Part shown: in pieces, positions 1-42,634 of the stretch
Layout: each line of letters starts with the position of its first letter
Position numbering within the stretch: the first letter of the stretch is position 1
Source of the DNA: an uncultured Bacteroidota bacterium
GTDB lineage: Bacteria > Bacteroidota > Bacteroidia > AKYH767-A > JABDAW01
Assembly: GCA_903844645.1 (NCBI GenBank)
Contig: CAIMUP010000117.1
Coordinates: 1-42,634, forward strand
DNA length: 42,634 nucleotides
Direction of reading: 5' to 3'
The notes under the pieces: generated by a model
The model's input: the letters and a program-made list of their open reading frames with translations, nothing else
What the model was told of the DNA's origin: nothing
Database searches by the model: none
Position numbers and translations under genes: made by a program

Positions 1-149
1 TACTTTGACAGACAACAAAGACTCTTTGACAGACAACAAAGACTCTTTGACAGACAACAAAGACTCTTTGACAGACAACAAACATACTTTGACAGACAAC
101 AAACATACTTTGACAGACAACAAAGACTCTTTGACAGACAGAAAACATG
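1..149. repeat. 21-bp tandem array R1
   Basis: Seven copies of a 21-bp unit with core CTTTGACAGACAACAAA start at 3, 24, 45, 66, 87, 108 and 129, every interval exactly 21 bp. The three bases after the core vary (GAC or CAT types). Each unit holds the dyad TCTTTG-N8-CAAAGA. The array runs off the left edge and may be longer. There is no coding evidence. It lies about 520 bp beyond the 3' end of the minus-strand dihydroorotase gene. Confidence 0.95.
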
Positions 150-336
150 TTTTTTGCCTATTTTAAGACTGAATGATAAGAAAGTAACAGATAACACCCG
201 AAACATCAATAACCATCCTATTTCATTCATTATTACCTCGCCACAGAATGCCCAACAAGCCAAATAAATTAAAATACCACTTGAGAACTACCCCCATTAT
301 TTGGCTAAAAATCGTGTTTTTAACGCTTCCTGCCCA

Positions 337-471
337 AGCCTCCTGACACGCAATCGCCCCTTTGCGATTTCCTGTCAGGTGGCATCCTGAACAAAAATAC
401 CAATATTCCCAAACATCCTTCCAAGCATCCTGACAGGAAATAGCAAAGGGACGATTGCCTGTCAGGATGCT
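337..471. repeat. Pair of inverted 47-bp copies, MITE-like
   Basis: The segment 337-383 matches the reverse complement of 424-471 at nearly every position, with about 40 bp between them. The right copy also has its own terminal inverted repeats, AGCATCCTGACAGG and CCTGTCAGGATGCT, 14 bp and perfect, around the inner sequence AAATAGCAAAGGGACGATTG. So each copy can fold alone and the two can pair with each other. The layout resembles a small non-autonomous palindromic element inserted twice in opposite orientation. No target duplication was identified. Confidence 0.75.
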
Positions 472-533
472 TATTCGGTATATTATTTAAGGGTACAAAA
501 GGACGATTATAAGGATTAAGAAAATGTCTTACT

Positions 534-578
534 TCCTTTTATGATTGCATCCGCGTTGGCGGAGCAACAATAAAAGGA
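534..578. repeat. Dispersed hairpin family, copy A
   Basis: Imperfect hairpin with arms CCTTTTATGATTGCATCCGC and GCGGAGCAACAATAAAAGG and a GTTG loop. Related copies lie at 2836, 3207, 13913, 20278 and 42315. The signature is TTATGATTGC in one arm and GCAACAATAA in the other. Confidence 0.75.
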
Positions 579-588
579 GGATGAAAAA

Positions 589-666
589 GTTTAAGGTTAA
601 AAGTCTAAAGTTTAAGATTATTGCATACGCCACGCAACCTTAAACCTTAGACTTTAAACCTTAAAC
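589..666. repeat. 28-bp-arm AT-rich inverted repeat downstream of pyrC
   Basis: The arms 589-616 and 639-666 are almost perfectly complementary (built from TTTAAGGTT and AGTCTAA blocks), with a 22-nt loop. It starts 6 bp past the dihydroorotase stop, so it would form at the 3' end of that transcript and could act as a terminator or RNA-stabilising structure. No clear U-tract follows. Confidence 0.7.
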
Positions 667-672
667 CGTCCT

Positions 673-2010
673 CTATCTATCGAAGAGTAATCGCTTGCCA
701 TTCTCCTCTTCATGGAAGGTGTCGTTCTCGAAAGCGAGGTATCCACTGACGATGGTATGTGTTACTTTTGAATGAAAGGTATTTCCTTCAAAGGGTGACC
801 AATTGCATTTATAAAGGATGTTTTCTTTGGCAACTTTCCATGGATTATCCAAATCTATCAACACCAAATCCGCCCAATATCCTTCACGGATAAATCCGCG
901 GTCGGCAATCTTGAAGCAGATGGCGGGATGATGGCACATTTTTTCGACAATCTTGGTTAAAGAAATCTTTTTTTGATGATAAAATTCGAGCATCGCGACC
1001 AAAGAATGCTGAACCAAAGGTCCGCCAGACGGGGCTTTGAGGTACTTCTGATTCTTTTCCTCCCAAGTATGGGGCGCATGGTCTGTCGCGATAACATCTA
1101 TGGTATTATTCAGTACGGCTTGGAAGATTTTTTCGCGGTCATCCATCGTTTTAATGGCAGGATTCCATTTGATAAGGTTGCCGAGGGAGGCATAATCCGA
1201 ATCATCAAACCAAAGGTGATGAATGCAGGCTTCGGCGGTAATATTTTTCTCTTCCAGCGGGATTGTATTGGTGAATAATTCCAATTCCTTGGCAGTAGAA
1301 ATATGTAAAACATGGAGGCGGGTACCGTATTTGGTTGCCAAGCCGACCGCTTGGGAGGACGATTTGTAACAAGCCTCTGCGCTGCGAATCAAAGGGTGAT
1401 ATTTTACGGGAATATCCTCTCCAAATTGTTCTTGATAGAGGAGAAGATTGCGGCGGATGGTTGCCTCGTCCTCGCAATGGGTGGCGATTAATAATTCGGA
1501 ACGGGAGAAAAGGAAATCCAAGGTCCGTTCATTGTCCACCAGCATGTTTCCGGTGGATGATCCCATGAAAATTTTGATGCCCGGAACGGTTTTTTTATCT
1601 GTTCTCAACACTTCCTCGGCATTGTCGTTGGAAGCCCCGATAAAGAAGGAGTAATTTGCCAAAGAATGCTGCGAAGCGATGAAATATTTGTCCTCCAAAA
1701 GGGCTTGGGTAAAGACATTCGGAATGGTGTTCGGCATTTCCATGAAGGAAGTAATGCCTCCCGCGACGGCGGCTCGGGATTCGCTGTGAATATCACCTTT
1801 ATGCGTCAGTCCCGGCTCGCGAAAATGGACTTGGTCATCAATAATGCCGGGGAAAAGATGCTTGCCTTCGGCATTAATATCAATAAAATTCCCTTTGGGA
1901 GAAAAAGAAGAGTCAATCCGCTCGATATGCCCGTCTTTTACGAACACATCGACAACAATTTCTTTGCCTTCATTAACAATCGTGGCATCGCGAATGAGAA
2001 TATGTTTCAT
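673..2010 (-). CDS. pyrC: Dihydroorotase (amidohydrolase, class I-like)
   Basis: Reversibly cyclises N-carbamoyl-L-aspartate to dihydroorotate, the third step of pyrimidine synthesis, in the cytoplasm. The 445-residue length fits the family. Visible landmarks: DDQVHFREPG at about 59-68, TSFMEMPNT at about 87-95, a metal-ligand His in ATHCED near 178, LHVLHIST near 236 and the catalytic Asp in IATDHAPH near 310. The first His of the usual HxH metal pair is Gln here, which I recall as normal for Bacteroidota enzymes. ATG at 2010 is preferred to the adjacent TTG. The gene follows the glycosyltransferase gene by 7 bp and is probably cotranscribed with it. A long hairpin follows its stop. Confidence 0.95.
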   Translation of the reverse strand: MKHILIRDATIVNEGKEIVVDVFVKDGHIERIDSSFSPKGNFIDINAEGKHLFPGIIDDQVHFREPGLTHKGDIHSESRAAVAGGITSFMEMPNTIPNVFTQALLEDKYFIASQHSLANYSFFIGASNDNAEEVLRTDKKTVPGIKIFMGSSTGNMLVDNERTLDFLFSRSELLIATHCEDEATIRRNLLLYQEQFGEDIPVKYHPLIRSAEACYKSSSQAVGLATKYGTRLHVLHISTAKELELFTNTIPLEEKNITAEACIHHLWFDDSDYASLGNLIKWNPAIKTMDDREKIFQAVLNNTIDVIATDHAPHTWEEKNQKYLKAPSGGPLVQHSLVAMLEFYHQKKISLTKIVEKMCHHPAICFKIADRGFIREGYWADLVLIDLDNPWKVAKENILYKCNWSPFEGNTFHSKVTHTIVSGYLAFENDTFHEEENGKRLLFDR

Positions 2011-2017
2011 CAATCGG

Positions 2018-2761
2018 TTATTGGGAGGGTTTCTTGAAGGTTCGGAACATACTTTTGATTCGCATCTGCAGCACTCCGATAAAAGCCTCCTTAAATATCT
2101 TGGAACTCATCTTAGAAACGCCTTCGGTTCTATCTTTAAAGATAATCGGGATCTCGATTACGGTAAAACCGTGCTTCCAGGCGGTGAACTTCATCTCAAT
2201 TTGGAAGGCATAACCCATAAAAGTTATCTTATCCAAGTCCAATGTTTCTAAAACCTTTCTCTTGAAGCAAACAAAGCCGGCAGTAGTATCCCGAATGGTG
2301 ATGCCGGTAACAAAGCGGACGTAAGCGGAGGCATAATAAGACATTATTACGCGACCGATGGGCCAATTAATAACCGTTACTCCGTGAATATATCGGGATC
2401 CGACTGCCACATCGGCATTATCTATGGCGCAGGAGGCATATAGCCTGGGGAGATCGTTCGGATCGTGGGAGAAATCGCAATCCATCTCGAAGATATAATC
2501 ATATCCCTTTGCCAACGACCATTTAAAGCCGTGAATATAGGCAGTTCCTAAGCCTAATTTACCTTTTCGTTCTTCCAAAAACAAACGGTTGGGGAATTCT
2601 TTCATTAAGTCCTTAACGATAGCACCGGTTCCATCGGGAGAGCCGTCATCCACGACGAGGAGATTGAACTCTTTCTCTGAAAGAGAGAGAACTTTACGAA
2701 CCATCTTCTCGATGTTCTCTCGTTCGTTGTATGTTGGTATGATTACGATGCAGTCTGACAC
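2018..2761 (-). CDS. Polyprenol-phosphate mannose synthase-like GT2 glycosyltransferase
   Basis: A 247-residue family 2 glycosyltransferase of the dolichol-phosphate mannosyltransferase type, expected to transfer a hexose from a nucleotide sugar to polyprenyl phosphate at the inner membrane. Motifs: IIPTYNERENIE at the N-terminus, VVDDGSPDGTG near 36-46 (nucleotide binding) and the metal site EMDCDFSHDP near 92-101. There is no C-terminal membrane domain, as in short Dpm1-like forms. The start is GTG, with MSDCIVIIPTYNE matching the family N-terminus. It is the first gene of a two-gene unit with dihydroorotase. The sugar and lipid specificity cannot be read from the sequence. Confidence 0.9.
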   Translation of the reverse strand: MSDCIVIIPTYNERENIEKMVRKVLSLSEKEFNLLVVDDGSPDGTGAIVKDLMKEFPNRLFLEERKGKLGLGTAYIHGFKWSLAKGYDYIFEMDCDFSHDPNDLPRLYASCAIDNADVAVGSRYIHGVTVINWPIGRVIMSYYASAYVRFVTGITIRDTTAGFVCFKRKVLETLDLDKITFMGYAFQIEMKFTAWKHGFTVIEIPIIFKDRTEGVSKMSSKIFKEAFIGVLQMRIKSMFRTFKKPSQ

Positions 2762-2783
2762 GGGATATTTATTTGAATCGCTG

Positions 2784-2791
2784 CAAAAATA
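2784..2791 (-). promoter_or_regulatory. -7 box of GT2/pyrC promoter
   Basis: TATTTTTG on the minus strand matches the Bacteroidota -7 consensus TAnnTTTG, 22 bp before the GTG start. No good -33 box was seen. Confidence 0.5.
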
Positions 2792-2835
2792 ACTTTTTAA
2801 AATGAAATTTATTGCTCATTAATAACTATCTTCAT

Positions 2836-2875
2836 CTTTTTATTGTTACTCCCAAAAGGTCGTAATCATAAAAAG
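2836..2875. repeat. Dispersed hairpin family, copy B
   Basis: Arms CTTTTTATTGTTAC and GTAATCATAAAAAG around a central TCCC-AAAA-GGTC segment. Same family as the hairpin at 534. It abuts a second, different hairpin at 2881. Confidence 0.7.
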
Positions 2876-2880
2876 AATAG

Positions 2881-2903
2881 GGACGGGATTACAAATCCTG
2901 ACC
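2881..2903. repeat. REP-like hairpin GGATTACAAATCC, copy 1
   Basis: Arms GGACGGGATT and AATCCTGACC around ACA, followed by the tail AGCGGGG. Closely related to 26051-26073 (same tail AGCG) and 24228-24248. Confidence 0.7.
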
Positions 2904-2941
2904 AGCGGGGCTCCAAAACAGAAATCCAACCTTTTCTACAT

Positions 2942-3109
2942 GGAATTCGGAAGCTCCGGATTGGAATCCGGAAGCTCCGGATTGGTATCCGGAACCTCCG
3001 GCATGGAATTCGGAAGCTCCGGATTGGAATCCGGAACCCCCGGATTGGAATCCGGAACCTCCGGCATGGAATTCGGAAACTCCGAATTGGAATCAGAAAG
3101 AGTGAAAAT
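2942..3109. repeat. 21-bp tandem array R2
   Basis: Eight copies start at 2942, 2963, 2984, 3005, 3026, 3047, 3068 and 3089, all exactly 21 bp apart, with core GGAATCCGGAAGCTCCGG. Each typical unit contains a strong dyad, AATCCGGA-AGC-TCCGGATT. Variants alternate GGAATT/GGAATC and AGCTCC/ACCTCC. It fills the gap between the GT2 start and the acetyl-CoA synthetase stop. Open frames across it encode 7-residue repeats only because 21 is divisible by three. Confidence 0.95.
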
Positions 3110-3140
3110 AAAATTCCAAACCTATTTTTGTAGTTTAATA

Positions 3141-3165
3141 CCTGTCGGGAGAAAAACCCGACAGG
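3141..3165. terminator. Hairpin with A/T loop downstream of acs
   Basis: Perfect 9-bp arms CCTGTCGGG and CCCGACAGG with loop AGAAAAA (TTTTTCT on the minus strand). It lies 125 bp past the acetyl-CoA synthetase stop. A similar hairpin with a TTTTTCT loop is at about 30945-30968 and a short one at about 42390. It may be a terminator or another dispersed hairpin, since no U-run follows the stem. Confidence 0.45.
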
Positions 3166-3206
3166 ATCATGGGTAGTTAAGCAATCGTATCAGTTAATTT
3201 TTTCTT

Positions 3207-3257
3207 TCATCGTTTTGAGATACCGTCCGCTCTGGCGGTGGTGCATCAAAACGATGA
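3207..3257. repeat. Dispersed hairpin family, divergent copy C
   Basis: Outer arms TCATCGTTTTGA and TCAAAACGATGA are perfect complements. The inner stem is CCGTCCGC-tctg-GCGGTGG. It resembles the hairpins at 534 and 13913 in plan and in the CCGC...GCGG centre. It ends 33 bp before the acetyl-CoA synthetase stop codon and could act at the 3' end of that transcript. Confidence 0.6.
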
Positions 3258-3289
3258 TGATTAGTATCGAATCCTATACCTTTATACTT

Positions 3290-5188
3290 TTAATGAATCG
3301 CTCCTGCCTTTATCTCCTCAACCACGGCGGGGTCTAAGAGGGTGGAGGTATCTCCTAAATTAGCCATATCATTCTCTGCTATCTTACGAAGAATCCTTCG
3401 CATAATCTTTCCGCTGCGAGTCTTGGGGAGACCGGACACAATCTGAATCTTATCCGGCTTAGCGATATGACCAATGTATTTTGCAACGGTATCAATAATC
3501 TCTTGCTTTAAGGCATTGGTGTCGGGGCGATGGGTATTACACACTACGAAGGCGTAAATTCCCCAACCTTTTATATCATGCGGGTAGCCAACTACGGCAC
3601 TTTCCACAATATCAGGATGCTCATTGATGGCAGATTCGATTTCGGCAGTGCCCAGAAGATGTCCGCTTACTTTAATTACGTCATCTACCCTGCCGGTAAT
3701 GCGATAATACCCGTCCTCATCGCGTTTGCAGCCGTCACCAGTGAAGTAAAGGTTCGGATAGATGTCGAAATAATTACTCCTACAACGCTCATGGTCGCCA
3801 TAAGTGGTGCGGATAATAGAGGGAAAAGGAAATTCTATACACAGCCTGCCTTCGACATTGTTCCCTTCCAATATTTTCCCTGCCTCATTAACAATGACGG
3901 GGCGGATACCGGGTAAAGGCAGCGTGGCATAGCTGGGCTTCGTCTTGGTAATGCCGGCAAGGGGCGAGATCAGTATTCCCCCAGTCTCCGTTTGCCACCA
4001 AGTGTCCACGATGGGGCAATTCTCTTTGCCGATATTGACATGATACCATTCCCAAGCCTCCTTGTTAATAGGTTCTCCGACAGAACCGAGTACGCGGAGG
4101 CTATTAAGACTATAGGGCTTGACAAATTCCAAACCGAATGCCTCTAAAGACCGGATAGCAGTGGGGGCTGTGTAGAAGATATTGACCTGTTGCTTGTCTA
4201 TAATATTCCAAAACCGTCCGGCATCGGGATAGGTGGGGATGCCTTCAAACATAACCGTGGTAGCCCCGGCAAGCAAGGGTCCGTAAATCAAATAACTGTG
4301 TCCGGTTATCCAACCGATGTCGGCAGTACACCAATAAACTTCCCCATCGTTGTATTGGAAGACGTTGCGAAAAGAATAATCTACATAAACCATGTAACCG
4401 CCTATGGTATGAACGACACCTTTCGGTTTGCCGGTGCTGCCGGAGGTGTAGAGAATGAAGAGCATATCTTCGGAATCCATGATGGTGGCGGGGCATTCGG
4501 CAGAAACATTCAGGATGGCATCGTGCCACCAAATATCTCTGCCTTCAACCATGGTGATTTTGACATTGGTTCGAGAGAGTACGATAACTTTCTTTACCGA
4601 TGGGCAAGTTTCGAGGGCTTCATCAACAACACTTTTCAGGGGGATGTCTTTGGCTCCGCGGAATGCACCATCTGCGGTGAGGACGATGCTACACTCGGCA
4701 TCCTGAATGCGGTCTGACAAGGACTTAAAGCTGAAGCCACCAAAGACTACGGAATGTATCGCTCCGATACGGGCACAGGCTAAAACGGCGATGGCAAGTT
4801 CGGGAACCATGGGCATATAGATACAGATCCGGTCGCCTTTTTTTGCTCCGTTATTCTTCAAAGCATTGGCGAATTGGCAAACTTTTTCATGGAGTTCGGC
4901 ATAGGTGAGGGTTCGTACGGCTTCATCGGGGTTGTTGGGTTCCCAGAGGATGGCGGGTTGGGTAGATTTCGATAAGAGATGCCGATCCAAGCAGTTCTCT
5001 GTGATGTTTAATTTGCCATTGATGAACCACTGTACGGAGGGTTCGGCAAAATTCCATTCCAACACTTTATCCCAATGCTGGTGCCAGACAAATGCCTCGG
5101 CTTTATCTGCCCAGAACTGTTCGGGGGTGTCAATACTTTTGCGGTATTCATCAAGATATTCAGCGAAAGTGGTGATACGATTTGGCAT
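3290..5188 (-). CDS. acs: Acetyl-CoA synthetase (AMP-forming)
   Basis: Activates acetate to acetyl-CoA through acetyl-AMP in the cytoplasm. The 632-residue length is normal. Seen: the P-loop-like A3 motif ILYTSGSTGKPKGVVHT near 245, the substrate-pocket stretch YWCTADIGWITGHSY, DTWWQTETGG, the hinge region GYYRITGRVDDVIKVSGH, and the C-terminal KTRSGKIMRRILRK with the catalytic, acetylation-regulated lysine near 594. The initiator ATG begins MPNRITT. It stands alone on the minus strand, with arrays R2 downstream and R3 upstream. Confidence 0.97.
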   Translation of the reverse strand: MPNRITTFAEYLDEYRKSIDTPEQFWADKAEAFVWHQHWDKVLEWNFAEPSVQWFINGKLNITENCLDRHLLSKSTQPAILWEPNNPDEAVRTLTYAELHEKVCQFANALKNNGAKKGDRICIYMPMVPELAIAVLACARIGAIHSVVFGGFSFKSLSDRIQDAECSIVLTADGAFRGAKDIPLKSVVDEALETCPSVKKVIVLSRTNVKITMVEGRDIWWHDAILNVSAECPATIMDSEDMLFILYTSGSTGKPKGVVHTIGGYMVYVDYSFRNVFQYNDGEVYWCTADIGWITGHSYLIYGPLLAGATTVMFEGIPTYPDAGRFWNIIDKQQVNIFYTAPTAIRSLEAFGLEFVKPYSLNSLRVLGSVGEPINKEAWEWYHVNIGKENCPIVDTWWQTETGGILISPLAGITKTKPSYATLPLPGIRPVIVNEAGKILEGNNVEGRLCIEFPFPSIIRTTYGDHERCRSNYFDIYPNLYFTGDGCKRDEDGYYRITGRVDDVIKVSGHLLGTAEIESAINEHPDIVESAVVGYPHDIKGWGIYAFVVCNTHRPDTNALKQEIIDTVAKYIGHIAKPDKIQIVSGLPKTRSGKIMRRILRKIAENDMANLGDTSTLLDPAVVEEIKAGAIH

Positions 5189-5349
5189 ATACTAAGGGTG
5201 TTAAAGGTGAGGGGACGAAATTATAAAATTCTTATTAAACGCCTAATGTGGGATGCCAACTATTCAAAACTTACCCCGAGTCGCAGGGCGGGGCTGTTCA
5301 TATTCTGATAAAATTTTTTCCTCCCCACTTGCATGAATGAAAAAAATGG

Positions 5350-5357
5350 TATACTTG
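5350..5357 (+). promoter_or_regulatory. Possible -7 box upstream of array R3
   Basis: TATACTTG, one base off TAnnTTTG, 7 bp before an ATG at 5365. That ATG opens a 28-codon frame ending at 5451 with no resemblance to anything I know. It may instead mark the start of a non-coding transcript through R3. In 5365-5451 the arms CTCGGAA and TTCCGAG can also pair. Confidence 0.25.
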
Positions 5358-5524
5358 CAGCCTTATGAATAGCAAAGAAAATCTGGATCTGTACGGAGGC
5401 AATATATGTCTCGGAACCCAAGGCGGTCATTCCGAGGCACGATGCGTATAGATTCCATCATACCCTCCATTTCTGCAAAGAAGTTTGTATGCCGCCAAAG
5501 CGGGATGCCAAATTCTTGGAAGAA

Positions 5525-5748
5525 GATGTCATTCACCCAGAGGTGTTCGGCAAGATCCTTAAAGATGGTGTCAATCACCTCGGGGAGTTCGACAAGATCC
5601 TTAAAGAAGATGTCATTCACCCAGAGGTGTTCGACAAGATCCTTTAAGATGATGTCAATCACCTCGGGGAGTTCGACAAGATCCTTTAAGATGATGTCAA
5701 TCACCTCGGGGAGTTCGACAAGATCCTTAAGGATGGTGTCAATCACCC
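5525..5748. repeat. 42-bp (2 x 21) tandem array R3
   Basis: The landmark TC in GTCAATCACC/GTCATTCACC recurs at 5529, 5571, 5613, 5655, 5697 and 5739, exactly 42 bp apart. Two subtypes are interleaved (ATTCACCCAGAGGTG and AATCACCTCGGGGAG). The half-units TCGACAAGATCC and ATGTCAATCACC lie 21 bp apart and share roughly half their bases, so the unit may be a doubled 21-mer. The array sits between divergent genes. Both strands are open across it; the minus frame 5363-5746 would give a 14-residue repeat (ILKDLVELPEVID), which I judge unlikely to be real. Confidence 0.92.
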
Positions 5749-5845
5749 CTGTTCGTATGATATGTTCTTCGAAGAATAGGTCAGGCTATTCAGTAGCAGT
5801 AATCATTAAATAAAAAATATTAACAAACTATAAAAAGAGAAAATC

Positions 5846-6820
5846 ATGTCTTACAAAAAAATTAAAATAGAAAGTAATGCAATCGCCACCAATGCCCTGA
5901 AGGCTGCGAAAGATGAATTGTTGATTGCCCTCACTGCCGACATTCCGTTCGATGCCACGACGGTGATTAATATCCCGATCAAGTATGCCGACCTTGTCCT
6001 CAAAACCAGTCAGGCGCATACCGCAGAATCGAATTATTCGATCGCCGTGGATGCCGAAGATCTGAAATTATTGGCACTTCAGAACTATGAGAACAGCTTT
6101 TTCACCATCGTTTTCCTGAAAATCAAGGATGGGTTTTACCCAGAATCATTGCTTACCTCGTTCGGCATTCCGTTGTCCTCCCGCACCCTGCCGAACAACG
6201 ATTCAGAAGTTCATGCCGAAGCCCTGGTAACGAATATTGTGAACGGAAATGCGCAGATCGTTACCCTCGGCTTACCGCTGATGGTGGACTATACCGCTGC
6301 GCAATGCAGCGTGTTGTTAGGGCAATTGGTTGCCTTGAGGAACACGAAGAATACCAAGCTCGGGCTGAAGAGTGTTGCCGATCATGCCCTGAAAACGTCG
6401 TTCGATTCTTGCAAACTTTTTGTGGAGGATATGCAGAATCAGGAAGATTTTTTCTTCCGCCACCTGGAGGAAGGCGAATTCCGCGACGCCGAACGATTGT
6501 GGGGCGTGGTGTTTGAAGCCGATAAGATAGAAACCATGATCGCCGTGAAGTCGAAAATAGCCATCACCAATGCCGATGCCAATGGATCCGTTTGGCATAT
6601 CGGGAAGGCATTGACCAAGAGAGGCAAACCCGCCAAGGAAGGCGTTACCCGAACAGCCGAAACTCATGGCGAAGTGGTGTTGCCCACCGTTCAGGATGGC
6701 GATCTGGTGCTCACCGGTACGTTGGTCGGTCATGCCAAGATAGTTCATCCTCTCACGGTCGTAAAAGGCGAAGATCAATCGTTTACCTTTACGTTCACGC
6801 CCTTGCCTCCCGAGGTGTAA
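5846..6820 (+). CDS. Unrecognised protein with possible C-terminal beta-sandwich domain
   Basis: A 324-residue protein I do not recognise. It has no signal peptide or membrane segment. Residues 1-230 look helical, with alternating Ala/Leu and charged residues, consistent with helical bundles. Residues about 240-324 (IAITNADANGSVWHIG, then THGEVVLPTVQDGDLVL, then IVHPLTVVKGEDQSFTFTF) resemble carboxypeptidase-regulatory or Ig-like beta-sandwich modules that respond to a TxxxG...LPxVxxGxY pattern. That match is by eye only. The ATG follows an A-rich leader (AAAAAGAGAAAATC). It is divergent from acs across array R3 and 93 bp upstream of the toxin-antitoxin pair. Confidence 0.75.
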   Translation: MSYKKIKIESNAIATNALKAAKDELLIALTADIPFDATTVINIPIKYADLVLKTSQAHTAESNYSIAVDAEDLKLLALQNYENSFFTIVFLKIKDGFYPESLLTSFGIPLSSRTLPNNDSEVHAEALVTNIVNGNAQIVTLGLPLMVDYTAAQCSVLLGQLVALRNTKNTKLGLKSVADHALKTSFDSCKLFVEDMQNQEDFFFRHLEEGEFRDAERLWGVVFEADKIETMIAVKSKIAITNADANGSVWHIGKALTKRGKPAKEGVTRTAETHGEVVLPTVQDGDLVLTGTLVGHAKIVHPLTVVKGEDQSFTFTFTPLPPEV

Positions 6821-6885
6821 TCGGAAGCTGACGAAGGGATGGATGCCAATGGGGTAATCCTGCAAAAAATTTATACTCGTTTTCG

Positions 6886-6893
6886 TATCTTTG
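6886..6893 (+). promoter_or_regulatory. -7 box of toxin-antitoxin promoter
   Basis: TATCTTTG matches TAnnTTTG, 20 bp before the antitoxin ATG. Confidence 0.55.
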
Positions 6894-6913
6894 CCGTCAA
6901 TTAAAAAAATATT

Positions 6914-7141
6914 ATGAAGAAGATAAACGCCACCGACACACTCGCTTTGTCTATCCCCGAAAGGATTCAATTGGTAGAAGATATTTGGGATACTATCGCC
7001 TCACAAGCCGAAGCGATGGAACTTACCGAAGAAGAAAAAAAGATTATAGACGACCGGTTAGATGCCTACCACAAAAACCCCGATGTCGGCACCCCCTGGG
7101 ATGATGTTTATAAAAGAATAACTGCCAAGCATGGTTTATGA
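6914..7141 (+). CDS. Addiction-module antitoxin (RelB-like component)
   Basis: A 75-residue acidic protein of the addiction-module component family found beside RelE/ParE toxins. The N-terminal half LSIPERIQLVEDIWDTIA and the later LTEEEKKIIDDRLDAY and GTPWDDVYKRI are typical. It would bind and neutralise the toxin encoded next, and such antitoxins commonly repress their own operon. Its stop overlaps the toxin start by 11 bp, the usual translational coupling. The family assignment is by eye. Confidence 0.85.
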   Translation: MKKINATDTLALSIPERIQLVEDIWDTIASQAEAMELTEEEKKIIDDRLDAYHKNPDVGTPWDDVYKRITAKHGL

Positions 7142-7436
7142 TTTAATCGTATCCCCAGAGGCAGAGGCGGACTTGTCAGGCTCATTTCTATGGTACGAAG
7201 AAAAAAGGAAAGGCTTGGGGTTCGACTTCTTATTACAGGTGGACGCGGGGCTAAGGTTTCTGTCCCGAAACCCAAAAGCGAATGAGATACGGTATAAGAC
7301 CGTCAGGGTACAATTAATAAAGCGGTTCCCCTTCAAAATCATCTATGTGGTAAAGGAACAATCCGTAATCGTCCTGGCAATCCTACACGAGAAAAGAGGC
7401 GGTTCTTTAGAAAAAAAGAGAACCAGAGCAAGTTGA
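7131..7436 (+). CDS. RelE/ParE-family toxin
   Basis: A 101-residue basic protein with the RelE/ParE pattern: VSPEAEADLSGSFLWYEEKRKGLGFDFL at the N-terminus, a central FLSRNPKANEIRY, then KRFPFKIIYVVKEQSVIVLAILHEKR, the core strand that ends most members. RelE members cut mRNA on ribosomes and ParE members poison gyrase; the sequence does not decide between these. It is read from an ATG inside the antitoxin's last codons. Confidence 0.87.
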   Translation: MVYDLIVSPEAEADLSGSFLWYEEKRKGLGFDFLLQVDAGLRFLSRNPKANEIRYKTVRVQLIKRFPFKIIYVVKEQSVIVLAILHEKRGGSLEKKRTRAS

Positions 7437-7534
7437 GGAATTAGTTCTGGGAATTTTATGACGAACTACTCTGTTCCACTGCCTTCTTCCTCCACCTTTT
7501 TGCCCTTCCCCCTTTTTCTTTTCCCAAAATAAAA

Positions 7535-7542
7535 TAAATTTG
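7535..7542 (+). promoter_or_regulatory. -7 box of porW/sprE-like gene
   Basis: TAAATTTG matches TAnnTTTG, 40 bp before the TTG start. The upstream stretch is pyrimidine-rich with no clear -33 box. Confidence 0.55.
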
Positions 7543-7582
7543 CGCCATTAGAGTTTAGATACTCCTTTAGAAGACAAAGATA

Positions 7583-10243
7583 TTGAACAAAGTAATAAGA
7601 TATAGTAAGCAGATTGTTGCGCTCCTATTAATAGGGATTGTCATCACCGGCTGTTCGGTAAAGAAAAATAACCTCGTCAGCCGTACCTATCACGGCATTC
7701 TGGCACATTATAACGGGTATTGGAATGCGGAAAACAAATACGATGACGGCGTTGCTCAACTCGCCAAGGCGCATGAAGATAAGTATGACAGAATCCTTTC
7801 AGTGTATCAGTATGGCGACGCCAACAAAGCGAAATCCATCTATCCCCAAATGGATGATGCCATCAAGCGGGTGTCGTTAGTCATTCAGCGACAGACCATG
7901 TACATAAGGGATAAAAGCGGACACGCTTACCACGAACACAATAAGTGGATCCCGAAGAATTGGCTGCTTGTCGCCAAGTGCAGGTTTATGAAGCGGGAAT
8001 ATTTTAATGCTCTCGAGACTTGCCAATTCATCGGTGGGCGGTATGGTAAGGATGAAATACGGTATGATGCCTTCTTGCTGATGCTTAAGGTTTATGAAGA
8101 GATGGCGTATGTGTCGGAGAGCGATAATATGATTGATTTCTTAAAGAATGATCCCAATTTCCCGAAGCGATTGAAGGGAGAGTTTGCCGCCGCTTGCGCC
8201 AATTATTATCTGATGACCAAGGACTACGACAAGGCTATCCAGGAATTAACCAAAGCCGCCATCTTCGCCAAGAAACGCGACCAAAGGGCGAGATATACTT
8301 TCATCCTTGCACAGGTCTATCAAAAGCAGGGGGACAATGTGAGGGCTGGAGAGATGTATGATAAAGTAACCCACATGAATGCTTCTTATGAGATTTCGTT
8401 TAATGCCGAAATAAACAGCGCAGTGGTTTCACAAGCCAACTCGCCTAACTCTGAGAAGATAAAACGGAAGCTCAAGAAGATGGCGAAAGACATCAAGAAC
8501 TCGGATTATTTGGATCAGATATATTACGCTCTCGCAGGGATAGAATTAAAAGAAGGGAATACCAAGGGAGCTGTCGAATATTTGCATAAATCCATCGAAT
8601 CGAGCCAGAAGAATACCAATCAGAAGGCACTATCATATCTTGAGTTGGGGAAGATTCATTTCGACCGACCGGAATATAAGCCTGCGCAGATGTACTATGA
8701 CAGTTGTATCACCTGCCTCGCCAAAGATCATCCCGATTATCCCCTCATCTTAAACAAACGGAATACCCTCACCAAACTCATCAAGAACTTAAATATAATT
8801 GCCTACGAAGACAGCCTCCAACTCGTCGCCAGTATGCCGGAAGCTGAACGGAATAAGATGATTGATGGCATCATCCAAAAAGAAAAAGATGACAAGGAAG
8901 CCGCCAAGAAGAAGGAACGGGAGGAAAAAGACAAGTTCTCCAACACCACTTTGAGCAATCAAAATAATTCTAACAAAGATCAGAACAAGGATGTCAAGGG
9001 CGATTGGTATTTTTATAATCCTGCTACGGTGAGTTTCGGATACACAGAATTTTTAAAGAAATGGGGCACTCGAAAGAACGAAGACGACTGGAGAAGAAGC
9101 GGTAAATCCACTTCCGCTGCTGGCGGTAATGACGATTTGGAAACTGTGGATGCAGGAGATAAAGATACTACCAGCGGTAAAGATACTGCCAAGACCGCTA
9201 CCGCCATGCGGGCAAAATATTTAAAGAATATTCCGGTTGGCGATAAAGCTATCGAAGCATCGAATGGGCGTATCATCGAGGCTTATTACACCATCGGCTT
9301 GATTTATAAAGAACAGTTTAACGACTATGGCGAAGCCATCAAAACTTTCGAGACGCTGACCAAACGCTTCCCTGAAAACAAGTTCCTGGTGCCTACTTAT
9401 TACAATTGCTATCGCATTAATCTGACCATTAAGAACCAGGAGCGAGCCGAGTATTACAAGAATCTGATACTTTCTAAATATCCCGATAGCGAGTTCGCGA
9501 GATTGATAAAAAATCCGAATGCTCAAGAGGAAACCCAGAACTCCGAAAAGAAGCTCAATGCCTATTACGAAGATACTTATGATGCCTACCTGAAGGGACA
9601 ATATCGAAGCGTGATAGAACGAAAGACCAGTTCCGATTCTTTGTTTCCTGGTAATGTCCTGAAGCCCAAGTTCGACTATCTTCGGACTCTTTCCATCGGG
9701 AAGACGAAGGATTTGAATGTGTTTGAAACCACGCTGAAGAACATTATTCAGGATTACCCGAAAGATTCGGTGAGTGTGCAAGCCAAATTAATCTTGGATT
9801 ACATAGCGAAGATCAAAGGGACCGGCACCAATGGAGGCTCGGATACGACGAAGAACAACAACCCTGTGCCATACATTTTCAATCCCGATTCTGCCCATTA
9901 TTATGTCGTGTCTTATCCCAATAGGGCGATAGATCCTATCCAAATGAAATCGAAGGTACAGGATTATTTATCGAAATATTACAGCACTACCACCTTCGAT
10001 GTGAGCAATTTTATGCTGGATGTCAATTCCCAAATTATTGTCGTCAAAGAGTTTGGCGATAACGACAAAGGGATGGATTTCTATAACGGCATCTTCAAAA
10101 ACGAGGAGGTGTTTGGAGCCTATAAAACGATTCAGATGAGCCAGTTTATGATTGATGCGCCGAATTATAAACTGTTTTATGGCGATAAAGACTTGTCGAA
10201 ATACATGACTTTCTTCACTGCCAATTATCTTAAAGTAAAATAA
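7583..10243 (+). CDS. porW: Type IX secretion lipoprotein PorW/SprE-like, TPR-rich
   Basis: An 886-residue lipoprotein: signal peptide with lipobox ITGC (Cys24) followed by SVKKNNLVSRTYHGILAHYNGYWNAE, the start typical of SprE/PorW. Tetratricopeptide-like helical pairs cover about 100-420 (for example DYDKAIQELTKAAIFA and YYALAGIELKEGNTKGAVEYL) and about 560-640. A charged low-complexity linker lies near 430-540 (EKDDKEAAKKKEREEK, later Ser/Thr/Gly-rich). In Flavobacterium and Porphyromonas the homologue is required for T9SS export, and for gliding in the former. The start is TTG, since no in-frame ATG fits the signal peptide. Two T9SS client proteins are encoded later in the window. Bactofilin follows after array R4. 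Confidence 0.87.
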   Translation: MNKVIRYSKQIVALLLIGIVITGCSVKKNNLVSRTYHGILAHYNGYWNAENKYDDGVAQLAKAHEDKYDRILSVYQYGDANKAKSIYPQMDDAIKRVSLVIQRQTMYIRDKSGHAYHEHNKWIPKNWLLVAKCRFMKREYFNALETCQFIGGRYGKDEIRYDAFLLMLKVYEEMAYVSESDNMIDFLKNDPNFPKRLKGEFAAACANYYLMTKDYDKAIQELTKAAIFAKKRDQRARYTFILAQVYQKQGDNVRAGEMYDKVTHMNASYEISFNAEINSAVVSQANSPNSEKIKRKLKKMAKDIKNSDYLDQIYYALAGIELKEGNTKGAVEYLHKSIESSQKNTNQKALSYLELGKIHFDRPEYKPAQMYYDSCITCLAKDHPDYPLILNKRNTLTKLIKNLNIIAYEDSLQLVASMPEAERNKMIDGIIQKEKDDKEAAKKKEREEKDKFSNTTLSNQNNSNKDQNKDVKGDWYFYNPATVSFGYTEFLKKWGTRKNEDDWRRSGKSTSAAGGNDDLETVDAGDKDTTSGKDTAKTATAMRAKYLKNIPVGDKAIEASNGRIIEAYYTIGLIYKEQFNDYGEAIKTFETLTKRFPENKFLVPTYYNCYRINLTIKNQERAEYYKNLILSKYPDSEFARLIKNPNAQEETQNSEKKLNAYYEDTYDAYLKGQYRSVIERKTSSDSLFPGNVLKPKFDYLRTLSIGKTKDLNVFETTLKNIIQDYPKDSVSVQAKLILDYIAKIKGTGTNGGSDTTKNNNPVPYIFNPDSAHYYVVSYPNRAIDPIQMKSKVQDYLSKYYSTTTFDVSNFMLDVNSQIIVVKEFGDNDKGMDFYNGIFKNEEVFGAYKTIQMSQFMIDAPNYKLFYGDKDLSKYMTFFTANYLKVK

Positions 10244-10280
10244 ACTCACAAAGGCATCAGGAATTAAGATTCTGCCGTAA

Positions 10281-10406
10281 CCAAATCAGTTTGGGGTCAA
10301 ACCAAATCAGTTTGGGGTCAAACCAAATCAGTTTGGGGTCAAACCAAATCGGTTTGGGGTCAAACCAAATCGGTTTGGGGTCAAACCAAATCAGTTAGGG
10401 GTATAA
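10281..10406. repeat. 21-bp tandem array R4
   Basis: Six copies start at 10281, 10302, 10323, 10344, 10365 and 10386, exactly 21 bp apart, core CCAAATCAGTTTGGGGTC (A/G variation at the eighth base). Dyad CCAAA-TCAG-TTTGG in each unit. It lies between same-direction genes, after porW/sprE and before bactofilin. The rest of this gap (10407-10550) shows nothing else. Confidence 0.95.
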
Positions 10407-10550
10407 CCCAAATTATAATACGACAATTATGAAAGAAGTCAAATATAACGGGGAGATTTTTGGCTTGGTAATAATATGGCATTAAACGAAGAGCAGAACT
10501 TCCATTCCCATAAAATTCCTTTGCAGCGGATTTTTTTATTCCGAATTTAA

Positions 10551-10558
10551 TATATTTG
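10551..10558 (+). promoter_or_regulatory. -7 box of bactofilin promoter
   Basis: TATATTTG matches TAnnTTTG, 41 bp before the bactofilin ATG. Confidence 0.6.
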
Positions 10559-10599
10559 CGCTCTGAATAATTTTATAACATTTACAAATACTACACATT

Positions 10600-11031
10600 A
10601 TGTTTGACAAAAACAAACCGGAAGCGACAAAAACCAATGAAGTGGCGTCGTCATCCATTAACCTGATTGGTGCAGGAACTACCATTGAGGGCGATGTAAA
10701 ATCGAACGGGGACATCAGGATTGATGGCACCGTAATAGGCACAGTAACTTCGAAGGCTAAGGTCGTTGTAGGTTCTACAGGGATTATCGAAGGTGATATT
10801 AATTGCCAAAACGCCGACATTTCAGGAACGGTAAAAGGCAAAACCAATGTCTCCGATATGTTATTCCTGAAGTCTTCTGCGAGAATAACAGGAGATATTC
10901 TTTCCAGTAAATTAGTGGTCGAGAGTGGTGCCAGCTTCACAGGGTCATGCAATATGGGACCTGTTATTAAGGACATCAAGTCTGTTGATCACAAAGCAAC
11001 GAACGGCGCTGTCAAAGAAAAAACCGCTTAA
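10600..11031 (+). CDS. Bactofilin (polymer-forming cytoskeletal protein)
   Basis: A 143-residue bactofilin that should polymerise into nucleotide-independent filaments at the membrane and help place envelope machinery. The core about 20-125 shows the short-strand beta-helix rhythm: IGAGTTIEGDVKSNGDIRIDG, VGSTGIIEGDINCQNADISG, KSSARITGDILSSKLVVESG. The flanking tails are short and disordered. In Bacteroidota a bactofilin gene often precedes the ATP synthase accessory genes, as here, where the next gene begins within its 3' end. Confidence 0.95.
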   Translation: MFDKNKPEATKTNEVASSSINLIGAGTTIEGDVKSNGDIRIDGTVIGTVTSKAKVVVGSTGIIEGDINCQNADISGTVKGKTNVSDMLFLKSSARITGDILSSKLVVESGASFTGSCNMGPVIKDIKSVDHKATNGAVKEKTA

Positions 11032-11215
11032 TCCTTATGCCCGATATTCGGGTATGGGCATTCAGATGGCTGTTATTATAGGTCTCGGGACTTATGGTGG
11101 TATTCGCTTGGATGCTGCTATAGGAATTAAATTCCCTATCTTCACCATCTTGTTTAGCCTGCTCTCGGTTGCGTTGGCTATCTACATTTCTATTAAAGAT
11201 CTTCTTAAAAAATAA
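10985..11215 (+). CDS. AtpZ/AtpI-like small membrane protein
   Basis: About 76 residues with two transmembrane helices, around GMGIQMAVIIGLGTYGGIRLD and FPIFTILFSLLSVALAIYISI, preceded by a basic stretch KKKPLNPYARYSG. This is the AtpZ/AtpI pattern, thought to aid F-type ATP synthase c-ring assembly or act as a Mg/Ca channel. The start is uncertain: I chose TTG at 10985, overlapping the bactofilin end, because the KKKPLNPYARYSG segment is normally part of the protein; no ATG lies upstream of it except well inside bactofilin. The rest of an ATP synthase operon does not follow. Confidence 0.8.
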   Translation: MITKQRTALSKKKPLNPYARYSGMGIQMAVIIGLGTYGGIRLDAAIGIKFPIFTILFSLLSVALAIYISIKDLLKK

Positions 11216-11222
11216 GGCTGTC

Positions 11223-11612
11223 ATGCTCAAAGAATTGTCATCATTTATCAAAGCCTTGTTGCTGTTTTCGGCAGTATTGGCGGTATCGGGTTACTTGTTG
11301 GGGATGAATTATCTCCGCGAATATTTCCATCCCGTGTTTTGGTCTATATTGATTTTCTTTGTGATCACCACGTTCGCGTTTCATTATGGCTTGGTGAAAT
11401 CCTGCAAAGGCGATCCCAAACTCTTTTTCAGATATTACATGGCGGCGACAGGCATCAAACTGTTTGGGTACATGATGATCATCATCGCGTATGCTTTAAT
11501 CAACAGGGCGGAAGCTGCTCCATTCATCATTACATTCCTGATACTTTACTTTTTCTTTATGACTTTCGAGGTGATCGTGTCTTACAAAGCTTCGCGTACC
11601 CGTATCAAATGA
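11223..11612 (+). CDS. Small integral membrane protein, AtpI-like position
   Basis: 129 residues with four predicted membrane helices (LLLFSAVLAVSGYLLG, VFWSILIFFVITTFAFHYGL, MAATGIKLFGYMMIIIAYAL, FIITFLILYFFFMTFEVI). I do not recognise a named family. Its position directly after an AtpZ-like gene matches the unnamed membrane protein usually found just before atpB in Bacteroidota, so a role with ATP synthase assembly is inferred only from context. The ATG at 11223 lies 7 bp after the previous stop. The stop overlaps the next start as ATGA. Confidence 0.8.
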   Translation: MLKELSSFIKALLLFSAVLAVSGYLLGMNYLREYFHPVFWSILIFFVITTFAFHYGLVKSCKGDPKLFFRYYMAATGIKLFGYMMIIIAYALINRAEAAPFIITFLILYFFFMTFEVIVSYKASRTRIK

Positions 11613-12346
11613 AAGCATTCATTAAACGAATACTGCAGGGGCTGTTAGGTTTCGATAACTACCTTGTCATCTTCTCGTGGTTTAAGGTTCATACCTTGCA
11701 TTGGGATAAACACGAGGGCGACTTTATCTACTTCCTAAAACTCATTCCTGATGGAGGAATAGTATTAGATATTGGTGCCAACATAGGTATTATGACGGTG
11801 CATTTCGCACAACATATTCCTGATGCAGAGATATACGCCTACGAGCCAGTGCCTGAAAACATCGCGAGCTTGAAGAGGGTGGTGAAATTCTTTGCTTTAA
11901 AGAATGTGTCCATCTTTGAATATGCGCTGGGTGATACGGAAGGCGAGATAGAGATGGTGATGCCGCTCTTGGATAATGTCAGGATGCAGGGATTAAGCCA
12001 TGTGATAGACCCTTCGATAGAGAAATATAACGATGGAGAGAGATATAAAGTCCCGATACATTGCATAGATAACCTTGCCGAGATTACACAGACATCCAAA
12101 CGTATTACCGCCATAAAGATTGATGCTGAAAACTACGAATACTGGGTATTCGAGGGAGCAAAAGATACCATCCGTAAGCATCGCCCTGTTATCTATTGCG
12201 AATTATGGGAGAACGACCACCGGACCAAGTGTTTAGCCCTTATTGAGAGCTTTGAGTATGAAATAAAAGTATTAATCCATCGGCAATTGGAGGTATATAA
12301 TCCATCCAAACATAAGTCCTTGAACTTCTTCTTTATTCCCCGATAA
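11609..12346 (+). CDS. FkbM-family SAM-dependent methyltransferase
   Basis: 245 residues. The SAM-binding motif I is IVLDIGANIGIMTVHFAQ near 51-68, followed by AYEPVPENIASLKRVV and later ITAIKIDAENYEYWVFEGA, the conserved FkbM C-terminal region with the acidic D/E-x-E pair. Such enzymes usually methylate hydroxyls of sugars or polyketides. The substrate here is unknown, though glycan genes are near. Translation is coupled to the upstream membrane protein by an ATGA overlap; upstream in-frame sequence is another gene's shadow. Finding it where atpB would be expected is unusual. Confidence 0.88.
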   Translation: MKAFIKRILQGLLGFDNYLVIFSWFKVHTLHWDKHEGDFIYFLKLIPDGGIVLDIGANIGIMTVHFAQHIPDAEIYAYEPVPENIASLKRVVKFFALKNVSIFEYALGDTEGEIEMVMPLLDNVRMQGLSHVIDPSIEKYNDGERYKVPIHCIDNLAEITQTSKRITAIKIDAENYEYWVFEGAKDTIRKHRPVIYCELWENDHRTKCLALIESFEYEIKVLIHRQLEVYNPSKHKSLNFFFIPR

Positions 12347-12356
12347 GGCTACGGAT

Positions 12357-13331
12357 ATGCACTCCATCAAAGACCTTCAACATGCCCTGAATACAGCCTT
12401 ATCCGCCCTCTCGTTCAATCGTGAACCGAAGGAACTGTATGAACCTATCAGCTATACATTATCCCTCGGGGGCAAGCGAATGCGTCCCGTGCTTTTGTTA
12501 ATGTCATGCGACCTCTTTGATGGTGATATTACGAAGGCGATAAACCCTGCTTTGGGCATCGAAGTGTTTCATAATTTCACGTTGTTGCATGATGACATTA
12601 TGGACAATGCGCCCCTTCGCCGTTCCATGCCGACCGTGCATAATAAATGGGATGCAAACGTCGCGATACTCTCTGGCGACGCTATGTTGATAGAGGCATA
12701 TCGCTTGATGATGCAAGTGGATAATGAAGTGATAAAAGACGTGCTTACGATATTCAATGACACTGCCATGATGGTATGCGAGGGGCAGCAATCAGATATT
12801 AATTATGAGACGCAACAACAGGTTTCTATACAGGATTATATTCAAATGATTTCGATGAAGACTGCCGTTCTTTTGGCAGGCAGTATGCAGATCGGGGCAG
12901 TGATAGCAGGGGGTAATTCAGTGGATGCCGACCACTTATATAGCTTCGGAAAGAACCTGGGGATTGCGTTCCAGTTGCAGGATGATATTCTCGATGTTTA
13001 TGGCGATGCTAATAAGTTCGGGAAGCAGGTCGGCGGCGATATTATAGCTAATAAAAAGACGTATCTGTTGTTAAAAGCGATGGAACTTGCACAAGGGGAC
13101 GACGCTACAATATTAACCGAAACCTTGGCAAATAAAACCCTTGTTCCGCAGGATAAAGTCGCTGCCATTACAGCCTTATACAACCGGTTGGGAGTGAAGG
13201 ATTATGCCTTGGAAGCGATGCAAAATTATTATCAAATAGCGATGCAGGCGATGGCAGCTATTGCCCTGCCTGATACACGCAAAGAAATCCTTATTTCATT
13301 CGCCGAAAGGCTGATGATACGAGAGATATAG
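12357..13331 (+). CDS. Polyprenyl diphosphate synthase
   Basis: A 324-residue trans-isoprenyl diphosphate synthase that condenses isopentenyl diphosphate onto an allylic primer. The first aspartate motif LLHDDIMDNAPLRR starts near 77 (DDxxD at 79-83), GGKRMRP lies near 38-44, and the second motif FQLQDDILDVYGD near 205-217. An aromatic residue (Phe74) sits five before the first Asp, which in this family usually limits product length to about C15-C20. That is inference. It starts 10 bp after the FkbM gene and is likely in the same transcript. It could feed carotenoid, quinone or undecaprenyl synthesis. Confidence 0.93.
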   Translation: MHSIKDLQHALNTALSALSFNREPKELYEPISYTLSLGGKRMRPVLLLMSCDLFDGDITKAINPALGIEVFHNFTLLHDDIMDNAPLRRSMPTVHNKWDANVAILSGDAMLIEAYRLMMQVDNEVIKDVLTIFNDTAMMVCEGQQSDINYETQQQVSIQDYIQMISMKTAVLLAGSMQIGAVIAGGNSVDADHLYSFGKNLGIAFQLQDDILDVYGDANKFGKQVGGDIIANKKTYLLLKAMELAQGDDATILTETLANKTLVPQDKVAAITALYNRLGVKDYALEAMQNYYQIAMQAMAAIALPDTRKEILISFAERLMIREI

Positions 13332-13527
13332 CCATTCACAGGCAGATTTTGCGGCAACACAGACATTCATATACTGTTTCAAAACCAATTCCTTTTTTTC
13401 ATAGCCGTGAAAACGGTGATTTTTACTAATACCATTCTTAATAGACTCATTTTATTATTATTTTATTACGTTACTATCTGTTTGGTAAGGTGAAATCGGG
13501 CTGTAAGGAATCCCAATAAAGCCAAAA

Positions 13528-13765
13528 CATACGTTATGGCTACTAAAACATAAGTTATTGTTGCTATAACATAAGTTATTGTTGCTATAACATAAGTTAT
13601 TGTTGTTATAACATAAGTTATTGTCGCCATAACATAAGTTATTGTTGTTATAACATAAGTTATTGTTGCTATAACATAAGTTTTTGTTGTTATAACATAA
13701 GTTATTGTTGCTATAACATAAGTTATTGTTGCTATAACATAAGTTATTGTCGCCATAACCATGGT
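13528..13765. repeat. 21-bp tandem array R5
   Basis: Eleven copies start at 13528 and every 21 bp to 13738, with core CATAAGTTATTGTTGC, then a partial one at the right end. Substitutions cluster at GTTGCT/GTTGTT/GTCGCC. Dyad ATAAC-ATAA-GTTAT spans unit junctions. It lies between convergent genes. The flanks 13332-13527 and 13766-13907 show no gene or other structure. Confidence 0.96.
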
Positions 13766-13912
13766 TTTTACTTTTTATACCATAGTAATGGAACCATTCT
13801 CCATTGAAAAACCTTCCAGAAGCATTGCCTCCGTCCGAATTTCTAATCCCTGTTTGCTCTTTGGGATGAATAACTTAACCATCATCAGGTTTTATTCTGT
13901 CATTAATACTAT

Positions 13913-13961
13913 CATCGTGGTATGATTGCATCCGCCATTGCGGTGCAACAATACGACGATG
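13913..13961. repeat. Dispersed hairpin family, copy D
   Basis: CATCGTGGTATGATTGC pairs with GCAACAATACGACGATG around CATCCGCcattGCGGT-type centre. Outer ACTAT/ATAGT at 13908 and 13963 extend the stem. Same family as 534-578. It lies just past the 3' end of the epimerase gene. Confidence 0.72.
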
Positions 13962-13985
13962 AATAGTAAAGTGATGCTGGGTAAT

Positions 13986-14918
13986 TTATAAGAATTGCTG
14001 GTGGGTAATCGTATCTCGAATGCCCGTTTCTAAAGGAGTCAGGTCGTGTTCCAACAACGATTTCATCTTCGTAATATCAGGACGGCGGCGCGTCATATCA
14101 CCTTCTTCCAGAGCGGGTAGATGAATGATCTTTGAGGATGAATTAGTGAGCCGAATGATGATCTTCGCGAGGTCGAGGATGGTAGTTTCTTCGTCGTTAC
14201 CGATATTGGCGACATCGTTCACTATCTTATCATTATAAAAGGCACTCATCATGGCGGCGATATTGTCATGCACATAGCAAAAGGTACGAGTTTGGTTGCC
14301 TTCGCCGTATATCGTAATGTCTTTATTATTCATCGCAGCGGCAATGAAGCGCGACATCACGAAATCCACACTCTGCTTGGGTCCGTAGGTATTAAAGAGG
14401 CGGAAAATAGTGTAATCCAAGCCGTATTCCTTATGATAAGATTTGAAGAATGCTTCACCCACATTCTTTACGATTGCATACGGGAGGCGGGAGTTTAACG
14501 GCGTAGTATGTTCGTTCTGTGGATACTCGACCGGCTCACCATAAACCTCCGATGAGGAGGAATAAAAGACGCGTTGCACACCTGTATTCTTCGATAAAGA
14601 GAGTATATTTTTGATGCCATCAATATCATTCAGCACACCGACAGGATTTGCAAGCGTTCGCTTCACACCGACCATCGCGGCATAGTGAAAAACGTAGTCG
14701 AAGTTGTTTGAATAAAAGATTCCTTCCATCTCTCTGAAATCATTCACATCAGCCTTGATGCTTTTGATATTACGATGGACGGATTTCGGTATCTTCGCAA
14801 CGGAACCTGTTGAATAATTATCAATAATCACAATCTTATTCTCCTTTTCCACAGCAAGCCCTTCGACTAATGCACTGCCTATAAAGCCTGCACCGCCTGT
14901 TACTAATATTTTCTTCAT
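13986..14918 (-). CDS. NAD-dependent sugar-nucleotide epimerase/dehydratase
   Basis: A 310-residue short-chain (extended SDR) enzyme. NAD motif GGAGFIGS at 8-15, active-site SSSEVYG near 120-127 and the catalytic pair Tyr147-x3-Lys151 (YAIVK). RLFNTYGPKQ is typical of UDP-glucose 4-epimerase and UDP-glucuronate decarboxylase relatives. The exact reaction is not determined. It lies 5 bp downstream of rfbA, so both are likely one operon for activated surface sugars. Confidence 0.9.
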   Translation of the reverse strand: MKKILVTGGAGFIGSALVEGLAVEKENKIVIIDNYSTGSVAKIPKSVHRNIKSIKADVNDFREMEGIFYSNNFDYVFHYAAMVGVKRTLANPVGVLNDIDGIKNILSLSKNTGVQRVFYSSSSEVYGEPVEYPQNEHTTPLNSRLPYAIVKNVGEAFFKSYHKEYGLDYTIFRLFNTYGPKQSVDFVMSRFIAAAMNNKDITIYGEGNQTRTFCYVHDNIAAMMSAFYNDKIVNDVANIGNDEETTILDLAKIIIRLTNSSSKIIHLPALEEGDMTRRRPDITKMKSLLEHDLTPLETGIRDTITHQQFL

Positions 14919-14923
14919 ATACT

Positions 14924-15790
14924 TTAGTTATCTTTAGCTAAATCGAGCAGGTATTTGCCATAGCCGCTCTTTAATAATGGTTGCGCAATCGCTATCAGTT
15001 GCTCTTTGGTGATGTATCCCATTCTGAATGCGACCTCTTCAATACAACCGATCTTCAACCCTTGTCTTTCTTCGATTACTTGAACGTATTGGCTCGCCTG
15101 CATCAATGAAGCAAACGTCCCTGTGTCTAACCACGCCGTGCCTCTGTCTAATATCGCGACCTTTAGCTTGTGGAGCTTGAGATATTCTTTATTAACATCG
15201 GTAATTTCGTATTCACCGCGTGGGCTTGGCTTTAAATCTTTCGCTATTTGAATGACAGAATTATCGTAGAAGTACAAGCCCGGTATCGCGTAGTTTGATT
15301 TCGGTTCCTGTGGCTTCTCTTCGATGGATACCACCTTGTGTTCCTTATCGAATTCAACCACCCCGTACCGCTCCGGATCTGAAACATGATACGCGAATAT
15401 CACACCGCCATCGGGGTTGTTAATACTACGCAACAAAGGCTGCATACCACTGCCGTAGAAGATATTATCCCCCAGTATCAATGCCACTTTATCCTTCCCG
15501 ATAAACTGTTCGCCAATCACGAATGCTTGTGCAAGTCCGTTCGGTATCTGTTGTTCTTCGTAACTGAATTTACAACCTATTTCATCACCTTCGCCAAGCA
15601 ATTTGCGGAACTTAGGCAGGTCCTCCGGTGTTGAAATAATTAGTATCTCATGTATGCCTGCCATCATCAATACCGATAGTGGATAATAGATCATCGGTTT
15701 GTCGTACACCGGCATCAATTGTTTGCTCACCGCTAAGGTCAGGGGATGCAACCGAGTGCCCGAACCTCCCGCCAATATTATTCCTTTCAT
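14924..15790 (-). CDS. rfbA: Glucose-1-phosphate thymidylyltransferase
   Basis: Makes dTDP-glucose from dTTP and glucose-1-phosphate, the first step to dTDP-L-rhamnose and other deoxysugars. The 288-residue length is typical. Motifs: [16 protein letters not shown] at the N-terminus, [27 protein letters not shown] near 108, [16 protein letters not shown] and AWLDTGT. rfbB, C and D are not in the window; the following epimerase may use the product or act in a parallel route. Confidence 0.96.
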
Positions 15791-15819
15791 AGCTTCTATC
15801 TATTAAATTTTCTACGCGG

Positions 15820-15827
15820 CAAAGATA
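15820..15827 (-). promoter_or_regulatory. -7 box of rfbA operon
   Basis: TATCTTTG on the minus strand, 30 bp before the rfbA ATG, with a TTG 17 bp further upstream. Confidence 0.55.
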
Positions 15828-15918
15828 CAGAATAATCCGAAACACAAGGAATCGTGCCTGTTATTAATGCCTATAATATATTAGACCTCTTTCATAATTA
15901 CCCTATTATAAATTGTAT

Positions 15919-15943
15919 AAAAACCCGCAGGGACGGGCTTTTG
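15919..15943 (-). terminator. Terminator of zinc-ribbon gene
   Basis: Read on the minus strand: AAAAGCCCG, loop TCCCTG, CGGGTTTTTAT. Stem plus T-run, 60 bp beyond the stop at 16004. Confidence 0.6.
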
Positions 15944-16003
15944 GTAATAAAGGAACAAGTGAAATAACACAAGTCCCTGTCAGGACTGAATTACGCAAGA
16001 ATT

Positions 16004-17290
16004 CTAATGTTTCAGGAATTCTATCTTCTCCGCCAGCCATCGGTCGTGAATGGCAATAGATTCGGTGACTTCTTCCTTGAATTTGTTGAAATCATTCGCT
16101 TTTTGCTGCAATACTTTTAATTGTTCGCGCCCTTCCAACACTCTTTCAGGCGTAGTCCCCATTATTTCATAGTTCTTCTGTGCCAGTTCTTCCGTTCCGA
16201 ATTTGGTTTCTAATATATGTTGATGGAAATTTTTATGATCCACCGGGTTATTAGGTATTTGGTCAGCAAACCGGTCCTTACATTCAGGACATTCGAACAT
16301 AAAGAATAAGAATCCTTCCTCATTACTTCCTTCCCCGCAGGGTTTGGATGTAAATTCGGTTTTACACTTCATACATTGGCAGGCAATGTCTTCGTTCCAG
16401 TTCAGTTTCATTATCTCCTCCTCCCGAAGCAAGAATTTCTCTCTGTTCCCCATCCGTTCTTGCAGCAATTCCTGAATCTTCTGGATTTCTTCTTCCATTG
16501 TTTCGGCTGAAGTCCCATCTTTCAGAGGCATTTCGGCTGGATTTTGAATCCTCTTCTTCACCGTTTCGATCAGCCCGATCAGCACTTGTTCCGTTTCTAT
16601 CACATTCCCAAAGTCGAACGAAAACTTCTTAGGAATAAGCCCGTATATATTGGTACCATCCTTCAATTCTTTGATCACAATCACACACCATTTGTTTGCA
16701 TCCTGTATCATATTCATCAACGCCACGGTAGCATCCTGCACCTCCATGTGAAGATGATTGGAATGGTTCACTTTTTTTACTAAATCAGCCTGAAGCCTTT
16801 TGAAATTCTTCACCTCGCTGTCCTTATACTCTTTAATCTGACCGTTTCTTATAATGACTTTATAGGGATTCTCGATGTCCTCGATCAAATTCTTGTACCA
16901 TACCATCAAATCCCCGTCGTTATTGGGCTTATCCGGCATGAAGTCCTTCTTACACTTACGGCATTGGAAGAGAAAGTACATTAAATAATCCGGCTGCTTC
17001 ACCTCTTGCTCCGGCTTCAACTGGGCTTTAGTCCCACAATGCGGACATACGACATTATAGTACAGCTTATGCTTCGCTTCCTGGGCTTCCCAGTCCTTTT
17101 TTTGTCGTTTCTTGGCATCACTCAATGTAATTTCGACCTCTTTCTTCATCCCCTCCAATTCTTTAAGAACAAATTCGTTGCTAACCTTCACGACCTCATT
17201 CAAAGGCTCCGATGAATGGAGTAATTCTATTATAAAATGATAGGAAACGATCATTTCCTCTGCCTCGGTGATAATGCTTTCGTATTCCAT
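16004..17290 (-). CDS. Coiled-coil protein with two zinc ribbons (unrecognised)
   Basis: 428 residues, no signal peptide or membrane helix, family not recognised. It is an internal duplication. The first unit has Cys82-x2-Cys85 and Cys110-x2-Cys113 with DYLMYFLFQCRKCKKDFMPD then KPNNDGD. The second, near 311-355, has CQCMKC and ECPEC with EGFLFFMFECPECKDRFADQ then IPNNPVDH. Both pairs look like structural zinc ribbons. Each is preceded by a long charged helical stretch (FVLKELEGMKKEVEITLSDA; later EEEIQKIQELLQERMGN). It stands alone between the rfbA operon and the TonB-C genes. Its promoter has a -7-like TAGTTTTA. Confidence 0.85.
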   Translation of the reverse strand: MEYESIITEAEEMIVSYHFIIELLHSSEPLNEVVKVSNEFVLKELEGMKKEVEITLSDAKKRQKKDWEAQEAKHKLYYNVVCPHCGTKAQLKPEQEVKQPDYLMYFLFQCRKCKKDFMPDKPNNDGDLMVWYKNLIEDIENPYKVIIRNGQIKEYKDSEVKNFKRLQADLVKKVNHSNHLHMEVQDATVALMNMIQDANKWCVIVIKELKDGTNIYGLIPKKFSFDFGNVIETEQVLIGLIETVKKRIQNPAEMPLKDGTSAETMEEEIQKIQELLQERMGNREKFLLREEEIMKLNWNEDIACQCMKCKTEFTSKPCGEGSNEEGFLFFMFECPECKDRFADQIPNNPVDHKNFHQHILETKFGTEELAQKNYEIMGTTPERVLEGREQLKVLQQKANDFNKFKEEVTESIAIHDRWLAEKIEFLKH

Positions 17291-17321
17291 CTGTGGTGTT
17301 TGGTATAAATTTCTAAGGATG

Positions 17322-17353
17322 TAAAACTACGATTAAAGAAGGAGAGCAAAAAG
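17322..17353 (-). promoter_or_regulatory. Promoter-like region of zinc-ribbon gene, weak copy of TCTCC element
   Basis: Minus strand: TAGTTTTA at 17322-17329 and, 11 bp upstream, CTTTTTGCTCTCC (17341-17353). The same 11-bp spacing from a TCTCC box to the -7 box is found before ahcY and the T9SS type B gene. Confidence 0.4.
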
Positions 17354-17389
17354 GTGAATTGTTTGGATGAATCATTCAAGAAAATTTCG

Positions 17390-17397
17390 TAAGTTTG
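17390..17397 (+). promoter_or_regulatory. -7 box of first TonB-C gene
   Basis: TAAGTTTG matches TAnnTTTG, 21 bp before the ATG; TTTG lies 24 bp upstream at 17362. Confidence 0.55.
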
Positions 17398-17418
17398 CCA
17401 CCTTCTAATTCTTAAACG

Positions 17419-18261
17419 ATGAAAAGTATGTGGAAAGTAATAGTCATTCTATTGATAAGTAATGGAATTGCCGTGGCACAATCAGATTCTGCCGCAAGTC
17501 CCAAACCCGCTCCCACAAAGCGTTCCGATGTTTATACATATGTCGAACAAATGCCCGCATTCATTGGAGGAGAAGAGGCAATGAAACAATATCTTCGCCA
17601 AAATCTGAAGTATCCCGAAGCAGCTAAGAAAGACAATATCCAAGGAAAAGTATTTATCACCTTCATCGTTGAAGGAGATGGCAAAATAACTGAAGCAAAC
17701 GTGTTGCGAGGCATCGGTGGCGGATGCGATGACGAGGCTTTGCGAGTAATCAATGCAATGCCCCGCTGGAATCCCGGAAAACAAAACGGAAAAACCATAG
17801 CCGTTCGGTTTAACCTCCCCATTTCCTTCCGATTGCTTGAAGATAATACCCCGAAAACCACAGTAATTGCCGCGAAAGATTCAATTTATGAAAAGGTCTC
17901 GGAACGAGCCAAGTACGCAGGTGGAGACGAAGCTCGGAAAGACTTCCTGAATTATAATTTACGCTATCCTCCCATCGCATTATCTTCAAAGATTCAAGGA
18001 AAAGTAACGGTTCGTTTCGTAGTCCATGCCGATTGCAGTTTAGATGGTTTCCAAGTTATGAAAGGCATTGGAGGAGGTTGCGAAACAGAAGCAAAACGCG
18101 TCGTATCTTCCATGCCAAATTGGGTGCCTGCCAAACGGAATGGCGTAAATGTATCATCTTATACCGAATTAACCATCAATTTTGTGCTGCCCACCGCAGA
18201 ACAACGGATAAATCATGCACCAAATCCGGATCCTAATAATGTAAATCACTTCTATCATTAA
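17419..18261 (+). CDS. Secreted protein with two TonB C-terminal domains
   Basis: 280 residues with a signal peptide (about 1-20, ending AVAQ) and no lasting membrane anchor. Two TonB-C modules follow: about 45-140 (VEQMPAFIGGEEAMKQYL, LKYPEAAKKDNIQGKVFITF, GIGGGCDDEALRVINAMPRW) and about 160-255 (AGGDEARKDFLNYNLRYPP, KVTVRFVVHADCSLDGFQV, GIGGGCETEAKRVVSSMPNW). Free TonB-C proteins of this kind are common in Bacteroidota and may bind the periplasmic face of TonB-dependent transporters or peptidoglycan. The next gene is a one-module relative, so a tandem duplication is likely. Confidence 0.88.
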   Translation: MKSMWKVIVILLISNGIAVAQSDSAASPKPAPTKRSDVYTYVEQMPAFIGGEEAMKQYLRQNLKYPEAAKKDNIQGKVFITFIVEGDGKITEANVLRGIGGGCDDEALRVINAMPRWNPGKQNGKTIAVRFNLPISFRLLEDNTPKTTVIAAKDSIYEKVSERAKYAGGDEARKDFLNYNLRYPPIALSSKIQGKVTVRFVVHADCSLDGFQVMKGIGGGCETEAKRVVSSMPNWVPAKRNGVNVSSYTELTINFVLPTAEQRINHAPNPDPNNVNHFYH

Positions 18262-18279
18262 TAATATCAGCCAATTTCC

Positions 18280-18287
18280 TACGTTTG
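18280..18287 (+). promoter_or_regulatory. -7 box of second TonB-C gene
   Basis: TACGTTTG, 25 bp before the ATG, in the 51-bp gap between the two TonB-C genes. Confidence 0.5.
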
Positions 18288-18312
18288 CAGTCTGAATCAA
18301 ATAATATATAGT

Positions 18313-18774
18313 ATGAAAAATGTAATCAATGTAGTAATCCTGCTCCTTTTAATATCAGGAACAGCATGGAGTCAAACAACTCCTAAATCAGATGCCCCGC
18401 CAGAGGCAGTATCTACGCCAAAAGAACCAATGACTTATGTAGAACAGATGCCTACCTTCCCAGGCGGACAAGAAGCTCTGCAAAACTATCTGGCAACCAC
18501 CCTGAAGTATCCAAAAGATGCACAAGAAAAGGGAATTGAAGGCAAAGTCTTCATCTCTTTCGTCGTAGAAGCCGATGGAAAAGTAACGCGTGCCAAGATT
18601 ATCCGCGGACTTGGTGGCACTTGCGATGCAGAAGCCCTAAGAGTTGTGCAAGCTATGCCATCTTGGACCCCGGGAAGACAAAATGGTAAGCCGGTTGCCG
18701 TACAATTTAACCTGCCTATCAACTTTAAGCTGGCAAATCCTGACCCTCTTATGAAAGGAAGGAAAAAGAATTAA
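18313..18774 (+). CDS. Secreted single-domain TonB-C protein
   Basis: 153 residues: signal peptide about 1-20 (ending TAWSQ), a Pro/Thr linker, then one TonB-C module about 38-140 with VEQMPTFPGGQEALQNYL, LKYPKDAQEKGIEGKVFISF and GLGGTCDAEALRVVQAMPSW. It is clearly paralogous to the first module of the previous protein. It has no N-terminal anchor or proline-rich spacer long enough to cross the periplasm, so it is not an energising TonB. A strong terminator follows. Confidence 0.88.
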   Translation: MKNVINVVILLLLISGTAWSQTTPKSDAPPEAVSTPKEPMTYVEQMPTFPGGQEALQNYLATTLKYPKDAQEKGIEGKVFISFVVEADGKVTRAKIIRGLGGTCDAEALRVVQAMPSWTPGRQNGKPVAVQFNLPINFKLANPDPLMKGRKKN

Positions 18775-18792
18775 CCAAAACCTGAAGGTAAT

Positions 18793-18834
18793 AAGAAAGC
18801 CCTCCGAAGTAATACTTGGAGGGCTTTCTTTTTT
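18793..18834. terminator. Bidirectional intrinsic terminator
   Basis: Perfect 13-bp arms AAGAAAGCCCTCC and GGAGGGCTTTCTT with a 12-nt loop, followed by TTTT on the plus strand. It serves the convergent TonB-C gene and ahcY. Confidence 0.92.
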
Positions 18835-18850
18835 GATATAATTCCAATTC

Positions 18851-20194
18851 TTAGTAGCGATAATAATCCGGCTTGAAAGGTCCCTCAACAGTTACCCCGA
18901 TATAATCGGCTTGTTCCTTCGTTAAAGTATCCAGAACAACACCAATCTTCTCAAGATGAAGACTCGCTACCTTCTCATCTAATTGCTTTGGAAGGGTATA
19001 AACTTCGTTCTTGTAATTCTTATGATTCATCCAAAGCTCTAATTGCGCCAAAGTCTGATTGGTAAAGGAGTTTGACATCACAAAAGAAGGATGCCCGGTA
19101 GCACATCCAAGGTTCACCAAACGACCTTCCGCAAGAACAATTATCTCGCGACCATCAATCGTATAAAGATCCACTTGAGGCTTCACGGTGTTCTTCGTTT
19201 TGCCATAGTTATTATTCAACCAAGCCATGTCAATTTCATTATCGAAGTGCCCGATATTACAAACAATAGCCTTATCTTTCATGCTCTTGAAATGACGATC
19301 AACAATGATGTTCTTGTTACCCGTAGCAGTCACGATAATATCAGCTTCCTTCACAGCATCATCCATCTTCTTCACTTCATAACCGCTCATCGCAGCTTGC
19401 AAAGCACAGATAGGATCAATCTCGGTAACGATAACACGAACGCCAGAGTTACTCAATGACTCTGCAGAACCTTTGCCCACATCACCGAAACCTGCTACCA
19501 CAGCCACTTTCCCTGCCATCATAATATCAGTAGCACGACGAATAGCATCCACCAAAGACTCGCGACAACCATACTTGTTATCAAACTTCGACTTCGTTAC
19601 GGAGTCATTAACATTGATACACGGCAGAGCCAAAGTCCCTTTAGCCATACGTTCATACAAACGATGCACGCCGGTAGTCGTTTCCTCCGAAATGCCTCTT
19701 ATTGCAGCAACCAATTCAGGATAACGATCCAAGACCATGTTCGTCAAATCGCCACCATCATCCAAAATCATATTCAACGCCTTACCCTCCTCGCCAAACC
19801 ACAAAGTCTGCTCAATACACCAATCAAACTCCACCTCATTCATCCCTTTCCACGCATAAACCGAGATCCCCGCAGCAGCAATCGCAGCCGCAGCATGATC
19901 CTGCGTAGAGAAGATATTACACGACGACCAAGTCACCTCGGCACCCAGTTCAGCAAGCGTCTCAATCAAGACAGCCGTCTGAATCGTCATGTGCAGACAG
20001 CCCGCTATCCTCGCCCCTTTCAATGGTTTCGATGCTCCGAATTCTTTGCGGAGTGCCATTAATCCAGGCATTTCAGCCTCTGCAAGATGGATTTCTTTCC
20101 TACCCCATTCGGCTAAGGAAATGTCTTTAACTTTGAATTTCACAAATTCATTGGGTCGTGTTCCGACCCCTTTTTCGATACCTGATTCTAACAT
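18851..20194 (-). CDS. ahcY: Adenosylhomocysteinase
   Basis: Hydrolyses S-adenosylhomocysteine to adenosine and homocysteine, removing the inhibitor left by methyltransferases. It is a tetrameric NAD enzyme. At 447 residues it is the longer form. Seen: [16 protein letters not shown] near 65, [16 protein letters not shown] near 90-105, [17 protein letters not shown] near 194-210, the NAD site [14 protein letters not shown] near 233-246, and the C-terminal PFKPDYYRY. No SAH riboswitch was recognised in the 60-bp leader. The promoter carries the 13-bp element shared with the T9SS type B gene. The coding strand at 19730-20000 is unusually G-rich. Confidence 0.98.
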
Positions 20195-20222
20195 TAGTAA
20201 TTATATTTATTTATTAAGGCTG

Positions 20223-20254
20223 CAAAAATACAACATTACAAGGAGACCACCAAA
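20223..20254 (-). promoter_or_regulatory. ahcY promoter with TTTGGTGGTCTCC element
   Basis: Minus strand: TTTG at 20254-20251, 20-bp spacer, TATTTTTG at 20230-20223, 29 bp before the ATG. The -33 region TTTGGTGGTCTCC is identical, with identical spacing, to that at 37112-37100. Confidence 0.7.
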
Positions 20255-20277
20255 GATACTTCGTTTTATTTGAATCC

Positions 20278-20332
20278 TCATCCCCCTTTTATTGTTGCCC
20301 GCAAAAGCGGAGCAATCATAAAAGGATGATGA
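20278..20332. repeat. Dispersed hairpin family, copy E
   Basis: CCTTTTATTGTTGC pairs with GCAATCATAAAAGG around CCGC-aaaa-GCGG. Outer TCATC/GATGA extends the stem. It is the best-formed member of the family. It ends 8 bp before the stop of the outer-membrane protein gene. Confidence 0.78.
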
Positions 20333-20339
20333 AAAACGG

Positions 20340-21161
20340 TTAATGTTTTAAATACATTATTCCTAATGAAACGGTATATATATCGAATCCTTTCATGAAA
20401 CATGGAGAGAAATAAAAAGCTGGCTTTAGTTCAATACATTTCCATTTAATGATAGCCCCTCCTCCAAATTGAAATGGTGCATTGATAAAGTAAATATTCT
20501 GCGTTGAGTTTATAATGTTTGAATAAGCATAGGGATGTTTTATTATTGGTGGCGGACCGTATGGATAGTCACGGTATCCATTGATATATTTATTTTTTTG
20601 TATAGCAACATTAATCAGAGTAAAAGTACAATTTATTCCTAATGAAAAAAAGAACGATTTATAAGTTGGTTGCAGCTTATATCCTATCGAAAATGCAGTA
20701 TGAATAAATTTATATTTGAAAGTATCTGTTGTAGTTTCTATATGATCTCCACCATCATCTCCCCAACTTGAATTGAAATTTGATGCAGCAGAATAGTTTC
20801 CGGAGAACTGCATAAAGCTTGCTTCAATAATATGATTAATATTTTTGTGTGCGTCGGAATAAAATGTAAACCCTAAACTTATGGAAGGAACAATCTTTGA
20901 TGTGGTATGATTATAGGTATGTGGAAAAGTATCTACGATGTTTGCAATACCATAATTACCATTCGGATTAACAGGAGTTGGAGTAGTGAGATAATCAAAA
21001 TAAGCATTATTATAAAAGGAGATAGTATTAACCCCGCCAGAGATATAATATCCTTTAATATGAACTTTGGAGGTATCATCCACTTGTGAGAAACTGATAG
21101 ATGGCAGGAAAGAATATACTATCAAAATTATTGTAAAGAGCTTTAGTCTAAAGGTATTCAT
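20340..21161 (-). CDS. Probable outer-membrane beta-barrel protein (unrecognised)
   Basis: 273 residues with a signal peptide (about 1-25, ending SISFSQ) and then many alternating aromatic/polar stretches such as VHIKGYYISGGVNTISFYNN, IVPSISLGFTFYS, FIHTAFSIGYKLQP and FIIKWKCIEL-like strands, ending in Leu-Lys-His. That pattern suggests a small beta-barrel outer-membrane protein. I recognise no family. It is more AT-rich and Asn/Tyr/Ile-rich than its neighbours, which may reflect transfer or relaxed selection. It has no close operon partner. Confidence 0.75.
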   Translation of the reverse strand: MNTFRLKLFTIILIVYSFLPSISFSQVDDTSKVHIKGYYISGGVNTISFYNNAYFDYLTTPTPVNPNGNYGIANIVDTFPHTYNHTTSKIVPSISLGFTFYSDAHKNINHIIEASFMQFSGNYSAASNFNSSWGDDGGDHIETTTDTFKYKFIHTAFSIGYKLQPTYKSFFFSLGINCTFTLINVAIQKNKYINGYRDYPYGPPPIIKHPYAYSNIINSTQNIYFINAPFQFGGGAIIKWKCIELKPAFYFSPCFMKGFDIYTVSLGIMYLKH

Positions 21162-21352
21162 ATTATCGGTCTTCTTTGTGGATTAAGACAATTATAGTTA
21201 ATGAAAGTTTAAGCTATTCTAAATTCATCCCGCCAAAACTACAAATCCTCCCCAATAAAAATCCCTCCTCCAAAGCCCACCCATCCCTCCCTTTCCCAAA
21301 ACCTACACCCCTAAATGTTAAAATTTTAACACTAATTTAACAAAAAACCGTG

Positions 21353-21562
21353 GTAAACGCATTCCGTAGTTAGGTAAATGCATTCCGTAGTAAGGTAAAT
21401 GGGTTCCGTACTGTGGTGAATGGGTTCTGTACTATGGTGAATGGGTTCTGTAGTAAGGTGAATGGGTTCTGTACTATGGTGAATGGATTCTGTACTGTGG
21501 TGAATGGGTTCTGTAGTGTGGTGAATGGGTTCTGTACTAATGTGAATGCCTTCGATACTGAG
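21353..21562. repeat. 21-bp tandem array R6
   Basis: Ten copies start at 21353 and every 21 bp to 21542, with core GTGAATGGGTTCTGTACT. Early copies read GTAAATGCATTCCGTAGT, later ones GTGAATGGGTTCTGTA with CTATG/GTAAG/CTGTG ends. No strong internal dyad beyond GTAC. It lies between minus-strand genes. The rest of the gap (21162-21352 and 21563-21826) shows no recognisable gene. Confidence 0.95.
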
Positions 21563-21826
21563 ATAAGTGACTTTGTACAGCGTAAAAAAGGAAACACATC
21601 GGATAAAAACCCCCACCCTCCGAAAAAGACAATGAGATTCCCACCTGTTATTAAACAATGATTCAGAAAAAATTAGAGAAACCGATTCATTCCCAATCCG
21701 GCTCCGAAGAAAGAAGCTGAACAATTTCCTCTCTCCCGGAGTGGATTTGGATGAGGATGCAAGAGAACTAAACCACATTCCCCCACAAACCTTTCTACTT
21801 ATTAAACAATGAACACAAACATATCT

Positions 21827-23206
21827 TTATTTCCCACCGAAAACAACCCCGGTGGACAAATGAATACCATAATAAACACTTTCTTTTTTATAATTAACTG
21901 TCGAAAGCTGCGGACTGATAAATGGATCCAACCCGAAGTAAAGGAATTTCCACCGCTTCTCAATGCCTACCGAAGAAACGATGTTGTTGAAGGTCGCGGG
22001 AGTCGCATTTTTCGTAACCGTCCTGTTAATATCGCTCGCCGCAGCCTGCGAAATCGTGTAATTCACATTCTGTTTCGAGTAAATATCCACGTCGCTACCC
22101 AAGGCAATGCGCAAAGCAAACGAATGCCCCACAGGAATGCGGTAAGCCACGGAAACAGGAAGCTGAATGACGTAACTGCTAACCTGAATATTGGAAATTT
22201 CGGAGTAACTATACCCGTGGCTCGTGTGTTCATGATCATGCCCATGCTGATCCGCAAGGCGATCGCCATCATCGTCATCATCATCATCGAATTCCTTTCC
22301 TTTTTTCGCCGCATATTCGGTGGTAGTGGTGTAAGTCCCGTTGTTAACCGTCAAATATTTGATGCCCGCATTCACGCTCCATCTACTTCCGAGGCAAATC
22401 GTTCCAATAGCATTCAAACCCAATTGGGAATTGGCTTTCTCTGCCCCTATCCCAGCTCGGAAACTGATGGATTTCAACAACGAAGGCTTCGATTCAGGCT
22501 GTTTCATATCATTAATACCTGGGTCTTTAGGAGGTGCGGGAACAATCGCATCATTAGTAGGAGAGATGCTTTCCTCCGCCACCGGCATCTCGGTAATAGT
22601 GGGATTATTGGTTACTATTTCAGGTTCTTTGCCATCGTTTTTAGGCGATTCATCAGGGATAACCGTTTCCGTTGTAAGGGGAATATCTTGGGCAGGGATA
22701 ATTTTCTCCTGAATCAATTCCTTGGTAGCCGCCGCCGCGAGGGTATTGGTTTGATCTTTCGGGATGATAGCAGAATTACCCCCCGTTATCGGCAAAAGGC
22801 TGTTATCATTCCTTATTATAGGGGCAGTTTTATTCGGGATATTAGGATTTTCATTCCGAATAACAGGAGTTTCATTTGGGATATTGGAAGATTCATTCCG
22901 AAACGCAGCCTCATTCCCTGAAACCTTTGGGGAAGCCTCTTTTTGGGCGATGCTTTTCTGCAAATCAGTGATCGTTTCCATCAATTTCTTATGGTCATTC
23001 ATCTGAATCACATTCCAAAAGATCAAGCCCCCGATAATTCCTGCCGCCGCAAAGGCAGAAAATATATACGCCATCCTCCTGATGCTCGAATTGCTGCGGT
23101 TTTTCAAGACAAAGTTATGCACCTTGTCTATTTCCCCCTCCTCAAAGAGCGGATTCACACTCTCTATCTTCTGCCTTACGGCTTCGTCAAAGTCTTCAGT
23201 TCTCAT
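21827..23206 (-). CDS. Anti-sigma-like inner-membrane protein fused to beta-barrel domain
   Basis: 459 residues. Residues 1-44 are cytoplasmic and acidic/helical (MRTEDFDEAVRQKIESVNPL), a place for sigma binding. A single membrane helix follows at about 45-66 (AYIFSAFAAAGIIGGLIFWN), then a heptad-like helix and a low-complexity linker with NIPNETPVIRNE-type repeats (about 100-240). From about 245 on is a porin-like beta-barrel domain (FRAGIGAEKANSQLGLNAIG, WSVNAGIKYLTVNNG, ending YYGIHLSTGVVFGGK). An Asp/His-rich insert lies at about 305-330 (seven Asp, then HGHDHEHTSH). The gene overlaps the sigma factor stop by 11 bp. It probably restrains that sigma factor. Confidence 0.85.
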   Translation of the reverse strand: MRTEDFDEAVRQKIESVNPLFEEGEIDKVHNFVLKNRSNSSIRRMAYIFSAFAAAGIIGGLIFWNVIQMNDHKKLMETITDLQKSIAQKEASPKVSGNEAAFRNESSNIPNETPVIRNENPNIPNKTAPIIRNDNSLLPITGGNSAIIPKDQTNTLAAAATKELIQEKIIPAQDIPLTTETVIPDESPKNDGKEPEIVTNNPTITEMPVAEESISPTNDAIVPAPPKDPGINDMKQPESKPSLLKSISFRAGIGAEKANSQLGLNAIGTICLGSRWSVNAGIKYLTVNNGTYTTTTEYAAKKGKEFDDDDDDDGDRLADQHGHDHEHTSHGYSYSEISNIQVSSYVIQLPVSVAYRIPVGHSFALRIALGSDVDIYSKQNVNYTISQAAASDINRTVTKNATPATFNNIVSSVGIEKRWKFLYFGLDPFISPQLSTVNYKKESVYYGIHLSTGVVFGGK

Positions 23207-23804
23207 TTATCTTAGATGTTTTTAAAGAATAAGCCAAATATAGATGCGGATAGTTATCTTTGATCATTAATTGCAACTTTTTCCGAGCATCCTGAAGGTT
23301 CGACTTGGAAGTCCCCTCCTTAATGCCCAATAAATCGGCTATTTCCCGATGGTTATAGCCCTCAATCACATACAAGGTGAACACAATCCGGTAGCTCGGC
23401 GACAGGCTCTGCACCATCTTCAGTATTTCCTTTGCCGAGATCTTGCTAATCACATCCTCGTCCGGCAAAACGAAGTCCATATTCTCAATATCCGTTTCCA
23501 AGTGATATTTTCTGTTCTTCCGATAATAATCAATCGCCGTATTCACCATAATAGTCCGCAACCACGCCTTAAAAGGGTAGGTATCGTCGTACCTTTCCAG
23601 GTTGGTAAACATCTTTAAGAAGCCGTCGTTCATCATTTCCTCCACTTCTTCGTGATTAGCGGCATACCGTTGGCAAATACTCTTCGCGAAGCCGAAAAAT
23701 TGCTTGAGCAATACCCGTTCCGCTCGCTTATTTTTGGCGATACAGGCAGTAATAACGCTGTCAAAGTCGTTTTCATCAAACTTATCTTTATTATGGAAGA
23801 GCAC
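23196..23804 (-). CDS. ECF-type sigma-70 factor
   Basis: About 202 residues. Region 2: ITACIAKNKRAERVLLKQFF, EEVEEMMNDGFLKMFTNL and FKAWLRTIMVNTAIDYYRKN. Region 4: ILKMVQSLSPSYRIVFTLYV, EGYNHREIADLLGIKEGTSK and SNLQDARKKLQLMI. This matches Bacteroidota ECF sigma factors that direct RNA polymerase to envelope genes. I chose the GTG at 23804 because the upstream in-frame sequence is low complexity and reaches the 21-bp array; an ATG exists at 23921. The downstream overlapping gene is the probable anti-sigma factor. Confidence 0.92.
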   Translation of the reverse strand: MLFHNKDKFDENDFDSVITACIAKNKRAERVLLKQFFGFAKSICQRYAANHEEVEEMMNDGFLKMFTNLERYDDTYPFKAWLRTIMVNTAIDYYRKNRKYHLETDIENMDFVLPDEDVISKISAKEILKMVQSLSPSYRIVFTLYVIEGYNHREIADLLGIKEGTSKSNLQDARKKLQLMIKDNYPHLYLAYSLKTSKINEN

Positions 23805-23910
23805 GCGGAGGGTTAGGTTCGTTAGTTCAATCTTTATTACGGATGAAAAATGAAAAGGGTGGGGCGAGAGGGAATAATTTTTTTGGGGATGATGAAAAGG
23901 GATGCAAATT

Positions 23911-24052
23911 TCCTGACCCAAACCTGATATTTTGTGACCCGAAACCGATATTTTGTGACCCGAACCTGATATTTCCTGACCCGAAACCCAAATTTCCTGA
24001 CCCGAAATTCTTTTGCTCTGGAGAGAAAATCAGGTTCGGGTCAGGAAATTTG
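23911..24052. repeat. 21-bp tandem array R7 with inverted end copy
   Basis: Five copies aligned on GACCC at 23915, 23936, 23957, 23978 and 23999, exactly 21 bp apart; core GATATTTTGTGACCCGAA or with TTTCCTGACCCG. At 24029-24051 a further copy is inverted (ATCAGGTTCGGGTCAGGAAA), so the array ends could fold into a large hairpin. It sits about 100 bp upstream of the sigma factor start. No gene is seen elsewhere in 23805-24248. Confidence 0.93.
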
Positions 24053-24150
24053 GAAGGCGGGACAGGTTTTTTGGGGATGGTCAATCCTTAATTTCTTATA
24101 AAAACAAATTTTTTTGGGATAAGAGAATAAAATCCAAACCTCCTCCCAAG

Positions 24151-24190
24151 AAAAATCCCCCCGTCCCGATGATTTCTGGAACGGAGGGAA
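24151..24190 (-). terminator. Terminator of SRPBCC gene
   Basis: Minus strand: CCCTCCGTTCC, loop AGAAATCATC, GGGACGGGGGGATTTTTC. Imperfect GC stem followed by a T-run. Confidence 0.6.
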
Positions 24191-24227
24191 GTTTTACTCC
24201 TATAGTATAGGTATTCCTGCTATGCTG

Positions 24228-24248
24228 TTCAGGATTTGTAATCCTGAA
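24228..24248. repeat. REP-like hairpin GGATTTGTAATCC, copy 2
   Basis: Arms TTCAGGATT and AATCCTGAA around TGT, directly abutting the stop codon of the SRPBCC gene. Reverse orientation relative to copies at 2881 and 26051. Confidence 0.7.
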
Positions 24249-25268
24249 TTAATCTACCGGATAATAAATCTGGGTGTGCCATTTCATGGTATCCTTTTCC
24301 GACATCGGGTCGTTGGCATAGACTTCCCAGCTATCGCCACGAGTTTTCTTATTATTCGCTTTCAGGTATTCTTTAATCACCTCATGCGCCTTCCCGATTT
24401 TATCGTACGAGCCATAATAATTTGTCATCACCACGTTGCCGGCTTTTATTTCTCCTGCCTTCACATCGCCTGAAGTTGGCAGCTTTTTATCGAAGGCGCA
24501 GGCGGCATCGAATTCATAATTATCGTTTTCCCAGTGCTGATAAATCGCCATCGGGGCATTCGCCATGTTTGCTTTGTTCTTGCCGGCATACGCCCCGATC
24601 TTGCCGTAGGCTTCGCCGAGGTTTTTGGAGATTTCGTTGCCGTGGCATTTCAGATGCACCATCAAGAGGCTTTGTTGCGGCACGGTGGTGGTAATTACCT
24701 TCATATAATCATCGGGGAAATGCGAGGGTGGCGGCAGTTTCTCGGCGATTTCTTTAAGGTCTTTTAATCCCTTTTCAAAGTCCGGTCCGATCAGTTTATC
24801 CATGAACAAGCCGGCATATTTATGAGCAGGGTTCATGCCCATATCCATGTCCATGTTCCATGTTACCTTGGTGCCTTTGTCGGCTTTTTCAAATTTAAAG
24901 TTCGCCATCGAAGCCTGGTCCATGTCTGACATTGTTAATTCGATACCGATGGATTCGTTCGGCTTGGAATCTTTGATGAGCATACTTCCTTTCATCACGT
25001 TTCGGTTCTTGGAATCCCAAGAGAATTTGGCATTGGCGCCTGCTTCCGGACCTTCATACTTCTTGCCCATGGTAGGGTCTAATTTATCCCATGGCGACCA
25101 TTGTTCCCAGTTCTTGAGGTTGTTGACCTGATTGAAGGCGACCTCTGGCTCGACATTCATCACGATGGAGCGTTCTACATGTACCTTCGAGGGGAGGAAG
25201 AAGGACACGATGACTAACACAACGAGGAATACGACGATTCCTACAAAGATTTTCTTTACTGTTTTCAT
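24249..25268 (-). CDS. SRPBCC domain plus GyrI-like effector-binding domain protein
   Basis: 339 residues starting at MKTVKKIFVG. An N-terminal membrane helix (about 5-27, IFVGIVVFLVVLVIVSFFLP) is followed by a SRPBCC/START-like lipid-binding fold at about 30-170 (VHVERSIVMNVEPEVAFNQV, NWEQWSPWDKLDPTM, KVTWNMDMDMG). A second domain, about 190-339, is GyrI/AraC effector-binding-like (TTTVPQQSLLMVHLKCHGNE, YQHWENDNYEFDAACAF, TNYYGSYDKIGKAHEVIKEY). Similar fusions are widespread in Bacteroidota with no fixed function; small-molecule binding is likely. The longer upstream reading was rejected, as it lacks protein-like sequence. Confidence 0.9.
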   Translation of the reverse strand: MKTVKKIFVGIVVFLVVLVIVSFFLPSKVHVERSIVMNVEPEVAFNQVNNLKNWEQWSPWDKLDPTMGKKYEGPEAGANAKFSWDSKNRNVMKGSMLIKDSKPNESIGIELTMSDMDQASMANFKFEKADKGTKVTWNMDMDMGMNPAHKYAGLFMDKLIGPDFEKGLKDLKEIAEKLPPPSHFPDDYMKVITTTVPQQSLLMVHLKCHGNEISKNLGEAYGKIGAYAGKNKANMANAPMAIYQHWENDNYEFDAACAFDKKLPTSGDVKAGEIKAGNVVMTNYYGSYDKIGKAHEVIKEYLKANNKKTRGDSWEVYANDPMSEKDTMKWHTQIYYPVD

Positions 25269-25387
25269 AGATTTAATTTTGGTTATTATTACTTGATTTA
25301 ATGTTTTGGAAAGGCAAAATAAAGAAATTGGAAGGACATATCCAAATTTCGGTGCAAGAATCTGATTTCTGATAGCCATCCTTTTTG

Positions 25388-25395
25388 TAGTTTTG
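25388..25395 (+). promoter_or_regulatory. -7 box of membrane-protein gene
   Basis: TAGTTTTG matches TAnnTTTG, 52 bp before the ATG, in a 179-bp divergent gap. Confidence 0.5.
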
Positions 25396-25447
25396 CAGAG
25401 ATTAATGCACGATACAATCATCCAATAATAAACCAAGATAATACTTT

Positions 25448-26047
25448 ATGCTTTTAATAATTGCCCTTGGGTTGGCAGTAATTTATGCCCTTACCCGCCC
25501 CTTCAGCAAAGGTTTGATAGATACCGGCAACTGGTTGGTAAGGATTGCGATGGCGGCACCGGATCGGCGGGATGATAAATACAAAGAGAGTGTCATCGCG
25601 GCGCAAGCCAATCTGCAGGGGGGCTGGTTTATTTTATTCCAGGTGGTTCCTTATTTAATCTTTTTTACAGGGATGATTCTTGGTTTTATTTACCATTGGT
25701 GGGGAGGTTTCGTGGCGTTCGGCACGGGGTATTTATTAAATATTGTTACCGTGAATTACCTTACCCCGTCCTTGTTTTATTATCTGAAATTATATCACAA
25801 GCAACTCTTAAAAGAAGAGAAGGAATGGAAGCAAAAAGCCGCTAAAGAGGATGCCGAAGAAATGGAGGAAGAGGAGGAAGAAAAAGAGGCATTGGTAATA
25901 GAAGAATTTGTTAAACACAAGCGGGCTTGCGAGGAGGCTTTGGTGATTTATAAAGACAGCCGACTGAAGCCGCCGACCGTTGAGGACTTAGACGGTATTC
26001 CGTATGGCGATGCCCATTATTTGATAGAGAATTACGCCCTTGAATAA
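25448..26047 (+). CDS. Membrane protein with acidic coiled-coil tail (unrecognised)
   Basis: 199 residues. A first helix (LLIIALGLAVIYALTRPF) is followed by a short loop and two or three further membrane helices at about 60-118 (WFILFQVVPYLIFFTGMILG, WGGFVAFGTGYLLNIVTVNY). The C-terminal third is a charged helix with a Glu run (DAEEMEEEEEEKEALVIEEF) and then KHKRACEEALVIYKDSRLKP. I do not recognise the family. It is divergent from the SRPBCC gene and followed within 4 bp by a hairpin. Confidence 0.78.
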   Translation: MLLIIALGLAVIYALTRPFSKGLIDTGNWLVRIAMAAPDRRDDKYKESVIAAQANLQGGWFILFQVVPYLIFFTGMILGFIYHWWGGFVAFGTGYLLNIVTVNYLTPSLFYYLKLYHKQLLKEEKEWKQKAAKEDAEEMEEEEEEKEALVIEEFVKHKRACEEALVIYKDSRLKPPTVEDLDGIPYGDAHYLIENYALE

Positions 26048-26050
26048 TAG

Positions 26051-26073
26051 GGTCGGGATTACAAATCCCGACC
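26051..26073. repeat. REP-like hairpin GGATTACAAATCC, copy 3
   Basis: Perfect 10-bp arms GGTCGGGATT and AATCCCGACC around ACA, followed by AGCGAG. It lies 4 bp past the stop of the membrane-protein gene. Same family as 2881 and 24228. Confidence 0.78.
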
Positions 26074-26156
26074 AGCGAGTTCCCTTTTCACAAAACGAGT
26101 TCCTCAACCAAAACAGGCTCTACCATTGCTCGTATCGCTATTGAAAACCGATGGAG

Positions 26157-26175
26157 CACTCCTTATATATAGGCA
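26157..26175 (-). repeat. TGCCTATATATAAGGAGTG motif, inverted copy
   Basis: This 19-bp sequence (minus strand) recurs at 30983-31001 on the plus strand and, with small changes, at 37173-37191. The latter two directly precede arrays R8 and R10. No array follows this copy. Confidence 0.6.
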
Positions 26176-26222
26176 GCTTTTTGTGGAACATCTCCTAAAC
26201 CTTAAACTTTCAACCGTTTTTC

Positions 26223-26230
26223 TATATTTG
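26223..26230 (+). promoter_or_regulatory. -7 box of DUF177-rpmF operon
   Basis: TATATTTG matches TAnnTTTG, 17 bp before the ATG. Confidence 0.6.
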
Positions 26231-26247
26231 CAGCCTCTTAAAAGAAA

Positions 26248-26781
26248 ATGACAGCCAATAAAGATTATAGCATCCAGTTCGCTACCTTAGCCACCGGGAT
26301 TCATCGTTTCCGGTTCTCGGTCAATGGTTATTTCTTTGAATTGATGAAGAATGAAACCATCACCGAATGCGATATTCAGGTAGCCGTTACTCTTAATAAA
26401 CAAGAAACGATGCTGCTGCTCGATTTCTCGATTAACGGCACCGTGAACCTCCCCTGCGACCGATGCAGCGATTATTTCGATTTGATAATAAGCGGAACCA
26501 ACAGGCTCGTCGTGAAGGAAGGCAGCGATTATCAGGAAGAATCGGAAGATGTCATTGTCATCCCTCGGAATGAACACGACCTCGATTTGAGCCAATATAT
26601 CTATGAATATATCCTCCTGTTAATCCCCATGAAAGTGGAACATCCGTTCGATGCTGCGGGCAATTCGCAATGCAATGATGACCTGCTCAAACTGCTCGAA
26701 AACTATCAGCCCAAAGAGAAAAAAGAGGGCGATGAAAACACGATAGACCCCCGTTGGGAACAATTAAAAGGTTTGAAGTAA
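26248..26781 (+). CDS. DUF177 / YceD-family protein
   Basis: 177 residues of the YceD family, which is nearly always encoded just before rpmF and is linked to rRNA/ribosome maturation. Conserved NLPCDRCSDYFDLIISG near 70-86 carries the Cys pair; EESEDVIVIPRNEHDLDLSQ and YIYEYILLLIPMKVEH follow, as in the family. The C-terminus ends with DPRWEQLKGLK, typical for members. It is the first gene of the L32/fatty-acid cluster. Confidence 0.92.
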   Translation: MTANKDYSIQFATLATGIHRFRFSVNGYFFELMKNETITECDIQVAVTLNKQETMLLLDFSINGTVNLPCDRCSDYFDLIISGTNRLVVKEGSDYQEESEDVIVIPRNEHDLDLSQYIYEYILLLIPMKVEHPFDAAGNSQCNDDLLKLLENYQPKEKKEGDENTIDPRWEQLKGLK

Positions 26782-26792
26782 TAAAATTATGC

Positions 26793-26800
26793 TAAATTTG
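26793..26800 (+). promoter_or_regulatory. -7 box of rpmF promoter
   Basis: TAAATTTG matches TAnnTTTG, 51 bp before the rpmF ATG and inside the operon, so rpmF may have its own promoter. Confidence 0.55.
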
Positions 26801-26851
26801 CGCCCTCGAATAAAAATAACAAGCATTAATAACAATTAAAAATTATAAATT

Positions 26852-27037
26852 ATGCCACATCCTAAACATAAAATCTCGAAATCGAGAAGGGACAAAAGAA
26901 GGACTCACGATAAGCTGACTCCATCGCAATTAAGTAAATGCTCTAACTGCGGCGAACCGAAACTTTATCATCGCGTTTGCGGTGCTTGCGGTTACTACCG
27001 CGGCAAATTAGCTATCGAACAAAAGGTGGTAGCATAA
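26852..27037 (+). CDS. rpmF: 50S ribosomal protein L32
   Basis: A 61-residue L32 with the usual basic N-terminus MPHPKHKISKSRRDKRRTHD and a zinc ribbon of two CxxC pairs, CSNCGEP and CGACGYYRGK, so it is the zinc-binding form. It lies between the DUF177 gene and plsX, the standard order. Confidence 0.98.
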   Translation: MPHPKHKISKSRRDKRRTHDKLTPSQLSKCSNCGEPKLYHRVCGACGYYRGKLAIEQKVVA

Positions 27038-27039
27038 GG

Positions 27040-27122
27040 AATTATAAATTGTAAATTATGAATTATAAATTGGCATTGCCCGATTTTGTAATTCATAATT
27101 TATAATTCACAATTTATAATTT
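27040..27122. repeat. Long AT-rich inverted repeat between rpmF and plsX
   Basis: Arms 27040-27071 and 27088-27122 are built of AATTATAAATTGT and AATTATGAATT blocks and are nearly complementary, with a short GC-richer loop (GGCATTGCCCG). It starts 3 bp past the rpmF stop and ends 4 bp before the plsX ATG, so it fills the whole gap. It might attenuate or process the message between ribosomal and lipid genes. Confidence 0.8.
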
Positions 27123-27126
27123 AAGA

Positions 27127-28065
27127 ATGAGATTAGGTATTGATATAATGGGTGGAGATTTTGCTCCCGAGCAAACCACGCTTGGAGCTATTGCCGCCCA
27201 AAAGGAATTATCAACTGATGTCAGATTAGTATTGATAGGCAATACCGATTTGTTTCTGCCTATTCTGGCACGTGAAGGTGTTTCAGCCGATTTGTTTGAG
27301 ATAGTTCATACCACCGAAGTAATCGGAATGGGAGAACATCCTACCAAAGCCCTGACACAAAAGCCGAATTCATCTATCACCGTTGGCTTCAGTTTGCTCA
27401 AAGAAGGAAAGATAGATGCCTTCGCCAGCGCAGGAAATACCGGAGCCATGTTCGTGGGATCAATACTTATTGTGAAGCCGATAAAAGGGATTCTTCGCCC
27501 CGCCATTACTTCAAAAGTTCCTCGTCCTGATGGATCAAATGGAATCGTTCTGGATGTCGGAGCTAACGCCGATGTAAAGCCAGAAGTGCTTGCCCAATTT
27601 GGTGTATTAGGTTCGATTTATATGAAATATGTATTTAATAATTCCAATCCGAAAGTAGGGTTATTGAATATCGGTGAAGAGGAAGAAAAGGGAAATCTTG
27701 TTGCACAAGCCACTTATAAGTTGATGCAAGAGGATGCCTCAATAAATTTCATTGGTAATGTCGAAGGGCGCGATTTCTTTAATGATAAAGTGGATGTTCT
27801 GGTCTGTGATGGATTCACTGGAAATATTGTCCTCAAGGCAGCCGAATCTTTTTATTCATTGATAAAAGAAAGAGGAGTTGATGACGAATTCTTTGAAATG
27901 TTTAATTATGAGAATTTTGGCGGCACCCCAATCTTAGGCATCAGTTCGGCAGTAGTGGTAGGTCATGGAATATCAAATGCCAAAGCCATAAAGAATATGA
28001 TTTTGCTTACCAAAGAAGTTACCGAAGCGAATCTTTCTGAAAAGATTAGGCAGGCTTTTAATTAA
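27127..28065 (+). CDS. plsX: Phosphate acyltransferase PlsX
   Basis: Transfers acyl groups from acyl-ACP to phosphate, giving acyl-phosphate for phospholipid synthesis at the membrane. The 312-residue length is normal. Seen: MRLGIDIMGGDFAPEQT at the start, MGEHPTKALTQKPNSSI, FASAGNTGAMFVGS and the C-terminal VVVGHGISNAKAIKNM. Second lipid step after rpmF in the classic cluster; fabH starts 16 bp later. Confidence 0.97.
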   Translation: MRLGIDIMGGDFAPEQTTLGAIAAQKELSTDVRLVLIGNTDLFLPILAREGVSADLFEIVHTTEVIGMGEHPTKALTQKPNSSITVGFSLLKEGKIDAFASAGNTGAMFVGSILIVKPIKGILRPAITSKVPRPDGSNGIVLDVGANADVKPEVLAQFGVLGSIYMKYVFNNSNPKVGLLNIGEEEEKGNLVAQATYKLMQEDASINFIGNVEGRDFFNDKVDVLVCDGFTGNIVLKAAESFYSLIKERGVDDEFFEMFNYENFGGTPILGISSAVVVGHGISNAKAIKNMILLTKEVTEANLSEKIRQAFN

Positions 28066-28080
28066 TTGAATTAATCCTTG

Positions 28081-29079
28081 ATGAATAAAATTACTGCCGC
28101 CATTACCGTCGTTCAAGGATACGTTCCTGATTATATCCTTACCAATAAGGAATTGGAAAAGATGGTAGATACTACCGACGAATGGATTTTATCGCGCACC
28201 GGTATCAGTGAAAGAAGAATATTAAAAGGCGAAGGAAAAGCAACCTCCGATATGGGTGCCGAAGCAGTAAAAGCATTGTGTGCCAAGCGAGGAATTTCTC
28301 CCGATGAAATCGAACTTTTGATTTGCGCAACTGCCACACCAGACTTGATGTTTCCTGCCACCGCTAATATTATTTGTGATAAGGTAGGCGCAAAGAATGC
28401 TTTTAGTTTTGATATCATGGCGGCATGTTCGGGGTTTCTTTATTCGATAGTTACTGCTTCTAAGTTTATAGAATCAGGGCAGTATAAAAAGGTTGTTGTT
28501 GTTGGTGCTGATAAGATGTCAGCGATTATTGATTATACTGACAGAGCGACTTGTGTTATCTTTGGTGATGGTGCCGGTTGTGTTTTATTGGAACCTAGTA
28601 CACAAGGAGTTGGAATCATGGATTCCATTCTTAAAAGCGACGGTGCCGGACGACATTTTCTTCATCAAAAAGCAGGTGGTTCTGCGAAGCCAGCAAACCA
28701 TCAGACTGTTGATGCCAAAGAACATTTCGTGTATCAGGAAGGGCAGCAGGTTTTTAAATTTGCAGTTACCAATATGGCAGAAGTATCTGCACAAATCATG
28801 GAGAAGAATAAGCTTACTGCTGATGATATAGCATGGCTGGTGCCGCATCAGGCTAATAAAAGAATCATTGATGCTACTGCCAAGAGAATGGGATTAAGCA
28901 GTGAAAAGGTTATGCTAAATATCCAAAAGTTTGGCAACACTACCAACGGAACTATTCCTCTGTGTTTGTGGGAATGGGAGAGCAAATTGCACAAGGGAGA
29001 TAATCTAATACTATCCGCATTTGGTGGTGGATTCACATGGGGCGCGGTCTATCTGAAATGGGCTTATGATTCCAAATAA
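28081..29079 (+). CDS. fabH: 3-oxoacyl-ACP synthase III
   Basis: Starts fatty-acid chains by condensing acetyl-CoA with malonyl-ACP. 332 residues from the ATG at 28081; an adjoining TTG gives one extra residue and is less likely. The catalytic triad is visible: Cys in [11 protein letters not shown], His in [11 protein letters not shown] and Asn in [27 protein letters not shown] near 31 is the family signature. It is cotranscribed with plsX and accBC. Confidence 0.97.
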
Positions 29080-29108
29080 TAACAATCAAAACAGAAAATA
29101 ATAATACT

Positions 29109-29585
29109 ATGAACATAAAACAAATTGAAAACCTCATCAAGTTTGTTTCCAAATCTGGGGTTGCCGAAGTTTCTCTCGAAACAAAAGAGATTAAAATCAC
29201 TATCAAAACCGGTAAAGGAGAAACGGCAGTTACTACTATTCCATCAGTTCCTGTTGCACCAGTTCAAGCTGCTGCCCCTATTGCAGAAAGAGCAACAGTT
29301 GCTGCTGCAACTCCTGCTGCTAAGGTTGATGATGATTCAAAATATATCACTATTAAATCCCCGATGATTGGAACTTTCTATCGCACGCCATCACCTGATA
29401 AACCAGTTTTTGTAAATATCGGCGATGAGATAAAAGCCGGTAAGGTGATTTGCATTATCGAAGCGATGAAACTTTTCAATGAGATTGAATCGGAGGTCTC
29501 TGGCAAGATCGTGAAAGTATTAGTTGAAAATGCTACTCCCGTTGAGTACGATCAGCCATTGTTTTTAATTGACCCAACCTCGTAA
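29109..29585 (+). CDS. accB: Biotin carboxyl carrier protein
   Basis: The biotin carrier of acetyl-CoA carboxylase, 158 residues. N-terminal helix about 1-20, an Ala/Pro-rich flexible linker about 45-75, then the biotinyl domain about 80-158 with the attachment lysine in IEAMKLF near 122. It is followed 3 bp later by accC, its partner. Confidence 0.97.
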
Positions 29586-29588
29586 TTC

Positions 29589-30932
29589 ATGTTCAAGAAG
29601 ATATTGATAGCCAATCGCGGCGAGATTGCATTGCGGATCATTCGCACATGCAAGGAAATGGACATCCGCACTGTGGCGGTGTATTCCACGGCTGACAAGG
29701 AAAGTCTGCATGTTCGGTTTGCTGATGAAGCTGTCTGCATCGGTCCGCCGCCAAGCAAGGATTCTTATCTTAATATTCCAAGAATCATTGCTGCTGCCGA
29801 GATTACTAATGCAGACGCCATTCATCCAGGCTATGGTTTCCTTTCGGAGAATTCCAAGTTCTCCGAGATTTGCGCCAATCACAATATAAAATTCATCGGG
29901 GCATCACCTGATATGATTGATAAGATGGGTGATAAATCTTCGGCTAAAGATACCATGAAGCAAGCCGGCGTTCCCTGTGTTCCGGGTAGTGAAGGCTTAC
30001 TGAAAGATTTGAAAGAAGGCTTGAAGATTGCCAAAGAAATCGGTTATCCCGTGATGCTGAAAGCTACCGCCGGTGGTGGTGGAAAAGGGATGCGAATTAT
30101 TTGGAAGGAAGAAGACTTTGAAGCCGCGTGGGACTCTGCTCGTCAGGAAAGTGCGGCTGCCTTTGGCAATGATGCGATGTACTTGGAGAAGTTTGTTGAA
30201 GACCCTCGTCATATTGAGATTCAGATTGCGGGTGACCAGTACGGAAAGGCTTGCCATTTGAGCGAACGGGATTGTTCCATTCAACGCCGTATGCAGAAGT
30301 TGGTGGAGGAATCTCCTTCCCCTTTTATGACGGAGAAACTTCGTGAGGCAATGGGCAAAGCTGCCATCAAAGCGGCATTGGCGGTGAGTTATGAAGGCGT
30401 GGGTACGGTGGAGTTTTTAGTGGATAAGCACCGCAACTTCTATTTCATGGAGATGAATACCCGCATCCAGGTCGAGCATCCGATTACAGAGGAAGTCATC
30501 AATTATGATTTGATTAAAGAACAGATAAAGATAGCTGCGGGCGTACCTATTTCGGGCAAGAATCACTTCCCTGACATGCACGCTATCGAGTGTCGCATCA
30601 ATGCCGAAGATCCTTACAATAATTTCCGTCCATGTCCCGGGAAGATTACCACGCTGCACGTTCCGGGTGGGCATGGAGTGCGGGTTGATACGCACGTTTA
30701 TTCCGGTTATACCATTCCGCCGAACTACGATTCCATGATTGCGAAGCTCATCACCGTTGCGCAGACTCGCGAGGAGGCTATTAATACCATGGAAAGAGCC
30801 TTGAGCGAATTCGTTATCGAAGGTGTGAAAACGACCATTCCATTCCATGTGAAACTGATGAAAGACGAGAACTTCCGCAAGGGAAATTACACCACGAAGT
30901 TCATGGAAACTTTCGTCCTCGAAGATAATTAA
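29589..30932 (+). CDS. accC: Biotin carboxylase
   Basis: Carboxylates biotin on AccB with ATP and bicarbonate, first half of the acetyl-CoA carboxylase reaction. 447 residues, ATP-grasp. Seen: [31 protein letters not shown], the ATP loop [12 protein letters not shown] near 158-169, the biotin and metal stretch [18 protein letters not shown] near 284-301 and [11 protein letters not shown]. Last gene of the cluster; array R8 follows. Confidence 0.98.
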
Positions 30933-30982
30933 TTTACGCTTCCTCACCGGTTTTTCTCCCGTCAGGAGTCAAACACAAATAT

Positions 30983-31062
30983 TGCCTATATATAAGGAGT
31001 GAAAGGATGACCATCCTCGACGCTGGGATGACCATCCTTTTATATGGGGAATGACCATTTAT
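30983..31062. repeat. Short 21-bp array R8 with TATATAAGGAGTG leader
   Basis: GACCAT landmarks at 31009, 31030 and 31053 (spacing 21, then 23). Core GGATGACCATCC with the dyad GGATG-AC-CATCC. Leader TGCCTATATATAAGGAGTG at 30983-31001. Both core and leader recur at array R10, 6.2 kb away, showing that array families can be shared between loci. It lies between the convergent genes accC and MiaE. Confidence 0.8.
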
Positions 31063-31201
31063 TTCACAAAAAAGACGAATTATTTTGGGATATAGGTAAT
31101 TCGTCCAAACCGATTGTCCATGAATCCTGAAAAGTTATTCTTCTTTCAGGTTCATAAATCTGGATAAGAAAAATCGTAACCTGAATAAAATTCCCTATCC
31201 T

Positions 31202-31783
31202 CTACCCGTGCATCGTTTCTCGTTTGCCATAATTGGCGATGATGGAGGCTTCGTAATCGAGGAATTCCTGCCACCGTTTTTCGACGTCCTCGCCTTCGGC
31301 ATATTTTCTGGCAAAGCCGATAAAAAGAGTGTAATGATTGGCTTCCGAAATCATTAATTCGCGGTAGAATTCGGCAAGATCAGAGTCCTGAATATTCTCT
31401 GAAAGAATCCTGAACCGTTCGCAGCTACGGGCTTCGATCATCGCTCCGAATAGAAGGCGGTCTATCAACACAATGTGGCGTTTATGCCCCTTCCGAACGA
31501 AGTTATACAGCTCTATCACGTACTCATCTTTGCGTTCTTTGCCGAGCACCCAGCCGCGTTCCAATATCTTGGCATGCACCATCGCGAAGTGCTGCAATTC
31601 CTCCTGCGCAAGGGCTATCATCGCCTCCACCAAGTCAGAATAATTGCCGAACGAAACAATCATCGAGATGGCATTGGTAGCCGCTTTCTGCTCGCAATAT
31701 GCGTGGTCTGTCAATATCTCTTCAAGGTTGCCATTGGCAATATTTGCCCATCGCGGGTCGGTCGCTAATTTTAATCCAAGCAT
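31202..31783 (-). CDS. miaE: tRNA-(ms2io6A)-hydroxylase MiaE
   Basis: A 193-residue ferritin-like diiron enzyme that hydroxylates the isopentenyl group of ms2i6A37 in tRNAs. The metal ligands are visible as DHAYCEQKA, LAQEELQHFAMVHA, ARSCERF and SEANHYTLFIGFA, evenly spaced in a four-helix bundle. Substrate tRNAs would need MiaA/MiaB, not encoded here. Minus strand, divergent from the GT-C/TPR gene. Confidence 0.93.
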   Translation of the reverse strand: MLGLKLATDPRWANIANGNLEEILTDHAYCEQKAATNAISMIVSFGNYSDLVEAMIALAQEELQHFAMVHAKILERGWVLGKERKDEYVIELYNFVRKGHKRHIVLIDRLLFGAMIEARSCERFRILSENIQDSDLAEFYRELMISEANHYTLFIGFARKYAEGEDVEKRWQEFLDYEASIIANYGKRETMHG

Positions 31784-31822
31784 CGTTTTATGTTCTTATT
31801 TAATCCAAATTTTATTCGGCTG

Positions 31823-31830
31823 CAAAGATA
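31823..31830 (-). promoter_or_regulatory. -7 box of miaE promoter
   Basis: TATCTTTG on the minus strand, 40 bp before the ATG. Confidence 0.5.
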
Positions 31831-31890
31831 TTTTTTCATGGAATAATGTCAGAAGAAATCAGGAAGGTGCGGGGTTAATCATTTTTAATA

Positions 31891-31898
31891 TAAATTTG
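31891..31898 (+). promoter_or_regulatory. -7 box of GT-C/TPR gene
   Basis: TAAATTTG matches TAnnTTTG, 51 bp before the chosen ATG. Confidence 0.5.
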
Positions 31899-31948
31899 CG
31901 GCGCATCGAAGTATGCACCTTCATAAGAACCAACAAACCGGAATTAGC

Positions 31949-33976
31949 ATGAGCAAACAACCAAACAAAAGCAAGCCCGTTCAACGAACCAATAAAACCG
32001 CTACCAACCCCGATGCCCTGCAACGATTAAAGGTTTCATTAGGGATGATTATCGCGGTATTCGCGTTCCTTCTCTATGCCCAAAGTATAGGCTACAGCTA
32101 CACGCTCGATGACAATGCCGCGATAAAAAACAATACCGTTACCCGGCAAGGAATTGCGGGGATTCCGGCTATCGTTTCGCATAATTACTGGTACGGAATC
32201 AACGATTTGAAAGGAACAGAATACAGACCGCTATCCATGGTTTTATTCGCTATCGAATGGCAACTGTTTCCAGAGAATCCCCACGTCAATCGCTTTATCA
32301 ATGTCTTGTTGTATGCCTTGTCATGCTGGTTTTTATTTCAGTTGCTCTGCCGGTTATTCCCCAATCAAAACCTGGTGATTCCCTTTGTATGCAGCCTGTT
32401 GTATGTATCGCATCCTATCCATTCCGAGGTCGTTGACAGTATCAAAAGCCGCGACGATATTCTCTGCTTTCTCTTTTTGATAATCGCTACTTTGTATGTC
32501 ATTAAAGCTATCGAAACAAACTCCCTTATCAAAAGTATCGTAGTAGGAATGTTCTATCTCCTTGCCCTGTTATCCAAGGAAACAGCTATCTCCTTCCTAT
32601 TGATCATACCTATGTTGATGTATGTTTTCACGAAGGCTACGCTGAAGAATATTGCATCGGTATTTATTATTTTAATCCTCTTTACGGGCGTGTATTTTAT
32701 CTTCCGAACGCTCGCCTTAGAATCCATTACCCATGCCCCCGATAGTTCGCCATATAATAACTCCTTGTTTGCTGCGAAAGACTTTATCTCCCGCGAAGCC
32801 ACCGCCTTTTATATCCTGCTGCGCTATCTTTTTTTAATGATACTCCCCCACCCTTTGACACACGATTATTCCTTCAATCAAATACCATTACAAACCCTGA
32901 AGGACCCTATGGCAATCCTCGGAATCGTGGTGTACATAGCGATAGGAGCCTACGCAATCATCACCATCAAGAACAAAAATATCCTCGCATTCGCCATTCT
33001 GTTCTTCCTTATTTCCTTAGCTCCGGTAGCCAATGTCTTCCGGTTGATAGGATCCACGATGGCAGAACGATTCCTATACATTCCATCTCTCGGATATTGT
33101 TTGATTGTCGCAATACTACTCGCAAAATATACCAAGACAGAGGTTATCAAAAGCCGATTTAACACCGTCCCACAATTCATCACGATGAATTCAATGCTCT
33201 TCGCCATCGTCTTCGCCATTGTGGGATTATACTCCATCAAAACCTTTGCCCGTAGCCAAGATTGGAAGAACAATTCCGAACTATATTCCGCTGATGCCGC
33301 CATATCCACCTTCAGTTCCCGCGCCCATGTACACAATGCCGTTACCATTTACGAAGACCAATATCCATTAGAAAAGAATGAAGCCGCCAAACAAATCCTC
33401 CTCGACAAAGCCATCTCCGAATTCAAGAAAGCCCTCGAAATATTCCCTGAATACCACCTCACCTACCAAGGATTAGGGCAAGTGTACATCGAAAAGGGAG
33501 ACTACAAAAATGCCATCTTCTACTTACAAAAAATGGTCGCCAAATTCACCGACGGCAGACTCTCCGCCTACCTCCTCCTAAACACCTGCTACGAAAAAAC
33601 CCACCAACTCGACCTCCAAATAGCCTCCGATGACTCCGTAATAAGCTACCAACCCACCAACACCTTCGCACACATCAACAAAGGCACCGCCCTCGGACAA
33701 CAAGGCAAATACCTCGAAGCCGTAACCGAATTCGAAACCGCCCTCACCATCAACCCCAACGAAATATCCGCCTACAAAGACCTCGGCGTAGCATACGGCT
33801 TCCTAAAACAATACCCCAAAGCCATCGCCAACCTCAACAAAGCCGCCACCATGGACCCCAACGACCCACAAGTCCCCAACTTTATGGGCATCACCTACAA
33901 CTACATGGGCGACACCATCCACGCCAAAGAATGCTTCGACAAGGCAAACAAAATGACCGCCTCAACCAAGAAATAA
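31949..33976 (+). CDS. GT-C-like membrane protein with C-terminal TPR repeats
   Basis: 675 residues from MSKQPNKSKPV. About ten membrane helices span 30-430, with lumenal acidic motifs YTLDDNAAI near 60 and HPIHSEVVDSIKSRDD near 156, the layout of TMTC/O-mannosyltransferase-like GT-C enzymes that use polyprenyl-linked sugars. The tail, about 450-675, is TPR repeats (EYHLTYQGLGQVYIEKGDYK, NTFAHINKGTALGQQGKYLE, NEISAYKDLGVAYGFLKQYP). It could glycosylate exported proteins. From about 33400 to the stop the coding strand becomes C-rich and G-poor with many C-ending codons, unlike its first half. Confidence 0.85.
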   Translation: MSKQPNKSKPVQRTNKTATNPDALQRLKVSLGMIIAVFAFLLYAQSIGYSYTLDDNAAIKNNTVTRQGIAGIPAIVSHNYWYGINDLKGTEYRPLSMVLFAIEWQLFPENPHVNRFINVLLYALSCWFLFQLLCRLFPNQNLVIPFVCSLLYVSHPIHSEVVDSIKSRDDILCFLFLIIATLYVIKAIETNSLIKSIVVGMFYLLALLSKETAISFLLIIPMLMYVFTKATLKNIASVFIILILFTGVYFIFRTLALESITHAPDSSPYNNSLFAAKDFISREATAFYILLRYLFLMILPHPLTHDYSFNQIPLQTLKDPMAILGIVVYIAIGAYAIITIKNKNILAFAILFFLISLAPVANVFRLIGSTMAERFLYIPSLGYCLIVAILLAKYTKTEVIKSRFNTVPQFITMNSMLFAIVFAIVGLYSIKTFARSQDWKNNSELYSADAAISTFSSRAHVHNAVTIYEDQYPLEKNEAAKQILLDKAISEFKKALEIFPEYHLTYQGLGQVYIEKGDYKNAIFYLQKMVAKFTDGRLSAYLLLNTCYEKTHQLDLQIASDDSVISYQPTNTFAHINKGTALGQQGKYLEAVTEFETALTINPNEISAYKDLGVAYGFLKQYPKAIANLNKAATMDPNDPQVPNFMGITYNYMGDTIHAKECFDKANKMTASTKK

Positions 33977-34000
33977 CGCCCCATTATGGCGCGTCCCCTC

Positions 34001-34100
34001 CCGCCTCCCCACCAAAGTCCCCATCAACAGGCGGTAGCGGTCAGGCTGTTCGGGGGTTCCGTTCCCGCCTCCCCCACGAAAAGTCCCCACCAAAAGGCGG
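34001..34100. repeat. GC-rich direct repeat with CCGCCT/AGGCGG hairpins
   Basis: Two similar 34-36-bp copies at 34001-34034 and 34065-34100. Each begins CCGCCT and ends AGGCGG around a C-rich GTCCCC interior, so each can fold. Just before array R9 and past the GT-C/TPR gene stop, possibly terminator-like. Confidence 0.7.
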
Positions 34101-34153
34101 TAACCAAGCCCCTACCATCCCTCGCGCAGTGGAACCCAATAGTCCCCCAAACC

Positions 34154-34445
34154 CAAATCCCGACGCTAATAATCCAAATCCCGACGCTGATAATCCAAGT
34201 CCCGACGATGATAATCCAAGTCCCGACGCTAATAATCCAAGTCCCGACGATAATAATCCAAGTCCCGACGCTGATAATCCAAGTCCCGACGATGATAATC
34301 CAAGTCCCGACGATGATAATCCAAGTCCCAACGATGATAATCCAAGTCCCGACGATGATAATCCAAGTCCCGACGATGAAAATCCAAGTCCCGACGATGA
34401 TAATCCAAGTCCCGACGATGAAAATCCAAAACTCAACGCTGAAAT
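34154..34445. repeat. 21-bp tandem array R9
   Basis: Fourteen copies aligned on CGACG (CAACG in two) at 34161 and every 21 bp to 34434, core AATCCAAGTCCCGACGATG. Variation is mostly GATGAT/GCTGAT/GCTAAT/GATGAA after CGAC. No strong internal dyad. All frames on both strands are largely open, one reading NPSPDDD repeats, but they lack start context and are taken as by-products. Convergent gap. Confidence 0.96.
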
Positions 34446-34520
34446 TCCGAAATCCAGGAGGTGAATTCAGCAACCTGTCAAATTACTTGACAAAAATAAA
34501 TAGTTCGCAATTGAGATTCC

Positions 34521-34556
34521 AAAAAAATCCCCCCGATGCAATATCGAAGGGATTCC
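34521..34556 (-). terminator. Terminator of T9SS type B gene
   Basis: Minus strand: AATCCCTTCGAT, loop ATTG, CATCGGGGGGATTTTTTT. Stem AATCCC/GGGATT with inner CGAT/ATCG and a T-run, 25 bp past the stop. Confidence 0.75.
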
Positions 34557-34581
34557 TTTTGAGAATTATGAAAGGGATAAA

Positions 34582-37023
34582 TTATCGAATCAAGAAAACC
34601 GTCCCGTTCCGTTCCACTTTCTTACCATTCTTCAAGATCGCTTTCATCACCCAAACGTAGGTATCCTGTTTCATAAGGTTGCCATCAGGCGTTGTGCCGA
34701 GCCATTGGTTGCTGACATCCGTAGTCTCAAAAAGTAACTCTCCCCAACGGTTGAAAACAGTCATCGAATACTCGGTAATAGCATTGCTATATGCCCCGAA
34801 ACCAGGGTTTAAATCCCATCCCGGATGGAAAGAAGTAGGCACAAAGATGGAATAATCCTCGGTAAAAGTTACCCTCGCTGTGTTAGAATCGGGGCAACCC
34901 TCGGAATTGTATGCCACCAAAGTAATGAAGTACGACCCGGGTCCTTCAGGAAACAGATGGTCGAACGAATGTTGGTCGCTACGCGATAATTCTCCATCGC
35001 CAAAAGTCCAGAAATAGGTCGTCGCACCAGTAGAAAGATTAATCAGATTGACGTTGTTAGGCTCCAGATAATTAAATCCGAAATGGGCAATCGGCAGCGG
35101 GAAAACATAGATCGTAATACTGTCTCTCCCGGTTTGAACATGGCAGGTGTCGGTAACGGCAACGGAATAAGTCTGGGTGCTGGATGGCGACGGATTAACA
35201 ACCGTAGAATCGCCAAGATTGTCGCTCCAAGTGTAAGTCAACGGACCTGTTCCGCCAATAGCTCTAACGATAAGCTGGGTAGATTGCCCTGCACAAATAT
35301 CGTAGCCTGTAATATTCGGCACGATGCTCGGTTCATCGAGAATGGTGATGGTGGTCGTGCTTGGCAGGCAGGTATTTGTCAGGGTCAGGATGATGGTTTC
35401 GGTAGGTTCATTCACGCCATCGAAATATGGAGCAATGGTAATATTTGTCGAAGCTTGGTTTGCAGGAATGGTAACCATGCCCGGCAGCATCGGATAATCA
35501 ATCCCGTTGGTAGCCGTTCCGGTAACATCATAAGTAATCAGGGTCGGGGTTGTTTGTATCACATTCAACGAAAATACCACCGTAGCCGTACCGCATCCTT
35601 CGGTAACAGAGTTATTAAACGAAGCGATGCTTTCTGGCGAAGTAACGATCACCGTTACCGAACCGATGGCTGTGTTTCCGCAAATATCTGTAATGGTCAA
35701 AGTATAAGTAGTCGTGGCAGATGGTGAAACCGTAACGGCACTATCTGTACTAGCACCGTTATCCCAAGCATAAGTGTAATGACCGTAGCCTCCAGTTGCG
35801 GTTCCTAACAAAGGAACAGGAATGTTTGGGCAAACAGTAGTATCGCCAATAGGAGTTGCTACTAATTGTATGGCATCCACATTCCTTATCCAAAGAGAAA
35901 TACTATCATTAGAAGAGGTGCAAAGGGTTACATTCTGAATATTAAGAACAACGCTTTCGATAGGCTCGGAGATACCATCGAAGTATGGGGAAATGATAAT
36001 CGAATCCGCCGTTTGTCCGGCAGCAATCACGATGCTATCCGGAATAAAAGGATAATCCACACCATTAGTCGCCGTTCCCTGAACCTGAAAATGAATCACC
36101 GTAGCGATAGATTGTGCTTGCGGCAACGTGAAGACAAATGCTCCATTCGTACAGCCTTCTACCGCCATGGTATCTACCGTGGTATTGGTGTTATGGATGT
36201 TGCTATGCACCGTAACCGAGCCTCCCGTAAAGCTGCCAGCCTCGAGGAATACACCAGAATCAAACACACAATCGCCTGCATCGGCAATCGCTAATTTAAT
36301 ATGATACGTAAGGCAAGGAGTTACCCAATGTTTCGCAGTAAGCTGGGTCGTGAAGGCATCATATTCTACAGTGGTTCCGGTGCAATTATCTATGTAGTAA
36401 GCGCAATTCATGCAAGGACCTGTCGCGGCATTCGGACAGTAATAATTACCGTTGTTAATAGTTCCGATAGATACTGGAGTAGAGGTATTCGGCACTAACG
36501 CAATATTCGGTGTACCGGTAATCCCCGGTCCGCTGATAAAAAATGCAAATACATCATTAAAAATAGTCCCTACGTATTCCGGATATTCTTCCGAAGCAAA
36601 TACATACCGAAATTTCACTGTGTCCGATGTCGGAACGAAATCAAAATCTATAATACAAGCATCATGCGTCGTCTGTCCGCAAATGGCAGTTAATTGGGCA
36701 TCGCCATTGGTATTGTTACACGATCCTTGGCAGCAATTATTGTTCGGTCCGGGCGCATTCCAAATCTTCCCCGTAGTCATCAGCACTCCTCCCGCGAAGC
36801 CGATATTGGAAGTAGAACCATTAAATTGCCCTATCGCCCCTGTGTCGCCAGTATAGACGATATTACTCACCGTAACTCCCGTTCCGAGCAGCACTTGTTG
36901 AATCAATTGGGCGGGGGTAAGCGTATTACTTACCGATAATTGCGCCTTGATAGTCGTTGTCGAATAGCTAAGGAAAACCAATACTATCAGGGCTTTCATC
37001 GTCTTTTGTAATTTTTTAATCAT
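34582..37023 (-). CDS. Secreted protein, choice-of-anchor L and PKD domains, T9SS type B sorting
   Basis: 813 residues from MIKKLQKTMKAL. Signal peptide about 1-28 (ending IKAQ). Choice-of-anchor L domain about 35-265 (IVYTGDTGAIGQFNGSTSNI, GFAGGVLMTTG, FVFASEEYPEY-like, FNDVFAFFISGPGITG). Then two Calx-beta-like stretches (QGTATNGVDYPFIPDSIVIA; TGTATNGIDYPMLPGMVTIP), Ig-like segments between, a PKD-like domain near 675-720 (TTYFWTFGDGELSRSDQHSF) and a CHU_C/gliding-motility type B C-terminal sorting domain about 730-813 (FVPTSFHPGWDLNPGF, MTVFNRWGELLFET). It should cross the outer membrane by T9SS and stay at the surface or be released. Promoter shares the ahcY element. Confidence 0.9.
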   Translation of the reverse strand: MIKKLQKTMKALIVLVFLSYSTTTIKAQLSVSNTLTPAQLIQQVLLGTGVTVSNIVYTGDTGAIGQFNGSTSNIGFAGGVLMTTGKIWNAPGPNNNCCQGSCNNTNGDAQLTAICGQTTHDACIIDFDFVPTSDTVKFRYVFASEEYPEYVGTIFNDVFAFFISGPGITGTPNIALVPNTSTPVSIGTINNGNYYCPNAATGPCMNCAYYIDNCTGTTVEYDAFTTQLTAKHWVTPCLTYHIKLAIADAGDCVFDSGVFLEAGSFTGGSVTVHSNIHNTNTTVDTMAVEGCTNGAFVFTLPQAQSIATVIHFQVQGTATNGVDYPFIPDSIVIAAGQTADSIIISPYFDGISEPIESVVLNIQNVTLCTSSNDSISLWIRNVDAIQLVATPIGDTTVCPNIPVPLLGTATGGYGHYTYAWDNGASTDSAVTVSPSATTTYTLTITDICGNTAIGSVTVIVTSPESIASFNNSVTEGCGTATVVFSLNVIQTTPTLITYDVTGTATNGIDYPMLPGMVTIPANQASTNITIAPYFDGVNEPTETIILTLTNTCLPSTTTITILDEPSIVPNITGYDICAGQSTQLIVRAIGGTGPLTYTWSDNLGDSTVVNPSPSSTQTYSVAVTDTCHVQTGRDSITIYVFPLPIAHFGFNYLEPNNVNLINLSTGATTYFWTFGDGELSRSDQHSFDHLFPEGPGSYFITLVAYNSEGCPDSNTARVTFTEDYSIFVPTSFHPGWDLNPGFGAYSNAITEYSMTVFNRWGELLFETTDVSNQWLGTTPDGNLMKQDTYVWVMKAILKNGKKVERNGTVFLIR

Positions 37024-37080
37024 GGTATATAATGTTGTAAAATGGTTCGTTGTTTGGAGCTTGTACTTAATTTGAGGGTA

Positions 37081-37112
37081 CAAAGTTATAACAAATTTCG
37101 GAGACCACCAAA
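37081..37112 (-). promoter_or_regulatory. T9SS type B gene promoter with TTTGGTGGTCTCC element
   Basis: Minus strand: TTTG at 37112-37109, 20-bp spacer, TAACTTTG at 37088-37081, 57 bp before the ATG. TTTGGTGGTCTCC at 37112-37100 equals the ahcY copy, base for base and in spacing. Confidence 0.7.
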
Positions 37113-37172
37113 TTTCTGTAAAGATTTTTTTCTCCATCACCCCCCACTATTTTTTTATTTAATACCATTTAC

Positions 37173-37331
37173 ACCTATTATATAAGGAGTGTTTTTCCTG
37201 ATATTCGATGCTGGGACGACCATACTAAGCCCTGGGATGACCATCCTAAGCTCTGGGACGACCATCCTAAGCCCTGGGATGACCATCCTAAGCTCTGGGA
37301 CGACCATCATAAGCTCTGGGACGACCATTTA
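37173..37331. repeat. 21-bp tandem array R10 with leader
   Basis: GACCAT landmarks at 37218, 37239, 37260, 37281, 37302 and 37323, exactly 21 bp apart; core GGGATGACCATCCTAAG with GAT/GAC and GCCCT/GCTCT variants. Dyad GGATG-AC-CATCC. Leader CACCTATTATATAAGGAGTG ends at 37191, as before R8. It lies between the minus-strand T9SS gene and the acyltransferase gene; the rest of 37024-37361 holds only the promoter. Confidence 0.95.
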
Positions 37332-37361
37332 AAGCCAAATTTTGGTGAACAGTTCATTATA

Positions 37362-37916
37362 TTATTCAAAATCGGCGCACCAATTATCAGAGTTTTTCGG
37401 GATGCAGCTTTTAAAGAAGTCGCCGAAATGAATCAGGTCTTCGGAATAGTTGCCAGTGGGATAAAAGGCATCGCCGATGATGACGCTTTTCGTTTGATAA
37501 TCCAGCCCGAAAGGAATAATCGGCATCTGTGCATTCATCGCAATATTGTAAAAGCCCGACTTCCATCGGCACACATTTTTCCGCGTTCCTTCAGGGGTAA
37601 TCGCAATATAAAACGTGTCCTTCGCGGTGCTTCGCTGAATGATTTCTTCCGTGAGATGATGTTTATTTTTCCGATCAACGGGGATGCCATGTGTGATGCG
37701 GAAAAACCATCCAAAGGGGCTGTCAAACAATTCTCGCTTCGCCAGGTAATGTGCCAATATCCCGAACTCGCTACGGGCAGCGATGCCGATAAAAAAATCC
37801 CAATTGCTGGTATGCGGTGCCACAATGCACACCGCTTTCGGGATGTGATGCGGGAAGCTGCCGATGATCCTCCAGCCCATCGCCCGAAGCGAAATATGAA
37901 ATAAAAATCGAATCAT
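37362..37916 (-). CDS. Lysophospholipid acyltransferase (PlsC-like)
   Basis: 184 residues of the 1-acylglycerol-3-phosphate acyltransferase superfamily. Catalytic HTSNWD (His-x4-Asp) near 35-40, GIPVDR near 78 and the substrate-binding PEGTR near 109 are all present. Length is short (PlsC is usually 240 or more), like YihG/short Bacteroidota relatives. Likely acylates a lysophospholipid or aminolipid at the membrane; the acceptor is unknown. Confidence 0.88.
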   Translation of the reverse strand: MIRFLFHISLRAMGWRIIGSFPHHIPKAVCIVAPHTSNWDFFIGIAARSEFGILAHYLAKRELFDSPFGWFFRITHGIPVDRKNKHHLTEEIIQRSTAKDTFYIAITPEGTRKNVCRWKSGFYNIAMNAQMPIIPFGLDYQTKSVIIGDAFYPTGNYSEDLIHFGDFFKSCIPKNSDNWCADFE

Positions 37917-37985
37917 AAGAGCGGTAAAAGTAGAAATTATTCCGAGGAAGAAAACGAGCTTGCATTTGGTTTTCGGAATTTTTCT

Positions 37986-37993
37986 TAATTTTG
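37986..37993 (+). promoter_or_regulatory. -7 box of lipoprotein gene
   Basis: TAATTTTG matches TAnnTTTG, 43 bp before the ATG, in the 120-bp divergent gap. Confidence 0.5.
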
Positions 37994-38036
37994 CCGAATA
38001 ATAAATTAAGAAAACGTATATCTAATAAATTAAATA

Positions 38037-38912
38037 ATGAAAAAAAGAAAACTTACCGCACTTCTCCTTTGCCTGTTGGCAGTAGGAATGATGACCTTCA
38101 ATGGTTGTAAAAAGAAAGAAGCTCTTGTGGACAGCGATACCTCTGTCGCAACCGATGATGCTTTGGTTCAGGATGAAACCAACAACGTGCTGAATGCCGC
38201 AAACACCACGTACCACGACCAATCTGGCAGCCGATTGCAGTATAATTATACCCTGCTGCCCATCTGTGCTCATGTTACCGGCATCAACGATTCGACCGGC
38301 ATCATTGATTCCCTGACCTTGCCGCATACCATTATTATTGACTTCGGAACCTCTGGCTGCTACTGCGATAATTGGGATAAAAAATATCGCAAAGGGCAAA
38401 TCATCGTAACCTGGACGGGGCGTTTTAAGGACTCCAACAATGTTGTAACGGTCATCACCAAAGACTATTCTGTGAGCACCGACAACGGCATCAGTTATGA
38501 TTCTTTGCACCTCACGGCAACCATCACCAACAACGGAACGAATGCCTTGCATCATCCTGTTCACACCATCCATGCCGTAGATACTTGCGTTACCAATACG
38601 GGTAAAATCACTTGGACCTCGGACTGCGTTGTGGAGTGGACGGGTGGCTATGCTTATCCTTATCCGGTGGCTCAACAAACCTTCTCGATGACCGGCACGG
38701 CGTTGGGCGTTTCTCGCAAAGGCACTCCCTTCAATGTGAACATTACAAGCCCTGTTGAGTTCGATTTAAGTTGTCAATACACCGTCGTTCGCGGCACGTT
38801 GGATATTAATATCGGCACAGGTGCTACCCGCCATGTTGATTTCGGAAATGGAGGTTGCGATAACGATGCTACAGTGGATATTGACGGCACGATTTATAAC
38901 ATCAAAATTTAA
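38037..38912 (+). CDS. Putative lipoprotein (unrecognised)
   Basis: 291 residues with a lipoprotein signal (LLAVGMMTFNGC, lipid Cys24) followed by a lysine-rich KKKEALVDSD. The mature part is Thr/Asn/Asp-rich and beta-strand-like (TIIIDFGTSGCYCDNWDKKY, GQIIVTWTGRF, CQYTVVRGTLDINIG), with several Cys (CYC, CVTNTG, CVVEWTGG, CDNDATVDIDG), suggesting a disulfide-stabilised extracytoplasmic beta-sandwich. I do not recognise a family. An intrinsic terminator follows 25 bp after the stop. Confidence 0.8.
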   Translation: MKKRKLTALLLCLLAVGMMTFNGCKKKEALVDSDTSVATDDALVQDETNNVLNAANTTYHDQSGSRLQYNYTLLPICAHVTGINDSTGIIDSLTLPHTIIIDFGTSGCYCDNWDKKYRKGQIIVTWTGRFKDSNNVVTVITKDYSVSTDNGISYDSLHLTATITNNGTNALHHPVHTIHAVDTCVTNTGKITWTSDCVVEWTGGYAYPYPVAQQTFSMTGTALGVSRKGTPFNVNITSPVEFDLSCQYTVVRGTLDINIGTGATRHVDFGNGGCDNDATVDIDGTIYNIKI

Positions 38913-38936
38913 GGTTTCATTTTTAATAAAATTTCC

Positions 38937-38971
38937 AAAGAGGAGGCGATGGAAATTGCCTCCTCTTTTTG
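38937..38971 (+). terminator. Intrinsic terminator of lipoprotein gene
   Basis: Arms AAAGAGGAGGC and GCCTCCTCTTT with a 10-nt loop and a following T-run (TTTTTGTTTT). Confidence 0.9.
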
Positions 38972-39020
38972 TTTTCCCATCGGCAGGATGCTAAAGAAAA
39001 TGCCAAAAAAGGGTCGTAGC

Positions 39021-39176
39021 ATCGGGCAGTTTTTTGGAAATACCCCGAAGCTACCAGAAGAGTTGGGCAGTCCAGAATAAATACCCCGAAGCTCGGACTA
39101 CAGTCGGTCAATCTCAAGAAAATACCCCGAAGCTGGAACTAACATCGGGGAGTTTTAAAAAAAAGTCGGCGAAGCT
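39021..39176. repeat. 41-42-bp array R11 (about 2 x 21)
   Basis: TACCCCGAAG at 39041, 39082 and 39123 (41 bp apart), then CGAAG 42 bp on at 39170. Each unit also holds a GGGCAG/GGTCAA/GGGGAG landmark half-way. The dyad CCGA-AGC-TCGG is clear in the second unit. It is the least regular array. The rest of 38913-39413 (after 39180) shows only AT-rich sequence. Confidence 0.85.
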
Positions 39177-39413
39177 TGCTCGCTTTTTGGGGAGGTCATG
39201 GAATAAATGGGTATTGTTTCCTCTCTATTTAATGATATTAGAAAATAATAAACCACGAATAGCACTGCCTTTTGTTTATTATTTAATTATATACCCGTTA
39301 AATCCTAAAAATAATTCAAACTGATTATTTGGGTAATTAATTTCCCAATACCTCATTCCCAAAACCTGGTGGAAGGGGAGAATAAAATTTAAAAAGGAGA
39401 GCTGATTACCGGA

Positions 39414-42230
39414 TTATTTCACGAAAACAATCTTCTTAGTCGAGACATTGGAGCCGGAAATAAGGGTGGCATAATAAATTCCATCCGATAGCAACGCCCC
39501 GTTTTTATCCCTCCCATTCCATGTATAATTATAAGTACCCGGAGCAAGGATTTTATTCTCCAAAACGCAAACTTCTTTGCCCTTAATATCCATAATTTTT
39601 AAGGAGCTATTGGAGGTATTATTTAAGGAGAAATTAATGGTTGTCGAAGAAGAAAACGGATTCGGGTAGACATTATCCATAGAGAAATTCTGGGCATTAT
39701 TTTGCATTGGAATACCGTTTGGATTCGCGAGATTGGTACTAAAAACTCCATTGCCATGACTGGCAACGACGACCAATCCGTCTGATCTTCGGGTATCAAT
39801 ATAATCTACCACCACATTGCCGATGACATTAGCTCCCTCCTGTGTCCAGACGGTGTTGTCGCCATTCAAGATGGTCGTGGAATACAAGCCGGTGCTGGTT
39901 CCCAAGAAATAATAAGTCGAATCTAAAGTAGGGATGATCGCAATCCATCGTGCCGACGGACCATTGCCCGTACCATTCGGATGTTCCTCGAGATTACCAC
40001 TGATAGAAGTCCAGGTAGTGCCGCCATCATGGGTATAAAACACACTCTTGACATTGTAATTCGAGAAGGTCGCCACCACCGATGCACCATCATTGGGATT
40101 CACTGCAATGCTACTCACATAAGCATTTGTGGGAAATCCCTTGCCGGTCCATACATCCACTTTTGCAGGGTTGCTGCCCATGTCAGGATTGTCCATCCGA
40201 TAAATTCTTCCGGTGCTGGAGCCATAATAAATAACATCGGTATTATGCCCCGCTCCTATGGCAGAGATGTATCCGATACCCGCGGCATAAGAGTTCAGCA
40301 GCTTCGTCCATCCGGTAGAAGTAGGTGCAAAATTCAGGTTCGCGATAGATGCGAGATTATCGTTCCTCCATAAGTAAGCACCCCCGGCAAGGTACATCCT
40401 GTTCGTGTTATTAGGGTCTAATAAAAAGGGATTTACAAAGAGATACGGACCGCCGCCAACAGGATCTATTTCTGCCAAAGTCAAGGGATTCACCGCCCCT
40501 GCATTGCTGATGTTTAATCTGCCAGTAACGCCGCTTTGAATGGAGCCATAATAGAAGGCTTTATGATCGGCAATGGCTGCATAAGTACCATCGGCACCAG
40601 AGATAGGAAGCCACGGCACAGTAGTCGACGGGCTGTTAGTAAAGAAGTTTCCATTGTCTTGCATTCCGCCTACGATGATGTTATCATTAGCCGTCGCATG
40701 GTCAATGGCGATGGTATAGAATTGGGAGTTGAAGTACCCATTGTTGCAACTCCTCCAAACAACATTTGATGCCATGTTATCATAAGTCATTTGCACACCG
40801 CCATCATTACCTGTAAGCATCTTATTAGGGTCAGAGAAGAATTGCAGAGCATGGTTGTCAGGATGATGATTCGGATAAGTGCCATCCACCCCAAGCAGCA
40901 ATGGATTGGTGAACCCTAAATTATATCCTCCGATAGCAACGGTAGTCGTGGTATCTGCAAAGCCGTTGGTAGCACGATACACATTCGTGCCACCAAGGAA
41001 AATAACACTGTCGTTATCAGGCTTCACCTTCAGGAACATATCATAAGAACCTTGCGAACTATATGCTCCGTTGCCACCAAGATTCGGAATGCTTTGAGAG
41101 ATATTTGTCCACAATCCACCAACCCCCGAACCATCACCGGAGAGGTAAGTATATCGCCAAAGATTATGTCCTAACTTGCCCGTAGCAGGGGTTTCAGAAA
41201 GGAAGTAAACCGTGTTCTCATTCGATGGAGCAATCGCAATAACTGTCCGATGAAACGTCGTAGGCCAGCCTGTAGGAGTAATGTTTGTCCACGTTGTTCC
41301 GCTATCCGAAGAACGATAAATGCCACGTGTCAATGACGGACTTAATGCCGCATACAAAATACCTGTTGGGCTAATATCTATATCCGTATATCCTGAAGCA
41401 TTGTTATTCAAACCAAGCACCGAATTCCATGTCCCGCCGCCATCCATAGAGCGATAGATATGCCCATAAGTAGCTGCAAAGACGACATCATTAACAGTAT
41501 CAAAAGGAAACGGTGCCACCTTCCAAACATAATCGAAATTATTATTAAAAACCTGCGGGCTATCATTTGCCGTGGATGGAAGTACGTTCCAAGTCATGCC
41601 GCTATCAATAGATTTAAAGATACCATCACCCTGATATGCCGCAGTAATTCCCGCACTGTTTCCATCGGTTTCTCCCGTTCCGTAATACCAAATATGCTGA
41701 TGATTCGTTCGCCTGTCTTGTCCAACACAAGACACACTATGAAGCTGTGCAAAAGCCGTTGTATGATTCCAACTATGCCCTGTATCTGCGGAAACCCACA
41801 TCCCTCCCGATACTCCTCCGGCAAGAATCCGACTCTCATTCGCTACATCAACTGCCAAGGCTCGAGTTCTTCCGCCAACATCGTAAGGACCGCGCTGAAT
41901 CCACGTCTGACTCTGAATATTTTTACTTCGTTTATTCGCATTTATCTTATCAAATTTCTTCGGCATCTTCGCCGCGAATGCCAGTTCTTTTCTTCGGATG
42001 CCTTTCGGTATCAATCCTGTAGTAGGATCATGTTGCCGCATCAGTTCGTAGTTGGCTCTCGCATTCGGATCATCAGTAGTTCCTTCACTACTATTCTTCA
42101 TAGTAGAGTGGAACTCCTGGGTTTCGTTAATTGCCGGATCGTTGCCCAATTTAATCAGGATATAAATGCAGGCGACTACATTGATGGCGACAATAATCGC
42201 GGCAATGATGTATGAGGTTTTTCTTTTCAT
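39414..42230 (-). CDS. Secreted sortilin/BNR-type beta-propeller protein with T9SS type A sorting
   Basis: 938 residues. N-terminal membrane/signal helix about 5-26 (SYIIAAIIVAINVVACIYIL). Repeated VPS10/BNR-like Asp-box units run about 110-830: MWVSADTGHSWNHT, IFKSIDSGMTWNVL, IYRSMDGGGTWNSV, IYRSSDSGTTWTNI, FYTHDGGTTWTSISGN, fitting two propellers. The C-terminal ~80 residues are a type A Por sorting domain (MDNVYPNPFSSSTTINF, LKIMDIKGKEV, YNYTWNGRDKNG, YYATLISGSN, ending TKKIVFVK). It is expected to be exported by T9SS and perhaps attached through A-LPS. Function may be glycan binding or peptidase-like; catalytic residues are not evident. Confidence 0.9.
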   Translation of the reverse strand: MKRKTSYIIAAIIVAINVVACIYILIKLGNDPAINETQEFHSTMKNSSEGTTDDPNARANYELMRQHDPTTGLIPKGIRRKELAFAAKMPKKFDKINANKRSKNIQSQTWIQRGPYDVGGRTRALAVDVANESRILAGGVSGGMWVSADTGHSWNHTTAFAQLHSVSCVGQDRRTNHQHIWYYGTGETDGNSAGITAAYQGDGIFKSIDSGMTWNVLPSTANDSPQVFNNNFDYVWKVAPFPFDTVNDVVFAATYGHIYRSMDGGGTWNSVLGLNNNASGYTDIDISPTGILYAALSPSLTRGIYRSSDSGTTWTNITPTGWPTTFHRTVIAIAPSNENTVYFLSETPATGKLGHNLWRYTYLSGDGSGVGGLWTNISQSIPNLGGNGAYSSQGSYDMFLKVKPDNDSVIFLGGTNVYRATNGFADTTTTVAIGGYNLGFTNPLLLGVDGTYPNHHPDNHALQFFSDPNKMLTGNDGGVQMTYDNMASNVVWRSCNNGYFNSQFYTIAIDHATANDNIIVGGMQDNGNFFTNSPSTTVPWLPISGADGTYAAIADHKAFYYGSIQSGVTGRLNISNAGAVNPLTLAEIDPVGGGPYLFVNPFLLDPNNTNRMYLAGGAYLWRNDNLASIANLNFAPTSTGWTKLLNSYAAGIGYISAIGAGHNTDVIYYGSSTGRIYRMDNPDMGSNPAKVDVWTGKGFPTNAYVSSIAVNPNDGASVVATFSNYNVKSVFYTHDGGTTWTSISGNLEEHPNGTGNGPSARWIAIIPTLDSTYYFLGTSTGLYSTTILNGDNTVWTQEGANVIGNVVVDYIDTRRSDGLVVVASHGNGVFSTNLANPNGIPMQNNAQNFSMDNVYPNPFSSSTTINFSLNNTSNSSLKIMDIKGKEVCVLENKILAPGTYNYTWNGRDKNGALLSDGIYYATLISGSNVSTKKIVFVK

Positions 42231-42274
42231 CGGTAAAGTATTATATTTAATTCAGGTTAGTAATTTCCATGCCG

Positions 42275-42282
42275 CAAAACTA
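42275..42282 (-). promoter_or_regulatory. -7 box of T9SS type A gene
   Basis: TAGTTTTG on the minus strand, 45 bp before the ATG. Confidence 0.5.
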
Positions 42283-42314
42283 TTAAAATTTATGTAGATA
42301 ATGACCATGCTCTT

Positions 42315-42364
42315 CATCATCGTTTTATTGCACCTCCCAAAAGGTCGGTATCATAAAAGGATGA
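42315..42364. repeat. Dispersed hairpin family, copy F
   Basis: CATCGTTTTATTGCACC pairs with GGTATCATAAAAGGATG around TCCC-AAAA-GGTC. Its centre is the same as copy B at 2836. It precedes array R12. Confidence 0.7.
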
Positions 42365-42422
42365 AAGAATTTGTACAATTTATCGAATGAATCCTAAAAG
42401 GTTTTTCTCCTTTCTATCATTT

Positions 42423-42590
42423 ACTCAAAAGTTTTGGGTGTGTACTCAAAAGTTTTGGGTGTGTACTCAAAAGTTTTGGGTGTGTACTCAAAAGTTTTGG
42501 GTGTGTACTCAAAAGTTTTGGGCGTGTACTCAAAAGTTTTGGGTGTGTACTCAAAAGTTTTGAGTGTGTACTCAAAAGTTTTGAGTGGAC
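42423..42590. repeat. 21-bp tandem array R12
   Basis: Eight copies start at 42423 and every 21 bp to 42570, with core ACTCAAAAGTTTTGGGTG. The last two read GAGT, making a perfect dyad ACTCAAAA-G-TTTTGAGT; others have the weaker CAAAA-G-TTTTG. It lies upstream of the T9SS type A gene. An open frame reading GVYSKVL repeats has no start context and is discounted. Confidence 0.96.
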
Positions 42591-42634
42591 CAAAAAAGAA
42601 AATATTTGGCGAAATATTTTCTTTTTGACGGTGA

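Follow-up and report, generated by a model that had tools for sequence, protein, structure and literature searches.

The short leader that precedes two of the 21-bp tandem arrays described here is most likely an element lying upstream of promoters rather than a seed from which arrays grow, as far as can be judged from sequence. We consider it probable, though well short of certain, that the leader is a dispersed promoter-upstream site and that the arrays form a separate layer of minisatellites which is occasionally copied between intergenic sites. The number of leader copies, their placement with respect to arrays, genes and promoters, and the restriction to the genus could be observed directly. 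The two arrays, R8 and R10, are found in a stretch of 42,634 nucleotides (the window), which corresponds to C117 among the 143 contigs of a Bacteroidia genome of 3.84 Mb. This genome is a MAG assembly, and arrays terminate many of its contigs. Tandem arrays were called with TRF, R8 falling below the TRF threshold, and gene edges were taken from simple home-made gene calls.

The R8 and R10 loci

The R8 leader (CCTATATATAAGGAGTG, 30985..31001, plus strand) lies 53 bp after the accC stop codon, and its gene side lacks a -7 box. It is followed by array R8 (31005..31060, plus strand), about 2.5 units of 21 bp with the core GGATGACCATCC, and by a 3' tail (31114..31166), a terminator-like hairpin repeat which is common to the loci L017 and L262. 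The R10 leader (CTATTATATAAGGAGTG, 37175..37191, plus strand) precedes array R10 (37211..37328, plus strand), in which TRF finds 5.6 units with a period of 21. Within the window the 13-mer TATATAAGGAGTG is present at 30989(+), 37179(+) and 26157(-); the R8 leader (30984-31001) and the inverted leader at 26157 have the longer GCCTATATATAAGGAGTG in common, and the left half of the R10 leader differs (CTATTATATAAGGAGTG). The core GGATGACCATCC starts at 31005, 31026, 37235 and 37277, and one further copy has a mismatch.

The earlier note had claimed that these two arrays, 6.2 kb apart, share both leader and unit, and this was confirmed: in the 60 bp after the leader the R8/R10 unit match reaches a local score of 44, which none of 5000 shuffles attained, and R8 scores at most 20 against any other leader flank. 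The flanks beyond leader and unit are not shared. The third leader copy, inverted and without an array, was likewise located at 26157. R8 and R10 appear to descend from a single stretch of leader and unit. At the orthologous sites in genome G001 synteny is broken, and the flanks are too diverged for an empty site or target-site duplication to be recognised. The tail sequence CCATGAATCCTGAAA is found exactly three times in the genome, always after a leader-bearing array; with just three true copies it was rejected as a frequent array end. Dispersed hairpin families, e.g., CCTGACGGGAGAAAAACC and AAGCATCCTGACAGGCAATCGCC, occur in intergenic DNA genome-wide, with an example in the window at 30944-30970.

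The leader motif and its position relative to promoters

Exact copies of TATATAAGGAGTG number 34 in the leader's own genome and 0 for the reversed control, and allowing up to three mismatches gives 28 leaders, compared with 1 in a Markov control. By repeat number the leader tops all non-array 14-mers. In the consensus, A-rich DNA precedes CCTATATATAAGGAGTG, which is quasi-palindromic and better conserved in its right half, the half fixed by the search. TATATAAGGAGTG is present 10 and 6 times in two sister species of the genus; a genome from another genus of the same family contains 2 leader copies, neither adjoining arrays, and more distant relatives have almost none. Extended forms of the leader are species-specific, with 36 bp common to 4 loci in G002 and about 30 bp in several G001 loci. 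A survey of 392 genomes of the phylum gave 23 copies of the leader 16-mer in the own genome and at most three elsewhere, and multiple copies only within the own genus. As far as sampled, the leader is confined to its own genus, and we rejected the idea of a phylum-wide element. Most matches in Mucilaginibacter share one common context which reads as coding, and the remaining matches in the collection look like scattered single ones. A search of Rfam gave no match for the leader, and a Shine-Dalgarno sequence (AAGGAG) of a small ORF was discarded as an explanation since a consistent start codon downstream is absent.

In Flavobacterium, CCTATATATAAGGAGTG and close variants lie beside terminator hairpins at L098, L115, L128, L143, L149, L156, L169, L171 and L187, several of them near contig ends and possibly close to rRNA operons; at L128 and L187 the hairpin is flanked by inverted copies. 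These sites resemble ours in having the same 17-mer in an intergenic position next to terminator hairpins, but the sampled genomes have at most three copies each and no adjoining 21-bp arrays.

Nineteen of the 33 leader copies lie upstream of a divergent gene start, with the leader facing away from the gene edge. The Bacteroidota -7 box TANNTTTG is found at a distance of 20-92 bp on the gene side of 16/33 copies and on the array side of 1/33, compared with 9.6% of random intergenic points; with near-duplicates removed the figures are 20/48 and 1/48. The offset from leader to -7 box is 44-47 bp in 9 of 26 cases, sister species included (scan p=0.0005, from few independent loci), and this excess recurs in the sister species. 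Helical phasing of the offsets was not significant (p about 0.06). Array edges are separated from the -7 box by a median of 131 bp. The leader is not itself the -7 promoter box, a possibility ruled out by finding TANNTTTG separately. In the window, the gene at 26248(+) has its -7 box TATATTTG (26223..26230, plus strand) 53 bp from the third leader copy (26157..26173, minus strand), which is placed as its upstream element, and the gene 5' of the R10 leader has its -7 box TAACTTTG (37081..37088, minus strand) 90 bp from that leader. Among the observations that count against a promoter-upstream element are these: five leader copies, R8 included, lie directly 3' of a stop codon, and a recognisable -7 box is present at only about half of the copies. 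An association with genes for secreted proteins, first suggested by eye, gave no significant enrichment (8/19 leaders vs 87/264, p=0.45).

Class-I activator sites lie near -60, and by analogy the position of the leader would match about that of such a site. The arrangement resembles Bacteroidota -33/-7 promoters with upstream activator sites in that leader and -7 box seem to keep a preferred spacing; it differs in that the leader is not the -7 box and that its regulator is putative.

The 21-bp arrays and their relation to the leader

The array statistics cover 1.45 of 3.84 Mb (~38%), part of the contigs having been picked for holding leaders. This DNA contains 325 arrays with a period of 21 or multiples, a density of ~0.22 per kb or one array per 4-5 kb, and nearly all units are different. 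Exact multiples of 21 account for 464 of the 484 TRF period rows, and in the first 1.10 Mb arrays make up about 4% of the bases. They are mostly intergenic. At least 7 net dyad pairs were found in 10.5% of the 21-bp units (0.9% of shuffles) and in 26% of the 42-bp units (3% of shuffles); A is not in excess over T. In the gap C13:42678-42887, which is conserved with a sister species, both species have a 21-bp array and the units are unrelated. Our literature search found no report of genome-wide 21-bp intergenic arrays in Bacteroidota. The window follows the pattern seen throughout the genome, with arrays of period 21 (or 42, 63) and unrelated units in most long gaps, at 3-140, 2939-3123, 5520-5749, 10279-10402, 13526-13759, 21352-21548, 23905-24007, 34153-34429 and 42422-42587.

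A genome-wide search for the leader, as the earlier note had proposed, does show that the arrays beside perfect leaders always lie on the same side. Of 17 perfect 17-mers, 14 are accompanied by an array on the GGAGTG side within 160 bp, or 15 with R8 counted in, and the opposite side is free of arrays in every case; for leaders with at most three mismatches there are 23 arrays within 120 bp on the GGAGTG side and 5 on the other. Most leader copies in the sister species also have a 3' array. The fixed side is explained by the leader sitting at the promoter (gene) side of its gap, which is free of arrays: where gaps are full of arrays and the leader is upstream of a promoter such a side is expected, and orientation to the array is confounded with orientation to the gene edge.

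The leader does not predict an array, because intergenic gaps of at least 400 bp hold one at equal rates with a leader (17/19) and without (187/217). Arrays adjoin the leader mainly since nearly every long gap holds a 21-bp array. The exact leader adjoins only 23 of 302 arrays, leaving 279 without it, and the distance from leader to array start varies from 3 to over 100 bp. A further Bacteroidetes MAG, SZAS-61 (G450; L310, L312, L313), has a few long 21-bp arrays and lacks the leader family, which we also count against a leader that seeds arrays. Of the earlier idea that a leader with one unit is copied and then amplified, the kinship of R8 and R10 and of leader arrays among themselves stands, and the role of the leader as a seed is not supported.

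Probable copying between intergenic sites and the alternative explanations

R8 and R10 had been taken as the only related arrays, a statement that fails outside the window. Genome-wide, 29 array pairs agree at 18 or more of 21 positions, compared with 0 such pairs in the shuffled null, and three arrays of the window (13526, 23905 and 34153) are related to arrays on other contigs. The array at 34153-34429 is 94% identical over 235 bp to C14:77613-77853, with one flank at 91% over 148 bp. The arrays C2:11157-11375 and C24:5764-5986 show 96% identity across 219 bp and have flanks that are unrelated; this pair is apparently an array copied without its surroundings. A 22-kb contig (G000:C134) has the same leader and array at both ends (L030, L315) in inverted orientation. 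The 23 leader-bearing arrays among the 302 give 6 related pairs where 0.62 are expected (p=0.0004), five of them in one family and the sixth being R8/R10. Flanks are shared by 102 pairs with unrelated arrays, and arrays by 49 pairs with unrelated flanks; from this independent assortment we infer that arrays or flanks are likely copied between intergenic sites. The homology for this may be provided by short sequences that flank both sites, the leader being one candidate.

The locus L012 shares -186..+15 with L005 (88%) and -6..+75 with L019 (95%), the other side being unrelated in each case. It is a mosaic of two pieces joined at the leader, where both breakpoints fall. Neither this mosaic nor the excess of related pairs among leader-bearing arrays would be predicted for a plain binding site. 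Between L017 and L262 the leader side is 83% identical and a 91-bp tail, which R8 also has, 98%, and the arrays are entirely different. One can imagine the leader as the 5' end, or a recombination joint, of a mobile or exchangeable cassette of leader, array and tail, at which arrays are inserted or swapped; the mosaic, the kinship among leader arrays, the species-specific extended leaders and the leader and tail common to three loci with different arrays all speak for it. We nevertheless find it unlikely, because arrays are not enriched in leader-bearing gaps of equal length, most arrays (279/302) have no exact leader, their far ends have no inverted leader, the array start is at no fixed distance from the leader and the genome has only a partial match to a Y1 transposase. 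A related proposal makes the leader the point at which recombination swaps or copies whole 21-bp-phased arrays between intergenic sites, so that promoters of this genus would possess exchangeable upstream arrays of operator-like repeats two helical turns apart; this is speculative and we give it little credence. That R8 and R10 came from a single ordinary duplication of a local segment and reflect no general rule fits their short distance, the highly significant unit match and the leaderless dispersed array pairs throughout the genome; the unshared flanks outside leader and unit, and an R8 tail belonging to another family, make it quite unlikely.

Among known systems the closest in appearance is BrickBuilt of Porphyromonas gingivalis, a MITE with a 23-bp minisatellite, 19 copies, a leader, a tail and terminal inverted repeats (PMC4596501). 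Here too an intergenic minisatellite in a member of the Bacteroidota has a dispersed leader beside it, and a tail is present at some copies. BrickBuilt has one 23-bp unit, whereas here there are hundreds of arrays with differing 21-bp units, most pairs being unrelated, and a leader at a minority of them; the common tail is at three loci and absent from most copies. Terminal inverted repeats were not found, and no inverted leader lies within 800 bp except at one self-palindromic site. A MITE of this type is highly improbable. A REP element moved by a RAYT/Y1 transposase was rejected, as no intact PF01797 is present and the one match covers model positions 5-84 of 121; a CRISPR array with its leader was rejected too, the units being head-to-tail and spacers absent. 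The tandem repeats of the archaeal Borg elements are pervasive, fast-evolving and independently arising, many of them intergenic, with A-rich units (PMC9879509). The arrays described here are similarly pervasive, with fast turnover and many in intergenic positions; they differ in the fixed period of 21 bp and multiples, in showing no A excess over T and in lying on a bacterial chromosome.

The explanation we prefer, a promoter-upstream leader and a separate layer of arrays, can be put together as follows. The leader CCTATATATAAGGAGTG sits mostly 30-90 bp and often 44-47 bp upstream of a -7 box whose promoter is directed away from the leader, and would be bound by a putative regulator. The arrays would be independent genome-wide minisatellites which fill the intergenic space beyond a promoter or terminator, with fast turnover of units, a period of two helical turns and an over-representation of palindromic units; they may grow in 21-bp steps through slippage or unequal exchange. 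Copying of arrays and flanks would probably take place by recombination at short common flanks, for example the leader and terminator repeats. R8/R10 would be one such copy, the R8 stretch of leader and unit now lying between convergent genes without a promoter.

These findings correct the tempting reading of the leader as an array seed. Hundreds of arrays with differing units and one exact period imply either a mechanism which generates them or a selective constraint tied to the helix, and the independent assortment of arrays and flanks, together with a promoter-linked motif at the gene-side border, makes both options testable.
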